A stretch of 41,809 nucleotides of DNA from a virus. A model generated the notes under the pieces. That model was not told the DNA's origin. It saw only the letters and a list, made by a program, of their open reading frames with translations, and did no database searches. Both the position numbers and the translations under genes were made by a program. The stretch spans positions 1-41,809 of the IMG/VR virus record IMGVR_UViG_3300028743_000204. The stretch is one strand, 5' to 3'. Positions within the stretch are counted from its first letter, which is position 1. The number at the start of each line of letters is the position of its first letter. This document shows positions 1 to 41,809 of the stretch, one piece after another.

Positions 1-315
1 TCAGGGTGCCACGCAGCCGGACAGCAGCGCGATGGCGCGGTCGGCGGCGGTGCGGTGGGCCAGCAGGGACCGGGCGAGGATCGAGGTGTCGGCCTCGGCA
101 TTGCCGGTCAGCGGCGCGGGCAGGATCGGGGGTAGCGCCGGGATCTGCGCGCGGGCCACGCAGGGCACCGGCACGGGCACGCGGACCTCGATCGGCGTCG
201 GATTGTCGATGCGCGGTCGGATGGCGGTGGTGCAGCCTGACAGCCAGCACGCTACGGCCAGCAGCAGCGCCACCGCGATATGCGCGCGCAGGTAGAGGTG
301 GATTTCCTGCTTCAT
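1..315 (-). CDS. Rz1-like outer-membrane spanin lipoprotein (o-spanin)
   Basis: Predicted outer-membrane lipoprotein half of the spanin complex, which fuses inner and outer membranes in the last step of lysis. The 104-residue product starts with a hydrophobic signal segment ending in a lipobox L-S-G-C, so Cys28 should be lipidated. A short Pro-rich stretch (about residues 38-70) follows, as is common in Rz1 proteins. The start was chosen at 315 because the ATG overlaps the TGA of the upstream i-spanin gene (ATGA). The longer open frame upstream is only a shadow of that gene. The TGA stop occupies the first three bases of the window, so the gene is complete. It is the last gene of the late operon that can be seen. 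Confidence 0.85.
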   Translation of the reverse strand: MKQEIHLYLRAHIAVALLLAVACWLSGCTTAIRPRIDNPTPIEVRVPVPVPCVARAQIPALPPILPAPLTGNAEADTSILARSLLAHRTAADRAIALLSGCVAP

Positions 316-788
316 GGGGCGTCTCCGATTCGCATGACTTCGGCGGGGGTGCGGCACCCCGGCGCGGGCGGCGCGGCGGCGATGGCCAGCGCCAGCTTGT
401 CGCGGGCGACGGTGCGTTGGTCGGCCCCGGCCAGCGCATGGTCCGCCGCCGCCTGTTGGCGCGCGCCATCGGCGCCCAGCGCGGCCACGGCGGCGTTCTG
501 CCGCGCGATGGCGCCCAGCACGATGCGATAGGCACGCTGTTCGCCCGCGTAAGCGTCGTGCCAAGCGTGCTGGGCGGCATCGAGGGCGCGGGCGGTGCGC
601 TCGATATGATCGAGGCGCATGGTCTGCACTCCGGCTAGCCCCAGCGCCACCACCGCGATCAGCCGCCACGCATCGGCCAGCAGCCAGCCTAGCGCCGCGC
701 CTAGCCAGCCCTTGACCGCGCTCAGGATGCGCAGCGGCAGCGCCAGTTCGGGCACCGCCACCTCGGCAGCGGTTTCCAGCAGGCTCAT
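312..788 (-). CDS. Rz-like inner-membrane spanin (i-spanin)
   Basis: Predicted inner-membrane spanin of 158 residues. An N-terminal region contains one membrane segment (about residues 36-54). It is followed by a long Ala-rich helical, probably coiled-coil, periplasmic part and a C-terminal C-R-T-P motif often seen at the end of phage Rz proteins. The start codon overlaps the stop of the upstream small gene (TAATG). The end overlaps the lipoprotein gene by four bases, which is the standard order Rz then Rz1. Assignment rests on architecture and gene order rather than strong sequence identity. Confidence 0.8.
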   Translation of the reverse strand: MSLLETAAEVAVPELALPLRILSAVKGWLGAALGWLLADAWRLIAVVALGLAGVQTMRLDHIERTARALDAAQHAWHDAYAGEQRAYRIVLGAIARQNAAVAALGADGARQQAAADHALAGADQRTVARDKLALAIAAAPPAPGCRTPAEVMRIGDAP

Positions 789-1024
789 TACAGTACGTGC
801 CCGATGTAGACGGCCAGCAGCACGAGAGCGCCGACCAGCACGTCGCCCACACGATTGGCGATCAGGGCATTGATATCAGCCACGGCGGGCGCGAGGATCG
901 CTTCGCCATGGATGAGGGCTGCCTTGGTGTCAGCCTCGGCCCCGGTGGTGATCGCTGCGGCGTCCGCCTTCAGCCTGGCCTCGGTGTTGGTGATGTCGGC
1001 GGCGATGGTGGTCAGTTCGGACAT
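788..1024 (-). CDS. Small C-terminally anchored membrane protein of the lysis cluster
   Basis: Product of 78 residues: a helical, charged N-terminal half (about residues 1-50) and one hydrophobic segment at the very C-terminus (about 60-78). I do not recognise a family. Its place directly before the spanin pair suggests a lysis role, for example holin or antiholin-like. The start at 1024 is preceded by a strong Shine-Dalgarno sequence (GGAAAGGAG, 1028-1037 region). The frame stays open upstream to 1156, but that extension would run through the ribosome-binding site and a hairpin, so I rejected it. It is joined to the i-spanin gene by a one-base overlap. Confidence 0.75.
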   Translation of the reverse strand: MSELTTIAADITNTEARLKADAAAITTGAEADTKAALIHGEAILAPAVADINALIANRVGDVLVGALVLLAVYIGHVL

Positions 1025-1035
1025 ACGTCTCCTTT

Positions 1036-1052
1036 CCGGCGGGTCACGCCGG
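1036..1052 (-). promoter_or_regulatory. Intercistronic hairpin just upstream of a ribosome-binding site
   Basis: Perfect 6-bp stem CCGGCG/CGCCGG with a 5-base loop, touching the Shine-Dalgarno sequence of the small membrane protein gene. No T-run follows, so it is not a standard terminator. It may stabilise mRNA or tune translation. A similar element precedes the Acb2-like gene. Confidence 0.45.
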
Positions 1053-1080
1053 TTATTGCGAATGGGTTTTCGGGAAGGCC

Positions 1081-1188
1081 TCAGCCGATCAGGCGGCCAA
1101 GCATGCGGCGGATGATCCATGCCAGCCCCTCGCGCATTACGGCGAGCGGACCCCATGCGCGGATGGCTGCGGATAATCGTTGAGGCAT
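1081..1188 (-). CDS. Possible 35-residue amphipathic peptide
   Basis: Small open frame with an ATG four bases after the TGA of the Acb2-like gene (TGACGCCATG), so translational coupling is possible. The product mixes Arg with large hydrophobic residues (Trp, Ile, Leu) in its second half and could form an amphipathic helix. No clear Shine-Dalgarno sequence is visible. It fills an otherwise empty 160-bp gap in a very compact operon, which is the main reason to list it. No family recognised. Confidence 0.4.
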   Translation of the reverse strand: MPQRLSAAIRAWGPLAVMREGLAWIIRRMLGRLIG

Positions 1189-1192
1189 GGCG

Positions 1193-1438
1193 TCAATCGC
1201 GCCAGGTAATAGCCTTTACAGCCCACATCTGGGCACCCTGCGCCTCGGCGATGGCGATGGAGGCAAGGCGCTTGGCTTCGGCGCCGGTAGGGTTTCCAGC
1301 GGCATCAACCGGCGTCTTGCGCAGTCCGTCCAGCTCGTCGATGATCTGCGCGTAGAGGCGCTTGATGCGATCCACTGCGCTGTCGTTGCTGGGGTTGAAC
1401 GAAAGGCCGACTGCCTTCTCGCCATAGGTCTGAGTCAT
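1193..1438 (-). CDS. acb2: Acb2/Tad1-hairpin family anti-CBASS protein
   Basis: Product of 81 residues matching the Acb2 pattern: a short N-terminus, then F-N-P-S and a first helix carrying V-D-R-I-K with Lys26. A second helix has L-A-S-I-A-I, and the C-terminal helix holds the family hallmark A-Q-M-W-A-V-K-A-I-T-W (residues 68-78). Known Acb2 proteins form hexamers that bind cyclic di- and trinucleotides made by bacterial CBASS cyclases, blocking effector activation. Some members also bind Thoeris-type signals. The ATG at 1438 has a strong AAGGAGG site. The gene lies in the lysis/accessory end of the late operon, so expression should be late. Ligand specificity cannot be read from sequence alone. 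The family call comes from remembered motif patterns, not a search. Confidence 0.8.
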   Translation of the reverse strand: MTQTYGEKAVGLSFNPSNDSAVDRIKRLYAQIIDELDGLRKTPVDAAGNPTGAEAKRLASIAIAEAQGAQMWAVKAITWRD

Positions 1439-1449
1439 GATTCCTCCTT

Positions 1450-1464
1450 CGGCGGGATGCGCCG
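1450..1464 (-). promoter_or_regulatory. Short hairpin upstream of the Acb2-like gene
   Basis: 5-bp stem CGGCG/CGCCG with a 5-base loop immediately before the AAGGAGG ribosome-binding site of the Acb2-like gene. The arrangement, together with a nearby GGGTTTT and CGGGA, resembles the leader at 1036-1080. Confidence 0.35.
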
Positions 1465-1517
1465 TTCTTGATCGGGTTTTGATTTTCGGGATGTTTCCGC
1501 CGTGGGAATGGCGGGTT

Positions 1518-1691
1518 TTAGCGGGTCAGCTTATTGATCAGCCAAATGCCCGGCCATGTGATCGGCCAACCAAAGGACAGGCCGACGATTCGCGCGCAGT
1601 CGGTCCACGTGCTGTTGAGCGACCATGCGCTGCCCAGCAGGAAGATCGCGGGGATCAGCCAGATGTGCAGAAGCATTTGAGTAATGGGCAT
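1518..1691 (-). CDS. Small membrane protein (57 residues)
   Basis: Short, strongly hydrophobic protein. One clear membrane segment lies at about residues 5-28, and a Trp/Pro-rich hydrophobic stretch at 38-52 may be a second. The ATG at 1691 follows a weak AAGGAT-like site. It sits in the lysis/accessory part of the late operon between a coiled-coil protein and the Acb2-like gene. It could be a holin partner or a host-membrane effector. I do not recognise a family. Upstream, the 66-bp gap holds a perfect 10-bp hairpin. Confidence 0.65.
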   Translation of the reverse strand: MPITQMLLHIWLIPAIFLLGSAWSLNSTWTDCARIVGLSFGWPITWPGIWLINKLTR

Positions 1692-1713
1692 GGATCGATC
1701 CTTGTGAGGAATG

Positions 1714-1741
1714 CCCGCCCAGCGGTGTGCTGCTGGGCGGG
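1714..1741 (-). promoter_or_regulatory. Strong intercistronic hairpin (10-bp stem)
   Basis: Perfect inverted repeat CCCGCCCAGC / GCTGGGCGGG with an 8-base loop, between the stop of the coiled-coil gene and the start of the 57-residue membrane protein gene. No T-run follows on the transcribed strand, so an mRNA-processing, attenuation or stabilising role is more likely than classic termination. Confidence 0.6.
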
Positions 1742-1756
1742 TTCCATGGGCGAAGC

Positions 1757-2044
1757 TTAGGCGGTGGGGGCCGGGGGCGGCAGGATGGCAGCCAGTTTCG
1801 CAGCCAGCGCATCCACCGTGGCCTGATCGGCGGCTTCGGAAGCCTGGGCATTGGCCAGATCCGACTGGGCGGCGGCAAGAGCGGCCTGGTTGGCGGTGAC
1901 AAGATCGGTAACGTCGCCAATGGCAGTGGACAAAGTTTGCAAGTTGATAGCCACGATGGCCTCCATATGTTTCAGGGCGGAAAGGTGATCGGCCCGCAGC
2001 ACTGCCCATTTGTGCCGCAGGTGAAGGGTGATGAGGGTCAGCAC
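1757..2044 (-). CDS. Ala-rich coiled-coil protein, unknown function
   Basis: Helical protein with a long Ala/Asp/Gln-rich coiled-coil stretch and a Pro-rich tail (P-P-P-A-P). Two starts are possible. GTG at 2044 lies seven bases after the upstream stop and gives 95 residues. An internal ATG at 1966 gives 69 residues and begins just before the coiled coil. Neither has a strong ribosome-binding site. Similar short helical proteins are common near lysis genes of phages of this type. No function can be assigned. Confidence 0.6.
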   Translation of the reverse strand: MLTLITLHLRHKWAVLRADHLSALKHMEAIVAINLQTLSTAIGDVTDLVTANQAALAAAQSDLANAQASEAADQATVDALAAKLAAILPPPAPTA

Positions 2045-2051
2045 GGACCCG

Positions 2052-2327
2052 TTATTCAGCAGGCGTGAAATCGACGTAGAAGCGCTGGCCCGGCTCGAAC
2101 GTGCCGATCAGCGCCGGATTGGCGATGGTGATCTCGAACAGCGCGTGCGGCGACCATTTGGCAAAGGTGTTGTCTTCGTCAGAGCCGTCCTCTGGATAGC
2201 CCCCGCTTTTGGCGACGCCGTGGAACTTCATAGTCTCCTGCGTCGGGGTCCCTTCCTTCGGATACGGGTTCACATCGTAAACCTGCAACTTGGCGCGCAT
2301 AGTGGGGTGTTTGGCGGCTTTGGTCAT
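2052..2327 (-). CDS. Conserved phage protein, unknown function
   Basis: 91-residue protein with a compact beta-rich look. The conserved-looking core S-Y/G-Y-P-E-D-G-S-D-E-D-N-T (about residues 42-54) is followed by F-E-I-x-I-A-N-P-A-L and a C-terminal F-Y-V-D-F-T-P. I have seen this pattern in hypothetical proteins from lysis or late regions of many phages, but no function is known to me. It overlaps the next upstream gene by four bases and belongs to the late operon. Confidence 0.75.
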   Translation of the reverse strand: MTKAAKHPTMRAKLQVYDVNPYPKEGTPTQETMKFHGVAKSGGYPEDGSDEDNTFAKWSPHALFEITIANPALIGTFEPGQRFYVDFTPAE

Positions 2328-2569
2328 AATCTCATCCCTTCGTTGGTGAGTTGGAAGCGGGTAGCCTTGAGTCCGCCCTGATCGATGTACGTTGCCAACC
2401 CGGCGTCGATCAGCGCGCGGGCGGTTGACGGCATGAAGGGGGCGCTCTCGCCTTGCGCGAGGTAGATCCGCCCACCGCCATTGCAGCGGGCCACAGCAGC
2501 ATCACCGCCATGTTCGCGCATCCATTTGAGCGCATCCCTCGCGGCGCGGCTCATGATGGGATCAGCCAT
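2324..2569 (-). CDS. Small, possibly winged-helix protein
   Basis: 81-residue product. The N-terminal helix (A-R-D-A-L-K-W-M) is followed by a glycine-rich turn, a helix with T-A-R-A-L-I-D-A-G-L and a C-terminal beta-like T-R-F-Q-L-T-N-E-G, an order reminiscent of winged-helix folds. The start at 2569 was chosen over 2587 because AAGGAT sits at good distance and the overlap with the upstream holin-like gene is only eight bases. Function unknown. The fold suggestion is inference. Confidence 0.6.
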   Translation of the reverse strand: MADPIMSRAARDALKWMREHGGDAAVARCNGGGRIYLAQGESAPFMPSTARALIDAGLATYIDQGGLKATRFQLTNEGMRL

Positions 2570-2870
2570 TGGCGTTATCCTTTCCATCCAGTTCCAGCGA
2601 TGCCGCCGGGCCGGTCAGTTTGACGGTGCCTACCCACGGGCTGATAAACGCCAGCACGATCAGGCCATTGCAGATCAGTGCGCCGATCAGCGCGCGACCC
2701 AGCCACACGATGCGATCCTGCGCCACGGAATCGGGCCAGGTCAGCACGGCGATCAGCACGCCAAAAATGAGCGCGAGCAGCCACACGGCGAACAGCGCGC
2801 CCGCCAGCGTCCATTCGGATTTGGGTGTGGGCCGCTCGATGGTGGTGGGCACGGTGGTGGGATCGGTCAT
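2562..2870 (-). CDS. Two-TM holin-like membrane protein
   Basis: 102-residue protein with a polar Thr/Pro-rich N-terminus, two hydrophobic segments (about residues 20-43 and 55-78) and a charged C-terminus. It lies immediately downstream of the endolysin gene, overlapping it by four bases. That is the usual place for a holin, the protein that opens the inner membrane to release or activate endolysin. Class II-like topology supports this. It is not a recognised holin family, so the role is inferred from size, topology and position. Confidence 0.65.
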   Translation of the reverse strand: MTDPTTVPTTIERPTPKSEWTLAGALFAVWLLALIFGVLIAVLTWPDSVAQDRIVWLGRALIGALICNGLIVLAFISPWVGTVKLTGPAASLELDGKDNANG

Positions 2871-3307
2871 TTCGACAGCTCGTCGTACTGGGTGAGGTTG
2901 CCCGAGTGGATCACAGCCAGCATCGTGTCGGCATATTTGTGATCCGTGGCGTAGACGGGCGCGAGCGCGCGCACGAAGGCAGCGACATCGGGCAGGGTGC
3001 GCATGGCGGGGGCATATTGAGGCCGTGTGGCAATCAGCTGCGCGTGGGCCATGAATGCTTCAGCGAGGCTGGGGAAAACGGCGAATACGAGATCCTCGGG
3101 CACCAACTTTCCGTGGATCTCTTCGTGCGTGTGGAAAATCTGGTCAGGGAAACCGGCCATATGCTTGATTCCGAAAGGGTTATTGCCCTTGATCGCCTTG
3201 CCCCAGCCACTCTCGATACCGAACTGGGCAATCGAGACAGAGGCGAGCACGCGGGTTTTCTTCATCGCCGCGCGCGCGTCAGCGATCCATTCAGGCGCAA
3301 GGCGCAT
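2867..3307 (-). CDS. Glucosaminidase-type endolysin
   Basis: 146-residue protein of the FlgJ-like N-acetylglucosaminidase fold, which cleaves the glycan strands of peptidoglycan. The diagnostic segment is S-I-A-Q-F-G-I-E-S-G-W-G (about 25-36), with Glu32 as likely catalytic acid, followed by N-P-F-G-I-K (42-47). The downstream F-x-S-L-A-E-A-F and Y-A-T-D-H-K-Y-A-D blocks also fit. No signal peptide is visible, so it probably depends on a holin. The start at 3307 has an AGGAG site. The longer frame to 3403 would overlap the neighbouring gene heavily. Confidence 0.85.
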   Translation of the reverse strand: MRLAPEWIADARAAMKKTRVLASVSIAQFGIESGWGKAIKGNNPFGIKHMAGFPDQIFHTHEEIHGKLVPEDLVFAVFPSLAEAFMAHAQLIATRPQYAPAMRTLPDVAAFVRALAPVYATDHKYADTMLAVIHSGNLTQYDELSK

Positions 3308-3321
3308 GATTGTTCTCCTGT

Positions 3322-3642
3322 TCAGGGATGGTGGGGAGGGTGGGTGAACTCGAGATAACCGGCGAGTATGCTGATGCCGGCCATCCCGATTCCGATCAGC
3401 CATTTGACGATTCGCTCAGCACTGGACCGCTTGGCATTTTCCAGCTTGAGCGCTGTAATTTCAGCCATAAGCAACTTCAGGGTCGTGCTCGTATCATCGA
3501 AACCTTTGGTGACGGCGACTTCCAGCTTATCGATGCGCTCGCCCAAGGCTTCCTCCACGCGGCTGATATCTCGTTTGGCGGCATCGGCGCGCTCTTTGGC
3601 GAGCGCGATCTGCGCGGATTGGTCAGGAGGGCAGGTGCTCAT
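3322..3642 (-). CDS. Coiled-coil protein with C-terminal membrane anchor (XhlA-like)
   Basis: 106-residue protein. Residues about 8-60 form a charged helix with heptad-like spacing, and residues about 80-98 form a hydrophobic segment rich in Ile/Gly. This plan matches haemolysin XhlA-type or holin-accessory proteins that often accompany endolysins. The start at 3642 was chosen for its GGAG site. It lies 14 bp upstream of the endolysin gene in the same operon. Identification is by architecture only. Confidence 0.65.
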   Translation of the reverse strand: MSTCPPDQSAQIALAKERADAAKRDISRVEEALGERIDKLEVAVTKGFDDTSTTLKLLMAEITALKLENAKRSSAERIVKWLIGIGMAGISILAGYLEFTHPPHHP

Positions 3643-3657
3643 GCAGGCTCCAGGCAT

Positions 3658-3679
3658 AAAAAAACCGCCCGGAGGCGGC
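3658..3679 (-). terminator. Rho-independent terminator
   Basis: On the leftward strand a 5-bp stem CCGCC/GGCGG with a 4-base loop is followed by seven T. It sits between the Ala-rich protein gene and the coiled-coil/anchor gene. It could separate tail genes from lysis genes or act as a partial terminator that phage antitermination overrides. Confidence 0.7.
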
Positions 3680-3704
3680 GTTGTATCGTTCGTCTGGTTG
3701 ACGC

Positions 3705-4163
3705 TTAGCTGGATGCAGCCGGGGCGCTGGCAGGCATAGCAGCGAGCGGAGACGATGCAGGCGCGATAGTCGCTGGGGCTAGCCCGAGCGCGGCCTGAAT
3801 ATCCGGGCGCGGCGCAGGATCAGTTGCCAGATCAGGCCAGCCTCCAGCCGGAGCCGCCTCGCCTAGATCGCGGCGTAATGCAGCCACAATGCCAGCACCG
3901 CGCCCGTCAGCGCCCAGACCGTGCCACGAATAGCGGGCGGCAAACTCGATCACCTGAGCAGCAGCAGTCTTGGCCTCGGCGCTGGCAGCTGCGCCCAGCG
4001 CGTAGAGCGTCTCGCCAAAGGCGACCATCTTATCGACTGGCGATGCCTGGGAAGATGCCTGCAACAGCGCGGCCTGCGTGGCAGCATTGAGATCGCGCGC
4101 GTGCTGGATCAGGAAGGTATCGATCACCGCCAGTGCGCCGGAAATGTCGGGAAGAAAATTCAT
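3705..4163 (-). CDS. Ala-rich late protein, unknown function
   Basis: 152-residue, mostly helical protein with an Ala/Pro/Ser-rich low-complexity C-terminus (about residues 115-152). No recognised domain. It is isolated from its neighbours by a terminator-like hairpin on each side (3658-3679 and 4177-4199), which is unusual in this otherwise coupled operon and suggests separately tuned expression. It may be a minor virion or lysis-associated protein. Confidence 0.65.
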   Translation of the reverse strand: MNFLPDISGALAVIDTFLIQHARDLNAATQAALLQASSQASPVDKMVAFGETLYALGAAASAEAKTAAAQVIEFAARYSWHGLGADGRGAGIVAALRRDLGEAAPAGGWPDLATDPAPRPDIQAALGLAPATIAPASSPLAAMPASAPAASS

Positions 4164-4176
4164 GGAAAAACCTTAC

Positions 4177-4199
4177 AAAAAAGCCGCCAGAAGGCGGCG
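4177..4199 (-). terminator. Rho-independent terminator
   Basis: On the leftward strand GCCGCC/GGCGGC with the loop TTCT is followed by TTTTTT. It is the best-formed terminator of the late region and lies only 14 bases before the start codon of the Ala-rich gene. It would end transcription of the tail block after the aspartic protease gene unless antiterminated. Confidence 0.8.
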
Positions 4200-4251
4200 A
4201 TGAAACACATTTTCCAGGCGGTGGAGACGGACGGTGGCCGAGGCACGATAG

Positions 4252-4791
4252 TCAGAATTCGAGGGTCCAGATTCCGTCTTCAATGGAAAAGCGGTGGGCC
4301 TGCGAGATTATGTCCATGCCGATTAGCAGGGCTGCGCCGCCTACCGGGTGCGCGATCTTCGACATATCGGCCAAGGAACAAAGCCGCCGGGTAACCAATC
4401 CCGCTTCGGTCAGCATCGGTACATCAAGGACGGCCTGATAGGTGCGCGATTCCGCAACGCCATACGGCCCGCTAAGCAAGCGTACCGGGCCGGTTGGCGG
4501 CAATCCTATCACGTCTGCAATTTTGTCATGGATGGCACTGTTCATCGCACCAGTATCGACAAGCGCAGTAAGCGTTATCCCGCCGACTTCGTTGCCTTGA
4601 GCATATACAGTGACGGGCAAAAGGCATCTACCGGCGCGGACGCCATCACGAAACGTCATAAGCGAATCCCTGTTACTAGAATCGCCGTTTAGCATTTCCT
4701 TTGCCTGTCTCGCAAATCGAGCCGCGTTGGCCACAGTGTTGCAGACTGTGGTCAGCTGGCTTGGCGTCAAATAGTCCAAAGCAGGCTTCAT
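4252..4791 (-). CDS. Retropepsin-like aspartic protease
   Basis: 179-residue protein with the hallmarks of single-domain (dimeric) retropepsins. A-L-V-D-T-G-A is at residues 76-82, with catalytic Asp79. A Gly-rich flap-like stretch G-P-Y-G lies near 108-111, and L-L-I-G-M-D-I-I (155-162) matches the hydrophobic-Gly-Met-Asp block that closes the fold. The first 55 residues are helical and unrelated. Such proteases work as homodimers. Targets in phages are mostly unknown, and a virion-maturation or tail-processing role is an inference from its place between tail fibre and lysis genes. ATG at 4791; no signal peptide. Confidence 0.8.
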   Translation of the reverse strand: MKPALDYLTPSQLTTVCNTVANAARFARQAKEMLNGDSSNRDSLMTFRDGVRAGRCLLPVTVYAQGNEVGGITLTALVDTGAMNSAIHDKIADVIGLPPTGPVRLLSGPYGVAESRTYQAVLDVPMLTEAGLVTRRLCSLADMSKIAHPVGGAALLIGMDIISQAHRFSIEDGIWTLEF

Positions 4792-4824
4792 GTGGCGCTC
4801 CTTGTATCAAATTCAGCTAGGCGG

Positions 4825-5406
4825 CTATGCAGGCCACCCGCCATTAATATCGATAGCGTTGAGCGCGGCCTCATCAGGCGCGGCTGCGATCGCCGCCTTG
4901 AGCGAGGAATTGTTGAGGATCACCGCTGTTTTGTAGGCGGCAGCAGCAGATGCAAACGCCAGGAAGTCATCTGGACCGGTGAAGGTGTGATGTGAATTAT
5001 CGGCCATGATCCAGTACAGCAGGCCGAACGCCGCGCCCGATGCCTTGCAGGCAAGAGTTTGCGTTGCCCAACTGGTCAAGCGTGACATCGAGGACTCATC
5101 AACCTGCAATCCACCGGATGGAGCACCAGACCCCGACCAAAGCACGACTTTGGCATTATATACCGCGCCCAGTGAGCGCAGCGCAGTCACCTTCTGATCC
5201 GCCAAGCTGAGGGTTGGAAGGGGGGCCTGCGAGTACGCCCCGCCCACATACGACCACAGTCCGTCAGCGACGACACCATCAGGCGGAGCCAGCAGGTAGC
5301 CCTCATTGGCCGCCGCCTGCATCTGGGCGGTAGCCTCATCCGGGCAGTGCCCAACGCGCGCAATTACGCCTGTCGTCAGATCATAGATCGCATAATTCAC
5401 CGTCAC
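4825..5406 (-). CDS. DUF4376-like tail protein
   Basis: 193-residue protein. The N-terminal half (Y-A-I-Y-D-L-T-T-G-V-I) looks like a short beta module seen in small phage tail proteins. The C-terminal half resembles the DUF4376 helical domain, with Asp-Glu-Ser near 110, then T-F-T-G-P-D-D-F-L and a closing Ala-rich helix. Such proteins are usually encoded just after tail fibre or J genes and may assist fibre assembly or cap the tip. The start is taken as GTG at 5406, giving a four-base overlap with the J stop and a GGAG site. The longer frame to 5463 lies inside J. Confidence 0.65.
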   Translation of the reverse strand: MTVNYAIYDLTTGVIARVGHCPDEATAQMQAAANEGYLLAPPDGVVADGLWSYVGGAYSQAPLPTLSLADQKVTALRSLGAVYNAKVVLWSGSGAPSGGLQVDESSMSRLTSWATQTLACKASGAAFGLLYWIMADNSHHTFTGPDDFLAFASAAAAYKTAVILNNSSLKAAIAAAPDEAALNAIDINGGWPA

Positions 5407-8400
5407 CGCTTTAGCTCCATCAGGGAAATTGACCGGTTTGAACCCAAAATACCCCCAGACCAAAACCCAGCATCGGCATAAAGATAATATGTATGCTGTC
5501 CCGCAAAGGGTGCATCCATTAAGGAAACTGTGATCTGTTCATCAGTTTGTATTAGACTTAGATCATATGGGTTTGTGGCGCCAACTTGAGCCAAACAATT
5601 CCATAGAAGAGTTCCATCTCTGTATAGACTTATTGTGGTGCTTGCCTGCGGCTCTTGATACATCGCAGAACTACCATTAAGATGCACAGATGCATTTACT
5701 ATTATTCCAACGCCATATGCATTTATAGTTGCCTGCTGAAGTATGGCCCTACCGCTTTGAGATAAGGTTTCCCCTGCGCTTGTATAGGCTGCGATAACCT
5801 GGCTGACCGCATTCGCAGCCATATTTGTTGTACCAACGGCATTCAGCGTTGCCAGCGCGCCTTGGCCAGCGATCGCGGCGGCGGTGTTGTTACCAGTGAC
5901 GTCAGCCGCATTATAGGCATTTGGCCCCGGTGAGAACGCGGGGTAAGTGGTCTGACCGGTGGGCACGCCACATACCATGGGGTGCTCAATCGAGGCTGCC
6001 AGATAGCCGCTGCCATTGGCGGTAGCGTAGAATTCCAGCCAAGCCAGCTTCGCGCCAGCAGGAGCAACGATCATGCCGAAGACGGCAGTGTCATAGCCGG
6101 TGGATGCTGGCACCCACGCCACATGCGCAGATCCCAAGCCATTACCGTTGCTGTCCACAAACCAGAGGACAACCTCTCCGGTGCAGGCGCCTATCGTTTC
6201 AACCCCCGCTGTGACGGCCAGTTGCTCACCGCCGTTTACAGCAAAATTCGAGCATCTGATGGACATGGATTGCCTGGACCAAGTGGTAGGGGCGGTGGCG
6301 ATGATCTTGCCAAATGGAATGTTCTGATAGTTCCCGGAAACGAGACTGGTGGCAGTCAGGCCAGAGGATACCTGGCCAAACGCCCATCCACCCGTGCCAG
6401 CCTCGAACAGCGAAAAGGGGATACGGTTCGCGCCAGCCACGGCCACATTGGTGTTTGCCACCTGCGACGGCGTCAGCGTGGAGGTGGCCAGCGCGCCTTG
6501 GCCTGTGAAGGCGGCAGCGGTGCCCTGGTTTGTAACCACCTGACCATCAGACAGCACGCCGAGGCTGCCAGAGGTCAGGCTTGAGCCGGTCTGCGCACCA
6601 TAGGTCGCATTGAGCGCGCCGGTATAGCCAAGGCCGCTGAGAGAAACGGCGCTATTCGCGATCAGAGGGTCAGTTCTGTAGCCATTGGCTGCACTATATC
6701 CGGTCCATGCCGAGCTGGGCGCACCCTGATTGATCGCGGATACGTCGCTGATAAATTCGTCAGTGCTGGGCGTCCAATCGTAAACCTCGCTTTCGATTTC
6801 ACGCATGGTCAGCGTGATCTGGCGCTTCGCATCGACCTTATAGGCCTCAACCCGGAAAATGACCGCCGTTCCCGAAAAATGGCGGGCGGATGTCCAGGTT
6901 CCCCAATCGCCTTCCTCAATCCCCGAAAACCGGGGGCCAAGGGTGATGGTTACCGTAGTGCCCAGACGCCCCAGCCGCCGCTGGATTTCGCCCAGGCGCT
7001 GGGCCTGCGTCCCGCTTGTCACCAGTGGGAGCGTCAGCGTTTGTTCGCGCGGTCGACCGTCTGCGGTGAGCGTATCAAGAGCGCGGCGCACGGGGGAGCC
7101 ATGCTCCTGCCATTTCTGGCTAGGCTCGGTATAACGTGGGCACACCGTATTGATCCAGGCATTGTCAGCCTCGCCGCGATAGTGCGACACGGTGACCTGC
7201 GCGCCCACCAGCAGATCATCATCGGTAATTGCAAAGCTAGGCGTGCGGGCATGCCCCGGCTCAACCTCTACCGATCCACCGGGCTGGATAATGATCCCGC
7301 CCATGGTATCCGCAAACATGGTCTCGATATCGACAAAGGTCTGATTAGACTGGATCACGCCGCCTATACGATAGCGCGGTTCGGTGCCGCCTGCGTTCAA
7401 GTCGACGGATTCATCGCAAATATTCGCATAGGCAAAGACATTGGCCTCTGGCGCTTCCAGCGAGGTTAGACCTCGGCCAATCAGCAGCGAGGCGGGATCG
7501 GAAACCTGATCCTTGGCATAGATACCGCGCACCCAATTGTAGCGGCAGATAGCGGCATTATCCGTCCATTCCCATGTCGTCGGATCTGTCCAGCGATGGG
7601 CGCCAGACCCACCAACGGTGGTATCCTTGCGCGGATCATAGCAAAGCTTGCCATTCACCACCCACAGGAATTTAGGCCGTCCGCCTGACCAGACCGGCGT
7701 GGTGGAAGACGGATCATCGGCCTTATAGGCGACCACAGCCACCGTGATGCCAGCAAAATTGCCCGTAGTTGTCCAGCCGCCATTGGTCACGACATCCGGC
7801 AGAGTTTGCCCCGTGGATCCGTCGAGAAACCAAACCCGCAATTGGTTATTATAGTGCACGGTGCCGGTGGTGGTGACGGTATTGCCACCGACTATCTCGG
7901 TGTTGGTGACCACCTGGTCAGGCACATAGCCATCGGGAAAACCGCCTGTGGGGAAATAGATCAGCTGATCATTGACGTAAAAACTTTGGAGACCCGCACA
8001 TTTGTGATCGGCCAAGTCAATGATCAGGCATTCCCAGTCCGTGCCATAATCACCGCCCCAGTTGAAGGCATCGCATAGCGTTCCGCCCACACCCGCCGAT
8101 CCAAAAATAGCAGCGCGGGGCGTTTCTCCGATAGCCAGCGTGGTAATCTGCGCCTGGCGCTGTTGTTTGGGCGTCCCGACAATGGCGTTGATTAGCGCGC
8201 TGACCGCATAGGTTAGCGCGATATTGATAACGGCGGTGACGGCAATCGCCGCAAAGCTGGTAGCGGAAACCTCCAGCACCCCGGCAACGATGGCAACAGG
8301 CAGAGCATGGGCAGGCGTGTCCCATGTCAGCGCAAGTTCGATCGCCAGCAACCAGACGTTTGGGCGACGCCATGCCCTAAAGGACTGGCCAAGCTGGCGC

Positions 8401-8414
8401 AGGAAATTCTTCAT
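5403..8414 (-). CDS. J-like host-specificity tail-tip protein
   Basis: About 1,003 residues, the size usual for the central tail-tip protein that contacts the host receptor. Residues about 18-80 are strongly hydrophobic, as in many TipJ/J proteins of alphaproteobacterial phages. The middle holds the baseplate-hub-like core. The C-terminal third is rich in Ser/Thr/Ala/Gly with repeated A-I-A-G-Q-G-A-L-A-T segments, and ends in a beta-rich receptor-facing part. The start at 8414 was chosen because its ATG overlaps the TGA of the upstream NlpC/P60-like gene and has a GGAG site. Gene order tape measure, three tip proteins, J supports the call. Confidence 0.85.
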   Translation of the reverse strand: MKNFLRQLGQSFRAWRRPNVWLLAIELALTWDTPAHALPVAIVAGVLEVSATSFAAIAVTAVINIALTYAVSALINAIVGTPKQQRQAQITTLAIGETPRAAIFGSAGVGGTLCDAFNWGGDYGTDWECLIIDLADHKCAGLQSFYVNDQLIYFPTGGFPDGYVPDQVVTNTEIVGGNTVTTTGTVHYNNQLRVWFLDGSTGQTLPDVVTNGGWTTTGNFAGITVAVVAYKADDPSSTTPVWSGGRPKFLWVVNGKLCYDPRKDTTVGGSGAHRWTDPTTWEWTDNAAICRYNWVRGIYAKDQVSDPASLLIGRGLTSLEAPEANVFAYANICDESVDLNAGGTEPRYRIGGVIQSNQTFVDIETMFADTMGGIIIQPGGSVEVEPGHARTPSFAITDDDLLVGAQVTVSHYRGEADNAWINTVCPRYTEPSQKWQEHGSPVRRALDTLTADGRPREQTLTLPLVTSGTQAQRLGEIQRRLGRLGTTVTITLGPRFSGIEEGDWGTWTSARHFSGTAVIFRVEAYKVDAKRQITLTMREIESEVYDWTPSTDEFISDVSAINQGAPSSAWTGYSAANGYRTDPLIANSAVSLSGLGYTGALNATYGAQTGSSLTSGSLGVLSDGQVVTNQGTAAAFTGQGALATSTLTPSQVANTNVAVAGANRIPFSLFEAGTGGWAFGQVSSGLTATSLVSGNYQNIPFGKIIATAPTTWSRQSMSIRCSNFAVNGGEQLAVTAGVETIGACTGEVVLWFVDSNGNGLGSAHVAWVPASTGYDTAVFGMIVAPAGAKLAWLEFYATANGSGYLAASIEHPMVCGVPTGQTTYPAFSPGPNAYNAADVTGNNTAAAIAGQGALATLNAVGTTNMAANAVSQVIAAYTSAGETLSQSGRAILQQATINAYGVGIIVNASVHLNGSSAMYQEPQASTTISLYRDGTLLWNCLAQVGATNPYDLSLIQTDEQITVSLMDAPFAGQHTYYLYADAGFWSGGILGSNRSISLMELKR

Positions 8415-8800
8415 CAACCCACGCTCCAGGCATGTTGCAGGTGCTGGCGCGGGAATATTTGCGCGCCACTTGGACCGGGGCCGATCAAGGTCACGCCGGT
8501 GATAATGACCAGTGCGGGGCCAATATCTGTTTGGATCAGGCCGATATCGCCACGATGTGCGCATGCGCAGGGCACCGTTGCCAAAATGCCCGAAACCGCC
8601 GCTTCCAGCCCGCCAAGGCGGTTAAGCCTGGCGAGGGCTGAACGCTCTGTTTTCCATTTTGCAACGCCATCCAAGGGATCGCGTCCGGTCAGAGCCTGCA
8701 CCGCGCCCGCCGCGAAGGTGACGCAATCATTGCTGCCCCAGGCAAAGGGCATGGTCTGCCGATCGGCCAAATAGGCCGTCAGCGCTTCAAAATTTCGCAT
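8414..8800 (-). CDS. DUF6950 / NlpC-P60-like tail-tip protein
   Basis: 128-residue protein with P-F-A-W-G-S-N-D-C-V-T-F-A (about 18-30). That is the conserved start of the DUF6950 family, with Cys26 in the position of an NlpC/P60 catalytic Cys. A later R-G-D-I-G-L-I matches the beta strand that usually follows. In lambda-like tails a protein here is a tip hydrolase or assembly factor. It lies between two tip genes and J in the standard order. Enzyme activity is not proven by sequence. Confidence 0.75.
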   Translation of the reverse strand: MRNFEALTAYLADRQTMPFAWGSNDCVTFAAGAVQALTGRDPLDGVAKWKTERSALARLNRLGGLEAAVSGILATVPCACAHRGDIGLIQTDIGPALVIITGVTLIGPGPSGAQIFPRQHLQHAWSVG

Positions 8801-8814
8801 GGGTTATTTCAGCC

Positions 8815-9423
8815 CTAGTTCGCGGTTGGCAAAGGCGACCAGCCAAGGGTCGCTACCGAGGTTGGCTTGTAGCCCCCCCAATACAGCGTCTTGTTCCCAG
8901 CAAAGCTGACCACGCGAAACCCACTATCCGCAGCATCGATCAAACGCTGATCAGCGTCTGTGCGCATTCGTTGGCCAGACCGGCCAAGGCCCCGCGCCTG
9001 CGTTTCGACAGAGGCGCAAATGGTGCTCGTACCACCCACGGTTTCCACCACCTGGAGCGTATCAAGGCGGCCCGCCGTATAAACCTGGGCATCAAGCGGG
9101 ATTTGGCCCGACCCATCAAAGATCAGCAGCCAGATCTTGACCGGAGCGCCCCGCACCTGTGTTGCATCAAACAGCGCCACGATATCGGGCTCAACACCGG
9201 AGAGTTGCAGCCCCACGTTTTGTTCGGAATCGCCAAGGCTGGCCCCCATCAATTGGACCAAGCCGCGATCACCGATACCGTCGAAGGTGATCCCATCCAG
9301 AACAAGCTGGCCATAGCCGCCCCAGACCGCCACTGGCGGGGAGCAGTTAATAACGATGGCGGCGCTGGAAATGGCATTGCCATCTGTCATGGCCGCGATC
9401 GCGGCATCAGAAATCGACTTCAT
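8815..9423 (-). CDS. Tail-tip / baseplate-hub protein
   Basis: 202-residue, beta-rich protein. Position between the distal tail protein and the NlpC/P60-like gene corresponds to the DUF2163/hub slot in alphaproteobacterial siphophages and gene transfer agents. Segments such as D-G-I-T-F-D-G-I-G-D and a closing W-G-G-Y fit structural tail proteins, but I do not recognise a precise family. It overlaps its upstream neighbour by four bases. Confidence 0.6.
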   Translation of the reverse strand: MKSISDAAIAAMTDGNAISSAAIVINCSPPVAVWGGYGQLVLDGITFDGIGDRGLVQLMGASLGDSEQNVGLQLSGVEPDIVALFDATQVRGAPVKIWLLIFDGSGQIPLDAQVYTAGRLDTLQVVETVGGTSTICASVETQARGLGRSGQRMRTDADQRLIDAADSGFRVVSFAGNKTLYWGGYKPTSVATLGWSPLPTAN

Positions 9424-10067
9424 GGCCGTAGATCCTGAATGGCATCAATCGTGCCGCTTTCAATCGCACCGCGCCTGCCAACCGGCCCCAGCTTGGTATC
9501 CGACGTCAACTTCATGAGGCAGCATGGCTGGGCCAAGGATGCAAGCGCGCTCGGCGGGACAAGCGCTGGCACTGCTGGCTCAATTGTCGCGCTTAATTTT
9601 CCGGTTCCGTCCACTGTAGCGGACTCGACCAGTCGCACCAGCGCTCGCTGGAATGTCCCCCAGGAAAACTGCACATAATCGCCTGTCACAAGGGACAAAC
9701 CAGCAGGCAAGCCCGTGAGGGTCAATATGGCGAAATTATTGCCATCGATTGATTGCGACCAACCTGATGCCTGGCCGGAAAATCCAGAGGGGAAACCAGC
9801 CTGATAATTACGAGGCATCTTCCTGCCGATATCAAACGCCATAAACAGCCGCTGGGCGCCGCGCTGGGCTGATACAAAGGCGCGCCATTGATCGGATTGC
9901 GCAACCGTCAGCGTCCCAAGGGTGCAGGTCATTTTCCAGAGGGGAAAGCCTGCCGTGACACCGCCAATGCGGCCCCGCGCTTCGGGCGCAAGATAATCGA
10001 CGCGCTGGATCTCAAAAACCTGATCCTTTGCGCCAGATGGCATGGAAAGGGGCGTTATGAGCGTCAT
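9420..10067 (-). CDS. Distal tail-like protein
   Basis: 215-residue beta-rich protein directly after the tape measure gene (four-base overlap), the slot of distal tail or gpM/L-type proteins. The region around residues 35-75 (L-W-K-M-T-C-T-L-G-T-L, then W-R-A-F-V) resembles tip proteins that form the ring closing the tail tube. No catalytic motif is seen. The role is inferred from order and size. Confidence 0.6.
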   Translation of the reverse strand: MTLITPLSMPSGAKDQVFEIQRVDYLAPEARGRIGGVTAGFPLWKMTCTLGTLTVAQSDQWRAFVSAQRGAQRLFMAFDIGRKMPRNYQAGFPSGFSGQASGWSQSIDGNNFAILTLTGLPAGLSLVTGDYVQFSWGTFQRALVRLVESATVDGTGKLSATIEPAVPALVPPSALASLAQPCCLMKLTSDTKLGPVGRRGAIESGTIDAIQDLRP

Positions 10068-13000
10068 ACGGCCACCCGCCGTGTGCGCGCATCACTGTTG
10101 GCACGGACGGCCATTGACGGGATATCACTGCGTAGCTGTTGCAGTTCCACCCGCAAGGTATCGACCTCGCGCGGGCCGGCTCCCTGTGCATTGATGGTGA
10201 TCGGCATATGATAGGTATCCCCGCCAGATGCGGATTGGAGTGTGGAGCGCGATTCGCTGGCCGTCATCACACCAGCGCCGCGCGGCAGGTTGACCAGTTC
10301 CGGCCCCTGTTCGCCGACCAGAGCCATGCCACCAGGCGCGCTATCGGTGCCAACAGCATAGGCCGGGAGCTGGGCGAGGGGAATTTGGTCAAGAGCAGAC
10401 ATTGTCGCGCCAGTATCCACAGAGACCCCGCCATTTCCGCCAAATAGGCTACCAAATAGCGAGCCAAGCGCGCCACCAGCGCCACTTCCCAGCGTGGCGC
10501 GATTGCCACCGAAAAGCATGTTTTCAAGCGGATTAAGCAGGGCCATCTTTTCCAGATCGGTCAGAACCTGACGGATGACAGAGCGGAGGGTATTACCCCA
10601 GTTCTGGACACCATCAGGGCTAAACAGCCGATCCAGCGCATTGGCACCATCATCGCGCAGTTGCTGATAGGCCGATTTTTGGCGGCCCAGCTCATCGGTG
10701 GTATCCTTGATCGTCTTGCGGCGGGCCAATTCATCATCGATTTGCGCAGAATTCAGATTGAGCTTTTGCTGATCCAGCTCGATTATCAATTTCTGTCGGG
10801 CGATTTCGTCATTGTCATCGCCATCCTTGGTATTGGCATAGCGGATTTGCAGATCGAGCAGACTCTGCTGCATCGCGGACCGGTGCTGTGAATCGGCCAG
10901 CCATACAGCCGTGTCAGCATCCTGCTTTGCCTTTGCCGCGTTCGCATCAGCGTTCGCCACACCTACGGTATCCACCGCGCTTAAGCCTTGCGCAGCGCCT
11001 TTATCAGCCGCAGCGCTCCATGCGATCGCCGCCGGATCGCGTAGGCCAGCCCGCGCCCCACGTGCCCGATCCGAGCGGGCATTATCATTCGCGGTATTGA
11101 TCGCCTGCTGGGCGGTCATGCGCTTTTGCGATGCCTCACTATCGGCCATCGCCTGCGTCTGCGCCTTGATGATATCGGTCAGATGCTTCAGCGCATCACC
11201 ATGGGCAACCGCTTGCAAGGTGAGCAGGGGCCTCAGGGAATTTTCGCGGGTGAGGGCCTGTTGCATATCATTCGCCGGGATCTGGCCCGCCCGTACCGCA
11301 TCGATCACCCGGTTACGGGCAGCTGTTTCATCCTCACTCGACCGGACCGTTTTGGCCGAATTGGCCACCTGCTCAGCAACCATCAGGTTCAACTGGCGCT
11401 CGGCCTGTGCATCGATGTCAATGCCCCGCCGCGTGGCATCGGTAGCAGCCTTGCGATAGGCTTCCGCCTTCAGCGCCGCCGCACCGCTGATCAGATAGGC
11501 ATCGCCCAGCGCCAGCGATGCTTTCGCCGCTACCTCCATGGCCGATGCCTGCCGCGCCAGCGATTCCGCATGGCCCTCACCGGTCTTGCCATGGCCCAGT
11601 GCCGCTTCACCGCGCGCATCGGAAATATCATGGGCCGCGCCTTCTGAAATAACCTGCCCTGCTGTTTTCGCATCGGCCAGGCGCTGGCCAGCCTGCTGGC
11701 GAGCCGCACTATGCGGAGCCGCACGGCGCAGGTCTGCCGTCGCCTGGGCGATGGCCACGCGCTGCTGTTCCGGCGTCAGGAAGGTACGGATGGCATGGTG
11801 CAGCGCATCGAGGGTTTCCTGATCGACATGCTGCCCCGCATGTTGGGCCTCTTCCAGCTTTGACAGATCCTGCCGCAGGGTTTCCAGCTTGGGCTGGACA
11901 CTGCCAACGGCATATTTCCCGGCGATGTCGCGCGCTTCGCTGCCTAGCTGGTTATTGCGCCCACCATCCAATTGGTGCTGGGATCCGCTCGCCATTTTGG
12001 CAAAGTCTTCCTGATCCTTTTTAAGCTGGGCCTCTAAAATGGAGCGAGCGCGGTTGGACGGTCCGCTATCGCCGCCCAATTGCCGCTGTTCATCAAAAAT
12101 CTTGTCCTGAAGATTTTTGAGCTTTTCAGCATCGGTATAGCTGCCAACGGCATGGTTTATGGCCGACCCGATATTGGTCCAACCATTCGAGATGGTCGCG
12201 GTCAAACCCTGCCATAGTTTGGTGAGAGCCAGCACATGGTCGCCTGCCTTGTCAAGCGATCCGCCTAGCCCCTGTAGCAGCGCCTGCTGCGCGCCGATCA
12301 GGTTGTTTTGTTCCATCATCTGGTGGATTTCTTCTACCTGCGCCTGGGACAGATAGCCATATTTGCTGGCCAATTCATCAGCACCCTTGGCCGGATCAGC
12401 CAGGGCCTTACCCAGATCCTCGGACGCCTTTTTCAGATCGATACCCATGGCATCGGCAAATTTGCGGGTGACGGGGATCGCCTGTTCCAAGGCGCTGGCA
12501 CTGGTGCGGGTTTGTTGCAGGATCGCAGTTTCAATGTCCTGCGCCGCGCCGACCGACATGCGGCCAGCCTCCGCACTATTCAGGGCGATATCCTTGAGCT
12601 GATTACCCGTCAGTTGGGAGGTGCGACCAAAACCGGTAGCCGCCGCTTCCATATGCTCCATCTGCGCCGAATATTGGAACGCCGCCACGGCCCCTGCGGC
12701 CATAGCAACCGTCATCCCGCCGATACCCAATATGGCCACATCAAACAGCGCACTGACCTTGGACAACCCGCCAGCCATGCCGCCCTCGTCCAGCGAAAGC
12801 ACCTCGACCACCTTGTGCGCTTCCAGCGCTATGGCGCGGAGCGGAGATGCGCCAGAGATCACGCTGTCGGAAAAGCGTAATACCGCCGATTGCGCGGTGA
12901 TATATTGCGAGCGGTTGAGCCCCAGCATCCCACCATGCTCGCGCAGAGCATTCGTGCTTTCAGTCAGATCGCGCTTCAGTTTGACGACATAGGCGTCATG

Positions 13001-13450
13001 CTGCTGCTGGCTGATCAGATTTCGATCAAGCAGGCCGCGTGTGCGATCAATCTCGGCATTGTAATCGCGCTGAAGCTTGCTGGCTGGGTCAAGCTGATCC
13101 ATCACGCGCTGGGCCATGGCCTGATTGCGGCGCTGATCGATAAGGGCAGACGTATTTTGCACTACCGGGGGCCGTGCCAGTGCCACCGGGGCAGATCCGG
13201 TGGAGGCCGCCTGTGCCGGGGCCGAAGCCGTACCGCCGCCAAAGGCCTGCTCAAACATGGCCTGCGCGCGGGCACGGGCCTCTGCGGCCTGCTTTTCGGC
13301 CTTTTCCGCAGCGGCTCCGACGCGATCATAGGCCTTTTCCGACCGATCTGCCGCCCCTTCAGCAGCGGTGGCGGTTTCGGCAAAGGCTTGGCTGATCTTG
13401 GGCGCGCCGGTGGTATCCAGCTCGACAGTATAGCTGGCCTTGCCCGCCAT
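10064..13450 (-). CDS. Tail tape measure protein
   Basis: About 1,128 residues, the longest gene of the tail block, which sets tail length by spanning the tube. It is helix-rich with Ala/Gln-rich coiled coils, a hydrophobic segment (about residues 240-275) that may help DNA entry, and a lambda-type C-terminal region. That region has L-F-G-x(n)-G-S-L-F-G-S-L-F-G-G followed by a conserved V-G-E-Q-G-P-E-L-V block. The start at 13450 was chosen because GGAAGG precedes it at the right distance; TTG 13468 and ATG 13459 are alternatives. It follows the chaperone pair as expected. Confidence 0.95.
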   Translation of the reverse strand: MAGKASYTVELDTTGAPKISQAFAETATAAEGAADRSEKAYDRVGAAAEKAEKQAAEARARAQAMFEQAFGGGTASAPAQAASTGSAPVALARPPVVQNTSALIDQRRNQAMAQRVMDQLDPASKLQRDYNAEIDRTRGLLDRNLISQQQHDAYVVKLKRDLTESTNALREHGGMLGLNRSQYITAQSAVLRFSDSVISGASPLRAIALEAHKVVEVLSLDEGGMAGGLSKVSALFDVAILGIGGMTVAMAAGAVAAFQYSAQMEHMEAAATGFGRTSQLTGNQLKDIALNSAEAGRMSVGAAQDIETAILQQTRTSASALEQAIPVTRKFADAMGIDLKKASEDLGKALADPAKGADELASKYGYLSQAQVEEIHQMMEQNNLIGAQQALLQGLGGSLDKAGDHVLALTKLWQGLTATISNGWTNIGSAINHAVGSYTDAEKLKNLQDKIFDEQRQLGGDSGPSNRARSILEAQLKKDQEDFAKMASGSQHQLDGGRNNQLGSEARDIAGKYAVGSVQPKLETLRQDLSKLEEAQHAGQHVDQETLDALHHAIRTFLTPEQQRVAIAQATADLRRAAPHSAARQQAGQRLADAKTAGQVISEGAAHDISDARGEAALGHGKTGEGHAESLARQASAMEVAAKASLALGDAYLISGAAALKAEAYRKAATDATRRGIDIDAQAERQLNLMVAEQVANSAKTVRSSEDETAARNRVIDAVRAGQIPANDMQQALTRENSLRPLLTLQAVAHGDALKHLTDIIKAQTQAMADSEASQKRMTAQQAINTANDNARSDRARGARAGLRDPAAIAWSAAADKGAAQGLSAVDTVGVANADANAAKAKQDADTAVWLADSQHRSAMQQSLLDLQIRYANTKDGDDNDEIARQKLIIELDQQKLNLNSAQIDDELARRKTIKDTTDELGRQKSAYQQLRDDGANALDRLFSPDGVQNWGNTLRSVIRQVLTDLEKMALLNPLENMLFGGNRATLGSGAGGALGSLFGSLFGGNGGVSVDTGATMSALDQIPLAQLPAYAVGTDSAPGGMALVGEQGPELVNLPRGAGVMTASESRSTLQSASGGDTYHMPITINAQGAGPREVDTLRVELQQLRSDIPSMAVRANSDARTRRVAV

Positions 13451-13474
13451 ATTCAGCATCCCTTCCAAAGCAAA

Positions 13475-13492
13475 GGGCGCCCGAAGGCGCCC
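13475..13492 (-). promoter_or_regulatory. Hairpin between chaperone and tape measure genes
   Basis: Perfect 7-bp stem GGGCGCC/GGCGCCC with a TTCG tetraloop on the transcribed strand, followed by TTTGCTTT. It is terminator-like but with an interrupted T-run, so probably a partial terminator or mRNA stabiliser that sets relative tape-measure levels. Confidence 0.6.
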
Positions 13493-13519
13493 TGGTGAAA
13501 CCCAAATTTTATGCCGCGA

Positions 13520-13716
13520 TCAATCTTCCTCTCTGCCCCCTTCGTCCTCGGGCCGCAGCATCTCTAGCGCTGCTCGCTCAATAATAGGCAGTACCTGCGC
13601 CAAAAGGCCTTGATCGGCATTCAGGACATCGCCCATCATCAGATAGGCGCCGAAATCAATGCCTACCGCCCCCATGGCACCGACACGCAATTGGCGAACG
13701 CAGGACTGGATTACTT
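13520..13716 (-). CDS. Tail assembly chaperone T extension (frameshift part of GT)
   Basis: About 65 codons that have no plausible start of their own but continue the upstream chaperone gene in the -1 frame. The region reads K-V-I-Q-S-C-V-R-Q-L-R-V-G-A-M-G and ends E-G-G-R-E-E-D. In lambda and many siphophages a minor GT fusion protein is made by -1 slippage at the end of G. The short form coats the tape measure and the T part recruits tube subunits. Length, helical content, position and a slippery site just before the zero-frame stop all fit. Internal ATGs exist but are deep inside the domain. Confidence 0.7.
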
Positions 13717-14235
13717 TCCAGACCGCTTCGCCCTGGCGCGTCCGGGGCGCGGAGACGGTGTAAGGGCAGGTTTCGCAGCGGGTTGGGCATCGAGAGCAGT
13801 ATCCTTCGCCCCCATCCGATCCGGTGAAATGCCAGCGGATGAGGGCGATGATCCGTTTTTTTCCGCTTCCCGCGCCAAATGGGGATAGACGATTTCCTGC
13901 TGAAGGATGCGTAGCACTGAGGCGTCCAACAACAGCCGGTCGATATTGGCCAGATTGAGCGGCGCTGGCTGCCCCGAGCTAGCAATACCTTCCCATGCAA
14001 TGATCGAGCGGCGACACAGTTCGCGGGAGAAGGCGTCGAATTTCACATCGCGGGCGAACTCTTCGATTGGGTGCTCTGCACTCGCCAGCGCCGCTCCGGC
14101 AGCGCTATAGGTGCTGGGGCCAATGGCAATCACCTTGACACGCACGGCCAGACGATCGCCGCTAGCCGGGAACAACGTGATCCATTCGCCATCGGTTGCT
14201 AGCTCGGCCGGAAGCTCTTGCAGCAGCTCGAACAT
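13711..14235 (-). CDS. Tail assembly chaperone (G-like, zero-frame product)
   Basis: 174-residue protein between tail tube and tape measure genes, the invariable slot of the tail chaperone. The N-terminal part is mixed alpha/beta (F-E-L-L-Q-E-L-P to about 110) and the last 45 residues are Pro/Arg/Lys-rich and disordered. This fits a product whose end is normally bypassed by frameshift. ATG 14235 overlaps the tail tube stop (TGATG). TTG at 14238 is a less likely start. Expected in excess over the GT fusion. Confidence 0.8.
   Translation of the reverse strand: MFELLQELPAELATDGEWITLFPASGDRLAVRVKVIAIGPSTYSAAGAALASAEHPIEEFARDVKFDAFSRELCRRSIIAWEGIASSGQPAPLNLANIDRLLLDASVLRILQQEIVYPHLAREAEKNGSSPSSAGISPDRMGAKDTALDAQPAAKPALTPSPRPGRARAKRSGK
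13714..13720 (-). promoter_or_regulatory. Probable -1 ribosomal frameshift site
   Basis: Leftward-strand heptamer T-GGA-AAG immediately followed by the zero-frame TAA stop. It differs from lambda's G-GGA-AAG by one base. Slipping back one base gives TGG-AAA-GTA and enters the open T frame. A stop codon right after the slip site is known to favour pausing. Confidence 0.65.
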
Positions 14236-15506
14236 CAATACCCCGCCATGTCATTGTTGAGGGTGACAACCAGCGAATTGGTATTGCCGCCTGCCTTGAT
14301 CGGGAAGCTGACCTCGATCCCTCCCGGCCCGGTCACAGGGCGCTTGGCCTTCGGAAAATAGGTATTGGCGATCTGAAAATCGATGCTGCGCCCATTGCCG
14401 ATCTGCCAACCAAAGTTGAGCTGCGCCGAGGTTTGGCTTTGCGCATAATTGAGCAGATACTGATCCTGAAAGCGAACCTTGATCGTGCCACCCAGGCTGA
14501 CCACGCCGGGATCAACCCCTGCGATCCGGCCATCATTGCGGACGGTTTCGACCTTTGCAAAGTTGTTCGCAAAATTGGCTTCACAATCGACCAGCGAGCC
14601 AACTGACGATCCATTGATGTTCACATAGGAGGAGAACATGGCGAAGCGCGAGACGGCAAGCGCCGTGGGAGAGGCACCGGCAACAGGTGCGTTCGAAATC
14701 GTCTCGCCTTGAGCGATCAGATCCAGATCAGCGCTGAGCAGCCCGCCACGCGACAATTTCAGCGCCAGCTTATCAATCACCGCGCCATAATTCAGACCCC
14801 AGACTGGAATGGCCATATCCGGGAAGCCCACCTCAATCGATAAGGATGGCAGCAACAGAGCGCCAGAGGTGAAGGTATGAACATTCGAACCGCCCAGCAG
14901 CGTTGCGCCCGACAGGGTGACATTGGCCGTACCCATGGCGGCCAGCGTGATGGAATTGCCCGCTGTCCCCGCCGTCTTGCTGGTGACCGTCAATACCGGA
15001 CCGGTGGCAGTATAGGTCTGGGTGCTGAGCGCGCCGCTCGACACAGCGGCCAGAAAAGTTTGCAGCGCCGCGACGGTCGCGGTGACGCTGGCGCCGATAT
15101 TGATCTGATTACCGGTTGCCCCACTGGCCACAAAGGTGGTGACAACACCCGCAATGGTGACGGTGGAGTTGACGGCGGGCTGGGCGGAAAACGTCAGCGT
15201 GCCACTGGCGGCCTGCCCGATCGCAGTCGTGGGCTGCCCTAGCAGGCCTTTAAGCAGCAAGCCAAAGTTGCGCAGATCGACCGGAACAGAGAGCTTGCCC
15301 ACGTTGTCGATAATATCGGGGATGGGTGCCTGGGCATCACGGCCAAGGCCCAGCAGATCGTTTTCCAGCAGGTTCTGCACATCGCCCAGATCCGAACTGC
15401 GAAACGGTACGCGGAACCAGTTGGCAGAGCCAGACGTGGGGCTCGTGCCATAGCTGGCCTCGAACCCGAGATTCATCAGTGCATTCGCACCTTGTGCGCG
15501 AGGCAT
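14235..15506 (-). CDS. Major tail tube protein with inserted beta domain
   Basis: 423-residue tail tube subunit. The N-terminal (1-98) and C-terminal (about 210-423) parts resemble siphophage tube proteins with a D-I-I-D-N-V-G-K block. Between them, residues about 99-208 form a Thr/Ala/Val-rich insertion (A-S-G-T-L-T-F, T-V-T-I-A-G, then T-G-N-S-I-T-L-A). This looks like a separate module, probably displayed on the outside of the tail. ATG 15506 was chosen for its AAAGGA site; TTG 15512 is the longer alternative. The tube position just before the chaperones is typical. Confidence 0.85.
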
Positions 15507-15530
15507 GGGCAATCCTTTCAGTTAAGCAGA

Positions 15531-15977
15531 TCAGGCCGCAAGAGGGTTGGAGACGGCATATTCCGCGATGATATCGAAGCTGGCGGTGCGCAGCGTGGGC
15601 GCGCCCGAAACGGGGCTAAAATCGTCATCCGTCATGGAGGCGGCAGAAACGTCGACCCACATGCATAGGCCGCCCAACGTGCGATCAGCGATGATGGCAG
15701 TGCCAATCGGTGCGATCAGGTGGCGCAGGGCGCTGTCGTCGGTGTTGATGACCGGTATGACCGCTTCCACTGGGATGGTATGGGTGAAATTGTAGATCAG
15801 CGGTGACATATCGATTTCGGGATCACCGGGATCGCCAGGCCCCCCCAGGATGACGCCAGAGCGGGGTATGCGATCCGGCTTTTCTGCGCTTTCGGTAAAG
15901 CCGCGGACTTCTACCCCTGGGCAGGCCGAGGCGATAAGGCTTCGCACCGCCGTCAGGACGGCCATGGTCGAGGTCAT
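15531..15977 (-). CDS. Tail completion / terminator protein (gpU-like)
   Basis: 148-residue protein between the DUF6441 protein and the tail tube gene, the slot of the tail terminator that caps the tube before joining the head. The Arg-Ser-Gly-V-I-L-G-G region and the C-terminal F-D-I-I-A-E-Y fit a compact alpha/beta minor tail protein. Start ATG 15977 overlaps the upstream stop by four bases. Sequence-level family assignment is moderate only. Confidence 0.65.
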   Translation of the reverse strand: MTSTMAVLTAVRSLIASACPGVEVRGFTESAEKPDRIPRSGVILGGPGDPGDPEIDMSPLIYNFTHTIPVEAVIPVINTDDSALRHLIAPIGTAIIADRTLGGLCMWVDVSAASMTDDDFSPVSGAPTLRTASFDIIAEYAVSNPLAA

Positions 15978-16579
15978 TCTGATAGCCTCCGGTCGATATT
16001 GGCAGGCAGGTGGGCCGCCTTTTCATTCACGGCCTCGCCCACATCAAAGTGCCGCTTTCCCTTCACCATCGGCACGAAAGTATATAGCAGCACGAGGTCT
16101 CGCTTGGCGCCGCGCTTTTTAGCGGTAGCCGTGCGCGGGTCGTACAGGCCGAGCAGATTTCCCCGCTTGCCCTTGATCACCACGATCTTGCGCTTCAGCC
16201 GGGCCTCGATTTGCGCCACGGTGAGCCGGGCGCCCTTTTTCCCGGTGATCGCGCGGGCCGCCGCTGTAGGGATTGCCAGATAGGGGTGACCATTGATCGG
16301 TACGATATCCTGACCTTCGGCGTAGAAGGCGATGATTTCTGGCGCTTTGGACCAGATGAAGCCCTTGGGATGCAGTGAGACGCCGGTCTTGGGATAGGTC
16401 TTGCCCTGCCATGTCTTAGCCAGGCGATCACCAAGGCGGGCGCCACGTACCAGATCCCGCAGCGCTTCCTTCACCTCATCGGTCGTATCGCTCATTCCGG
16501 CGGTGATCGCCTTGGCGAGTTTCTTTTCCGCCGCATCGTTTTCGGCGACGAAGCGTTCGAGATTGATGGTTGCGCGCAT
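15974..16579 (-). CDS. DUF6441 minor tail / head-tail protein
   Basis: 201-residue basic protein. The N-terminal helix with E-R-F-V-A-E-N-D-A-A and the Lys/Arg-rich middle match DUF6441 proteins, which occupy the HK97 gp10 or lambda gpZ position in alphaproteobacterial phages. Probable role: neck or tail completion. It lies between the head-tail joiner and the tail terminator. Confidence 0.7.
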   Translation of the reverse strand: MRATINLERFVAENDAAEKKLAKAITAGMSDTTDEVKEALRDLVRGARLGDRLAKTWQGKTYPKTGVSLHPKGFIWSKAPEIIAFYAEGQDIVPINGHPYLAIPTAAARAITGKKGARLTVAQIEARLKRKIVVIKGKRGNLLGLYDPRTATAKKRGAKRDLVLLYTFVPMVKGKRHFDVGEAVNEKAAHLPANIDRRLSE

Positions 16580-16583
16580 GGGA

Positions 16584-16904
16584 TCAGGCCGGGCCCAGCG
16601 TGACTTGAACCGCCCAGGTCATACCTTCGGAATCAAGGATGGGCGCTGCCAGCACGGTGTAGATCTCACTGCCCACTTGCACGATGTCGCCACGCGCGGG
16701 CAGGGCGATATCGGACATGGCGATCATGAAGATATTGCCATCCTGCACCACATTGCCCAGCGAGAGGTGGGTTGGTTCGCAAGGCTGGTGGTGAACTAGC
16801 CGCAGAGGAACCGGCGTGCCCCCCTGCGGCTGATAGATTGCCGCTGTCGATCCCGCCGCCTGGAGCAGGACCCCAAGGGCGGTGACGAATGGATCAGCGG
16901 CCAT
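16584..16904 (-). CDS. Head-tail joining protein (gpFII-like)
   Basis: 106-residue beta-rich protein with A-R-G-D-I-V-Q-V-G-S-E-I-Y-T-V-L (about 71-86). A G-D-x-V/I...Y-x-V strand pair like this is seen in head-tail joiners such as lambda FII-type proteins. Located just after the decoration protein gene and before neck genes, as expected. Confidence 0.65.
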   Translation of the reverse strand: MAADPFVTALGVLLQAAGSTAAIYQPQGGTPVPLRLVHHQPCEPTHLSLGNVVQDGNIFMIAMSDIALPARGDIVQVGSEIYTVLAAPILDSEGMTWAVQVTLGPA

Positions 16905-16911
16905 CAGTGGG

Positions 16912-17238
16912 TCAGAACTGGCCCGAGAGGATCACCGCAACGGTAGCGTCCCCGGCGGCCTGTGCGTTTTCAGCTGCCCCGATCAGCTTGTTGCCGGTAG
17001 CGGTGGTGGTCACCACAAAATTGGTGTTGTCCCAATAGAGCGCCTGGCCCTGAGTGACCGCACCGGCAGCCTTGGGCAGGGTTACCACACCCACACGCCG
17101 CAGATTGACAGACGCGCCAACGGCGGCGGGACTTTCGGCCACACCAAAGATCGAGCCGACAAGGCAGCCTGCGCCGGTGGCCAGGACATAGGGGGCAATG
17201 ACGGAGACGACTTTGCCCGGATGCACAAAATTACGCAT
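16912..17238 (-). CDS. DUF2190 capsid decoration-like protein
   Basis: 108-residue protein beginning M-R-N-F-V-H-P-G with the A-G-x-x-V-G-S-I-F-G-V block and a C-terminal D-A-T-V-A-V-I-L-S-G. This is the pattern of DUF2190 proteins that are usually encoded next to the capsid gene and may decorate the capsid surface. Separated from the capsid gene by a strong hairpin. Confidence 0.8.
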   Translation of the reverse strand: MRNFVHPGKVVSVIAPYVLATGAGCLVGSIFGVAESPAAVGASVNLRRVGVVTLPKAAGAVTQGQALYWDNTNFVVTTTATGNKLIGAAENAQAAGDATVAVILSGQF

Positions 17239-17279
17239 GGAGAAGATCCCTTTCAGATCTGGTGCCCAGAAACGCGAAA

Positions 17280-17298
17280 GGCGCCCGAAGCGGGCGCC
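17280..17298 (-). promoter_or_regulatory. Hairpin after the capsid gene
   Basis: Perfect 8-bp stem GGCGCCCG/CGGGCGCC with a 3-base loop, 31 bp downstream of the capsid stop. On the transcribed strand it is followed by TTTCGCGTTT. Possibly a partial terminator or a 3' stabiliser that boosts capsid mRNA relative to downstream genes. Confidence 0.6.
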
Positions 17299-17328
17299 CT
17301 TCGCGGATCAGCATGGATGGTGGAAGCG

Positions 17329-19452
17329 TTACTGGCCGGGGTTGAAGTAGGCCGAGCGCCAGTTGGTGGCGGCGACACCATAATCGATGCGCACCTTGAA
17401 TTCGGTGCCATCCACGCGCCAGCCCAGCGAATTATCGAGGAACGGCTCTTCCACGCCATTCAGGAAAGCGACATCAATCGCCGGGGCAAGTTCCTTGTCG
17501 CCAAAGAAATACCAGCCATGGCCGGTAGCGCCGGTCTTCAGGCGCGCTGAGCCGACGATATCGCCAACAAGGCCCTGCACCATGTTGGGCCGTTGCAGCT
17601 TGCTCGACGCATCGGGATCATAGGGCGAACCGATGATAATCCGCGCAAGGCCTTCATCCGAAAGAGGCACCACCAGCGCTTCGGGCCGGATATCGAGGAT
17701 TTCATTTCCCGAGGGATCCAACTGGCTAGCCATGGTCACACGCGCGGCATCGAAGGCATAGACGCCCAGGGCCGCAGCCGGGGGGACATTGGCGGAGGTG
17801 CCATCAGGCAAAGCCCACGCGCCCCCGGCAATATTGCGGTGAGCATTCGAGAACAGCGCATAGCCGTCGCTCATCATCGGATTAGCGCCGAGCAGGGTAT
17901 AGACATCCTTCTCGATCGACAGCGCAGCGGCGCGGCCCAGATCGCTGGCCAGGGTGATAAAGGCGCCCATATCATCATTCATCAGCGCCTGGCGCGACAG
18001 GGTGATGATATTACCCTTGGTCCCGGCGCTGATGGTCTGCTTTTCGCCATCGGGGATCGACTTGCTCTTGAACTCGCCCAGATCCCCCAGCGAATCAAGC
18101 GCACCGAAGGTGCCGCGCAGATAGCGGTTGCTGGCGCGGAAATCGGTGACGGTGGACTTGCCGCAGAAACGGCTCCACGTGTCGGGCGTTACCTGATAGG
18201 CCGCCTGAAGCACCTTGTGCATGACATTTTCCAGCAGAACCGGGAAATCGCCCGCTCCCTGGGTAATGTCATTGCGGGCGGTGAACGCACTGCCAATGAT
18301 CATCTGCGGATCGCGGCTGATATTGCGCGCTCCGCTGCGCTGCAACGATTCCCGCGCCAGATCGACCATGGAAATACCGGTGAATTCGCCGGGGTCCAGA
18401 TCGATTTTCTGTCCCTTCTTGGCGGCGGCCTTCTTGACCGTGCTGGCCATGCCCGAACGCACGATCAGCCAGTTGGCCGTACCCTGCATCCATTTGTCGC
18501 GTTCATCAACGGTAATGGTGATGGCGCCACCGGGCGAACCGGCACTGTGATTTTCAGAGCGCGCAGCGAGCTGGTCGAGCACCTGTTCACGCGCGGCCTC
18601 GATAGAGATGCCGCTATCGATCATGGCATTGATCGCGGTGGCATCCAGCTTGTGCTTGTCACCCAGGGCACGAATGGACGAAGCACGGGCGCGTTCGGTG
18701 GCAATGGCGGCCTGTGCGGCGGAGGAAACAGCAGAGGCGGTAGCCGTGGAGCGGGCCTCAGCTTCGGCAGCCGCCGCTGCGGCCGCCGCGATTTCTTCAG
18801 GGGTCATGGTCTTGCCTTTCAGAGTGTTGGCGATGGGCGCCGGAGGTTTTCCAGCCATCGCCATGGCAGAGGCGGCGATAAGCGGGTGGTTCGGGGCTTT
18901 CTGAAACCCGAATTTCATGATGTTGCAGGCGCTGATCGATGCGGAGGCCGTGCCTGAAAGGCCGATGGTGTCGATAAAGCCCTTATCCAGAGCCTCCTGC
19001 GCACTCATCCACGTTTCATCATCCATCATCGTCGTGAGGTCGGCGATGCTGATGCCGCTGCGCTTTGCGTAAATGTTGATGATCTGGTTTTTCAGAACAT
19101 CCAGCTGGTCAGCCGCCTTGCGCAGATCCTCCGCATCACCGCAGGCGCAGTCCCACGGATTATGGATCATCAGCAGGGCATTATCAGCCATAACGACTTC
19201 GCTGCCCGCCAGAGCGATCACGCTGGCCATCGATGCCGCAAGGCCATCAATGCGGCAGGTGACCTTGCGCCCATCGGCCACCGCGCGGGCGATCGCGTTG
19301 AAGATCGCAAGGCCTTCCATCACCAGGCCGCCGGGCGAATTGATGGCGATTGTCAGATCGCCCTTTCCACCCACGATCCGAGGAACGAGCGAGGCGGCAT
19401 CAAGGCCTTCCCACCAGTCGCCCACGGCGCCGTAGATCATGATTTCGTCCAT
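17329..19452 (-). CDS. Prohead protease / major capsid fusion protein
   Basis: 707 residues in three parts. Residues 1-175 are a ClpP-like S14 protease (I-N-S-P-G-G at 38-43, G-L-A-A-S-M-A-S with catalytic Ser74, M-I-H-N-P-W with His97). Residues about 200-310 are an Ala-rich coiled scaffold-like region. Residues about 320-707 are a major capsid protein with a Mu gpT-like look (D-F-R-A-S-N-R-Y-L, then W-Y-F-F-G-D). Such fusions are known. The protease should cut itself free during head maturation. ATG 19452 has a GAGG site. The gene starts just after the portal stop. Confidence 0.92.
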   Translation of the reverse strand: MDEIMIYGAVGDWWEGLDAASLVPRIVGGKGDLTIAINSPGGLVMEGLAIFNAIARAVADGRKVTCRIDGLAASMASVIALAGSEVVMADNALLMIHNPWDCACGDAEDLRKAADQLDVLKNQIINIYAKRSGISIADLTTMMDDETWMSAQEALDKGFIDTIGLSGTASASISACNIMKFGFQKAPNHPLIAASAMAMAGKPPAPIANTLKGKTMTPEEIAAAAAAAAEAEARSTATASAVSSAAQAAIATERARASSIRALGDKHKLDATAINAMIDSGISIEAAREQVLDQLAARSENHSAGSPGGAITITVDERDKWMQGTANWLIVRSGMASTVKKAAAKKGQKIDLDPGEFTGISMVDLARESLQRSGARNISRDPQMIIGSAFTARNDITQGAGDFPVLLENVMHKVLQAAYQVTPDTWSRFCGKSTVTDFRASNRYLRGTFGALDSLGDLGEFKSKSIPDGEKQTISAGTKGNIITLSRQALMNDDMGAFITLASDLGRAAALSIEKDVYTLLGANPMMSDGYALFSNAHRNIAGGAWALPDGTSANVPPAAALGVYAFDAARVTMASQLDPSGNEILDIRPEALVVPLSDEGLARIIIGSPYDPDASSKLQRPNMVQGLVGDIVGSARLKTGATGHGWYFFGDKELAPAIDVAFLNGVEEPFLDNSLGWRVDGTEFKVRIDYGVAATNWRSAYFNPGQ

Positions 19453-19453
19453 C

Positions 19454-20983
19454 TTAATTGCCTCGCTTGCTCATTTCACTGGGGCTCATGGGCGCCACAG
19501 GGTTACCCACAGCGGTGACGTGACGGGGATCGCTGTCAAAGATCAGGCCGCGCCGATCGAGTTCCTTCGCGTCGGCCTCCCACTCATCCAGGAAGTCGTC
19601 GGGATCCTCTCCACGTTCGCGGGCTGCGCTGGAGACGGTCTTTTGCCCCGAGCGGATGGCATCACGGGTCGCGGGCACCTCGGTTTCCGGGCTCATCATC
19701 GGGAAGCGCGGCGGCGACCAGCGCACTGTGACGCCAGAGACATCCAATCCCTGCATCTCCCAGGCATCGATCAACCAGCGCCCGGCAGGCTCACACATTT
19801 GCGGGATCAGGATCGTATCCTGCCATGTCTCAATCGCCTGCTTAAAATCGAGCCGGCCAATACGGCCTGAGATAAAGCTGACGTTCGAGAGATCGCCGGT
19901 CAGTACCTCATAGGGCATACCGAGACCCACCGCGATTGCCTGGCGGCTGACCCGTGAATAGGGCTCATAATCGCCAACGCCGGGTGGTTCGGCAAATTCT
20001 ACCGTGCTGCCCGGTGGCAGATCCTCGATAACGCCTGGCTCAATGGCGAAGCTACTGGGGTCATTATCCAGCGGTTGGCCATTGGAATCCCTGGTTGCAG
20101 CCGGATCACCATCAGGGTCCCCAATACGGAAGGCCGCAAAGCAGGCGGCGATTTTCTGCCGAACCAACTGCGCATCTTCGAATTCGCCGAAATCCTTGAT
20201 CCGTACGATGACGGGCGCAAACCAGCTTTCACCATGTACCGCGCCGGGGCGATGGGTGCGATAGATATGGGCAATGTCCTCGGCAGGGCAAAGCTTGATA
20301 TCCAGACCCAGCGGTAGCACCGATCCGGGATGCCGCGACCATAGCCAATAGCCTGTGCGGCGCCCGATAGCGTCAAACTCAATACCCTGAATGCGCACAC
20401 CGCCGCCAACCAGCGGCACGGTGGTCATCATCTGCATCCAGTCAGGCTCAAGCACCTGCATCTGGAAGGGCGCGGGCAGATTGTCACGCTTACGCCGCCA
20501 CCGGCGCCGCATCAGCACTTCGCCTGAGACAACCATGGTCTGCGCCGACAACAGTTGCAGGCCATAGAGATTGCAGCGCCCATCCGCATCGCAGGCGGTG
20601 CTCTCAAAATGCTCCCGCGCTTTGGCCGTGAGTTCCTTATCCTTCACCCCATTGCGATAGACATGGAAGCGGATACCCGATCCGACCATATATTGCGCCA
20701 ATTTTGCCGCACCATTGGCCGCATAGGGGTTGTTGCGGGTGATCTCGCGGGCGATGCCGCGCAGAGCCATGATCGCCGCTGGGTGCAGCTCGGCATTGCT
20801 ATCGCGCCCATTACGGCGCCAGCTTTCCGTACGGCGGCCCCATGATGCACCATCATATTCGGCCCGTGCGCCGATGCGGGGTAATGGAGCGCCACGCTGC
20901 GCAGCCGAGGGCTTTGCCGATTTGCTGGCTTTACCGCCTTTGCCGGGCTTGCCTTTGCCTCCTTTTCCAGAATTCTTGGCCAT
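19454..20983 (-). CDS. Portal protein (lambda gpB family)
   Basis: 509-residue portal, the dodecameric ring through which DNA enters and leaves the head. The N-terminus is Lys/Gly-rich and flexible (residues 1-30). The core contains R-E-I-T-R-N-N-P-Y-A and later L-I-D-A-W-E, as in lambda-type portals (PF05136). ATG 20983 was chosen over the longer frame because it lies five bases after the gpW-like stop. The C-terminal P-M-S-P-S-E-M-S tail is variable. Neighbours (gpW, terminase, protease/capsid) match lambda order. Confidence 0.92.
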   Translation of the reverse strand: MAKNSGKGGKGKPGKGGKASKSAKPSAAQRGAPLPRIGARAEYDGASWGRRTESWRRNGRDSNAELHPAAIMALRGIAREITRNNPYAANGAAKLAQYMVGSGIRFHVYRNGVKDKELTAKAREHFESTACDADGRCNLYGLQLLSAQTMVVSGEVLMRRRWRRKRDNLPAPFQMQVLEPDWMQMMTTVPLVGGGVRIQGIEFDAIGRRTGYWLWSRHPGSVLPLGLDIKLCPAEDIAHIYRTHRPGAVHGESWFAPVIVRIKDFGEFEDAQLVRQKIAACFAAFRIGDPDGDPAATRDSNGQPLDNDPSSFAIEPGVIEDLPPGSTVEFAEPPGVGDYEPYSRVSRQAIAVGLGMPYEVLTGDLSNVSFISGRIGRLDFKQAIETWQDTILIPQMCEPAGRWLIDAWEMQGLDVSGVTVRWSPPRFPMMSPETEVPATRDAIRSGQKTVSSAARERGEDPDDFLDEWEADAKELDRRGLIFDSDPRHVTAVGNPVAPMSPSEMSKRGN

Positions 20984-20987
20984 GCCG

Positions 20988-21203
20988 TTAGAACCCCGAC
21001 CGATAGGAAGCGAATTTACGGCGCACAAAGCCCTGCGCGGCCTGCGCTGTCAGCGTCAGCTCATTGGAGATCACGCGCCGCGCCGCCAGCATATGATCCA
21101 GCGACTGATAATGGACCTCACGCCCATCGGCGAAGCGGGTGCGCATGACGCCGCTGGCGATATTGGCATCGAGCGCATCCAGATCGGATTGTTGCCAAGC
21201 CAT
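20988..21203 (-). CDS. gpW-like head-tail joining protein
   Basis: 71-residue protein beginning M-A-W-Q-Q-S-D-L-D-A-L-D with a middle strand G-R-E-V-H-Y-Q-S-L and a C-terminal basic helix. This is the size and pattern of lambda gpW, which seals the portal before tail joining. It starts one base before the terminase stop region and is followed by the portal gene. Confidence 0.85.
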   Translation of the reverse strand: MAWQQSDLDALDANIASGVMRTRFADGREVHYQSLDHMLAARRVISNELTLTAQAAQGFVRRKFASYRSGF

Positions 21204-23342
21204 TTAACGCCCCTTGAGAAAGGATCCGCGCGAGCGGCCAGTGATAGGATTTATCCGCACCGCCCGGTTGGGCTGGGTCGGGGGTGATACCAGAGGTTGT
21301 CCCGAAGGTGGGGCAGCCGCTGTGAGCGGTGGTGATGGTTGCGCCTCACTATGCGCCGGTGAGGGGACCTCTATCGGCAGGCGAAGCTCTGATTGTGGGG
21401 GAACCCTGAAAGCCTTGGGCACCCAACGCATATCCGTGCGGCTTTGCGCACGGCCCGGCGTCAGAATGACCGCATAGGCATAGACCAGGTGATCCCATGT
21501 CTCATTACGAGGCCGCAGCTTGGTCCAGCGGCCATCTTTCAGTTCTTCGGCAGTGATTTCCTCGAAGAATTCATCATCGAGGCCACGTACCTTATCCAGC
21601 CGATCGCGCGGGGCAGCTCCGGGACGATCCGCACCGGGGAAATGGACATAGCCCGGCCCCGGCGTATCCCGCCGCAACCGCACATCGACCATATTCTTGA
21701 TCTTGTGCACGTTGGGCAGCCAGAGCTGGGGTGCATTGCGCTTTATAGCGCCCTTGGATCCCCGGTCCGAGAATTCAGCGGGCGGCATCAGCTTGCCATT
21801 GACGTTATTACCGCCCTTCAGCAGCACAACCCGCGAACGGTGGATACCCCAGCCGCCCCGGCTTAGGGGGCCGGTGGCCTTATGCCACAATTGCTTGACT
21901 GATGAGGTCCAGCTTTCGGTTTTGGTGCCGCCACCGCCCGTATCGACGCCCACCACCAGCGGCGGCGGGCTTTGGCCCGAACCATCCGCCAGCGGCCAAG
22001 TGCGGCTCCACAGGGGGAGTAGCATGTCAGCATGTTCTGGCCGGGCAAAAGGCGTGATACCGGTCAGACCATCTTCCAGAACATCGATCGACCACCGATC
22101 AATCAGCCAGCTTTCCAGCCCTTCACCCCAGCCAACCGCCGCGCATTGGAAGCTGTTCGCCTGGGCGTCGACCAGGATCACAATTGCCACTACACCGGGC
22201 GGAACAGTGCCCAGCGCAAAGCCGGACTCACGCCGCTTGCGCAGATCTTCCGAGCGCAGAGGCTCTTCTCCCGATAGGATCGAGCGATAGTTTCGCCCTG
22301 CCGCCGTGTTGGCAAAAGCTTTCAGAGCGCTTTCATCCTGGCGGGTTTGCCAGGTTAGTTCTGCCTCGCGATATTTTCGCGCGCGTTCCGGCCAGGATCG
22401 AAAGCCCAGCAGACCATCAACCCGAAAGCCCCGGCGCCGGATACCTGCCTCTGGCCGTTGGGCAACGAAGCCACGGTTGGGCAGATTGACTGTATTGGCG
22501 ATCAGATCACGCTGGGTTTCCGGCCCCAGAATGCAGCCAGACTTGGGGCAGACAACATGGGCTGTCTTTTCCGCTAGCTCCACGCTGCCGCGTTCAAACT
22601 GTAAATCCCGCATCAGGTTCGGCTCAAACCGCTCGCCGCAGCTTGGGCACTCCGGCATCAGCCGTTCATCGGTACTGGCCGCAACGAAATCCTCAATGTC
22701 GCACTTGCCCTCATCGCGGGCAGGGGAGGAGGATACGAATTTCGTATCGCGGCCCTCAAAGCTTTCTGCGCGGGCATCGAGCAGGCCAACTGGCGACCCT
22801 TGCCCCTCGATATCGGCATCGATCTGGTCGAAATCATCGAGCCATCCCCGTGGCACCGGGCGCGCGCGAAATTGCGAGGCGACAGGCCAGATCGAGGTTA
22901 GCAGCATAGCCCTGAATTGCTTCAGAAAGATATTGTCAGCGCCCACGCCGCCCAGTTGCTCGGCCTTGAGGGCCGAAGTGGCAGCGATCATCGGTGCGAT
23001 ACGGCGAACCACGAAATCCTGCATCAACGTCTTATCGGGCTGGCAGATCAGCATATCGGCGGGGTCATGTTCGATTGACCATCCGATCCACGCAAGGCCG
23101 ATCTCGGATTTTCCCTGCTGCGCTGGCCCCATCAGGCCAACTTCGGAGGTATCAGGATCGCCCAGGGCATCCATGATTTCCATCTGCCACGGCGCCACCT
23201 CGGGGTCATAGCCCAGATGGTGGATTGCCCACTTGCTGACGCTGAGCCGTTCCTTTGGCCGCATAAGCGAGGCCATGCGAGCAATGATCCGGTCTGCCGG
23301 TTCAAACGGCGGTATCTGAGTCCGGTTCTCCTGAAAAAGCAT
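21204..23342 (-). CDS. Terminase large subunit (GpA family)
   Basis: 712-residue DNA packaging motor. The ATPase part carries M-G-P-A-Q-Q-G-K-S-E (Walker A, about 71-80) and D-M-L-I-C-Q-P-D. A Cys-rich insertion (C-P-S-C-G and C-P-K-S-G-C) is typical of the GpA family. The nuclease part includes V-V-G-V-D-T-G-G-G-G with a probable metal-binding Asp. ATG 23342 overlaps the small subunit gene by 41 bp; ATG 23276 is an alternative. The C-terminal 60 residues are Pro-rich and disordered. Confidence 0.93.
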   Translation of the reverse strand: MLFQENRTQIPPFEPADRIIARMASLMRPKERLSVSKWAIHHLGYDPEVAPWQMEIMDALGDPDTSEVGLMGPAQQGKSEIGLAWIGWSIEHDPADMLICQPDKTLMQDFVVRRIAPMIAATSALKAEQLGGVGADNIFLKQFRAMLLTSIWPVASQFRARPVPRGWLDDFDQIDADIEGQGSPVGLLDARAESFEGRDTKFVSSSPARDEGKCDIEDFVAASTDERLMPECPSCGERFEPNLMRDLQFERGSVELAEKTAHVVCPKSGCILGPETQRDLIANTVNLPNRGFVAQRPEAGIRRRGFRVDGLLGFRSWPERARKYREAELTWQTRQDESALKAFANTAAGRNYRSILSGEEPLRSEDLRKRRESGFALGTVPPGVVAIVILVDAQANSFQCAAVGWGEGLESWLIDRWSIDVLEDGLTGITPFARPEHADMLLPLWSRTWPLADGSGQSPPPLVVGVDTGGGGTKTESWTSSVKQLWHKATGPLSRGGWGIHRSRVVLLKGGNNVNGKLMPPAEFSDRGSKGAIKRNAPQLWLPNVHKIKNMVDVRLRRDTPGPGYVHFPGADRPGAAPRDRLDKVRGLDDEFFEEITAEELKDGRWTKLRPRNETWDHLVYAYAVILTPGRAQSRTDMRWVPKAFRVPPQSELRLPIEVPSPAHSEAQPSPPLTAAAPPSGQPLVSPPTQPNRAVRINPITGRSRGSFLKGR

Positions 23343-23880
23343 CGACGGCGCGTTCCATACGGGCCGCGATTTCGCGGCGATCCTGATCAATCAGCCTATC
23401 CAGCGCGGCCAGAACCTCTCGCGGGGCGTGGGCGCGCTTGCCTAGCCGGTCAGCAAGCGTCTTCTGTTTCTCAGCGATGTAGAGGACGAGCTCGCCAACG
23501 GCTGCAATCACCGGGCCTTTGCGAACTAGCTCACGGCGCTTTTCAGCGACACGAATTGCGGCCAGTTCTTCTTCCAGCAGGCGCTTCCGATCTTCGGAGC
23601 TAAGCATTGACTGGTTGCCAGAAGCGCTAGCCGCATCTTCGCCCAGCAGCTCAAGGCCAAGCTGGCGGATTTCTGCATTGCGGCTTTCCGCAACCGCGCG
23701 CTTTTCAGCTTCCAGACCTCGGACAAAGGCAAATGCCTCTTCCAGCTCGATTTCATAGGCAACGCCATTCGTGCCACGGGATACCAAAGGGAAGTCTGGC
23801 CGTTCGGCCATCAGTTTGCGCAATGTAGGCTCAGATGGCATGCCCGGCATCATCGCCAGATCGCCTAAAGAGCCTCTCAT
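23302..23880 (-). CDS. Terminase small subunit (Nu1-like)
   Basis: 192-residue protein. The N-terminal helix-turn-helix (about 5-45: G-D-L-A-M-M-P-G-M-P-S-E-P-T-L-R) fits Nu1-type recognition of the packaging site. The rest is a long charged helix with G-L-E-A-E-K and a second helical block. ATG 23880 is taken as the start since the longer frame would add a Phe-rich tail from an intergenic stretch. No strong ribosome-binding site is visible. It overlaps the large subunit gene. Confidence 0.75.
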   Translation of the reverse strand: MRGSLGDLAMMPGMPSEPTLRKLMAERPDFPLVSRGTNGVAYEIELEEAFAFVRGLEAEKRAVAESRNAEIRQLGLELLGEDAASASGNQSMLSSEDRKRLLEEELAAIRVAEKRRELVRKGPVIAAVGELVLYIAEKQKTLADRLGKRAHAPREVLAALDRLIDQDRREIAARMERAVDAFSGEPDSDTAV

Positions 23881-24213
23881 GAATTGAAACCCAAAGAAAA
23901 AAAACGTCGTATGGCGAAATACGGGACGTTCACACGCGTTGCGCTTCGCTGTCCCGCATTGCAAAAAATTGGCTGGAAGGACCCAAGGGTACCCCCTGCC
24001 ATGCCATTCGGCGAACCCATCACGCGCCCCGCATCAACTATCCGCATCTCCACAACCCGATTGAATGAACGCAGATTACGGTTGGCTGGGCCAGACACGC
24101 TTCTCCGATGATGCCTAAAGCATGATGGCATTTACCGTGGAAACGAAGACCCTAAATTTGACCCGTGGAAAGTGTAATGGGGTTGACAGGTTCCACCCGC
24201 AGAAATCCTAGAC
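23881..24213. other. Gap upstream of the terminase genes; possible packaging-site region
   Basis: 333 bp without a convincing gene. The open frame read leftward here looks unlike its neighbours. CCGTGGAAA occurs twice (24135-24143 and 24163-24171, 28 bp apart), with a related inverted TTCCACCCG at 24191-24199. Repeats next to the small terminase gene could be terminase-binding (cosB-like) sites or a late regulator site. Also A-rich runs at 23895-23904. I see no clear promoter. Confidence 0.3.
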
Positions 24214-24681
24214 TTATGCTGCGCGCTGGCTCTGATTAGCCACCGCTTCATCGACCATCACGGCCAACCGGACCAGCGCCCGCTCATAGCGATTGCGCAA
24301 TCCATCGGTGCTGACACCACAGGCCTTGCCGCCCATACGCTCCCACACAGGCTCCCACTTGAAGCCGCCGCGCTCTGGCCGCGCCTTCATGCTCAGCACC
24401 ACCGCGACCAGCGGGCGCAAGGCAACATCCAGCCGCACCATCAGGCAACCTTCGTCCAGAAACACCTTGCCGACCATCGCCATCTCGCGGCGCCCCAGCG
24501 GCATACGTGGTTCTTCCTGTTCAGCGTAATCGGTGATCGGATCGCGGATCACCACCGGCCACGCCGACCGCGATGCGCTGGCCAGCCATGCCCGCTCGCG
24601 ATCCGGCAACCGCATCAGATAGCTCCACGCATCCACCAGCATGATCTCGACCTCGTTCAACCAATCATCGCGCCTTGCCAT
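24214..24681 (-). CDS. DUF6362-like protein, possible late regulator
   Basis: 155-residue basic protein. W-x-L/V-E-V-E-I-M-L at the N-terminus and a C-terminal G-V-S-T-D-G-L-R-N-R-Y-E-R-A resemble DUF6362 proteins, which in alphaproteobacterial phages sit at the end of the early region just before the terminase genes. The C-terminal block looks like a sigma-factor or terminase-like HTH. A late-gene activator role, like lambda Q, is inferred from position only. ATG 24681 with AAAGGG upstream. Confidence 0.65.
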   Translation of the reverse strand: MARRDDWLNEVEIMLVDAWSYLMRLPDRERAWLASASRSAWPVVIRDPITDYAEQEEPRMPLGRREMAMVGKVFLDEGCLMVRLDVALRPLVAVVLSMKARPERGGFKWEPVWERMGGKACGVSTDGLRNRYERALVRLAVMVDEAVANQSQRAA

Positions 24682-24720
24682 TTTCAGTTATCCCTTTGAT
24701 CAAGATTTAGTAGATAAAAT

Positions 24721-24992
24721 ACAGACAGACAGACAGATACTATAAAACCCCTCGTATAGCGCAGGCGCCCACATATAGCTAAAACCGCGCAAACAGTCTG
24801 TCCGTCTGTTATCTGTCTGTAACCCGCAGTTTCCTTGGGGATTCAGATACAGACCGTTACAGACGCGCAGATAGTTTCAACCCTGAAAACCCTATGAAAT
24901 TCCTTCTTCTCACCGCCGCGCCAACTGCTAAATCCCGCGCCGCGCACAGACATTTCGCATTCAAGAGGCTAACTGTCTGTCACGGTCTGTAA
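24721..24992. repeat. CAGAC-rich repeat tract (possible origin or regulator site)
   Basis: Non-coding gap of about 310 bp (24682-24992) holding many copies of ACAGAC or its complement. There is a four-fold ACAG run at 24721-24738, CTGTCCGTCTGTTATCTGTC at 24797-24816, ACAGACCGTTACAGACG near 24850-24866 and TGTCTGTCACGGTCTGTAAC near 24974-24993. The motif GTTACAGAC recurs at least three times on one strand or the other, often paired with a second half-site 9-10 bp away. The tract is adjacent to replication genes, so iterons of an origin or sites for a phage activator are both possible. Confidence 0.5.
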
Positions 24993-25136
24993 CTACATCT
25001 TGTAGGCCATATCATCGCGCCATACATGGGCCTTGCGCACCCAATACACCAATGGGCATCGGGCTATAGCGCACCGTACATTGCGTGGCCATCGCGCTTT
25101 CTTGGCGCGCGAGGTTTTTTCCTCCATACCCTTCAC
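24993..25136 (-). CDS. Possible small basic protein
   Basis: 47-residue frame starting at GTG 25136, overlapping the stop of the Rha-family gene by four bases (GTGA), or at ATG 25127 (44 residues). The product is rich in Arg/Lys/Trp with one Cys pair (C-A-I-A-R-C). No recognised family and no strong ribosome-binding site. Overlap-type junctions are the rule in this operon, which supports it being real. Confidence 0.4.
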   Translation of the reverse strand: MKGMEEKTSRAKKARWPRNVRCAIARCPLVYWVRKAHVWRDDMAYKM

Positions 25137-25897
25137 TGGATCAGCCTGATGCCGCGCCGGTAAACCCGGCCATTGCTGTCTTTGGCGCCCGGAATACCGC
25201 CGCGCGACAGGGCGCGGCCAAAGCTGGTCTGCGTTTCCGGCACGTTTTGCTGTTCTGCGCACCAGGTCACATAGGATCGGTACAGCTCTGCCGCGCCCGC
25301 CCGTGCGTTGGGATCCGCCACACAGCATTCGGCTATCCAATCCTCGGCATTGCACCCCATGCCCGGCGGGGCCGCATGGCCGCTGGCCGCGTATTGCAGC
25401 AGGGATTTGGGCATATCTGGCATGGGCAGGCCCAGACTTCGCCAAAGCTGCCGCGCGGCAGCCTTGCCAAACACCTGCCGGGCCTCGCGCACCACGGTGA
25501 TCGCGGGCAGGATATCCTCCGCCAACTGTGGCGGGGCAGGGGATGCGGGCGGATCATCATGGAACGCCTCGCGCGCACCCAGCAGGCGCTGCTCCATCGC
25601 GTCAAACGCATCGATCCAGCGGGACTGGATTTCCAGCGCCTTGGCGCCGGAAAAGCCCATCACCAGCAGCATGAAGCCCTTGCGATCCATGTCATATCGA
25701 GGCGAATCCCTAAGACCGCCATCGCCTGCTTTGACCTGATAGACTTCGCGCGCAAAATTGCGCGTGAAGTCGGGTACGGCTTTCAGCTTGGCTCGAATGG
25801 CGCGCAGCACATCATTATGCCGTTTGCCAAAATCTGCTGCCACATCACGGCTATCGGCCACTGCGCGGCCATCATCGATCCTAACCAGCGCGCTCAT
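25133..25897 (-). CDS. Rha-family regulatory protein with D5-type C-terminal module
   Basis: 254 residues. The N-terminus (about 5-105) is a Rha domain, as in the phi-80-type Rha regulator: D-S-R-D-V-A-A-D-F-G-K-R-H-N-D-V-L-R and a later F-M-L-L-V-M-G-F-S-G-A-K-A. The C-terminus (about 195-252) contains Y-x-S-Y-V-T-W-C, S-F-G-R-A-L and G-R-V-Y-R-R-G, matching the C-terminal winged-helix of this phage's own D5-type helicase. Rha proteins are thought to regulate phage genes or respond to host IHF status. The fused module suggests targeting to similar DNA. ATG 25897 overlaps its upstream neighbour. Confidence 0.8.
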   Translation of the reverse strand: MSALVRIDDGRAVADSRDVAADFGKRHNDVLRAIRAKLKAVPDFTRNFAREVYQVKAGDGGLRDSPRYDMDRKGFMLLVMGFSGAKALEIQSRWIDAFDAMEQRLLGAREAFHDDPPASPAPPQLAEDILPAITVVREARQVFGKAAARQLWRSLGLPMPDMPKSLLQYAASGHAAPPGMGCNAEDWIAECCVADPNARAGAAELYRSYVTWCAEQQNVPETQTSFGRALSRGGIPGAKDSNGRVYRRGIRLIQ

Positions 25898-26148
25898 GCT
25901 GCCACTCCATGCGCAGGGCCAGCGATCAGCAGCGCTTGCACATCGCCAGCCATGGACCATAGGCCGCGCAGGGCATCGGCCATATAGGGCGCGAGTTCGG
26001 GATTGAGTGACAAGGCATAGGCCATAGAGCCAAGGCATTCGATACGATTGGTGGCCTCACCAATCCGACTGGCATCATCACCAGATAAATCAGCCAAGAT
26101 TCCGGTTGGCGCTTCGCCCACGCGAAGGCTAATGACTTGGGCAGCCAT
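25894..26148 (-). CDS. Early protein, unknown function
   Basis: 84-residue protein starting at ATG 26148, chosen for a strong AAGGAAGGAT site. The longer frame to 26301 lies under the opposite-strand RHH gene. It is mostly helical, with an internal G-D-D-A-S-R-I-G-E-A-T-N-R-I and a Leu/Ala-rich C-terminus. No family recognised. First gene of the leftward block on the left side of the moron island. Confidence 0.65.
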   Translation of the reverse strand: MAAQVISLRVGEAPTGILADLSGDDASRIGEATNRIECLGSMAYALSLNPELAPYMADALRGLWSMAGDVQALLIAGPAHGVAA

Positions 26149-26238
26149 GACGTGATCCTTCCTTGATCCGTTGTGGTTAGGGCCGAGGGGCAAGTTGGTA
26201 GCTTTCCTTCGGCCCGTCATTCTGGTACCAAGATTTCT
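26149..26238. promoter_or_regulatory. Divergent intergenic region with palindromes
   Basis: 90 bp between a leftward early gene and the rightward RHH gene. Contains TGGTACCA (26223-26230, perfect 8-bp palindrome) with a related GTTGGTAG at 26194-26201, and an inverted repeat GGGCCGA (26180-26186) / TCGGCCC (26209-26215). These could be sites for the adjacent RHH regulator and a promoter pair. No clear -35/-10 set is evident. Confidence 0.3.
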
Positions 26239-26442
26239 ATGAGCGGTCAAGAAACCATGCAACCAGAGAAAAAGAGGCGCGGACCTGCGCCAACAGGGCA
26301 AGGACTACCCATTCAAGTCCGCCTTCAACCCACCGATCTCGCCGCGCTCGATGCCTGGATCGCCGCCCAAGGCGAACCGCTGACCCGCCCCGAAGCCATC
26401 CGCCGTATACTTAAGGCTGGACTCTCCATCGCAAGTCCATAA
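26239..26442 (+). CDS. Ribbon-helix-helix DNA-binding protein
   Basis: 67-residue protein. A basic N-terminus (K-K-R-R-G) is followed by a CopG/Arc-type RHH unit: strand I-Q-V-R-L (about 28-32), helix D-L-A-A-L-D-A-W-I, then R-P-E-A-I-R-R-I-L-K. Such proteins bind DNA as dimers through the strand and usually repress their own promoter. Start at ATG 26239; ATG 26257 is an alternative. It is the first gene of a rightward accessory cassette inside the leftward early operon. A related but broken copy lies at 26978-27094. Confidence 0.75.
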   Translation: MSGQETMQPEKKRRGPAPTGQGLPIQVRLQPTDLAALDAWIAAQGEPLTRPEAIRRILKAGLSIASP

Positions 26443-26470
26443 TATCTCCCAGTTTTTCGAAGGAGATATT
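26441..26470 (+). promoter_or_regulatory. Hairpin that could hide a ribosome-binding site
   Basis: Inverted repeat AATATCTCC / GGAGATATT (9 bp, 12-base loop). The right arm contains the GGAGAT ribosome-binding site of the next gene, whose ATG is at 26472. When folded it would block ribosome access. It could also act as the end of the RHH transcript, though the T-run (TTTTT) is in the loop. Confidence 0.55.
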
Positions 26471-26471
26471 G

Positions 26472-26945
26472 ATGGGCGACGATAAAATATCGACGGAAAG
26501 AAGGCGTAGGGTAATTACTCGTTTTTATATTTCCGCGGCTTTTTCTTGCTTTTTTATCGCCATAGGGTTTGCGTACTATACTCAGCAGCATGTATTTATA
26601 AATGCTGCTGAAAAATCTATTATTAATGGAATGAAAGACACTTCTTCGGTTATTTTTAGAAATGTAGTCGATTGCCCTCACAAAGGATGGGTGAAGGGCG
26701 AGATTAATGCCAAAAATTCATTTGGTGCCCTTGTAGGTTTCAAGCATTTCTATTCAAATGGAGATGAAACCTTCCTTGATGGGGAAAGCAATTATCCAGA
26801 CGAATATGGGATTGATGCTGAAATTCATAACTATGAACGGGCAGAAGATTATTCAAAAAAGTGCGGAGATGGAATGGACAAGTTTTATCTTGGAATTTCA
26901 GCGGATTTAATAACAAAAAAATACCGTAACGATTCATATCGATAA
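26472..26945 (+). CDS. AT-rich ORFan, single-TM exported-domain protein
   Basis: 157 residues: a basic N-terminus, one membrane segment (about 20-38) and a mostly polar remainder with Tyr/Asp/Asn. Likely inner-membrane with the C-terminal domain outside. Two Cys (about positions 67 and 136) could form a disulfide. Codon use and base composition (runs of A/T, TTA and ATA codons) are unlike the GC-rich neighbours, so recent transfer is likely. No family recognised. A superinfection-exclusion or host-interaction role is possible but unproven. Confidence 0.7.
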   Translation: MGDDKISTERRRRVITRFYISAAFSCFFIAIGFAYYTQQHVFINAAEKSIINGMKDTSSVIFRNVVDCPHKGWVKGEINAKNSFGALVGFKHFYSNGDETFLDGESNYPDEYGIDAEIHNYERAEDYSKKCGDGMDKFYLGISADLITKKYRNDSYR

Positions 26946-26977
26946 TAGCTGAAATTTACTATAAAAATCCAGAAAGA

Positions 26978-27094
26978 GCAGACGTTGCCTCGCTAGATGC
27001 ATGGATCGCGGCCAAGCCAGAACCGCTAAGCCGTCCAGAAGCCATCCGCCGCATTCTGCGCGAGGCGATCACTTGCACAAAGGAAAGATCATGA
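26978..27094 (+). pseudogene. Broken RHH gene remnant (3' part)
   Basis: Open frame encoding the second half of a RHH protein (L-D-A-W-I-A-A-K-P-E-P-L-S-R-P-E-A-I-R-R-I-L), clearly related to the intact gene at 26239-26442 but diverged. No start codon and no N-terminal strand are present. Its TGA overlaps the ATG of the next gene (ATGA), so it was once the upstream partner in a normal two-gene unit. Confidence 0.75.
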
Positions 27095-27537
27095 AGCTGG
27101 CCACACCGTTTGCCGCTCTAGCTCTCTTTACCCTCACCGCAGAGATTGCGCCGCCCCGCGAGACCGGCCTTGATATCCCTAGCGCTCAATCCGTTCCAGC
27201 CTTGGCTAAATGCATCGAGCACCGCATGGGGATGCTCTACAAAGAAGTTCCTCTACCCAACGGCGGAGTTTCTATCGAATGGGGTGAACAACAATCATTG
27301 TTCATTCACTATGATCCGGCCCTATATTTCGACCTGACCGATGTTGACGGAACCCGCCATATCGTCTTGCGCTATCGCCACCCCATTTCGAAAGAGGCCG
27401 CAGCAAAAAATCTGCGCGTTATAGGACGAAAATGCTTTCCCTATGAACTGGAAGCCGCTGGCGGCGGCATCCTTCCCGCACATCAAGGCGATACAGATGG
27501 CGCAGACAAGGAAGACGTGACCGGCACGCGTGGATGA
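27091..27537 (+). CDS. Exported protein, unknown function
   Basis: 148 residues with a probable signal peptide (M-K-L-A-T-P-F-A-A-L-A-L-F...). The mature part has two Cys (about 47 and 112) that could pair, and a W-G-E-Q-Q...H-Y-D-P segment. No family recognised. ATG 27091 was chosen because the longer frame (from 27001) reads through the RHH remnant in another frame and because AAGGAAAG precedes it. The last 55 bp overlap the convergent gene on the other strand. Confidence 0.65.
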   Translation: MKLATPFAALALFTLTAEIAPPRETGLDIPSAQSVPALAKCIEHRMGMLYKEVPLPNGGVSIEWGEQQSLFIHYDPALYFDLTDVDGTRHIVLRYRHPISKEAAAKNLRVIGRKCFPYELEAAGGGILPAHQGDTDGADKEDVTGTRG

Positions 27538-28310
27538 TTCCCAACAGCGGAAGCTGTGTATGGCGCCGGTTTATTCTTACCCTGCTCCGTCAACCGAAAG
27601 GTGAAAGGATAATCGACATCGTTAAAGTGCACGGTGATCGTCACGTCATAGGGATGATCAACCCCTGATGGCTTTTCCACCACGATTTCACCGCCATAGC
27701 TATTGTCAGGATCAACTGTGGTGATTTGCACAATATCATTGGCCAAGGTGCCCAAGGTATAATCGAGTCGGTTTTGAATACCGATGATCCCCGCTGTTCC
27801 GCCAGCTATCGCTGCTGTAGCGCCCAATGCGCCCAGGGAATTATCCCGATAGGTGGATGACCAAGCATAGGTGCCATGCGGCGTCCTAACATTGCCGTAG
27901 GAATGTTGCGTGGTATAGGCGGTGGACGCTGCCGCAGCCGCCGCTCCCGCTAAAACAGCCAGCCCGACCGCTGACCAAGCTGCTCTGCTCTTGGCGCGCC
28001 GCTGCAACTCTTCACGGGTAAGAATGGGAATTTTCCGAGCACCAATGGTGGCCGATATATCCTCAATCCCGAAATTGGTCGAATTATTGCCCTTATTATA
28101 GACCGCAACACCAAAGGTTGCATGGCCATGGTCGAGAGGCAGCGGCGTGACCGTAACCGACCCGGTCGGCCCTTCGATATTCAGCGTAGGGATACCCGTG
28201 CGATAACGGATCGTTTCAGGGCCACTTTGCACCGGGTAGAGGATTAAATCAGCAGCAGAAGCCTGTGTGGCAAATGATACGCACATAATTCCAGCGATAA
28301 TTTTCTTCAT
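27483..28310 (-). CDS. Exported protein with Gly/Ala-rich hydrophobic middle
   Basis: 275 residues. A signal peptide ends in A-S-A. The mature protein has a beta-rich first part (T-L-N-I-E-G-P-T-G-S-V), an Arg-rich stretch, then two Ala/Gly-rich hydrophobic segments (about 130-155 and 180-205). After these come E-I-V-V-E-K-P and a final Ig-like beta segment. It may be a periplasmic or membrane-associated moron such as a superinfection-exclusion or surface-altering factor. I do not recognise a family. ATG 28310 follows a short gap from the zinc-ribbon gene on the same strand. Confidence 0.65.
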   Translation of the reverse strand: MKKIIAGIMCVSFATQASAADLILYPVQSGPETIRYRTGIPTLNIEGPTGSVTVTPLPLDHGHATFGVAVYNKGNNSTNFGIEDISATIGARKIPILTREELQRRAKSRAAWSAVGLAVLAGAAAAAASTAYTTQHSYGNVRTPHGTYAWSSTYRDNSLGALGATAAIAGGTAGIIGIQNRLDYTLGTLANDIVQITTVDPDNSYGGEIVVEKPSGVDHPYDVTITVHFNDVDYPFTFRLTEQGKNKPAPYTASAVGNHPRVPVTSSLSAPSVSP

Positions 28311-28362
28311 TTGCCACCCAGTTTTAACAAGTGGCGGCAAATTGCCAGTCAGATAGGAAGAG

Positions 28363-28533
28363 TCAATCCTCCCCATCCTCTTCGTCATTATCTGGACGCA
28401 GCACCTGATCCAGATACTCCTCTGGCGCTAACACGCCAGATCCACCGCACCTGCTACAACGATCCATGGCAAAGCCCGCGTAATCGTCCGCGCCCGTGCC
28501 CATGCAGCGCGGGCAGCGCTCCCGGATCACCAT
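28363..28533 (-). CDS. Small Zn-ribbon protein
   Basis: 56 residues with two C-x-x-C pairs (R-C-P-R-C-M-G-T-G and R-C-S-R-C-G-G-S-G), the DnaJ-type CxxCxGxG pattern, and a very acidic C-terminus (D-N-D-E-E-D-G-E-D). The start ATG 28533 overlaps the end of the D5-type helicase gene. Likely a DNA-mimicking or partner-binding accessory of replication. The role is inference. The longer frame upstream is a shadow of the helicase gene. Confidence 0.7.
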   Translation of the reverse strand: MVIRERCPRCMGTGADDYAGFAMDRCSRCGGSGVLAPEEYLDQVLRPDNDEEDGED

Positions 28534-30044
28534 CCCGGCGGGGCCGCTGGCGGCGATCCGCTGGGCACATAGCCGCTCATTTCGCCATCGGTGCGCAGGC
28601 GGCATCCCTGCCGATAGATGCGCCCATCGCCACCCTTGCGTTTCATCAGCTGCTTGTCGGACAGCGCCCGGCCAAATGCCGTACTGCTCATGATCTCGCG
28701 GTCGCCCACGCTGTTTTCTTCGCACCAGCGCTTATAGCTGTCGTACAGATCCTTGGCCCCGCATCGATCACTCGGCCCGCTGGTGTCAACCGACGTGGCG
28801 AACCACTCGCCAAAAGGGTTGGCTGCTCGCCGGTAATCATCGACCGCCTCCTTGACCTCTTCGGGCTGCTCCAGCTTGCCCGCTTCCAGCCAGGCGATCA
28901 TGCCCTCGATCATCCACGCCAGAACGCCAGGCCCTTGCTCCAGCAGTTTTTCCTTAAAGCGCTTGTCGGCCTTATCCTTGAACTGGTTGGGGAACTGGAT
29001 CACGATCATGCGCCGCCAGATGCCATCATCATCGCCAGATATGCGCGGCTTGCGGTTGCATTCAAAGAATACCTTAAACCGGGGCAGATACTCGAAAATC
29101 CCCTTGTGCAACTCGCGCACGGCAATGGGCTGGCCGCCGGTGATCTGCTTGATCCGCGCCTCATCCAGCGCCGCGCCAATGCGCGGCTCCCCGGTGGAAA
29201 CCAGCCGCGTATCACCCGACAAACGCGCCAGATCCGGCGTGGCCTCGCCGCCGCCACGCTGCGTCCCCGCGATAAACGTCTCCACACTCGCCGCCGCGCC
29301 ATAGCTGCCCATGGTCTGGCGGATCACATCCATGGTGGTCGATTTCCCGTCGCCACCCTTGCCCTGCAACAGGAAGATACACTGTTCGGTGATCTCACCA
29401 GATAGGCCATAGCCCGCGCTCGCCTGAAAATAGGCCCGAACGCTGGGCGAGGGGAGCACCGTTTCCAGATGCACATCCCACCGATCGCGCACCGCCTGCG
29501 GATCCCAATTCACCGCCGTCATACGGGTGATCCGATCTGCCGGATCATGCGGAAATTCGCGCACGGCCCATTTCCCGTTGCCCTGAATAATCCGCAATGT
29601 GGCGCTGGGCGTGTTGATGGCCAGCGCCTCGGTGTCAAACTCATCACGACGGGCAAAAATCTCGCCCTGCGCTTGCGCCAGCATCCCGATGATCTTGTGG
29701 CTATTGCCGGTCTGGATCGCATGCTTATACAGCGCCCCGATCCGCTCCTCCCAATCCTCGCCTACCTCGGATGCCTTGGCCTTATCCATCGCGGCCAGAG
29801 CATCGCCCAGCGCCTGCGCCTCGACCGGGATATGGCGAGCCACTTCCTGCGCCAGCTTCTTGGCCATGCGCTCGCCATCCTCGGCGCTCCACCGCTTGCC
29901 ATCATAGGCCGACCAATGGTCTTCCACCCACAATAGCTTGCCCTGTGCAAGATCGCGCAGACGCGCCGCATTGCCAATATCGTTCAGCTCATACCACGCC
30001 ATCCGCGCCGGATCGGGCGGGGTTGCGTCAATCACATCGGCCAT
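28527..30044 (-). CDS. D5/P4-type replicative helicase
   Basis: 505 residues of the phage/plasmid primase P4-like family (C-terminal helicase type). The N-terminal D5_N-like region is at about 20-200. The superfamily 3 helicase core follows, with L-L-Q-G-K-G-G-D-G-K-S-T (Walker A, 225-236), G-D-T-R-L-V-S-T-G-E-P (about 277-287) and an arginine-finger-like G-I-W-R-R-M (341-346). A C-terminal winged helix lies at 425-483. No own primase motif is seen, and the separate DnaG-type primase upstream supplies it. The start at 30044 gives the right spacing to GGAGG; ATG 30050 is too close. Confidence 0.9.
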   Translation of the reverse strand: MADVIDATPPDPARMAWYELNDIGNAARLRDLAQGKLLWVEDHWSAYDGKRWSAEDGERMAKKLAQEVARHIPVEAQALGDALAAMDKAKASEVGEDWEERIGALYKHAIQTGNSHKIIGMLAQAQGEIFARRDEFDTEALAINTPSATLRIIQGNGKWAVREFPHDPADRITRMTAVNWDPQAVRDRWDVHLETVLPSPSVRAYFQASAGYGLSGEITEQCIFLLQGKGGDGKSTTMDVIRQTMGSYGAAASVETFIAGTQRGGGEATPDLARLSGDTRLVSTGEPRIGAALDEARIKQITGGQPIAVRELHKGIFEYLPRFKVFFECNRKPRISGDDDGIWRRMIVIQFPNQFKDKADKRFKEKLLEQGPGVLAWMIEGMIAWLEAGKLEQPEEVKEAVDDYRRAANPFGEWFATSVDTSGPSDRCGAKDLYDSYKRWCEENSVGDREIMSSTAFGRALSDKQLMKRKGGDGRIYRQGCRLRTDGEMSGYVPSGSPPAAPPGW

Positions 30045-30046
30045 GC

Positions 30047-30775
30047 TCATCCCTCCAGCGCCCGCCGTGCGGCCGCAGCCTGCGCGGCGAGGCGCCCAAT
30101 CACTTTGGTGCTCTTTTTCGCCTTGGGTGCAGGTTCGCCCAGCATCCGCTGCAAGGCAGGATCCTTGGTGGCGGCCTGCACCGCACCAAAGGCCTCATGC
30201 CGTTCAAATACATCGATATAGGCGTGGCGCGTTGCTTCGGCGGCCAGCACTGCCTCGCGCCCATGCTTGTCGATCAACTCCACGCGGCGGCAAACCTCGC
30301 TGATGCGCGGCGCATCGTACCCTTGCGCCTTTGCCACTTTCAGCGTCCCGGTTATCTCCGCAGAAATCTCGCGCCGCCTGGCGCGCAGATCCAGCACCAG
30401 GGCAATCGTCGCCACCAGCACCTTTTCCGCATCCGGATCGAGCAGCTTGACCAGCCCGGACAACTCGGCGAGCCTGATTTCGGTCACCTGCGCCGCCTTG
30501 GCCTCGGCCAGCAGCAAGAGCGCCTCGCGCTGATCATCCGCACTATGGTCACTACTGCCCAGCGCCGATTCATAGACCACCAGCAAGGCATCACGCTCCC
30601 GCCTGATCCCCGGTTCCATGGCGCGCCGCTTCACTACCTCGCGCAAGATTTCCGGCGGATGGCCTTGCGATTTCGCCTCAAGGTATATGTCGCGGATATC
30701 CTGCCGTATCCCGGCAATCTCTTCTATCAGCCGCTCGATCCGCTCGACATAGGAAAGCACCTTCTCATCCATCAT
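30047..30775 (-). CDS. Tandem GapR-domain (DUF2312) DNA-binding protein
   Basis: About 241 residues. Residues about 4-72 match GapR: Y-V-E-R-I-E-R-L-I-E-E, D-I-R-D-I-Y-L-E-A-K-S-Q-G and L-R-E-V-V-K-R-R. After a linker, residues about 116-190 repeat the same plan in weaker form (D-L-R-A-R-R-R-E-I, L-K-V-A-K-A-Q-G, I-S-E-V-C-R-R-V). A basic tail (K-A-K-K-S-T-K) ends the protein. Host GapR is a roughly 90-residue protein that clamps overtwisted DNA ahead of polymerases. A linked double version beside helicase and primase suggests a role at phage forks. Starts 30775 or 30772 both fit GGGGAGG. Confidence 0.8.
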   Translation of the reverse strand: MMDEKVLSYVERIERLIEEIAGIRQDIRDIYLEAKSQGHPPEILREVVKRRAMEPGIRRERDALLVVYESALGSSDHSADDQREALLLLAEAKAAQVTEIRLAELSGLVKLLDPDAEKVLVATIALVLDLRARRREISAEITGTLKVAKAQGYDAPRISEVCRRVELIDKHGREAVLAAEATRHAYIDVFERHEAFGAVQAATKDPALQRMLGEPAPKAKKSTKVIGRLAAQAAAARRALEG

Positions 30776-32028
30776 GATCGCCTCCCCTGATCCAGATCGT
30801 TGAAATCATGCCCGGCGGGCGGGCGGAACACATTCACCCGGTTTGCCCCCGCATGGCGCCACCACCATGCGGCCAGATCGGCACAGCGCTGGCTGCGCTC
30901 CATGCCGGAAAGATCACGCTGCACCGGCTTGGCGCCCTTGGCGTCAATCACCCACCGGGCTTTCACGGGCTTCATATCGGCATCAATCCCGATGCTCACC
31001 CGGCCCGGTTCGGCAATGATGAACGGGGCCGGTCGGTTCACATCGCCCGCCAACTGCCACAACGGCTCCGCCTCCATCCGGCCCACCCGCGCGGCGCTGC
31101 CCTCCATATTGCCCAGCGACAGCGCCGCGCAGATCAGCCGCGCGCCAGATTGCCGCGCCGCAAAAGACAGGCTGGATTCGATACCCTCGCCCACCAGCAG
31201 GGCGCCATCGGCATCCAGCAGATCAAGGATCGTATCGGCCACGTGCGCTATCGGCGCGATCCGCTTGCCCGGCATGATGACCGCGCCGCCCTTGCTCTCA
31301 CCCCACATTAATCGGGTGGCGGCGCTCTGCCATTCGCCCGTGCGCCGGTCCTGCCAAGGCTCAAAATAGGCCTTACCCCGCCCATCGCCAGACAACAGCG
31401 TGATATGCGCCCCCACCATGGATAGGCTACGCTCACCCGTGCCGCCGCGAACGCGCAGGATCGGCGCCACCATGGCGGGCGCAATCCGCCGTGCATCCTC
31501 TGGGCTCTCCCACCGCCGCCACAGCGCGCCGGGGCATCGCGGGTGAAACCGGATCACGTCCAGCGCACCGCTGCTTTCCGGATCAATGCCACGCGCCCGC
31601 ATCCAGTTCTCTACGATCGTGCCCCGCGCAGGCCGGGCTTGCTCCCAAACTGCCAGCGCGGCCTGCTGACCTTCAATATAGGGGGATGCCTGCCGATCTG
31701 GCGCCGTCTGCGCGCGTGGGGCGGATGCCCCCGCCATGCCTACCGTGCCAGCGCGCTCCTCCAACTCTTGTAAGGCGGCCATGAAAGACAGGCCATCGCG
31801 TTCCATCACCCAACGGATCAGATCGCCATGCGCACCGCATCCAAAGCAATGGTAAAATCCCTTTTCGACATTGACGGTAAAGCTGCCCGTCTTCTCGGTA
31901 TGGAAAGGGCATAGGCCGCTCTGCTCGCGACCCTTACGGGTCAGCTTGACCACGCGCCCGATGATTTCAACCAGGTCAACGCGGGCCTTTACCGCGGCAA
32001 TTCGCGCACTGATCGATGGCCCGGCCAT
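30772..32028 (-). CDS. DnaG-type primase (CHC2 + Toprim)
   Basis: 418 residues. The CHC2 zinc finger is at about 38-66: C-P-F-H (C40, H43) and H-C-F-G-C-G (C61, C64). A central region follows. A Toprim-like domain contains A-L-L-V-G-E-G-I-E-S-S (about 275-285), with Glu as likely metal ligand. It makes RNA primers for phage replication, presumably with the D5-type helicase. ATG 32028 has an AAGGAGG site. It overlaps the GapR-like gene. Confidence 0.9.
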   Translation of the reverse strand: MAGPSISARIAAVKARVDLVEIIGRVVKLTRKGREQSGLCPFHTEKTGSFTVNVEKGFYHCFGCGAHGDLIRWVMERDGLSFMAALQELEERAGTVGMAGASAPRAQTAPDRQASPYIEGQQAALAVWEQARPARGTIVENWMRARGIDPESSGALDVIRFHPRCPGALWRRWESPEDARRIAPAMVAPILRVRGGTGERSLSMVGAHITLLSGDGRGKAYFEPWQDRRTGEWQSAATRLMWGESKGGAVIMPGKRIAPIAHVADTILDLLDADGALLVGEGIESSLSFAARQSGARLICAALSLGNMEGSAARVGRMEAEPLWQLAGDVNRPAPFIIAEPGRVSIGIDADMKPVKARWVIDAKGAKPVQRDLSGMERSQRCADLAAWWWRHAGANRVNVFRPPAGHDFNDLDQGRRS

Positions 32029-32029
32029 A

Positions 32030-32554
32030 TCAGCGCGCCTCCTTGGCTCGCTTGCCCGTATCGATAATCTCTATGGCGCGGACACCATCCACCTGTTCCA
32101 GGCGGATGCGCCCGGCCTGCTCCAACTTGGTCATGGCATAGCGCGCCTGCTCTTTCCCGCGCAGCCCAACCCGCTCTGCCATCACGGCATAGCTGGGCAA
32201 CGGCAGGCCAAAGTTGGACAACCGCACCAGAAACAGAAATACGCGCCCGGCCTCGGTCTGCTCCCACTCTTCATCACGGCGGATTCGCCTTGGGGCATCT
32301 TCCTTCACCAACTTCCGAACGCGTTGCACCTGATGCACCAGCTTGCCAGTCACATCATCACGGACCTTGCAGGGTATCACCTCGCCACTGCCGATCAGGT
32401 CGGCCACCAGGCGCACAACTGGCTCAGCCCTATCCAGCGCAGGCCCCATGGCATAATCAGCGGTTTCGCCCGGTGCCGCGCGCTCAACCCATGACTTCAC
32501 CTCAGCAATCGGACGATAGAATGTCGGAATGCGATAGGCTGGCTTGCTTGCCAT
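32030..32554 (-). CDS. Winged-helix-like replication/regulatory protein
   Basis: 174 residues. The C-terminal third (L-P-L-P-S-Y-A-V-M-A-E-R-V-G-L to R-Y-A-M-T-K-L-E-Q-A-G-R-I-R-L) reads as a winged helix-turn-helix. The N-terminal part is of unknown fold. Position just upstream of the primase fits a replication initiator or early regulator. Its ATG overlaps the preceding stop (TAATG). Confidence 0.65.
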   Translation of the reverse strand: MASKPAYRIPTFYRPIAEVKSWVERAAPGETADYAMGPALDRAEPVVRLVADLIGSGEVIPCKVRDDVTGKLVHQVQRVRKLVKEDAPRRIRRDEEWEQTEAGRVFLFLVRLSNFGLPLPSYAVMAERVGLRGKEQARYAMTKLEQAGRIRLEQVDGVRAIEIIDTGKRAKEAR

Positions 32555-33021
32555 TAATTGCCCCCCTGAATGCGTGTGAGTTGCTGGCGCAGCTGCGCCG
32601 CCGTGCGCTCCAGATCATGCAGGCGCCCCAGCACCAGCCCGGCCTCGCGCTCATCGATCATGCCATCATCGGCAAGAGAAATGGCAATTTCACCCGATAC
32701 GGCGCCCAGATGCTGGGCCAGCATCATAGCCAGATGCGGCGGGGATCCTTCTTCTGCCCCAACATCGATATTGGGCACAAATAGGCCGCCAAGGGCTAAC
32801 GCCAGTGCGGCGGTAATCGGTGGTAATTCCCCCTTGGCCACCGCGATTTCATCCAGCGCCAACACGCAATCCAGCGGCGGCATATCGGACTGGTGTAGGG
32901 CATTCCATCCGCCCACCGTTGACCGCCCGCGGCCTACCGTCGCGGCGGCTCCATCAATACCGCCACTAAAGCCAACTGCCGCGCGAACTGCGCGCTTAAT
33001 GCGCCCCAACACCGGGGTCAT
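32554..33021 (-). CDS. CII-like regulator (Phage_CP76 type)
   Basis: 155 residues. An N-terminal HTH of the CII/CP76 type is seen: G-G-I-D-G-A-A-A-T-V-G-R-G-R-S-T-V-G-G-W followed by P-P-L-D-C-V-L-A-L-D-E-I. Its C-terminus is a Glu/Arg/Leu-rich coiled-coil (L-G-R-L-H-D-L-E-R-T-A-A-Q-L-R). Such proteins activate lysogeny promoters. Located second in the leftward early operon. Confidence 0.65.
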   Translation of the reverse strand: MTPVLGRIKRAVRAAVGFSGGIDGAAATVGRGRSTVGGWNALHQSDMPPLDCVLALDEIAVAKGELPPITAALALALGGLFVPNIDVGAEEGSPPHLAMMLAQHLGAVSGEIAISLADDGMIDEREAGLVLGRLHDLERTAAQLRQQLTRIQGGN

Positions 33022-33347
33022 TGGATATCGCCGCCGGACATTGCATCGGATTGTCCGGTAGAAAGCCCGAAGGGCGGAGTGGTAATCCCCACCACATGAG
33101 CAAACCGGCGCACATCATCGGGCACCTCCCCATCCGGCCACTGATCGCGCAGCAGCAGAAATTCTGCGAAGCGCTCCAGCGTGGCCGTGGTGACGCCCCT
33201 GGGCGATCCTGTACGGCTGACAAAGAATGAGGAATCTCGCACCGCAAGACGCCCAAGGCGAGAAACGCTCGATCGGTTCGCACGCGCCCAAAGTTCCGAA
33301 CAATGGCGCAGCCGCTCAACGAGGCGTGGGGTTGTTACTGTCTCCAT
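33018..33347 (-). CDS. Cro-like early regulator
   Basis: 109 residues. Residues about 10-60 (E-L-W-A-R-A, S-V-S-R-L-G-R-L-A-V-R-D-S-S-F-F) look like a short phage HTH protein of the type found divergent to S24 repressors. It is the first gene of the leftward operon. The predicted promoter places the mRNA start only 1-3 bases before the ATG, so translation is probably leaderless; no ribosome-binding site exists. Confidence 0.65.
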   Translation of the reverse strand: METVTTPRLVERLRHCSELWARANRSSVSRLGRLAVRDSSFFVSRTGSPRGVTTATLERFAEFLLLRDQWPDGEVPDDVRRFAHVVGITTPPFGLSTGQSDAMSGGDIQ

Positions 33348-33356
33348 GGCTCGGGG

Positions 33357-33385
33357 ATATGAAGGATATATCCTCCCTGCGTCAA
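33357..33385 (-). promoter_or_regulatory. Leftward early promoter (PL)
   Basis: On the leftward strand: -35 TTGACG (33380-33385), 17-bp spacer, -10 TCATAT (33357-33362). Operator 1 lies in the spacer, and the -35 sits between operators 1 and 2, so repressor binding should block RNA polymerase. Confidence 0.75.
33363..33374. promoter_or_regulatory. Repressor operator O1
   Basis: AGGATATATCCT, a perfect 12-bp palindrome between the -35 and -10 of the leftward promoter. Best match to the operator consensus AGGAWATWWCCT. Confidence 0.75.
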
Positions 33386-33386
33386 G

Positions 33387-33398
33387 AGGATATTACCT
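33387..33398. promoter_or_regulatory. Repressor operator O2
   Basis: AGGATATTACCT, 24 bp centre-to-centre from O1, just upstream of the leftward -35. Confidence 0.7.
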
Positions 33399-33421
33399 TC
33401 CTTCCTCCTTCGTCTGGATTG

Positions 33422-33433
33422 TGGGAATATCCT
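33422..33433. promoter_or_regulatory. Repressor operator O3 (weaker)
   Basis: TGGGAATATCCT matches O1 at nine of twelve bases and lies seven bases before the repressor start codon. It overlaps a GAATAT that could be the repressor's own -10, suggesting autoregulation at high repressor level. Confidence 0.55.
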
Positions 33434-33439
33434 TCAATC

Positions 33440-34162
33440 ATGGATGAGATAGAATATCTTCGGACCCGGCTGGACAGTCTCATTAAGGCGCGCGGCACAA
33501 ATCCGCGCGCGGTGAGCGTCGCGATCAGCAAAAATCCATCCTACATCCGCCAAATCATCGTGGGGAAGGGCGGTATGCCCTCGGCATCAACCCTCACTGA
33601 TATTGCAGGCCAGCTTGAAACCACGGTAGATTATCTGCTCGGCAAGGCAGATTCTATCAATCAACCAGCCAGCGAGGTTGCCTTTCTTCCGGTGCCAAGC
33701 GTCGATCCCCAGCGCGATGTGCGCGGGATTCCGGTAATGGCTACAGGCTATTGCGACGATCTGATTTTCGATATTGTCGGCAATGGCGGCATTGAAATCG
33801 AGCGCATGCAGTTGGAGGTAGATCACGTGGTCCGTCTCATTGAGCGCCCCGCCGCCCTGCGCGATGCCCGCGATGCCTATGCCATCTACTTTCATGGCAG
33901 CAGCATGGAGCCTCGCTTTTTCCAGGGCGAATTCGGGATTGTAGACCCAAGAAGGCCGCCGTCTCCGGGCGATTTCGTGGTGGTGCAACTCAATGACGGT
34001 AATTCCAGCGACGTTATAACGGTGCTGGTCAAGCGCCTGGTCAAGATCAACGCATCATGGGTAGAGCTGGAGCAATACAATCCAGCCGCCGTTTTCCGTG
34101 TGCCCCGGCAACAGGTCACGCGCCTCCAGAGAATCTATTTCCCGCACGAGCTTCTTTCGTAG
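33440..34162 (+). CDS. S24-family phage repressor (CI-like)
   Basis: 240 residues. The N-terminal HTH (about 22-65: P-R-A-V-S-V-A-I-S-K-N-P-S-Y-I-R) is followed by a LexA/S24 peptidase-like domain with H-G-S-S-M-E-P (Ser155) and T-V-L-V-K-R-L (Lys198) as the Ser-Lys dyad. The usual Ala-Gly cleavage pair is not obvious; A-T-G-Y-C near 101-105 is the nearest candidate. ATG 33440 was chosen because the longer frame to 33227 would cover the promoter and operators. No ribosome-binding site, so possibly leaderless like lambda cI from PRM. It should silence both flanking operons. Confidence 0.88.
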   Translation: MDEIEYLRTRLDSLIKARGTNPRAVSVAISKNPSYIRQIIVGKGGMPSASTLTDIAGQLETTVDYLLGKADSINQPASEVAFLPVPSVDPQRDVRGIPVMATGYCDDLIFDIVGNGGIEIERMQLEVDHVVRLIERPAALRDARDAYAIYFHGSSMEPRFFQGEFGIVDPRRPPSPGDFVVVQLNDGNSSDVITVLVKRLVKINASWVELEQYNPAAVFRVPRQQVTRLQRIYFPHELLS

Positions 34163-34165
34163 GTG

Positions 34166-34177
34166 AGGAAATAACCT
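34166..34177. promoter_or_regulatory. Repressor operator O4
   Basis: AGGAAATAACCT, downstream of the repressor gene, just upstream of the -35 of the rightward promoter. 20 bp centre-to-centre from O5. Confidence 0.65.
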
Positions 34178-34178
34178 C

Positions 34179-34206
34179 TTGACGAAGGATTTATCCTCCT
34201 GATACC
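34179..34206 (+). promoter_or_regulatory. Rightward promoter (PR) of the accessory/integrase operon
   Basis: -35 TTGACG (34179-34184), 16-bp spacer, -10 GATACC (34201-34206). Operator 5 fills the spacer, so the repressor should control the whole rightward operon, including integrase. The -10 is weak, so an activator may help. Confidence 0.6.
34186..34197. promoter_or_regulatory. Repressor operator O5
   Basis: AGGATTTATCCT, symmetric except at the two central bases, between the -35 and -10 of the rightward promoter, mirroring O1. Confidence 0.7.
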
Positions 34207-34232
34207 TGTGGCGCCACCGAAAGGAGGCGCTC

Positions 34233-34730
34233 ATGTCAGCACCTGCATACCTTCCCGAATTTGCTGCGGCGGAATATCGCCGCCGCTCTGATTATGCCCA
34301 GCGGTTTGTATCCGCCGGCACATGGTCGCGCGATGAGGCGACTGCAAAGCTGCGTCCATGGCTGGCTATCGCCTTGCTCTGCTCCGCGAACATGGATGAT
34401 CTAGGCTTACTGCCCGATGTCCGTGAACAGCTTGACGCCCATCTAGCCGATCACCGCTGGCGCGATCAGAATGGAAGCTGGCACTACACTGATGGCGAAT
34501 GCCGCAGCGTGGTCGCGCATGATTTCATCTGTCCACGTATCACCTGGGCACCGGAACTGGCGCGTGCCCGCGATGCCGCGTTTGATGCCGCCGCAAAGGA
34601 TCCTGCCGCCGCTGATCATGCGGCCGGAATTGCGGCAATCTGTATGGCTATCGGCCACGATCATAATGGCCGCCACCATGTCTTTCCGTATCGCGGGATA
34701 GCCGCTAGCCCAATCAAGGCAGTCGCCTGA
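34233..34730 (+). CDS. First gene of the rightward operon, unknown function
   Basis: 165 residues, no recognised domain. The N-terminal half has E-Y-R-R-R-S-D-Y-A-Q-R-F and A-K-L-R-P-W-L-A-I-A. The C-terminal half contains several His (G-H-D-H-N-G-R-H-H) that could bind metal. ATG 34233 follows a strong AAAGGAGG site. It lies directly behind the repressor-controlled promoter. Confidence 0.75.
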   Translation: MSAPAYLPEFAAAEYRRRSDYAQRFVSAGTWSRDEATAKLRPWLAIALLCSANMDDLGLLPDVREQLDAHLADHRWRDQNGSWHYTDGECRSVVAHDFICPRITWAPELARARDAAFDAAAKDPAAADHAAGIAAICMAIGHDHNGRHHVFPYRGIAASPIKAVA

Positions 34731-34843
34731 TGCCTGCGCCATCTTCCCGCGTGGATACCGCTCTGCACTGGTTCGTCCGCGCTTTGGCTATCGCCTGCAC
34801 TAGCACTGCGATCTGGGCCCAGTTCTGCTGGGGTCCGCAATGA
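34730..34843 (+). CDS. Tiny membrane protein (37 residues)
   Basis: ATG overlaps the TGA of the previous gene (TGATG). The product has an Arg near the start and one hydrophobic segment (about 12-32: L-H-W-F-V-R-A-L-A-I-A and W-A-Q-F-C-W). No family recognised. A tight overlap on both sides supports it. Confidence 0.6.
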   Translation: MPAPSSRVDTALHWFVRALAIACTSTAIWAQFCWGPQ

Positions 34844-34953
34844 GCCGCGAAACACGGCTCTGGGCGCTTGCCTATGCGGCCGCCTTTGCCCTCGGCGCGA
34901 TCATCGCGGCAATCCCACGCGCGCTGAACACCCTTTTTTCCTTCGGGGCCTAA
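34840..34953 (+). CDS. Tiny membrane protein (37 residues)
   Basis: Starts inside the previous stop (ATGA). The product has one long hydrophobic segment (about 7-25: L-A-Y-A-A-A-F-A-L-G-A-I-I-A-A-I). Together with the preceding gene it may form a pair of interacting membrane peptides. Function unknown. Confidence 0.6.
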   Translation: MSRETRLWALAYAAAFALGAIIAAIPRALNTLFSFGA

Positions 34954-35037
34954 CCTCTCCGAATGCCGATGGGCTGCCCTGACTCTCCCCTTGGACCCAC
35001 CGGCCACCTTTCCCAACCAGCCAAACAGGAGACTTCC

Positions 35038-35949
35038 ATGGCTGATACCGAAACGCTTACCCGCGCTGATCGTATTGCCCTCGCGCGCCAATATCATGCC
35101 GATGGCGCTATCATCCAGAACGCCTGGCAGGGCGAAGATAACGGACGCCATCTGGTCTGCGCGCTGGCTGCTTTTGGCAAGCCCGGTGAGATCAACGGCA
35201 CGTCTGACTGCCCCGCTGATCTTATGCCGAAATGGCTGGCAGAACTGGTTCCCGCCATTGATGATGGGATCGCTAAAAATCAGGTCCTTTGGTTCTCCGC
35301 CGCGCTGATTGATCGCGCTGAGCGCTGGCAGGTTCTGGATGATGCAGCATGGAAGCGCATCCAGACCGGTATTCTGATCGCGGGCGTCAAGCAGGCCATT
35401 CAGGCAGCCAGTGCAGTGCATCAGGACAATCCGCCCGAATACTGGCCGAAGGTGACGGCTGCATGCGAGCAGGTATGCACGGCCCTTGAGACGGGTAATG
35501 GGCTGCCAGAGGCGAGAGCGGCGGCTTATGCGGTGGCTGATGCGGCGAGAGCGGCGGCTTATGCGGCGGCTTATGCGGCGGCTGATGCGGCGAGAGCGGC
35601 GGCTTATGCGGCGGCTTATGCGGCGGCTTATGCGGCGGCTTATGCGGCGGCTGATGCGGCGGCTGATGCGGCGGCTTATGCGGCGGCTTATGCGGCGGCT
35701 GATGCGGCGAGAGCGGCGGCTTATGCGGCGGCTTATGCGGCGGCTTATGCGGCGGCTTATGCGGCGGCTTATGCGGCGGCTGATGCGGCGGCTGATGCGG
35801 CGGCTGATGCGGCGGCTGATGCGGCGGCTGATGCGGCGGCTGATGCGGCGGCTGATGCGGCGGCTGATGCGGCCTGGAAGGCATTTGCTGAGACCTTGTT
35901 CCGCCTGATCGATGTTGAACTCGACAATGCCGAGGCAGCTCATGCTTGA
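35038..35949 (+). CDS. Protein with long Ala-Tyr/Asp tandem repeat
   Basis: 303 residues. Residues 1-155 are an ordinary folded domain (L-A-R-Q-Y-H-A-D-G-A-I-I-Q, L-V-C-A-L-A-A-F, W-L-A-E-L-V-P-A-I-D-D-G) seen in other phages. Residues about 158-279 are almost pure Ala with Tyr, Asp or Arg every third or fourth residue, first mostly Tyr, later only Asp. A last W-K-A-F-A-E helix closes it. The pattern should form a long straight helix with a charged/aromatic stripe. ATG 35038 has an AGGAG site. Function unknown. Confidence 0.8.
   Translation: MADTETLTRADRIALARQYHADGAIIQNAWQGEDNGRHLVCALAAFGKPGEINGTSDCPADLMPKWLAELVPAIDDGIAKNQVLWFSAALIDRAERWQVLDDAAWKRIQTGILIAGVKQAIQAASAVHQDNPPEYWPKVTAACEQVCTALETGNGLPEARAAAYAVADAARAAAYAAAYAAADAARAAAYAAAYAAAYAAAYAAADAAADAAAYAAAYAAADAARAAAYAAAYAAAYAAAYAAAYAAADAAADAAADAAADAAADAAADAAADAAADAAWKAFAETLFRLIDVELDNAEAAHA
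35512..35874 (+). repeat. 12-bp in-frame tandem repeat array
   Basis: About thirty near-identical units of GCGGCTTATGCG or GCGGCTGATGCG, with occasional 9-bp units carrying GCGAGAGCG. The codons scarcely vary, which points to recent expansion by slippage or unequal recombination. Copy number is likely to differ between strains. The last eight units are all the GAT form. Confidence 0.9.
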
Positions 35950-36385
35950 GCCGTCTCGGAACGGGGGCGAAAACCCCCGTTCAACCCGCAACTTTGTCGG
36001 CAATGTCGCCCTTTTACCCGGACGCCGCATTCAGCGGCCCCGGCGTAAGGGCACCGCTTTGCCAGAGGGAACGATCTATGTCGGGCGGCCAACCATGTGG
36101 GGAAACCCCTTTGAGCATCGCCAGTGGGGCCATGCCAAAGCAACCATCCTTCACAAGAACTGGCTTGATGGGAAGCTTGGCGCCCTCACGCTGGAACGCA
36201 TGGGATTTTGCCCCTCAGAGATAGAGGCGCTTGAGCGCCTACGCGCACGTGTCCTGACAGATCTTCACAAACTGGCCGGGCACCACTTGGCCTGCTGGTG
36301 CTCACCATCCAGTGAATGGTGCCACGCCGCCACGCTGCTGCGCATGGCGCCAGAATATGCCGAAATTGAAAGGGCTGCGCTATGA
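35942..36385 (+). CDS. DUF4326 protein
   Basis: 147 residues. The DUF4326 core spans about 50-135: Y-V-G-R-P-T-M-W-G-N-P-F, then L-A-C-W-C-S-P and W-C-H-A-A-T-L-L. Conserved Cys/His/Trp suggest metal or nucleotide binding. Some DUF4326 proteins occur in phage DNA-modification or anti-restriction regions. Function unproven. ATG 35942 overlaps the previous stop by eight bases, and its TGA overlaps the next ATG. Confidence 0.75.
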   Translation: MLEPSRNGGENPRSTRNFVGNVALLPGRRIQRPRRKGTALPEGTIYVGRPTMWGNPFEHRQWGHAKATILHKNWLDGKLGALTLERMGFCPSEIEALERLRARVLTDLHKLAGHHLACWCSPSSEWCHAATLLRMAPEYAEIERAAL

Positions 36386-36537
36386 CATGCATTAGCCTCA
36401 CTAAGCAGGTGGCCAAGTGCGGCAACAGCGTGTGCCCGGACAAGGCAGAGGCTCTGGCGGGCACACAGTTCCCCGAGGCTGTGGCGCCGGGTGAGGGGAG
36501 GGCCACCGCATGGGCGATGCAGCCACCCTTGTCGTAA
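36382..36537 (+). pseudogene. Broken 3' end of a C5 DNA methyltransferase gene
   Basis: 51-codon frame, ATG overlapping the preceding stop. Residues 10-42 repeat almost exactly the last residues of the intact methyltransferase downstream, including the motif X-type C-G-N-S-V-C-P-D. All catalytic motifs are missing. The normal stop position is passed, so it reads on into a new tail. Likely a scar of a deleted or exchanged methyltransferase gene. Confidence 0.75.
36405..36512 (+). repeat. Direct repeat, copy 1 (methyltransferase 3' end)
   Basis: 108 bp matching 38533-38640 at 99 positions by my count. Both copies end at an ATG that starts a small gene. Homologous recombination between them would delete the intact methyltransferase gene. 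Confidence 0.85.
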
Positions 36538-36626
36538 TTGTCGCCGCCATCTGGATTGGATGGCCGCTATTCCAGATTGCCAGCAGTCTGTCTGCCATCG
36601 TCAAGCAAATTGAGAGGAGCAAATAA
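36510..36626 (+). CDS. Tiny membrane protein (38 residues)
   Basis: ATG is the last three bases of repeat copy 1; the TAA overlaps the ATG of the methyltransferase gene (TAATG). One hydrophobic segment (about 5-25: A-T-L-V-V-I-V-A-A-I-W-I-G-W-P-L-F) and a basic C-terminal end. Function unknown. Confidence 0.6.
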   Translation: MGDAATLVVIVAAIWIGWPLFQIASSLSAIVKQIERSK

Positions 36627-38641
36627 TGGCCCGCAAAATTGACGGCCTGATCTGCGACAACTTCGCAGGCGGCGGAGGCGCATCCACTGGCATAGAGGCG
36701 GCACTGGGCCGCGCGGTGGACCTCGCAATCAACCACGATGAAGAGGCCATCCGCATGCATGAGGCCAACCACCCGGCCACCATGCACATCCGCAATAACA
36801 TCTGGCAGGTCGATCCCGTCGAGGCCGTGCGCGAGGTGGTTGGCCGCCTGCGCGTTACCGACCCGGGCCGGGTGATCCCCGTCAATCCGCTCACCCGGTT
36901 GCCGTTGGTGTCGCTGGCGTGGTTCTCGCCCGACTGCAAGCATTTCAGCAAGGCCAAGGGCGGCAAGCCGCGCGAGAAGTCTATTCGCGATCTGGCGTGG
37001 GTCGTGGTGCTGTGGGCCGAGCGCGTGCGCCCCGATGTGATCCTGCTGGAGAACGTCGAGGAGTTCCAGACCTGGGGCCCGCTCTGCGATCAGGGCTTCC
37101 CGATCAAGGATCGCGCCGGCGAGACATTCCGCAAGTGGTGCGCCCAGCTGCGCAAGCTTGGCTACAAGGTCGAGTTCAAGGAAATGCGCGCCTGCGACTA
37201 TGGCGCGCCCACGATCCGCAAGCGCTTCTTCATGGTGGCGCGCTGCGATGGCAAGCCCATCGTGTGGCCCGAGCCCACGCATGGAAAGCCCAGCTCACCT
37301 GAGGTGCTGGCGGCCAAACGCCTGCCGTGGCGCACTGCCGCTGAGATCATCGATTGGTCGATCCCGTGCCCGTCGATCTTCGAGCGCAAAAAGCCGCTGG
37401 CTGAGAAGACCTTACGCCGCATCGCCCATGGCATCATGAAGTTCGTTGTCAACAATCCGACGCCGTTCATCGCGCCCGGTGCGGCCCCGTTCTTTGCTCG
37501 CACAGCGCATGGCGACGTGGACAAAAAGGGCAAGCGACGCGGCCAGCCGTGCCACGGGCCCGAGGAGCCTTTCCCCACCGTTACCCAGAGCAGCGATAGC
37601 GCGCTGATCGTCCCCCACATCACCAAATTCCGCTCTGGTGCGATCGGCCATGGCGTGGACGAGCCGATGCACACCGTTACCGCGAACAGCTATGTGAAGC
37701 GCCCCGGCGGCGCGGCACCGCTCGGCGTGGTGGAGGCGACGGTGCGGCGCGCTTATTTCCATTGCGCGGCCTGCGGAGAGGAAAACGGCGGAACCCGGTG
37801 GCCGACCTGCGAATGGTGCGGGCATGAGCATGGCACCACCGCCGCCTTCGTCAGCTATGCCCAGCAGGGCGGCGCGAACCGTTCCGCCGAAGATCCGCAC
37901 CATACCATCTGCGCCAACAACAAGGATCAGAACCAGGTCGTCACGGCCTTCCTGACTGCCTATTACGGTGAAAAGCAGGACGGGAAAGTACGCAGCGCCA
38001 ATCCTGCTGACGAACCTCTCCGCGCGCAGACCACCGAAAACCGATTCGGCGTTGTCGTTGCCCATATCGAGCAAGCCAATGGCGGCCCGAACAACGATAA
38101 CCTCGCCGGTCGCCCCGCCGATGCGCCGCTGTCCACCGTAGCCACGGCGGGAAGTCAGCAGCGCCTTGTCACCAGCAACCTGATCAAGCTACGCGGCACC
38201 AGCGATGCCCACATCGCCAGCAGCGCCAGCGCCGTCAATGAGCCTATCGACACGATCAGCGCGCAAGGTACCCACATGGGCGAGGTTCGCGCCTTCCTGA
38301 TCAAGTATTATGGCAACGAGCAGGACGGCCACATCCTCGACAATCCGCTGGGCTCGGTGACGGTGCAGGATCGCTTTGGCCTGGTCACCGTCACGATCGC
38401 GGGCGAGGAATATGTGATCATCGACATCGGCATGAGGATGCTTACCCCGCGCGAACTGTTCAACGCGCAGGGCCTCCCGCCCACCTACCAGATCGAGACG
38501 GACGCCCATGGCATCCCGATCACCAAGACGGCGCAGGTGGCCAAGTGTGGCAACAGCGTGTGCCCTGACATGGCCGAGGCTCTGGCGGGCGCACAGTTCC
38601 CCGAGGCTGTGGCGCTGGGTGAGGGGAGAGCTGCCGCATGA
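36626..38641 (+). CDS. C5-cytosine DNA methyltransferase
   Basis: 671 residues. Motif I is D-N-F-A-G-G-G-G-A-S (11-20). The catalytic loop is S-P-D-C-K-H-F-S with Cys104 (a variant of P-C-Q). Motif VI is E-N-V-E-E-F (142-147), motif VIII is R-K-R-F-F-M-V-A-R, and motif X is C-G-N-S-V-C-P near the C-terminus. Between VIII and X lies a long target-recognition region with seven copies of an E/D-x-P-x-x-T-V/I-T-A-like motif and an inserted C-x2-C...C-x2-C zinc ribbon. It should methylate phage DNA against host restriction; target unknown. No partner nuclease is seen, so it is a solitary enzyme. Confidence 0.92.
   Translation: MARKIDGLICDNFAGGGGASTGIEAALGRAVDLAINHDEEAIRMHEANHPATMHIRNNIWQVDPVEAVREVVGRLRVTDPGRVIPVNPLTRLPLVSLAWFSPDCKHFSKAKGGKPREKSIRDLAWVVVLWAERVRPDVILLENVEEFQTWGPLCDQGFPIKDRAGETFRKWCAQLRKLGYKVEFKEMRACDYGAPTIRKRFFMVARCDGKPIVWPEPTHGKPSSPEVLAAKRLPWRTAAEIIDWSIPCPSIFERKKPLAEKTLRRIAHGIMKFVVNNPTPFIAPGAAPFFARTAHGDVDKKGKRRGQPCHGPEEPFPTVTQSSDSALIVPHITKFRSGAIGHGVDEPMHTVTANSYVKRPGGAAPLGVVEATVRRAYFHCAACGEENGGTRWPTCEWCGHEHGTTAAFVSYAQQGGANRSAEDPHHTICANNKDQNQVVTAFLTAYYGEKQDGKVRSANPADEPLRAQTTENRFGVVVAHIEQANGGPNNDNLAGRPADAPLSTVATAGSQQRLVTSNLIKLRGTSDAHIASSASAVNEPIDTISAQGTHMGEVRAFLIKYYGNEQDGHILDNPLGSVTVQDRFGLVTVTIAGEEYVIIDIGMRMLTPRELFNAQGLPPTYQIETDAHGIPITKTAQVAKCGNSVCPDMAEALAGAQFPEAVALGEGRAAA
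38533..38640 (+). repeat. Direct repeat, copy 2 (methyltransferase 3' end)
   Basis: Partner of 36405-36512, located at the true 3' end of the intact methyltransferase gene. Confidence 0.85.
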
Positions 38642-38793
38642 AGCCGAGCCTTACTCCCCGCCCGTGCGGCCACACGCTGGAATCGCGCATCCCGTACAGC
38701 GGTCGCGCGCCGTGCCCGGCCTGCCAGATGCAGCACAAACGCGACTATGAGCGCCAGATCTATGATCCGGTGCGGAAAGGAGTGAGGGTATGA
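38638..38793 (+). CDS. Zn-binding microprotein (51 residues)
   Basis: ATG overlaps the methyltransferase stop (ATGA). One Cys-x-His pair (P-C-G-H) and one C-P-A-C pair suggest a single zinc site; the rest is basic. It could assist DNA binding or the methyltransferase. Stop overlaps the next ATG. Confidence 0.7.
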   Translation: MKPSLTPRPCGHTLESRIPYSGRAPCPACQMQHKRDYERQIYDPVRKGVRV

Positions 38794-39551
38794 GCGACAA
38801 ATCTAAAAAGCCAGTTCGCGCCTATGTCGTGCTCGAGAACGACGAACGGAGCGGAGCTATCTACTTCGCCCGCCATGCGATCACGGCGCGCAAGGCGGGC
38901 GCCAATGAGTATGGCGATGGTGAGCTGAGCTATGTGACATGCAACCGCGCGCCATATGCAGACCAGTTTGCTGAGACTGGGATGGTTCCAGCATCCGTGC
39001 TAGTGGAGAATGGCTGGCATTTTGAATGCGGCTCGTGCGGCCACCGCATTGATGACGATCTGCCCAATGCCTGGGAACTTGAGGTGGATGCCAACGCTAC
39101 TCCACGCGAGATGGTCAAGGCGCGCGTCCGCTACAAGCGCTGGGATCCCGACCATGTGGTAGGATATCAGCACACGAGCGTATTTTGCGATGCGCAATGC
39201 GAGGCTGATTACGAGGAGGATCGGCGTCAACGCAAGGCGGCAGAGCTGCGCACGCTTGAGCGATGCAAGCGGGCTGTTTTGCACCGCCTTCCTGATACAG
39301 AGTTTGTCGATCAGCACCGCGTTTATGTCGTGCGCAACAAGCGCGGCCAATACCGGCCTTCGCAAGTGCGCATCGCGTTCGCCTTCCCCGGAATGGATAT
39401 TGCTCCAGCCAATTGGGAGTTCGACACGAGCCAGCGCTGGAGAACGTGCGATAATCACAAGGCGCACTTCACTTGCTGCGCCGGGGATCGGGAGGCATTT
39501 GAGGCTTGGGCGCGGGAACAGAAGCTTGAAAATAAGGGGGTGGCAGCATGA
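38790..39551 (+). CDS. Cys-rich protein, unknown function
   Basis: 253 residues with separated Cys pairs: F-E-C-G-S-C-G-H-R (about 79-87), V-F-C-D-A-Q-C-E (about 131-138), and C-D-N-H...C-C near 221-231. It may bind two zinc ions. Y-V-V-L-E-N-D-E-R-S-G-A-I-Y-F-A at the N-terminus looks like a beta sheet. No family recognised. It is coupled to neighbours by overlaps on both sides. Confidence 0.7.
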   Translation: MSDKSKKPVRAYVVLENDERSGAIYFARHAITARKAGANEYGDGELSYVTCNRAPYADQFAETGMVPASVLVENGWHFECGSCGHRIDDDLPNAWELEVDANATPREMVKARVRYKRWDPDHVVGYQHTSVFCDAQCEADYEEDRRQRKAAELRTLERCKRAVLHRLPDTEFVDQHRVYVVRNKRGQYRPSQVRIAFAFPGMDIAPANWEFDTSQRWRTCDNHKAHFTCCAGDREAFEAWAREQKLENKGVAA

Positions 39552-39922
39552 CGCAGCCCGTCACCATCGGCCCGGCCACGCTCTATCTGGCCGACATGGA
39601 GCCCTATATCCACGCTTGGAACCCCAGCTATCATCCCGTGGGCGATCACCACGATAAGCACCGCTGGATCACATCGGGGACAACGCCCAGCAAGGTCTGG
39701 GGCCATCCCACGGTCAAGCCTTTGGCCGTCATGGGAAAAATCATGAGCAACGTCGCAGGCGAAACCGTCTGCGACCCCTTCATGGGCACGGGATCGACCG
39801 GCGTGGCCGCCTTGCGCGCGGGCAAGCGCTTTTTCGGGATCGAGCAGAACCCCCAGCATTTTGAAACAGCCGTCGAGCGGATCAGCAGCGCCTGGCGCCA
39901 GATCGAAAGCGAAGCAGCATGA
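39548..39922 (+). CDS. Miniature N4/N6-type DNA methyltransferase lacking the catalytic motif
   Basis: 124 residues. N-terminal G-P-A-T-L-Y-L-A-D-M matches the start of beta-class phage methyltransferases. C-terminal H-P-T-V-K-P (53-58), D-P-F-M-G-T-G-S-T-G (76-85, SAM-binding motif I) and F-F-G-I-E match their end. The roughly 100-residue middle with the D/S/N-P-P-Y catalytic motif is absent; N-P-S-Y at 25-28 is the only loose match. Reading frame and overlaps are intact, so it may be a SAM-binding decoy, a subunit, or a decaying gene. Confidence 0.75.
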   Translation: MTQPVTIGPATLYLADMEPYIHAWNPSYHPVGDHHDKHRWITSGTTPSKVWGHPTVKPLAVMGKIMSNVAGETVCDPFMGTGSTGVAALRAGKRFFGIEQNPQHFETAVERISSAWRQIESEAA

Positions 39923-40134
39923 GAGCGGCCAGTAAGCCCCCCAGGGTTACCGATTATGCACGATCGCCAGCAGTGCGAAAGGCGGTCGAAGAAATGCGCA
40001 AACTTGACCTTGATGTGGCCGGGGTAGAGTTTCACCCCGGTGGTGTGATTCGGGTGCTGACGCCCGCCGCCTTCCCAGCAGCCACGCCAAAGGATGAATT
40101 TGAAGCATGGGCACAGAGCGGAAAACTGGATTGA
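39919..40134 (+). CDS. Small protein before integrase
   Basis: 71 residues; ATG overlaps the previous stop, and its end overlaps the integrase start by 28 bp. Mixed alpha/beta (A-V-R-K-A-V-E-E-M-R, then V-E-F-H-P-G-G-V-I-R-V). Excisionases often sit here, but no winged-helix Xis pattern is obvious. Proteins of this type are common just before integrases in phages of this group. Confidence 0.65.
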   Translation: MRAASKPPRVTDYARSPAVRKAVEEMRKLDLDVAGVEFHPGGVIRVLTPAAFPAATPKDEFEAWAQSGKLD

Positions 40135-41246
40135 CCGCTGCTGGCGTCCATATCGTGACGGTGAAGCGGGTTGGTAAACCGATCCGCCATTACATCTATG
40201 CATGGCGCGGCGGCCCGAAGATCCGCGTGGCCGAACAACCGACCAAGCCTAAGTTGACCCGCGAAGACATTGCCGCCATCGCGCAGCAGCAGGCGCATGC
40301 CGATCAGCCCAAGGATACCATCCACGGCCTGTCTACCGCATGGCAGCGCCATCGCGACTGGAAGATGCTGGCGCCCAGCACGCAGAACCTGTGGGGCGGA
40401 TGCCTTGGACATATCGAGGATAAATGGGGCAACATCCCGCTGCGGGTATTCGGTGATCCACGCATGACATCCCGGATCGTTAAATGGCGCGATACCATGG
40501 CCGAGAAAAACGGCCTGCGCACCGCCGATGAGCATATCAAGGTGCTCTCGCAAATGCTCAAGTGGGGCCAACTGCGCGGCATGGTGATGTGCAATCCTGC
40601 CGCGCCCGTGCCGCGCGTGTGGAAAGGCGGAAACCGCGAAGAGATCATCTGGACGCCAGAAGATTGCGCGGCCTTCGATTCCACGCCCAAGATGCCCCAA
40701 TACCTGATTGACCTGCGGCGCCTGGCTGAATTCACGGGCCTGCGGCGTGCTGACCTCTGCGCCCTGCGCTGGGATGAAATCAGCGAAACCCACATCGCGC
40801 GCACCGCTGCGAAAAAATCAGCCGGCCGCCGCCGCCGCACCATCATGCCCATCGTGCCCGGCCTGCGCGATCTGTTGCAGGAGCTGCGCCAGCGCGCGCG
40901 AAAGCCGGGCGTAGAAACCGTCCTGGTAGGCGCCTTTGGGAATGCGCTGGCTCCGGCCACTGCCACTGCCCAGTTCATCAAATATCGCAATCTGGCGAAC
41001 GACAAGGCTGGCATCGTCCACAAGGCTGAGCATGAGGACGAGGAGGAACGCACCAAGCACCTGCATGATCTGCGCGGCACCTTTGCTACGAAACTGATGA
41101 CGCTGCCCGGCGGCAGTCTGACAGATAGCCAGATCGCCACGGTCATGGGGTGGAGCGAGGCTCAAGTGTCCGCTATCCGCAAAAGATATGTTGACGAGGC
41201 GGCCATTGTGGTGGCAATCGGCAAGCGCATCGCGGGGGGCTTGTAA
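40107..41246 (+). CDS. int: Tyrosine-type integrase
   Basis: 379 residues. N-terminal arm-binding and core-binding regions (1-180) precede a catalytic domain with T-G-L-R-R-A-D-L (Arg213), Lys about 236, H-D-L-R-G (His320, Arg323), G-W-S (Trp349) and R-Y-V-D (Tyr361). This is the full R-K-H-R-W-Y set. It integrates and excises the prophage. It ends 49 bp before tRNA-Gly, the likely attachment site. As the last gene of the rightward operon it should be repressed in the lysogen. Confidence 0.93.
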   Translation: MGTERKTGLTAAGVHIVTVKRVGKPIRHYIYAWRGGPKIRVAEQPTKPKLTREDIAAIAQQQAHADQPKDTIHGLSTAWQRHRDWKMLAPSTQNLWGGCLGHIEDKWGNIPLRVFGDPRMTSRIVKWRDTMAEKNGLRTADEHIKVLSQMLKWGQLRGMVMCNPAAPVPRVWKGGNREEIIWTPEDCAAFDSTPKMPQYLIDLRRLAEFTGLRRADLCALRWDEISETHIARTAAKKSAGRRRRTIMPIVPGLRDLLQELRQRARKPGVETVLVGAFGNALAPATATAQFIKYRNLANDKAGIVHKAEHEDEEERTKHLHDLRGTFATKLMTLPGGSLTDSQIATVMGWSEAQVSAIRKRYVDEAAIVVAIGKRIAGGL

Positions 41247-41295
41247 AACGCCCTGTAAAACGATGCTGCCATACAGGTACTAAGTGCTTGTAAAT

Positions 41296-41369
41296 GCGGG
41301 TATAGCTTAGTGGTAAAGCACTAGCCTTCCAAGCTAGCTATGCGGGTTCGATTCCCGCTACCCGCTCCA
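41296..41369 (+). tRNA. tRNA-Gly (anticodon UCC), CCA encoded; probable att site
   Basis: Full cloverleaf. Acceptor GCGGGTA/TACCCGC; D-arm GCTT/AAGC; anticodon stem CTAGC/GCTAG with loop CTTCCAA (anticodon TCC); T-arm GCGGG/CCCGC with loop TTCGATT; discriminator T then CCA (41367-41369). Adjacent to integrase, so very likely the attachment locus. The prophage lies on its 5' side. Confidence 0.96.
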
Positions 41370-41809
41370 TCACCAGCATACATGTTTTCTGGGACTGGCT
41401 TGCCAGAGGCAAGGGAGAGGATGGTCGCAAGGCGACCTGAAACTTCAATGTTTACACCACGTTCGCTGGCCTTGGGAGACAGGACAATCCTGTCGATAAG
41501 CCCGCGAACGACCTTGGCTGTATGGCGCCTTGTTTCCTCATCTTGGGACAGCGCCTGAGCCAATTCTCGAACCTGCCTGCGATATTGATCGGCAATGCCC
41601 GGGTGAATCGCCACAACCGGCATAGCGGCCATATCCCGCAATTCAGCCTCGATCCGGGACTGTTCTGCTTTTGCCTGTGCTAGGGCATCGGTAATCTCCT
41701 TAAATTTTCCAGCACCATCAGCGATGGCGGCTATAAGATTGGCGATCTTGCGGTTCACGTCAAGCTGACGCTGTTCAAGCTTGGGGCGCTGCCGATTATG
41801 CTCCGCCAT
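41321..41809 (-). CDS. Large serine recombinase, C-terminal part (5' end outside window)
   Basis: 162 residues of a large serine recombinase C-terminus. A coiled-coil (E-H-N-R-Q-R-P-K-L to Q-S-R-I-E-A-E-L) is followed by H-P-G-I-A-D-Q-Y-R-R-Q-V-R-E-L and L-I-D-R-I-V-L-S-P, standard in zinc-ribbon-type recombinases. The last 14 residues (A-G-S-G-N-R-T-R-I-A-S-L-E-G) are encoded by the antisense of tRNA-Gly, with the stop inside the anticodon stem. The N-terminus and catalytic domain are beyond the right edge. Belongs to a neighbouring mobile element or host relic. Confidence 0.8.
   Translation of the reverse strand: MAEHNRQRPKLEQRQLDVNRKIANLIAAIADGAGKFKEITDALAQAKAEQSRIEAELRDMAAMPVVAIHPGIADQYRRQVRELAQALSQDEETRRHTAKVVRGLIDRIVLSPKASERGVNIEVSGRLATILSLASGKPVPENMYAGDGAGSGNRTRIASLEG

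What the first reader, a model, noticed from the sequence alone, without database searches (positions are those of the whole stretch)
30047..30775. Double GapR protein in the replication module
Two DUF2312-like units are fused in one phage protein: a clear GapR at residues 4-72 and a diverged copy at 116-190. GapR senses overtwisted DNA ahead of forks. A covalently linked double form, flanked by a DnaG-type primase and a D5 helicase, could manage supercoils at phage replication forks or compete with host GapR.
Basis: partly seen in the sequence, partly recalled or inferred. Interest (0 to 1): 0.75.

Follow-up and report, generated by a model that had tools for sequence, protein, structure and literature searches.

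The report
Tandem GapR protein in phage replication operon
A temperate phage of Sphingomonas-type bacteria makes a protein of two linked copies of GapR, a bacterial ring that grips overtwisted DNA; its gene sits between the phage's primase and helicase genes, and the second copy has lost most of its DNA-gripping residues, so it probably forms a lopsided version of the ring for phage replication.

Summary
The gene at 30047-30775 is on the minus strand and encodes 242 aa. Residues 4-73 are a clear GapR domain (PF10073, E 1.3e-23). Residues ~117-190 are a second, strongly diverged GapR repeat. In the window alone this second match is weak (12.7 bits). A relative with the same architecture and operon (L113) settles it: its second half is 42% identical to the window's and hits PF10073 by itself (E 1.6e-4, nearly full length). 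The second-half profile also retrieves ordinary single GapRs, beats shuffles and has the same three-helix register.

I examined 16 distinct tandem proteins in phages and prophages; every named host is in Sphingomonadales. All 16 lie directly upstream of a D5/P4-type helicase gene, 13 after a recognisable DnaG-type primase. The second half has one origin, was never found alone, and is as conserved as the first. It keeps most of the hydrophobic dimer core and the ring-closing tyrosine but has lost most DNA-contact lysines/arginines (33% basic versus 90% in single GapRs).

Best reading: a replication-module GapR variant in which two chains (four repeats) make an asymmetric pseudo-tetrameric DNA clamp. 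The clamp and its supercoil sensing are inferred, not shown. Competition with host GapR is possible but untested.

The parts
30047..30775 (-). tandem GapR gene, 242 aa
30557..30766 (-). first GapR repeat, residues 4-73
   Evidence: PF10073 E 1.3e-23; solved GapR structures; helices 4-36, 41-51, 55-72
30428..30550 (-). linker, residues 76-116, predicted mostly helical, poorly conserved (38% mean identity)
30206..30427 (-). second, diverged GapR repeat, residues 117-190, with a 4-residue insertion before helix 3
   Evidence: helices 114-150, 155-171, 173-194
30050..30199 (-). basic, variable C-terminal tail, residues 193-242 (net charge +6 in the window, positive in all 15 members compared)
30772..32028 (-). 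DnaG-type primase (CHC2 zinc finger, DUF7146, weak Toprim), upstream in the operon, ATGA overlap at 30772-30775
28527..30050 (-). D5/P4-family helicase, downstream in the operon, ATGA overlap at 30047-30050

Best explanation
The gene encodes a phage-specific tandem GapR. Shown: two GapR repeats in one chain, a single origin of the second repeat, and tight operon linkage to a DnaG-type primase and a P4/D5 helicase. Inferred: two chains (four repeats) assemble into the equivalent of the GapR tetramer. The first repeats pair through the canonical antiparallel helix-1 coiled coil, the second repeats form the other side of the ring, and the helical linker holds the sides together; helix 3 of both repeats, with its conserved tyrosine, closes the ring. 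Because only the first repeat keeps most DNA-contact residues, the ring grips DNA mainly from one side. It serves the phage fork: it binds duplex ahead of the D5 helicase, senses or holds positive supercoils, and may help host type II topoisomerases remove them.
For: Both repeats are GapR. First repeat: dimer-core positions 97% hydrophobic, salt-bridge residues R26, E47, E28 and R65 kept in nearly all members, 61% of DNA-contact positions basic. Second repeat: dimer core 75% hydrophobic against a background of 50%, ring tyrosine invariant, only 33% of DNA contacts basic. The second repeat is as conserved as the first (64% and 61% mean identity) while linker and tail are not (38%, 29%), so it is under selection. 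D5 helicase is directly downstream in all 16 and a recognisable primase upstream in 13, mostly with overlapping start and stop codons. GapR needs the tetramer to sense positive supercoils (PMC8360656); helices 1 and 3 build it and helix 2 binds DNA (PMC7373187).
Against: No experiment and no multimer model. The full-length model has low confidence (pLDDT 66, pTM 0.29). Even the first repeat lost some DNA contacts (K66 nearly always, R63 in all but the window). Two dimer-core positions of the second repeat (41, 44) are charged in 14 of 15 members. Only 2 of 74 loci with single or other phage GapRs have a D5-like gene within reach, so GapR does not need this helicase in general.
Confidence: 0.5

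Rival explanations
1. Adaptor: the first repeat binds DNA as a normal GapR dimer, while the second repeat has become a protein-docking module that brings the D5 helicase or the primase to duplex DNA.
For: Second repeat keeps a strongly conserved motif (R-W-[FI]-E-K-x-x-K-H-G-x-[DE]-A-M-R-A-G-E-A in most members) while losing DNA contacts; D5 gene downstream in all 16.
Against: The conserved dimer-core positions and tyrosine of the second repeat suggest it still assembles like GapR. No interaction test was possible.
Confidence: 0.25
2. Host interference: the protein mixes with or competes with the host's own GapR and so turns host replication or transcription to the phage's advantage.
For: Hosts of the relatives carry single GapRs; the first repeat keeps the dimerisation surface.
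Against: Position inside the phage's own primase-helicase operon in every member points to phage replication; nothing specific supports host targeting.
Confidence: 0.12
3. The second half is an unrelated helical coiled-coil domain and the resemblance to GapR is generic.
For: The window's second half alone reaches only 12.7 bits for PF10073, below the cut-off; Foldseek gave no GapR hit.
Against: Heptad-preserving shuffles do not reach the score; L113's second half hits PF10073 alone at 1.6e-4 and is 42% identical to the window's; the second-half profile finds real GapRs; the helix register agrees. Foldseek also missed the first half, so its silence is uninformative.
Confidence: 0.04

Closest known systems
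GapR (DUF2312 / UPF0335, PF10073), nucleoid-associated protein of Caulobacter crescentus and other Alphaproteobacteria
   Same: Three-helix repeat; helix-1 dimer core; AK-x-x-G-[FY]-D turn; helix-3 tyrosine of the ring interface; first repeat above the Pfam cut-off.
   Different: Two repeats in one 242-aa chain instead of one in about 89 aa; second repeat degenerate for DNA contacts, with a 4-residue insertion; helical linker and basic tail; in a phage replication operon; far below the NCBIfam GapR equivalog cut-off (54 against 140 bits).
Single-domain GapR genes of phages (e.g. Azospirillum phage Cd gp10, Bradyrhizobium and Caulobacter phages; Erythrobacter phage R34L1, PMC12185513)
   Same: Phage-borne PF10073 domain.
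   Different: One repeat; of 74 such viral loci only 2 show a D5-like helicase within about 8 kb.
PHROG 4212
   Same: Phage family with a GapR domain inside a longer protein; matches residues 4-74.
   Different: The match covers only profile positions 281-351 of 353; no second GapR repeat was seen matching.

Membership tests
PF10073 GapR-like DNA-binding domain, first repeat | Score above the curated cut-off of 22.6 bits | tested here: met
   82.8 bits whole protein; 77.5 bits for residues 1-89 alone
PF10073 GapR-like DNA-binding domain, second repeat | Score above the curated cut-off of 22.6 bits | tested here: not met
   Window 12.7 bits; nearest bridging relative L113 21.7 bits, E 1.6e-4. 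So it is a diverged homologous repeat, not a Pfam-level member.
Homology of the second repeat to GapR | Profile similarity beyond shuffled and reversed controls, in register | tested here: met
GapR orthologue (NCBIfam NF052541, nucleoid-associated protein GapR) | Equivalog cut-off of 140 bits | tested here: not met
   54.3 bits
GapR fold | One long and two short helices per repeat | tested here: inconclusive
   Both repeats predicted so, in matching register, but models are of low to medium confidence and Foldseek gave no GapR match
GapR function | Conserved DNA-contact lysines and arginines | tested here: inconclusive
   First repeat 61% basic, second 33%, single GapRs 90%
GapR function | Dimer-of-dimers ring around DNA | not testable with these tools
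   Needs multimer modelling or biochemistry
GapR function | Preference for overtwisted DNA and stimulation of type II topoisomerases | not testable with these tools
   Needs biochemistry

The most novel reading that the evidence does not exclude
A phage-encoded, covalently linked, asymmetric DNA clamp: two tandem-GapR chains form a one-sided supercoil-sensing ring that works as a dedicated topology factor of the D5-helicase/primase replisome. I found no description of such a role for any phage in the held papers.
Probability: 0.3. Interest if true: 0.75.

Novelty: new variant of a known kind. Interest (0 to 1): 0.5.

Why it matters
Phage forks generate positive supercoils, and many temperate phages carry no topoisomerase of their own (general knowledge). 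A tandem GapR fixed in a primase-helicase operon would be a compact phage answer, and a natural asymmetric version of the ring now used to map positive supercoils (GapR-seq). It also separates, by natural divergence, the ring-building and DNA-gripping roles of GapR subunits, which makes the disputed open/closed tetramer models testable.

Tried and rejected
Foldseek of the full model and of the C-half model against PDB gave no GapR hit; not counted against the fold because the full-length search also missed the sequence-certain first half. Searches with the window protein alone found no relative in viral or genome contigs because of strict peptide seeds; the helicase and then alignments found them. 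hhalign of the family alignment against itself listed no off-diagonal hit, probably because that alignment is shallow. tblastn of the C half against named phages found only chance hits. The domain tree shows a single origin of second repeats (support 0.95) but cannot tell duplication of the neighbouring repeat from fusion with another GapR (branch about 1 substitution per site). The genome search draws no relatives for a virus record. 'Generic coiled coil' for the second half was considered and rejected (see rivals).

Full report
WHAT IS THERE. The window is a virus record of 41,809 bases with the genes of a temperate tailed phage: large terminase, portal, head maturation protease, tape measure, tail fibre, integrase, S24-type repressor, CII-like activator, Rha-like regulator. 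The finding is a minus-strand gene, 30775 to 30047, 242 aa. It lies between a CHC2/DnaG-type primase (30772-32028) and a D5_N/P4-family helicase (28527-30050). Both junctions are 4-base ATGA overlaps, a usual sign of translational coupling.

FIRST HALF. Residues 4-73 match PF10073 (GapR_DNA-bd), E 1.3e-23 for the whole protein, and solved GapR structures, best E 2e-10. This is not a generic coiled coil: the match spans the whole 72-position domain.

SECOND HALF. On its own the window's second half is below threshold (12.7 bits, aligned to profile positions 14-49). I therefore gathered relatives. The helicase led to L002, the two-sequence alignment to L005-L010, and second-half alignments to L087-L102 and L112, L113. 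Of 15 second halves scanned alone against Pfam, six match PF10073, more than match any other of the 24,736 families, best E 0.0085. Profile-profile comparison with 72 phage GapRs gives score 31.8, probability 81%, against 12.1 +/- 2.8 (maximum 28.1) for 500 shuffles that preserve heptad position, and 11.3 for the reversed profile. The second-half profile recovers true single GapRs (L114 at 4e-8; L115 at 1.3e-6, itself 6e-41 with the single-GapR profile). L113, a tandem protein in the same primase-GapR-helicase order (read on L117), closes the argument: its second half hits PF10073 alone at 1.6e-4 over positions 2-68 of 72 and is 42% identical to the window's second half over 74 ungapped residues; the two group together in a domain tree (0.90).

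STRUCTURE. The full model predicts helices 4-36, 41-51, 55-72 and 114-150, 155-171, 173-194. The end of helix 1 and the start of helix 2 are offset by 114 residues between the repeats; the tyrosine of helix 3 (Y68, Y186) by 118. This equals the alignment offset plus the 4-residue insertion seen in sequence. The C half alone is modelled at mean pLDDT 80. Foldseek found no GapR in PDB for either model; since the full-length search also missed the sequence-certain first half, that test says nothing.

FAMILY. Sixteen distinct tandem proteins were examined (a seventeenth, L112, is close to L005). Each of the 16 has the D5 helicase downstream, in 15 of them within about 20 bases; 13 have a recognisable primase upstream. 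All five named hosts are Sphingomonadales: Sphingomonas (three records), Sphingosinithalassobacter, Novosphingobium. A draw of 399 genomes of that order gave three tandem genes (L111, which is L098 again, L112 and L113); a draw of 385 genomes of the class gave only the centre genome's own copy. The second repeat was never found without the first in the proteins I inspected; the weak genome hits looked at (L114, L115) are single GapRs; L116 (90-aa frame, E 8e-4) was not read. Second repeats are monophyletic (0.95) and as conserved as the first (64% against 61% mean identity; linker 38%, tail 29%). The window is the outlier of the set of 15 (its second repeat is 34% identical to the others).

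INTERFACES. Caulobacter GapR positions are taken from PMC7498317 and PMC7373187 and mapped through the 6cg8 alignment. Dimer-core positions are hydrophobic in 97% of cells in first repeats, 75% in second repeats and 98% in single GapRs, with a background near 50%. DNA-contact positions (R65 counted with them) are basic in 61%, 33% and 90%. Position 59 is R or K in all first repeats and in no second repeat; position 66 is E in all second repeats. Salt-bridge residues R26, E47, E28 and R65 are kept in nearly all first repeats and lost in the second. The tetramer tyrosine Y82 is invariant in both. In 14 of 15 second repeats, charged residues at GapR-equivalent positions 29 (D), 31 (R), 41 (E) and 44 (R) would face each other in an antiparallel pair of second repeats; this is my inference, and the window itself has I and T at the last two.

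MECHANISM. Supercoil recognition by GapR needs the tetramer; the dimeric truncation binds DNA without sensing topology (PMC8360656). A chain with two repeats could make the four-unit ring from two molecules, with N:N and C:C pairs as the two sides. The loss of DNA contacts on one side predicts an asymmetric clamp that grips DNA mainly through the first repeats. Linked by operon to a fork helicase and primase, its likeliest role is handling duplex and positive supercoils ahead of the phage fork. The main rival is that the second repeat is a docking module for helicase or primase. Shown: both repeats, operon, conservation pattern. Inferred: ring, supercoil preference, fork function.

NOVELTY. 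A 2025 paper reports GapR in a phage genome as a first (PMC12185513), although GenBank phage records already carry many DUF2312 genes. I found no paper in the held library that describes a tandem GapR; the library lacks most subscription journals. I rate it a new variant of a known kind, interest 0.5: the architecture is real, conserved and apparently undescribed, but the function is inferred.

Noticed in passing
L012:667-1341, L014:8001-8906, L079:14-544: Other phage GapRs carry long C-terminal extensions of 105-230 residues; a weak helix-turn-helix-like stretch follows the GapR domain in L014 and L079 (E 0.01-0.06), so GapR may also be fused to a DNA-reading domain.
   Followed up: partly
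window 34963-35949 (+): An ORF of 328 aa with a long run of Ala-rich AAAYAAADAA-type short repeats (about 35480-35900), open in several frames on both strands; no PHROG match. Its own function is unclear.
   Followed up: no
window 25133-26038 (-): A Rha-like regulator whose C-terminal part (residues 232-299) matches the C-terminal part of P4-type phage primase/helicases, so this domain is shared with the D5 helicase gene of the same phage.
   Followed up: no
public phage records: GapR domains occur in 68 phage records, including Brevundimonas jumbo phages above 300 kb and Microcystis (cyanobacterial) phages, although GapR is usually described as alphaproteobacterial.
   Followed up: no
L114:1297-1851 (-): A diverged GapR in a Sphingomonadales genome sits between ordinary GapR and the second repeat in the domain tree (C halves plus L114: support 0.91); a possible source of the second repeat.
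   Followed up: partly
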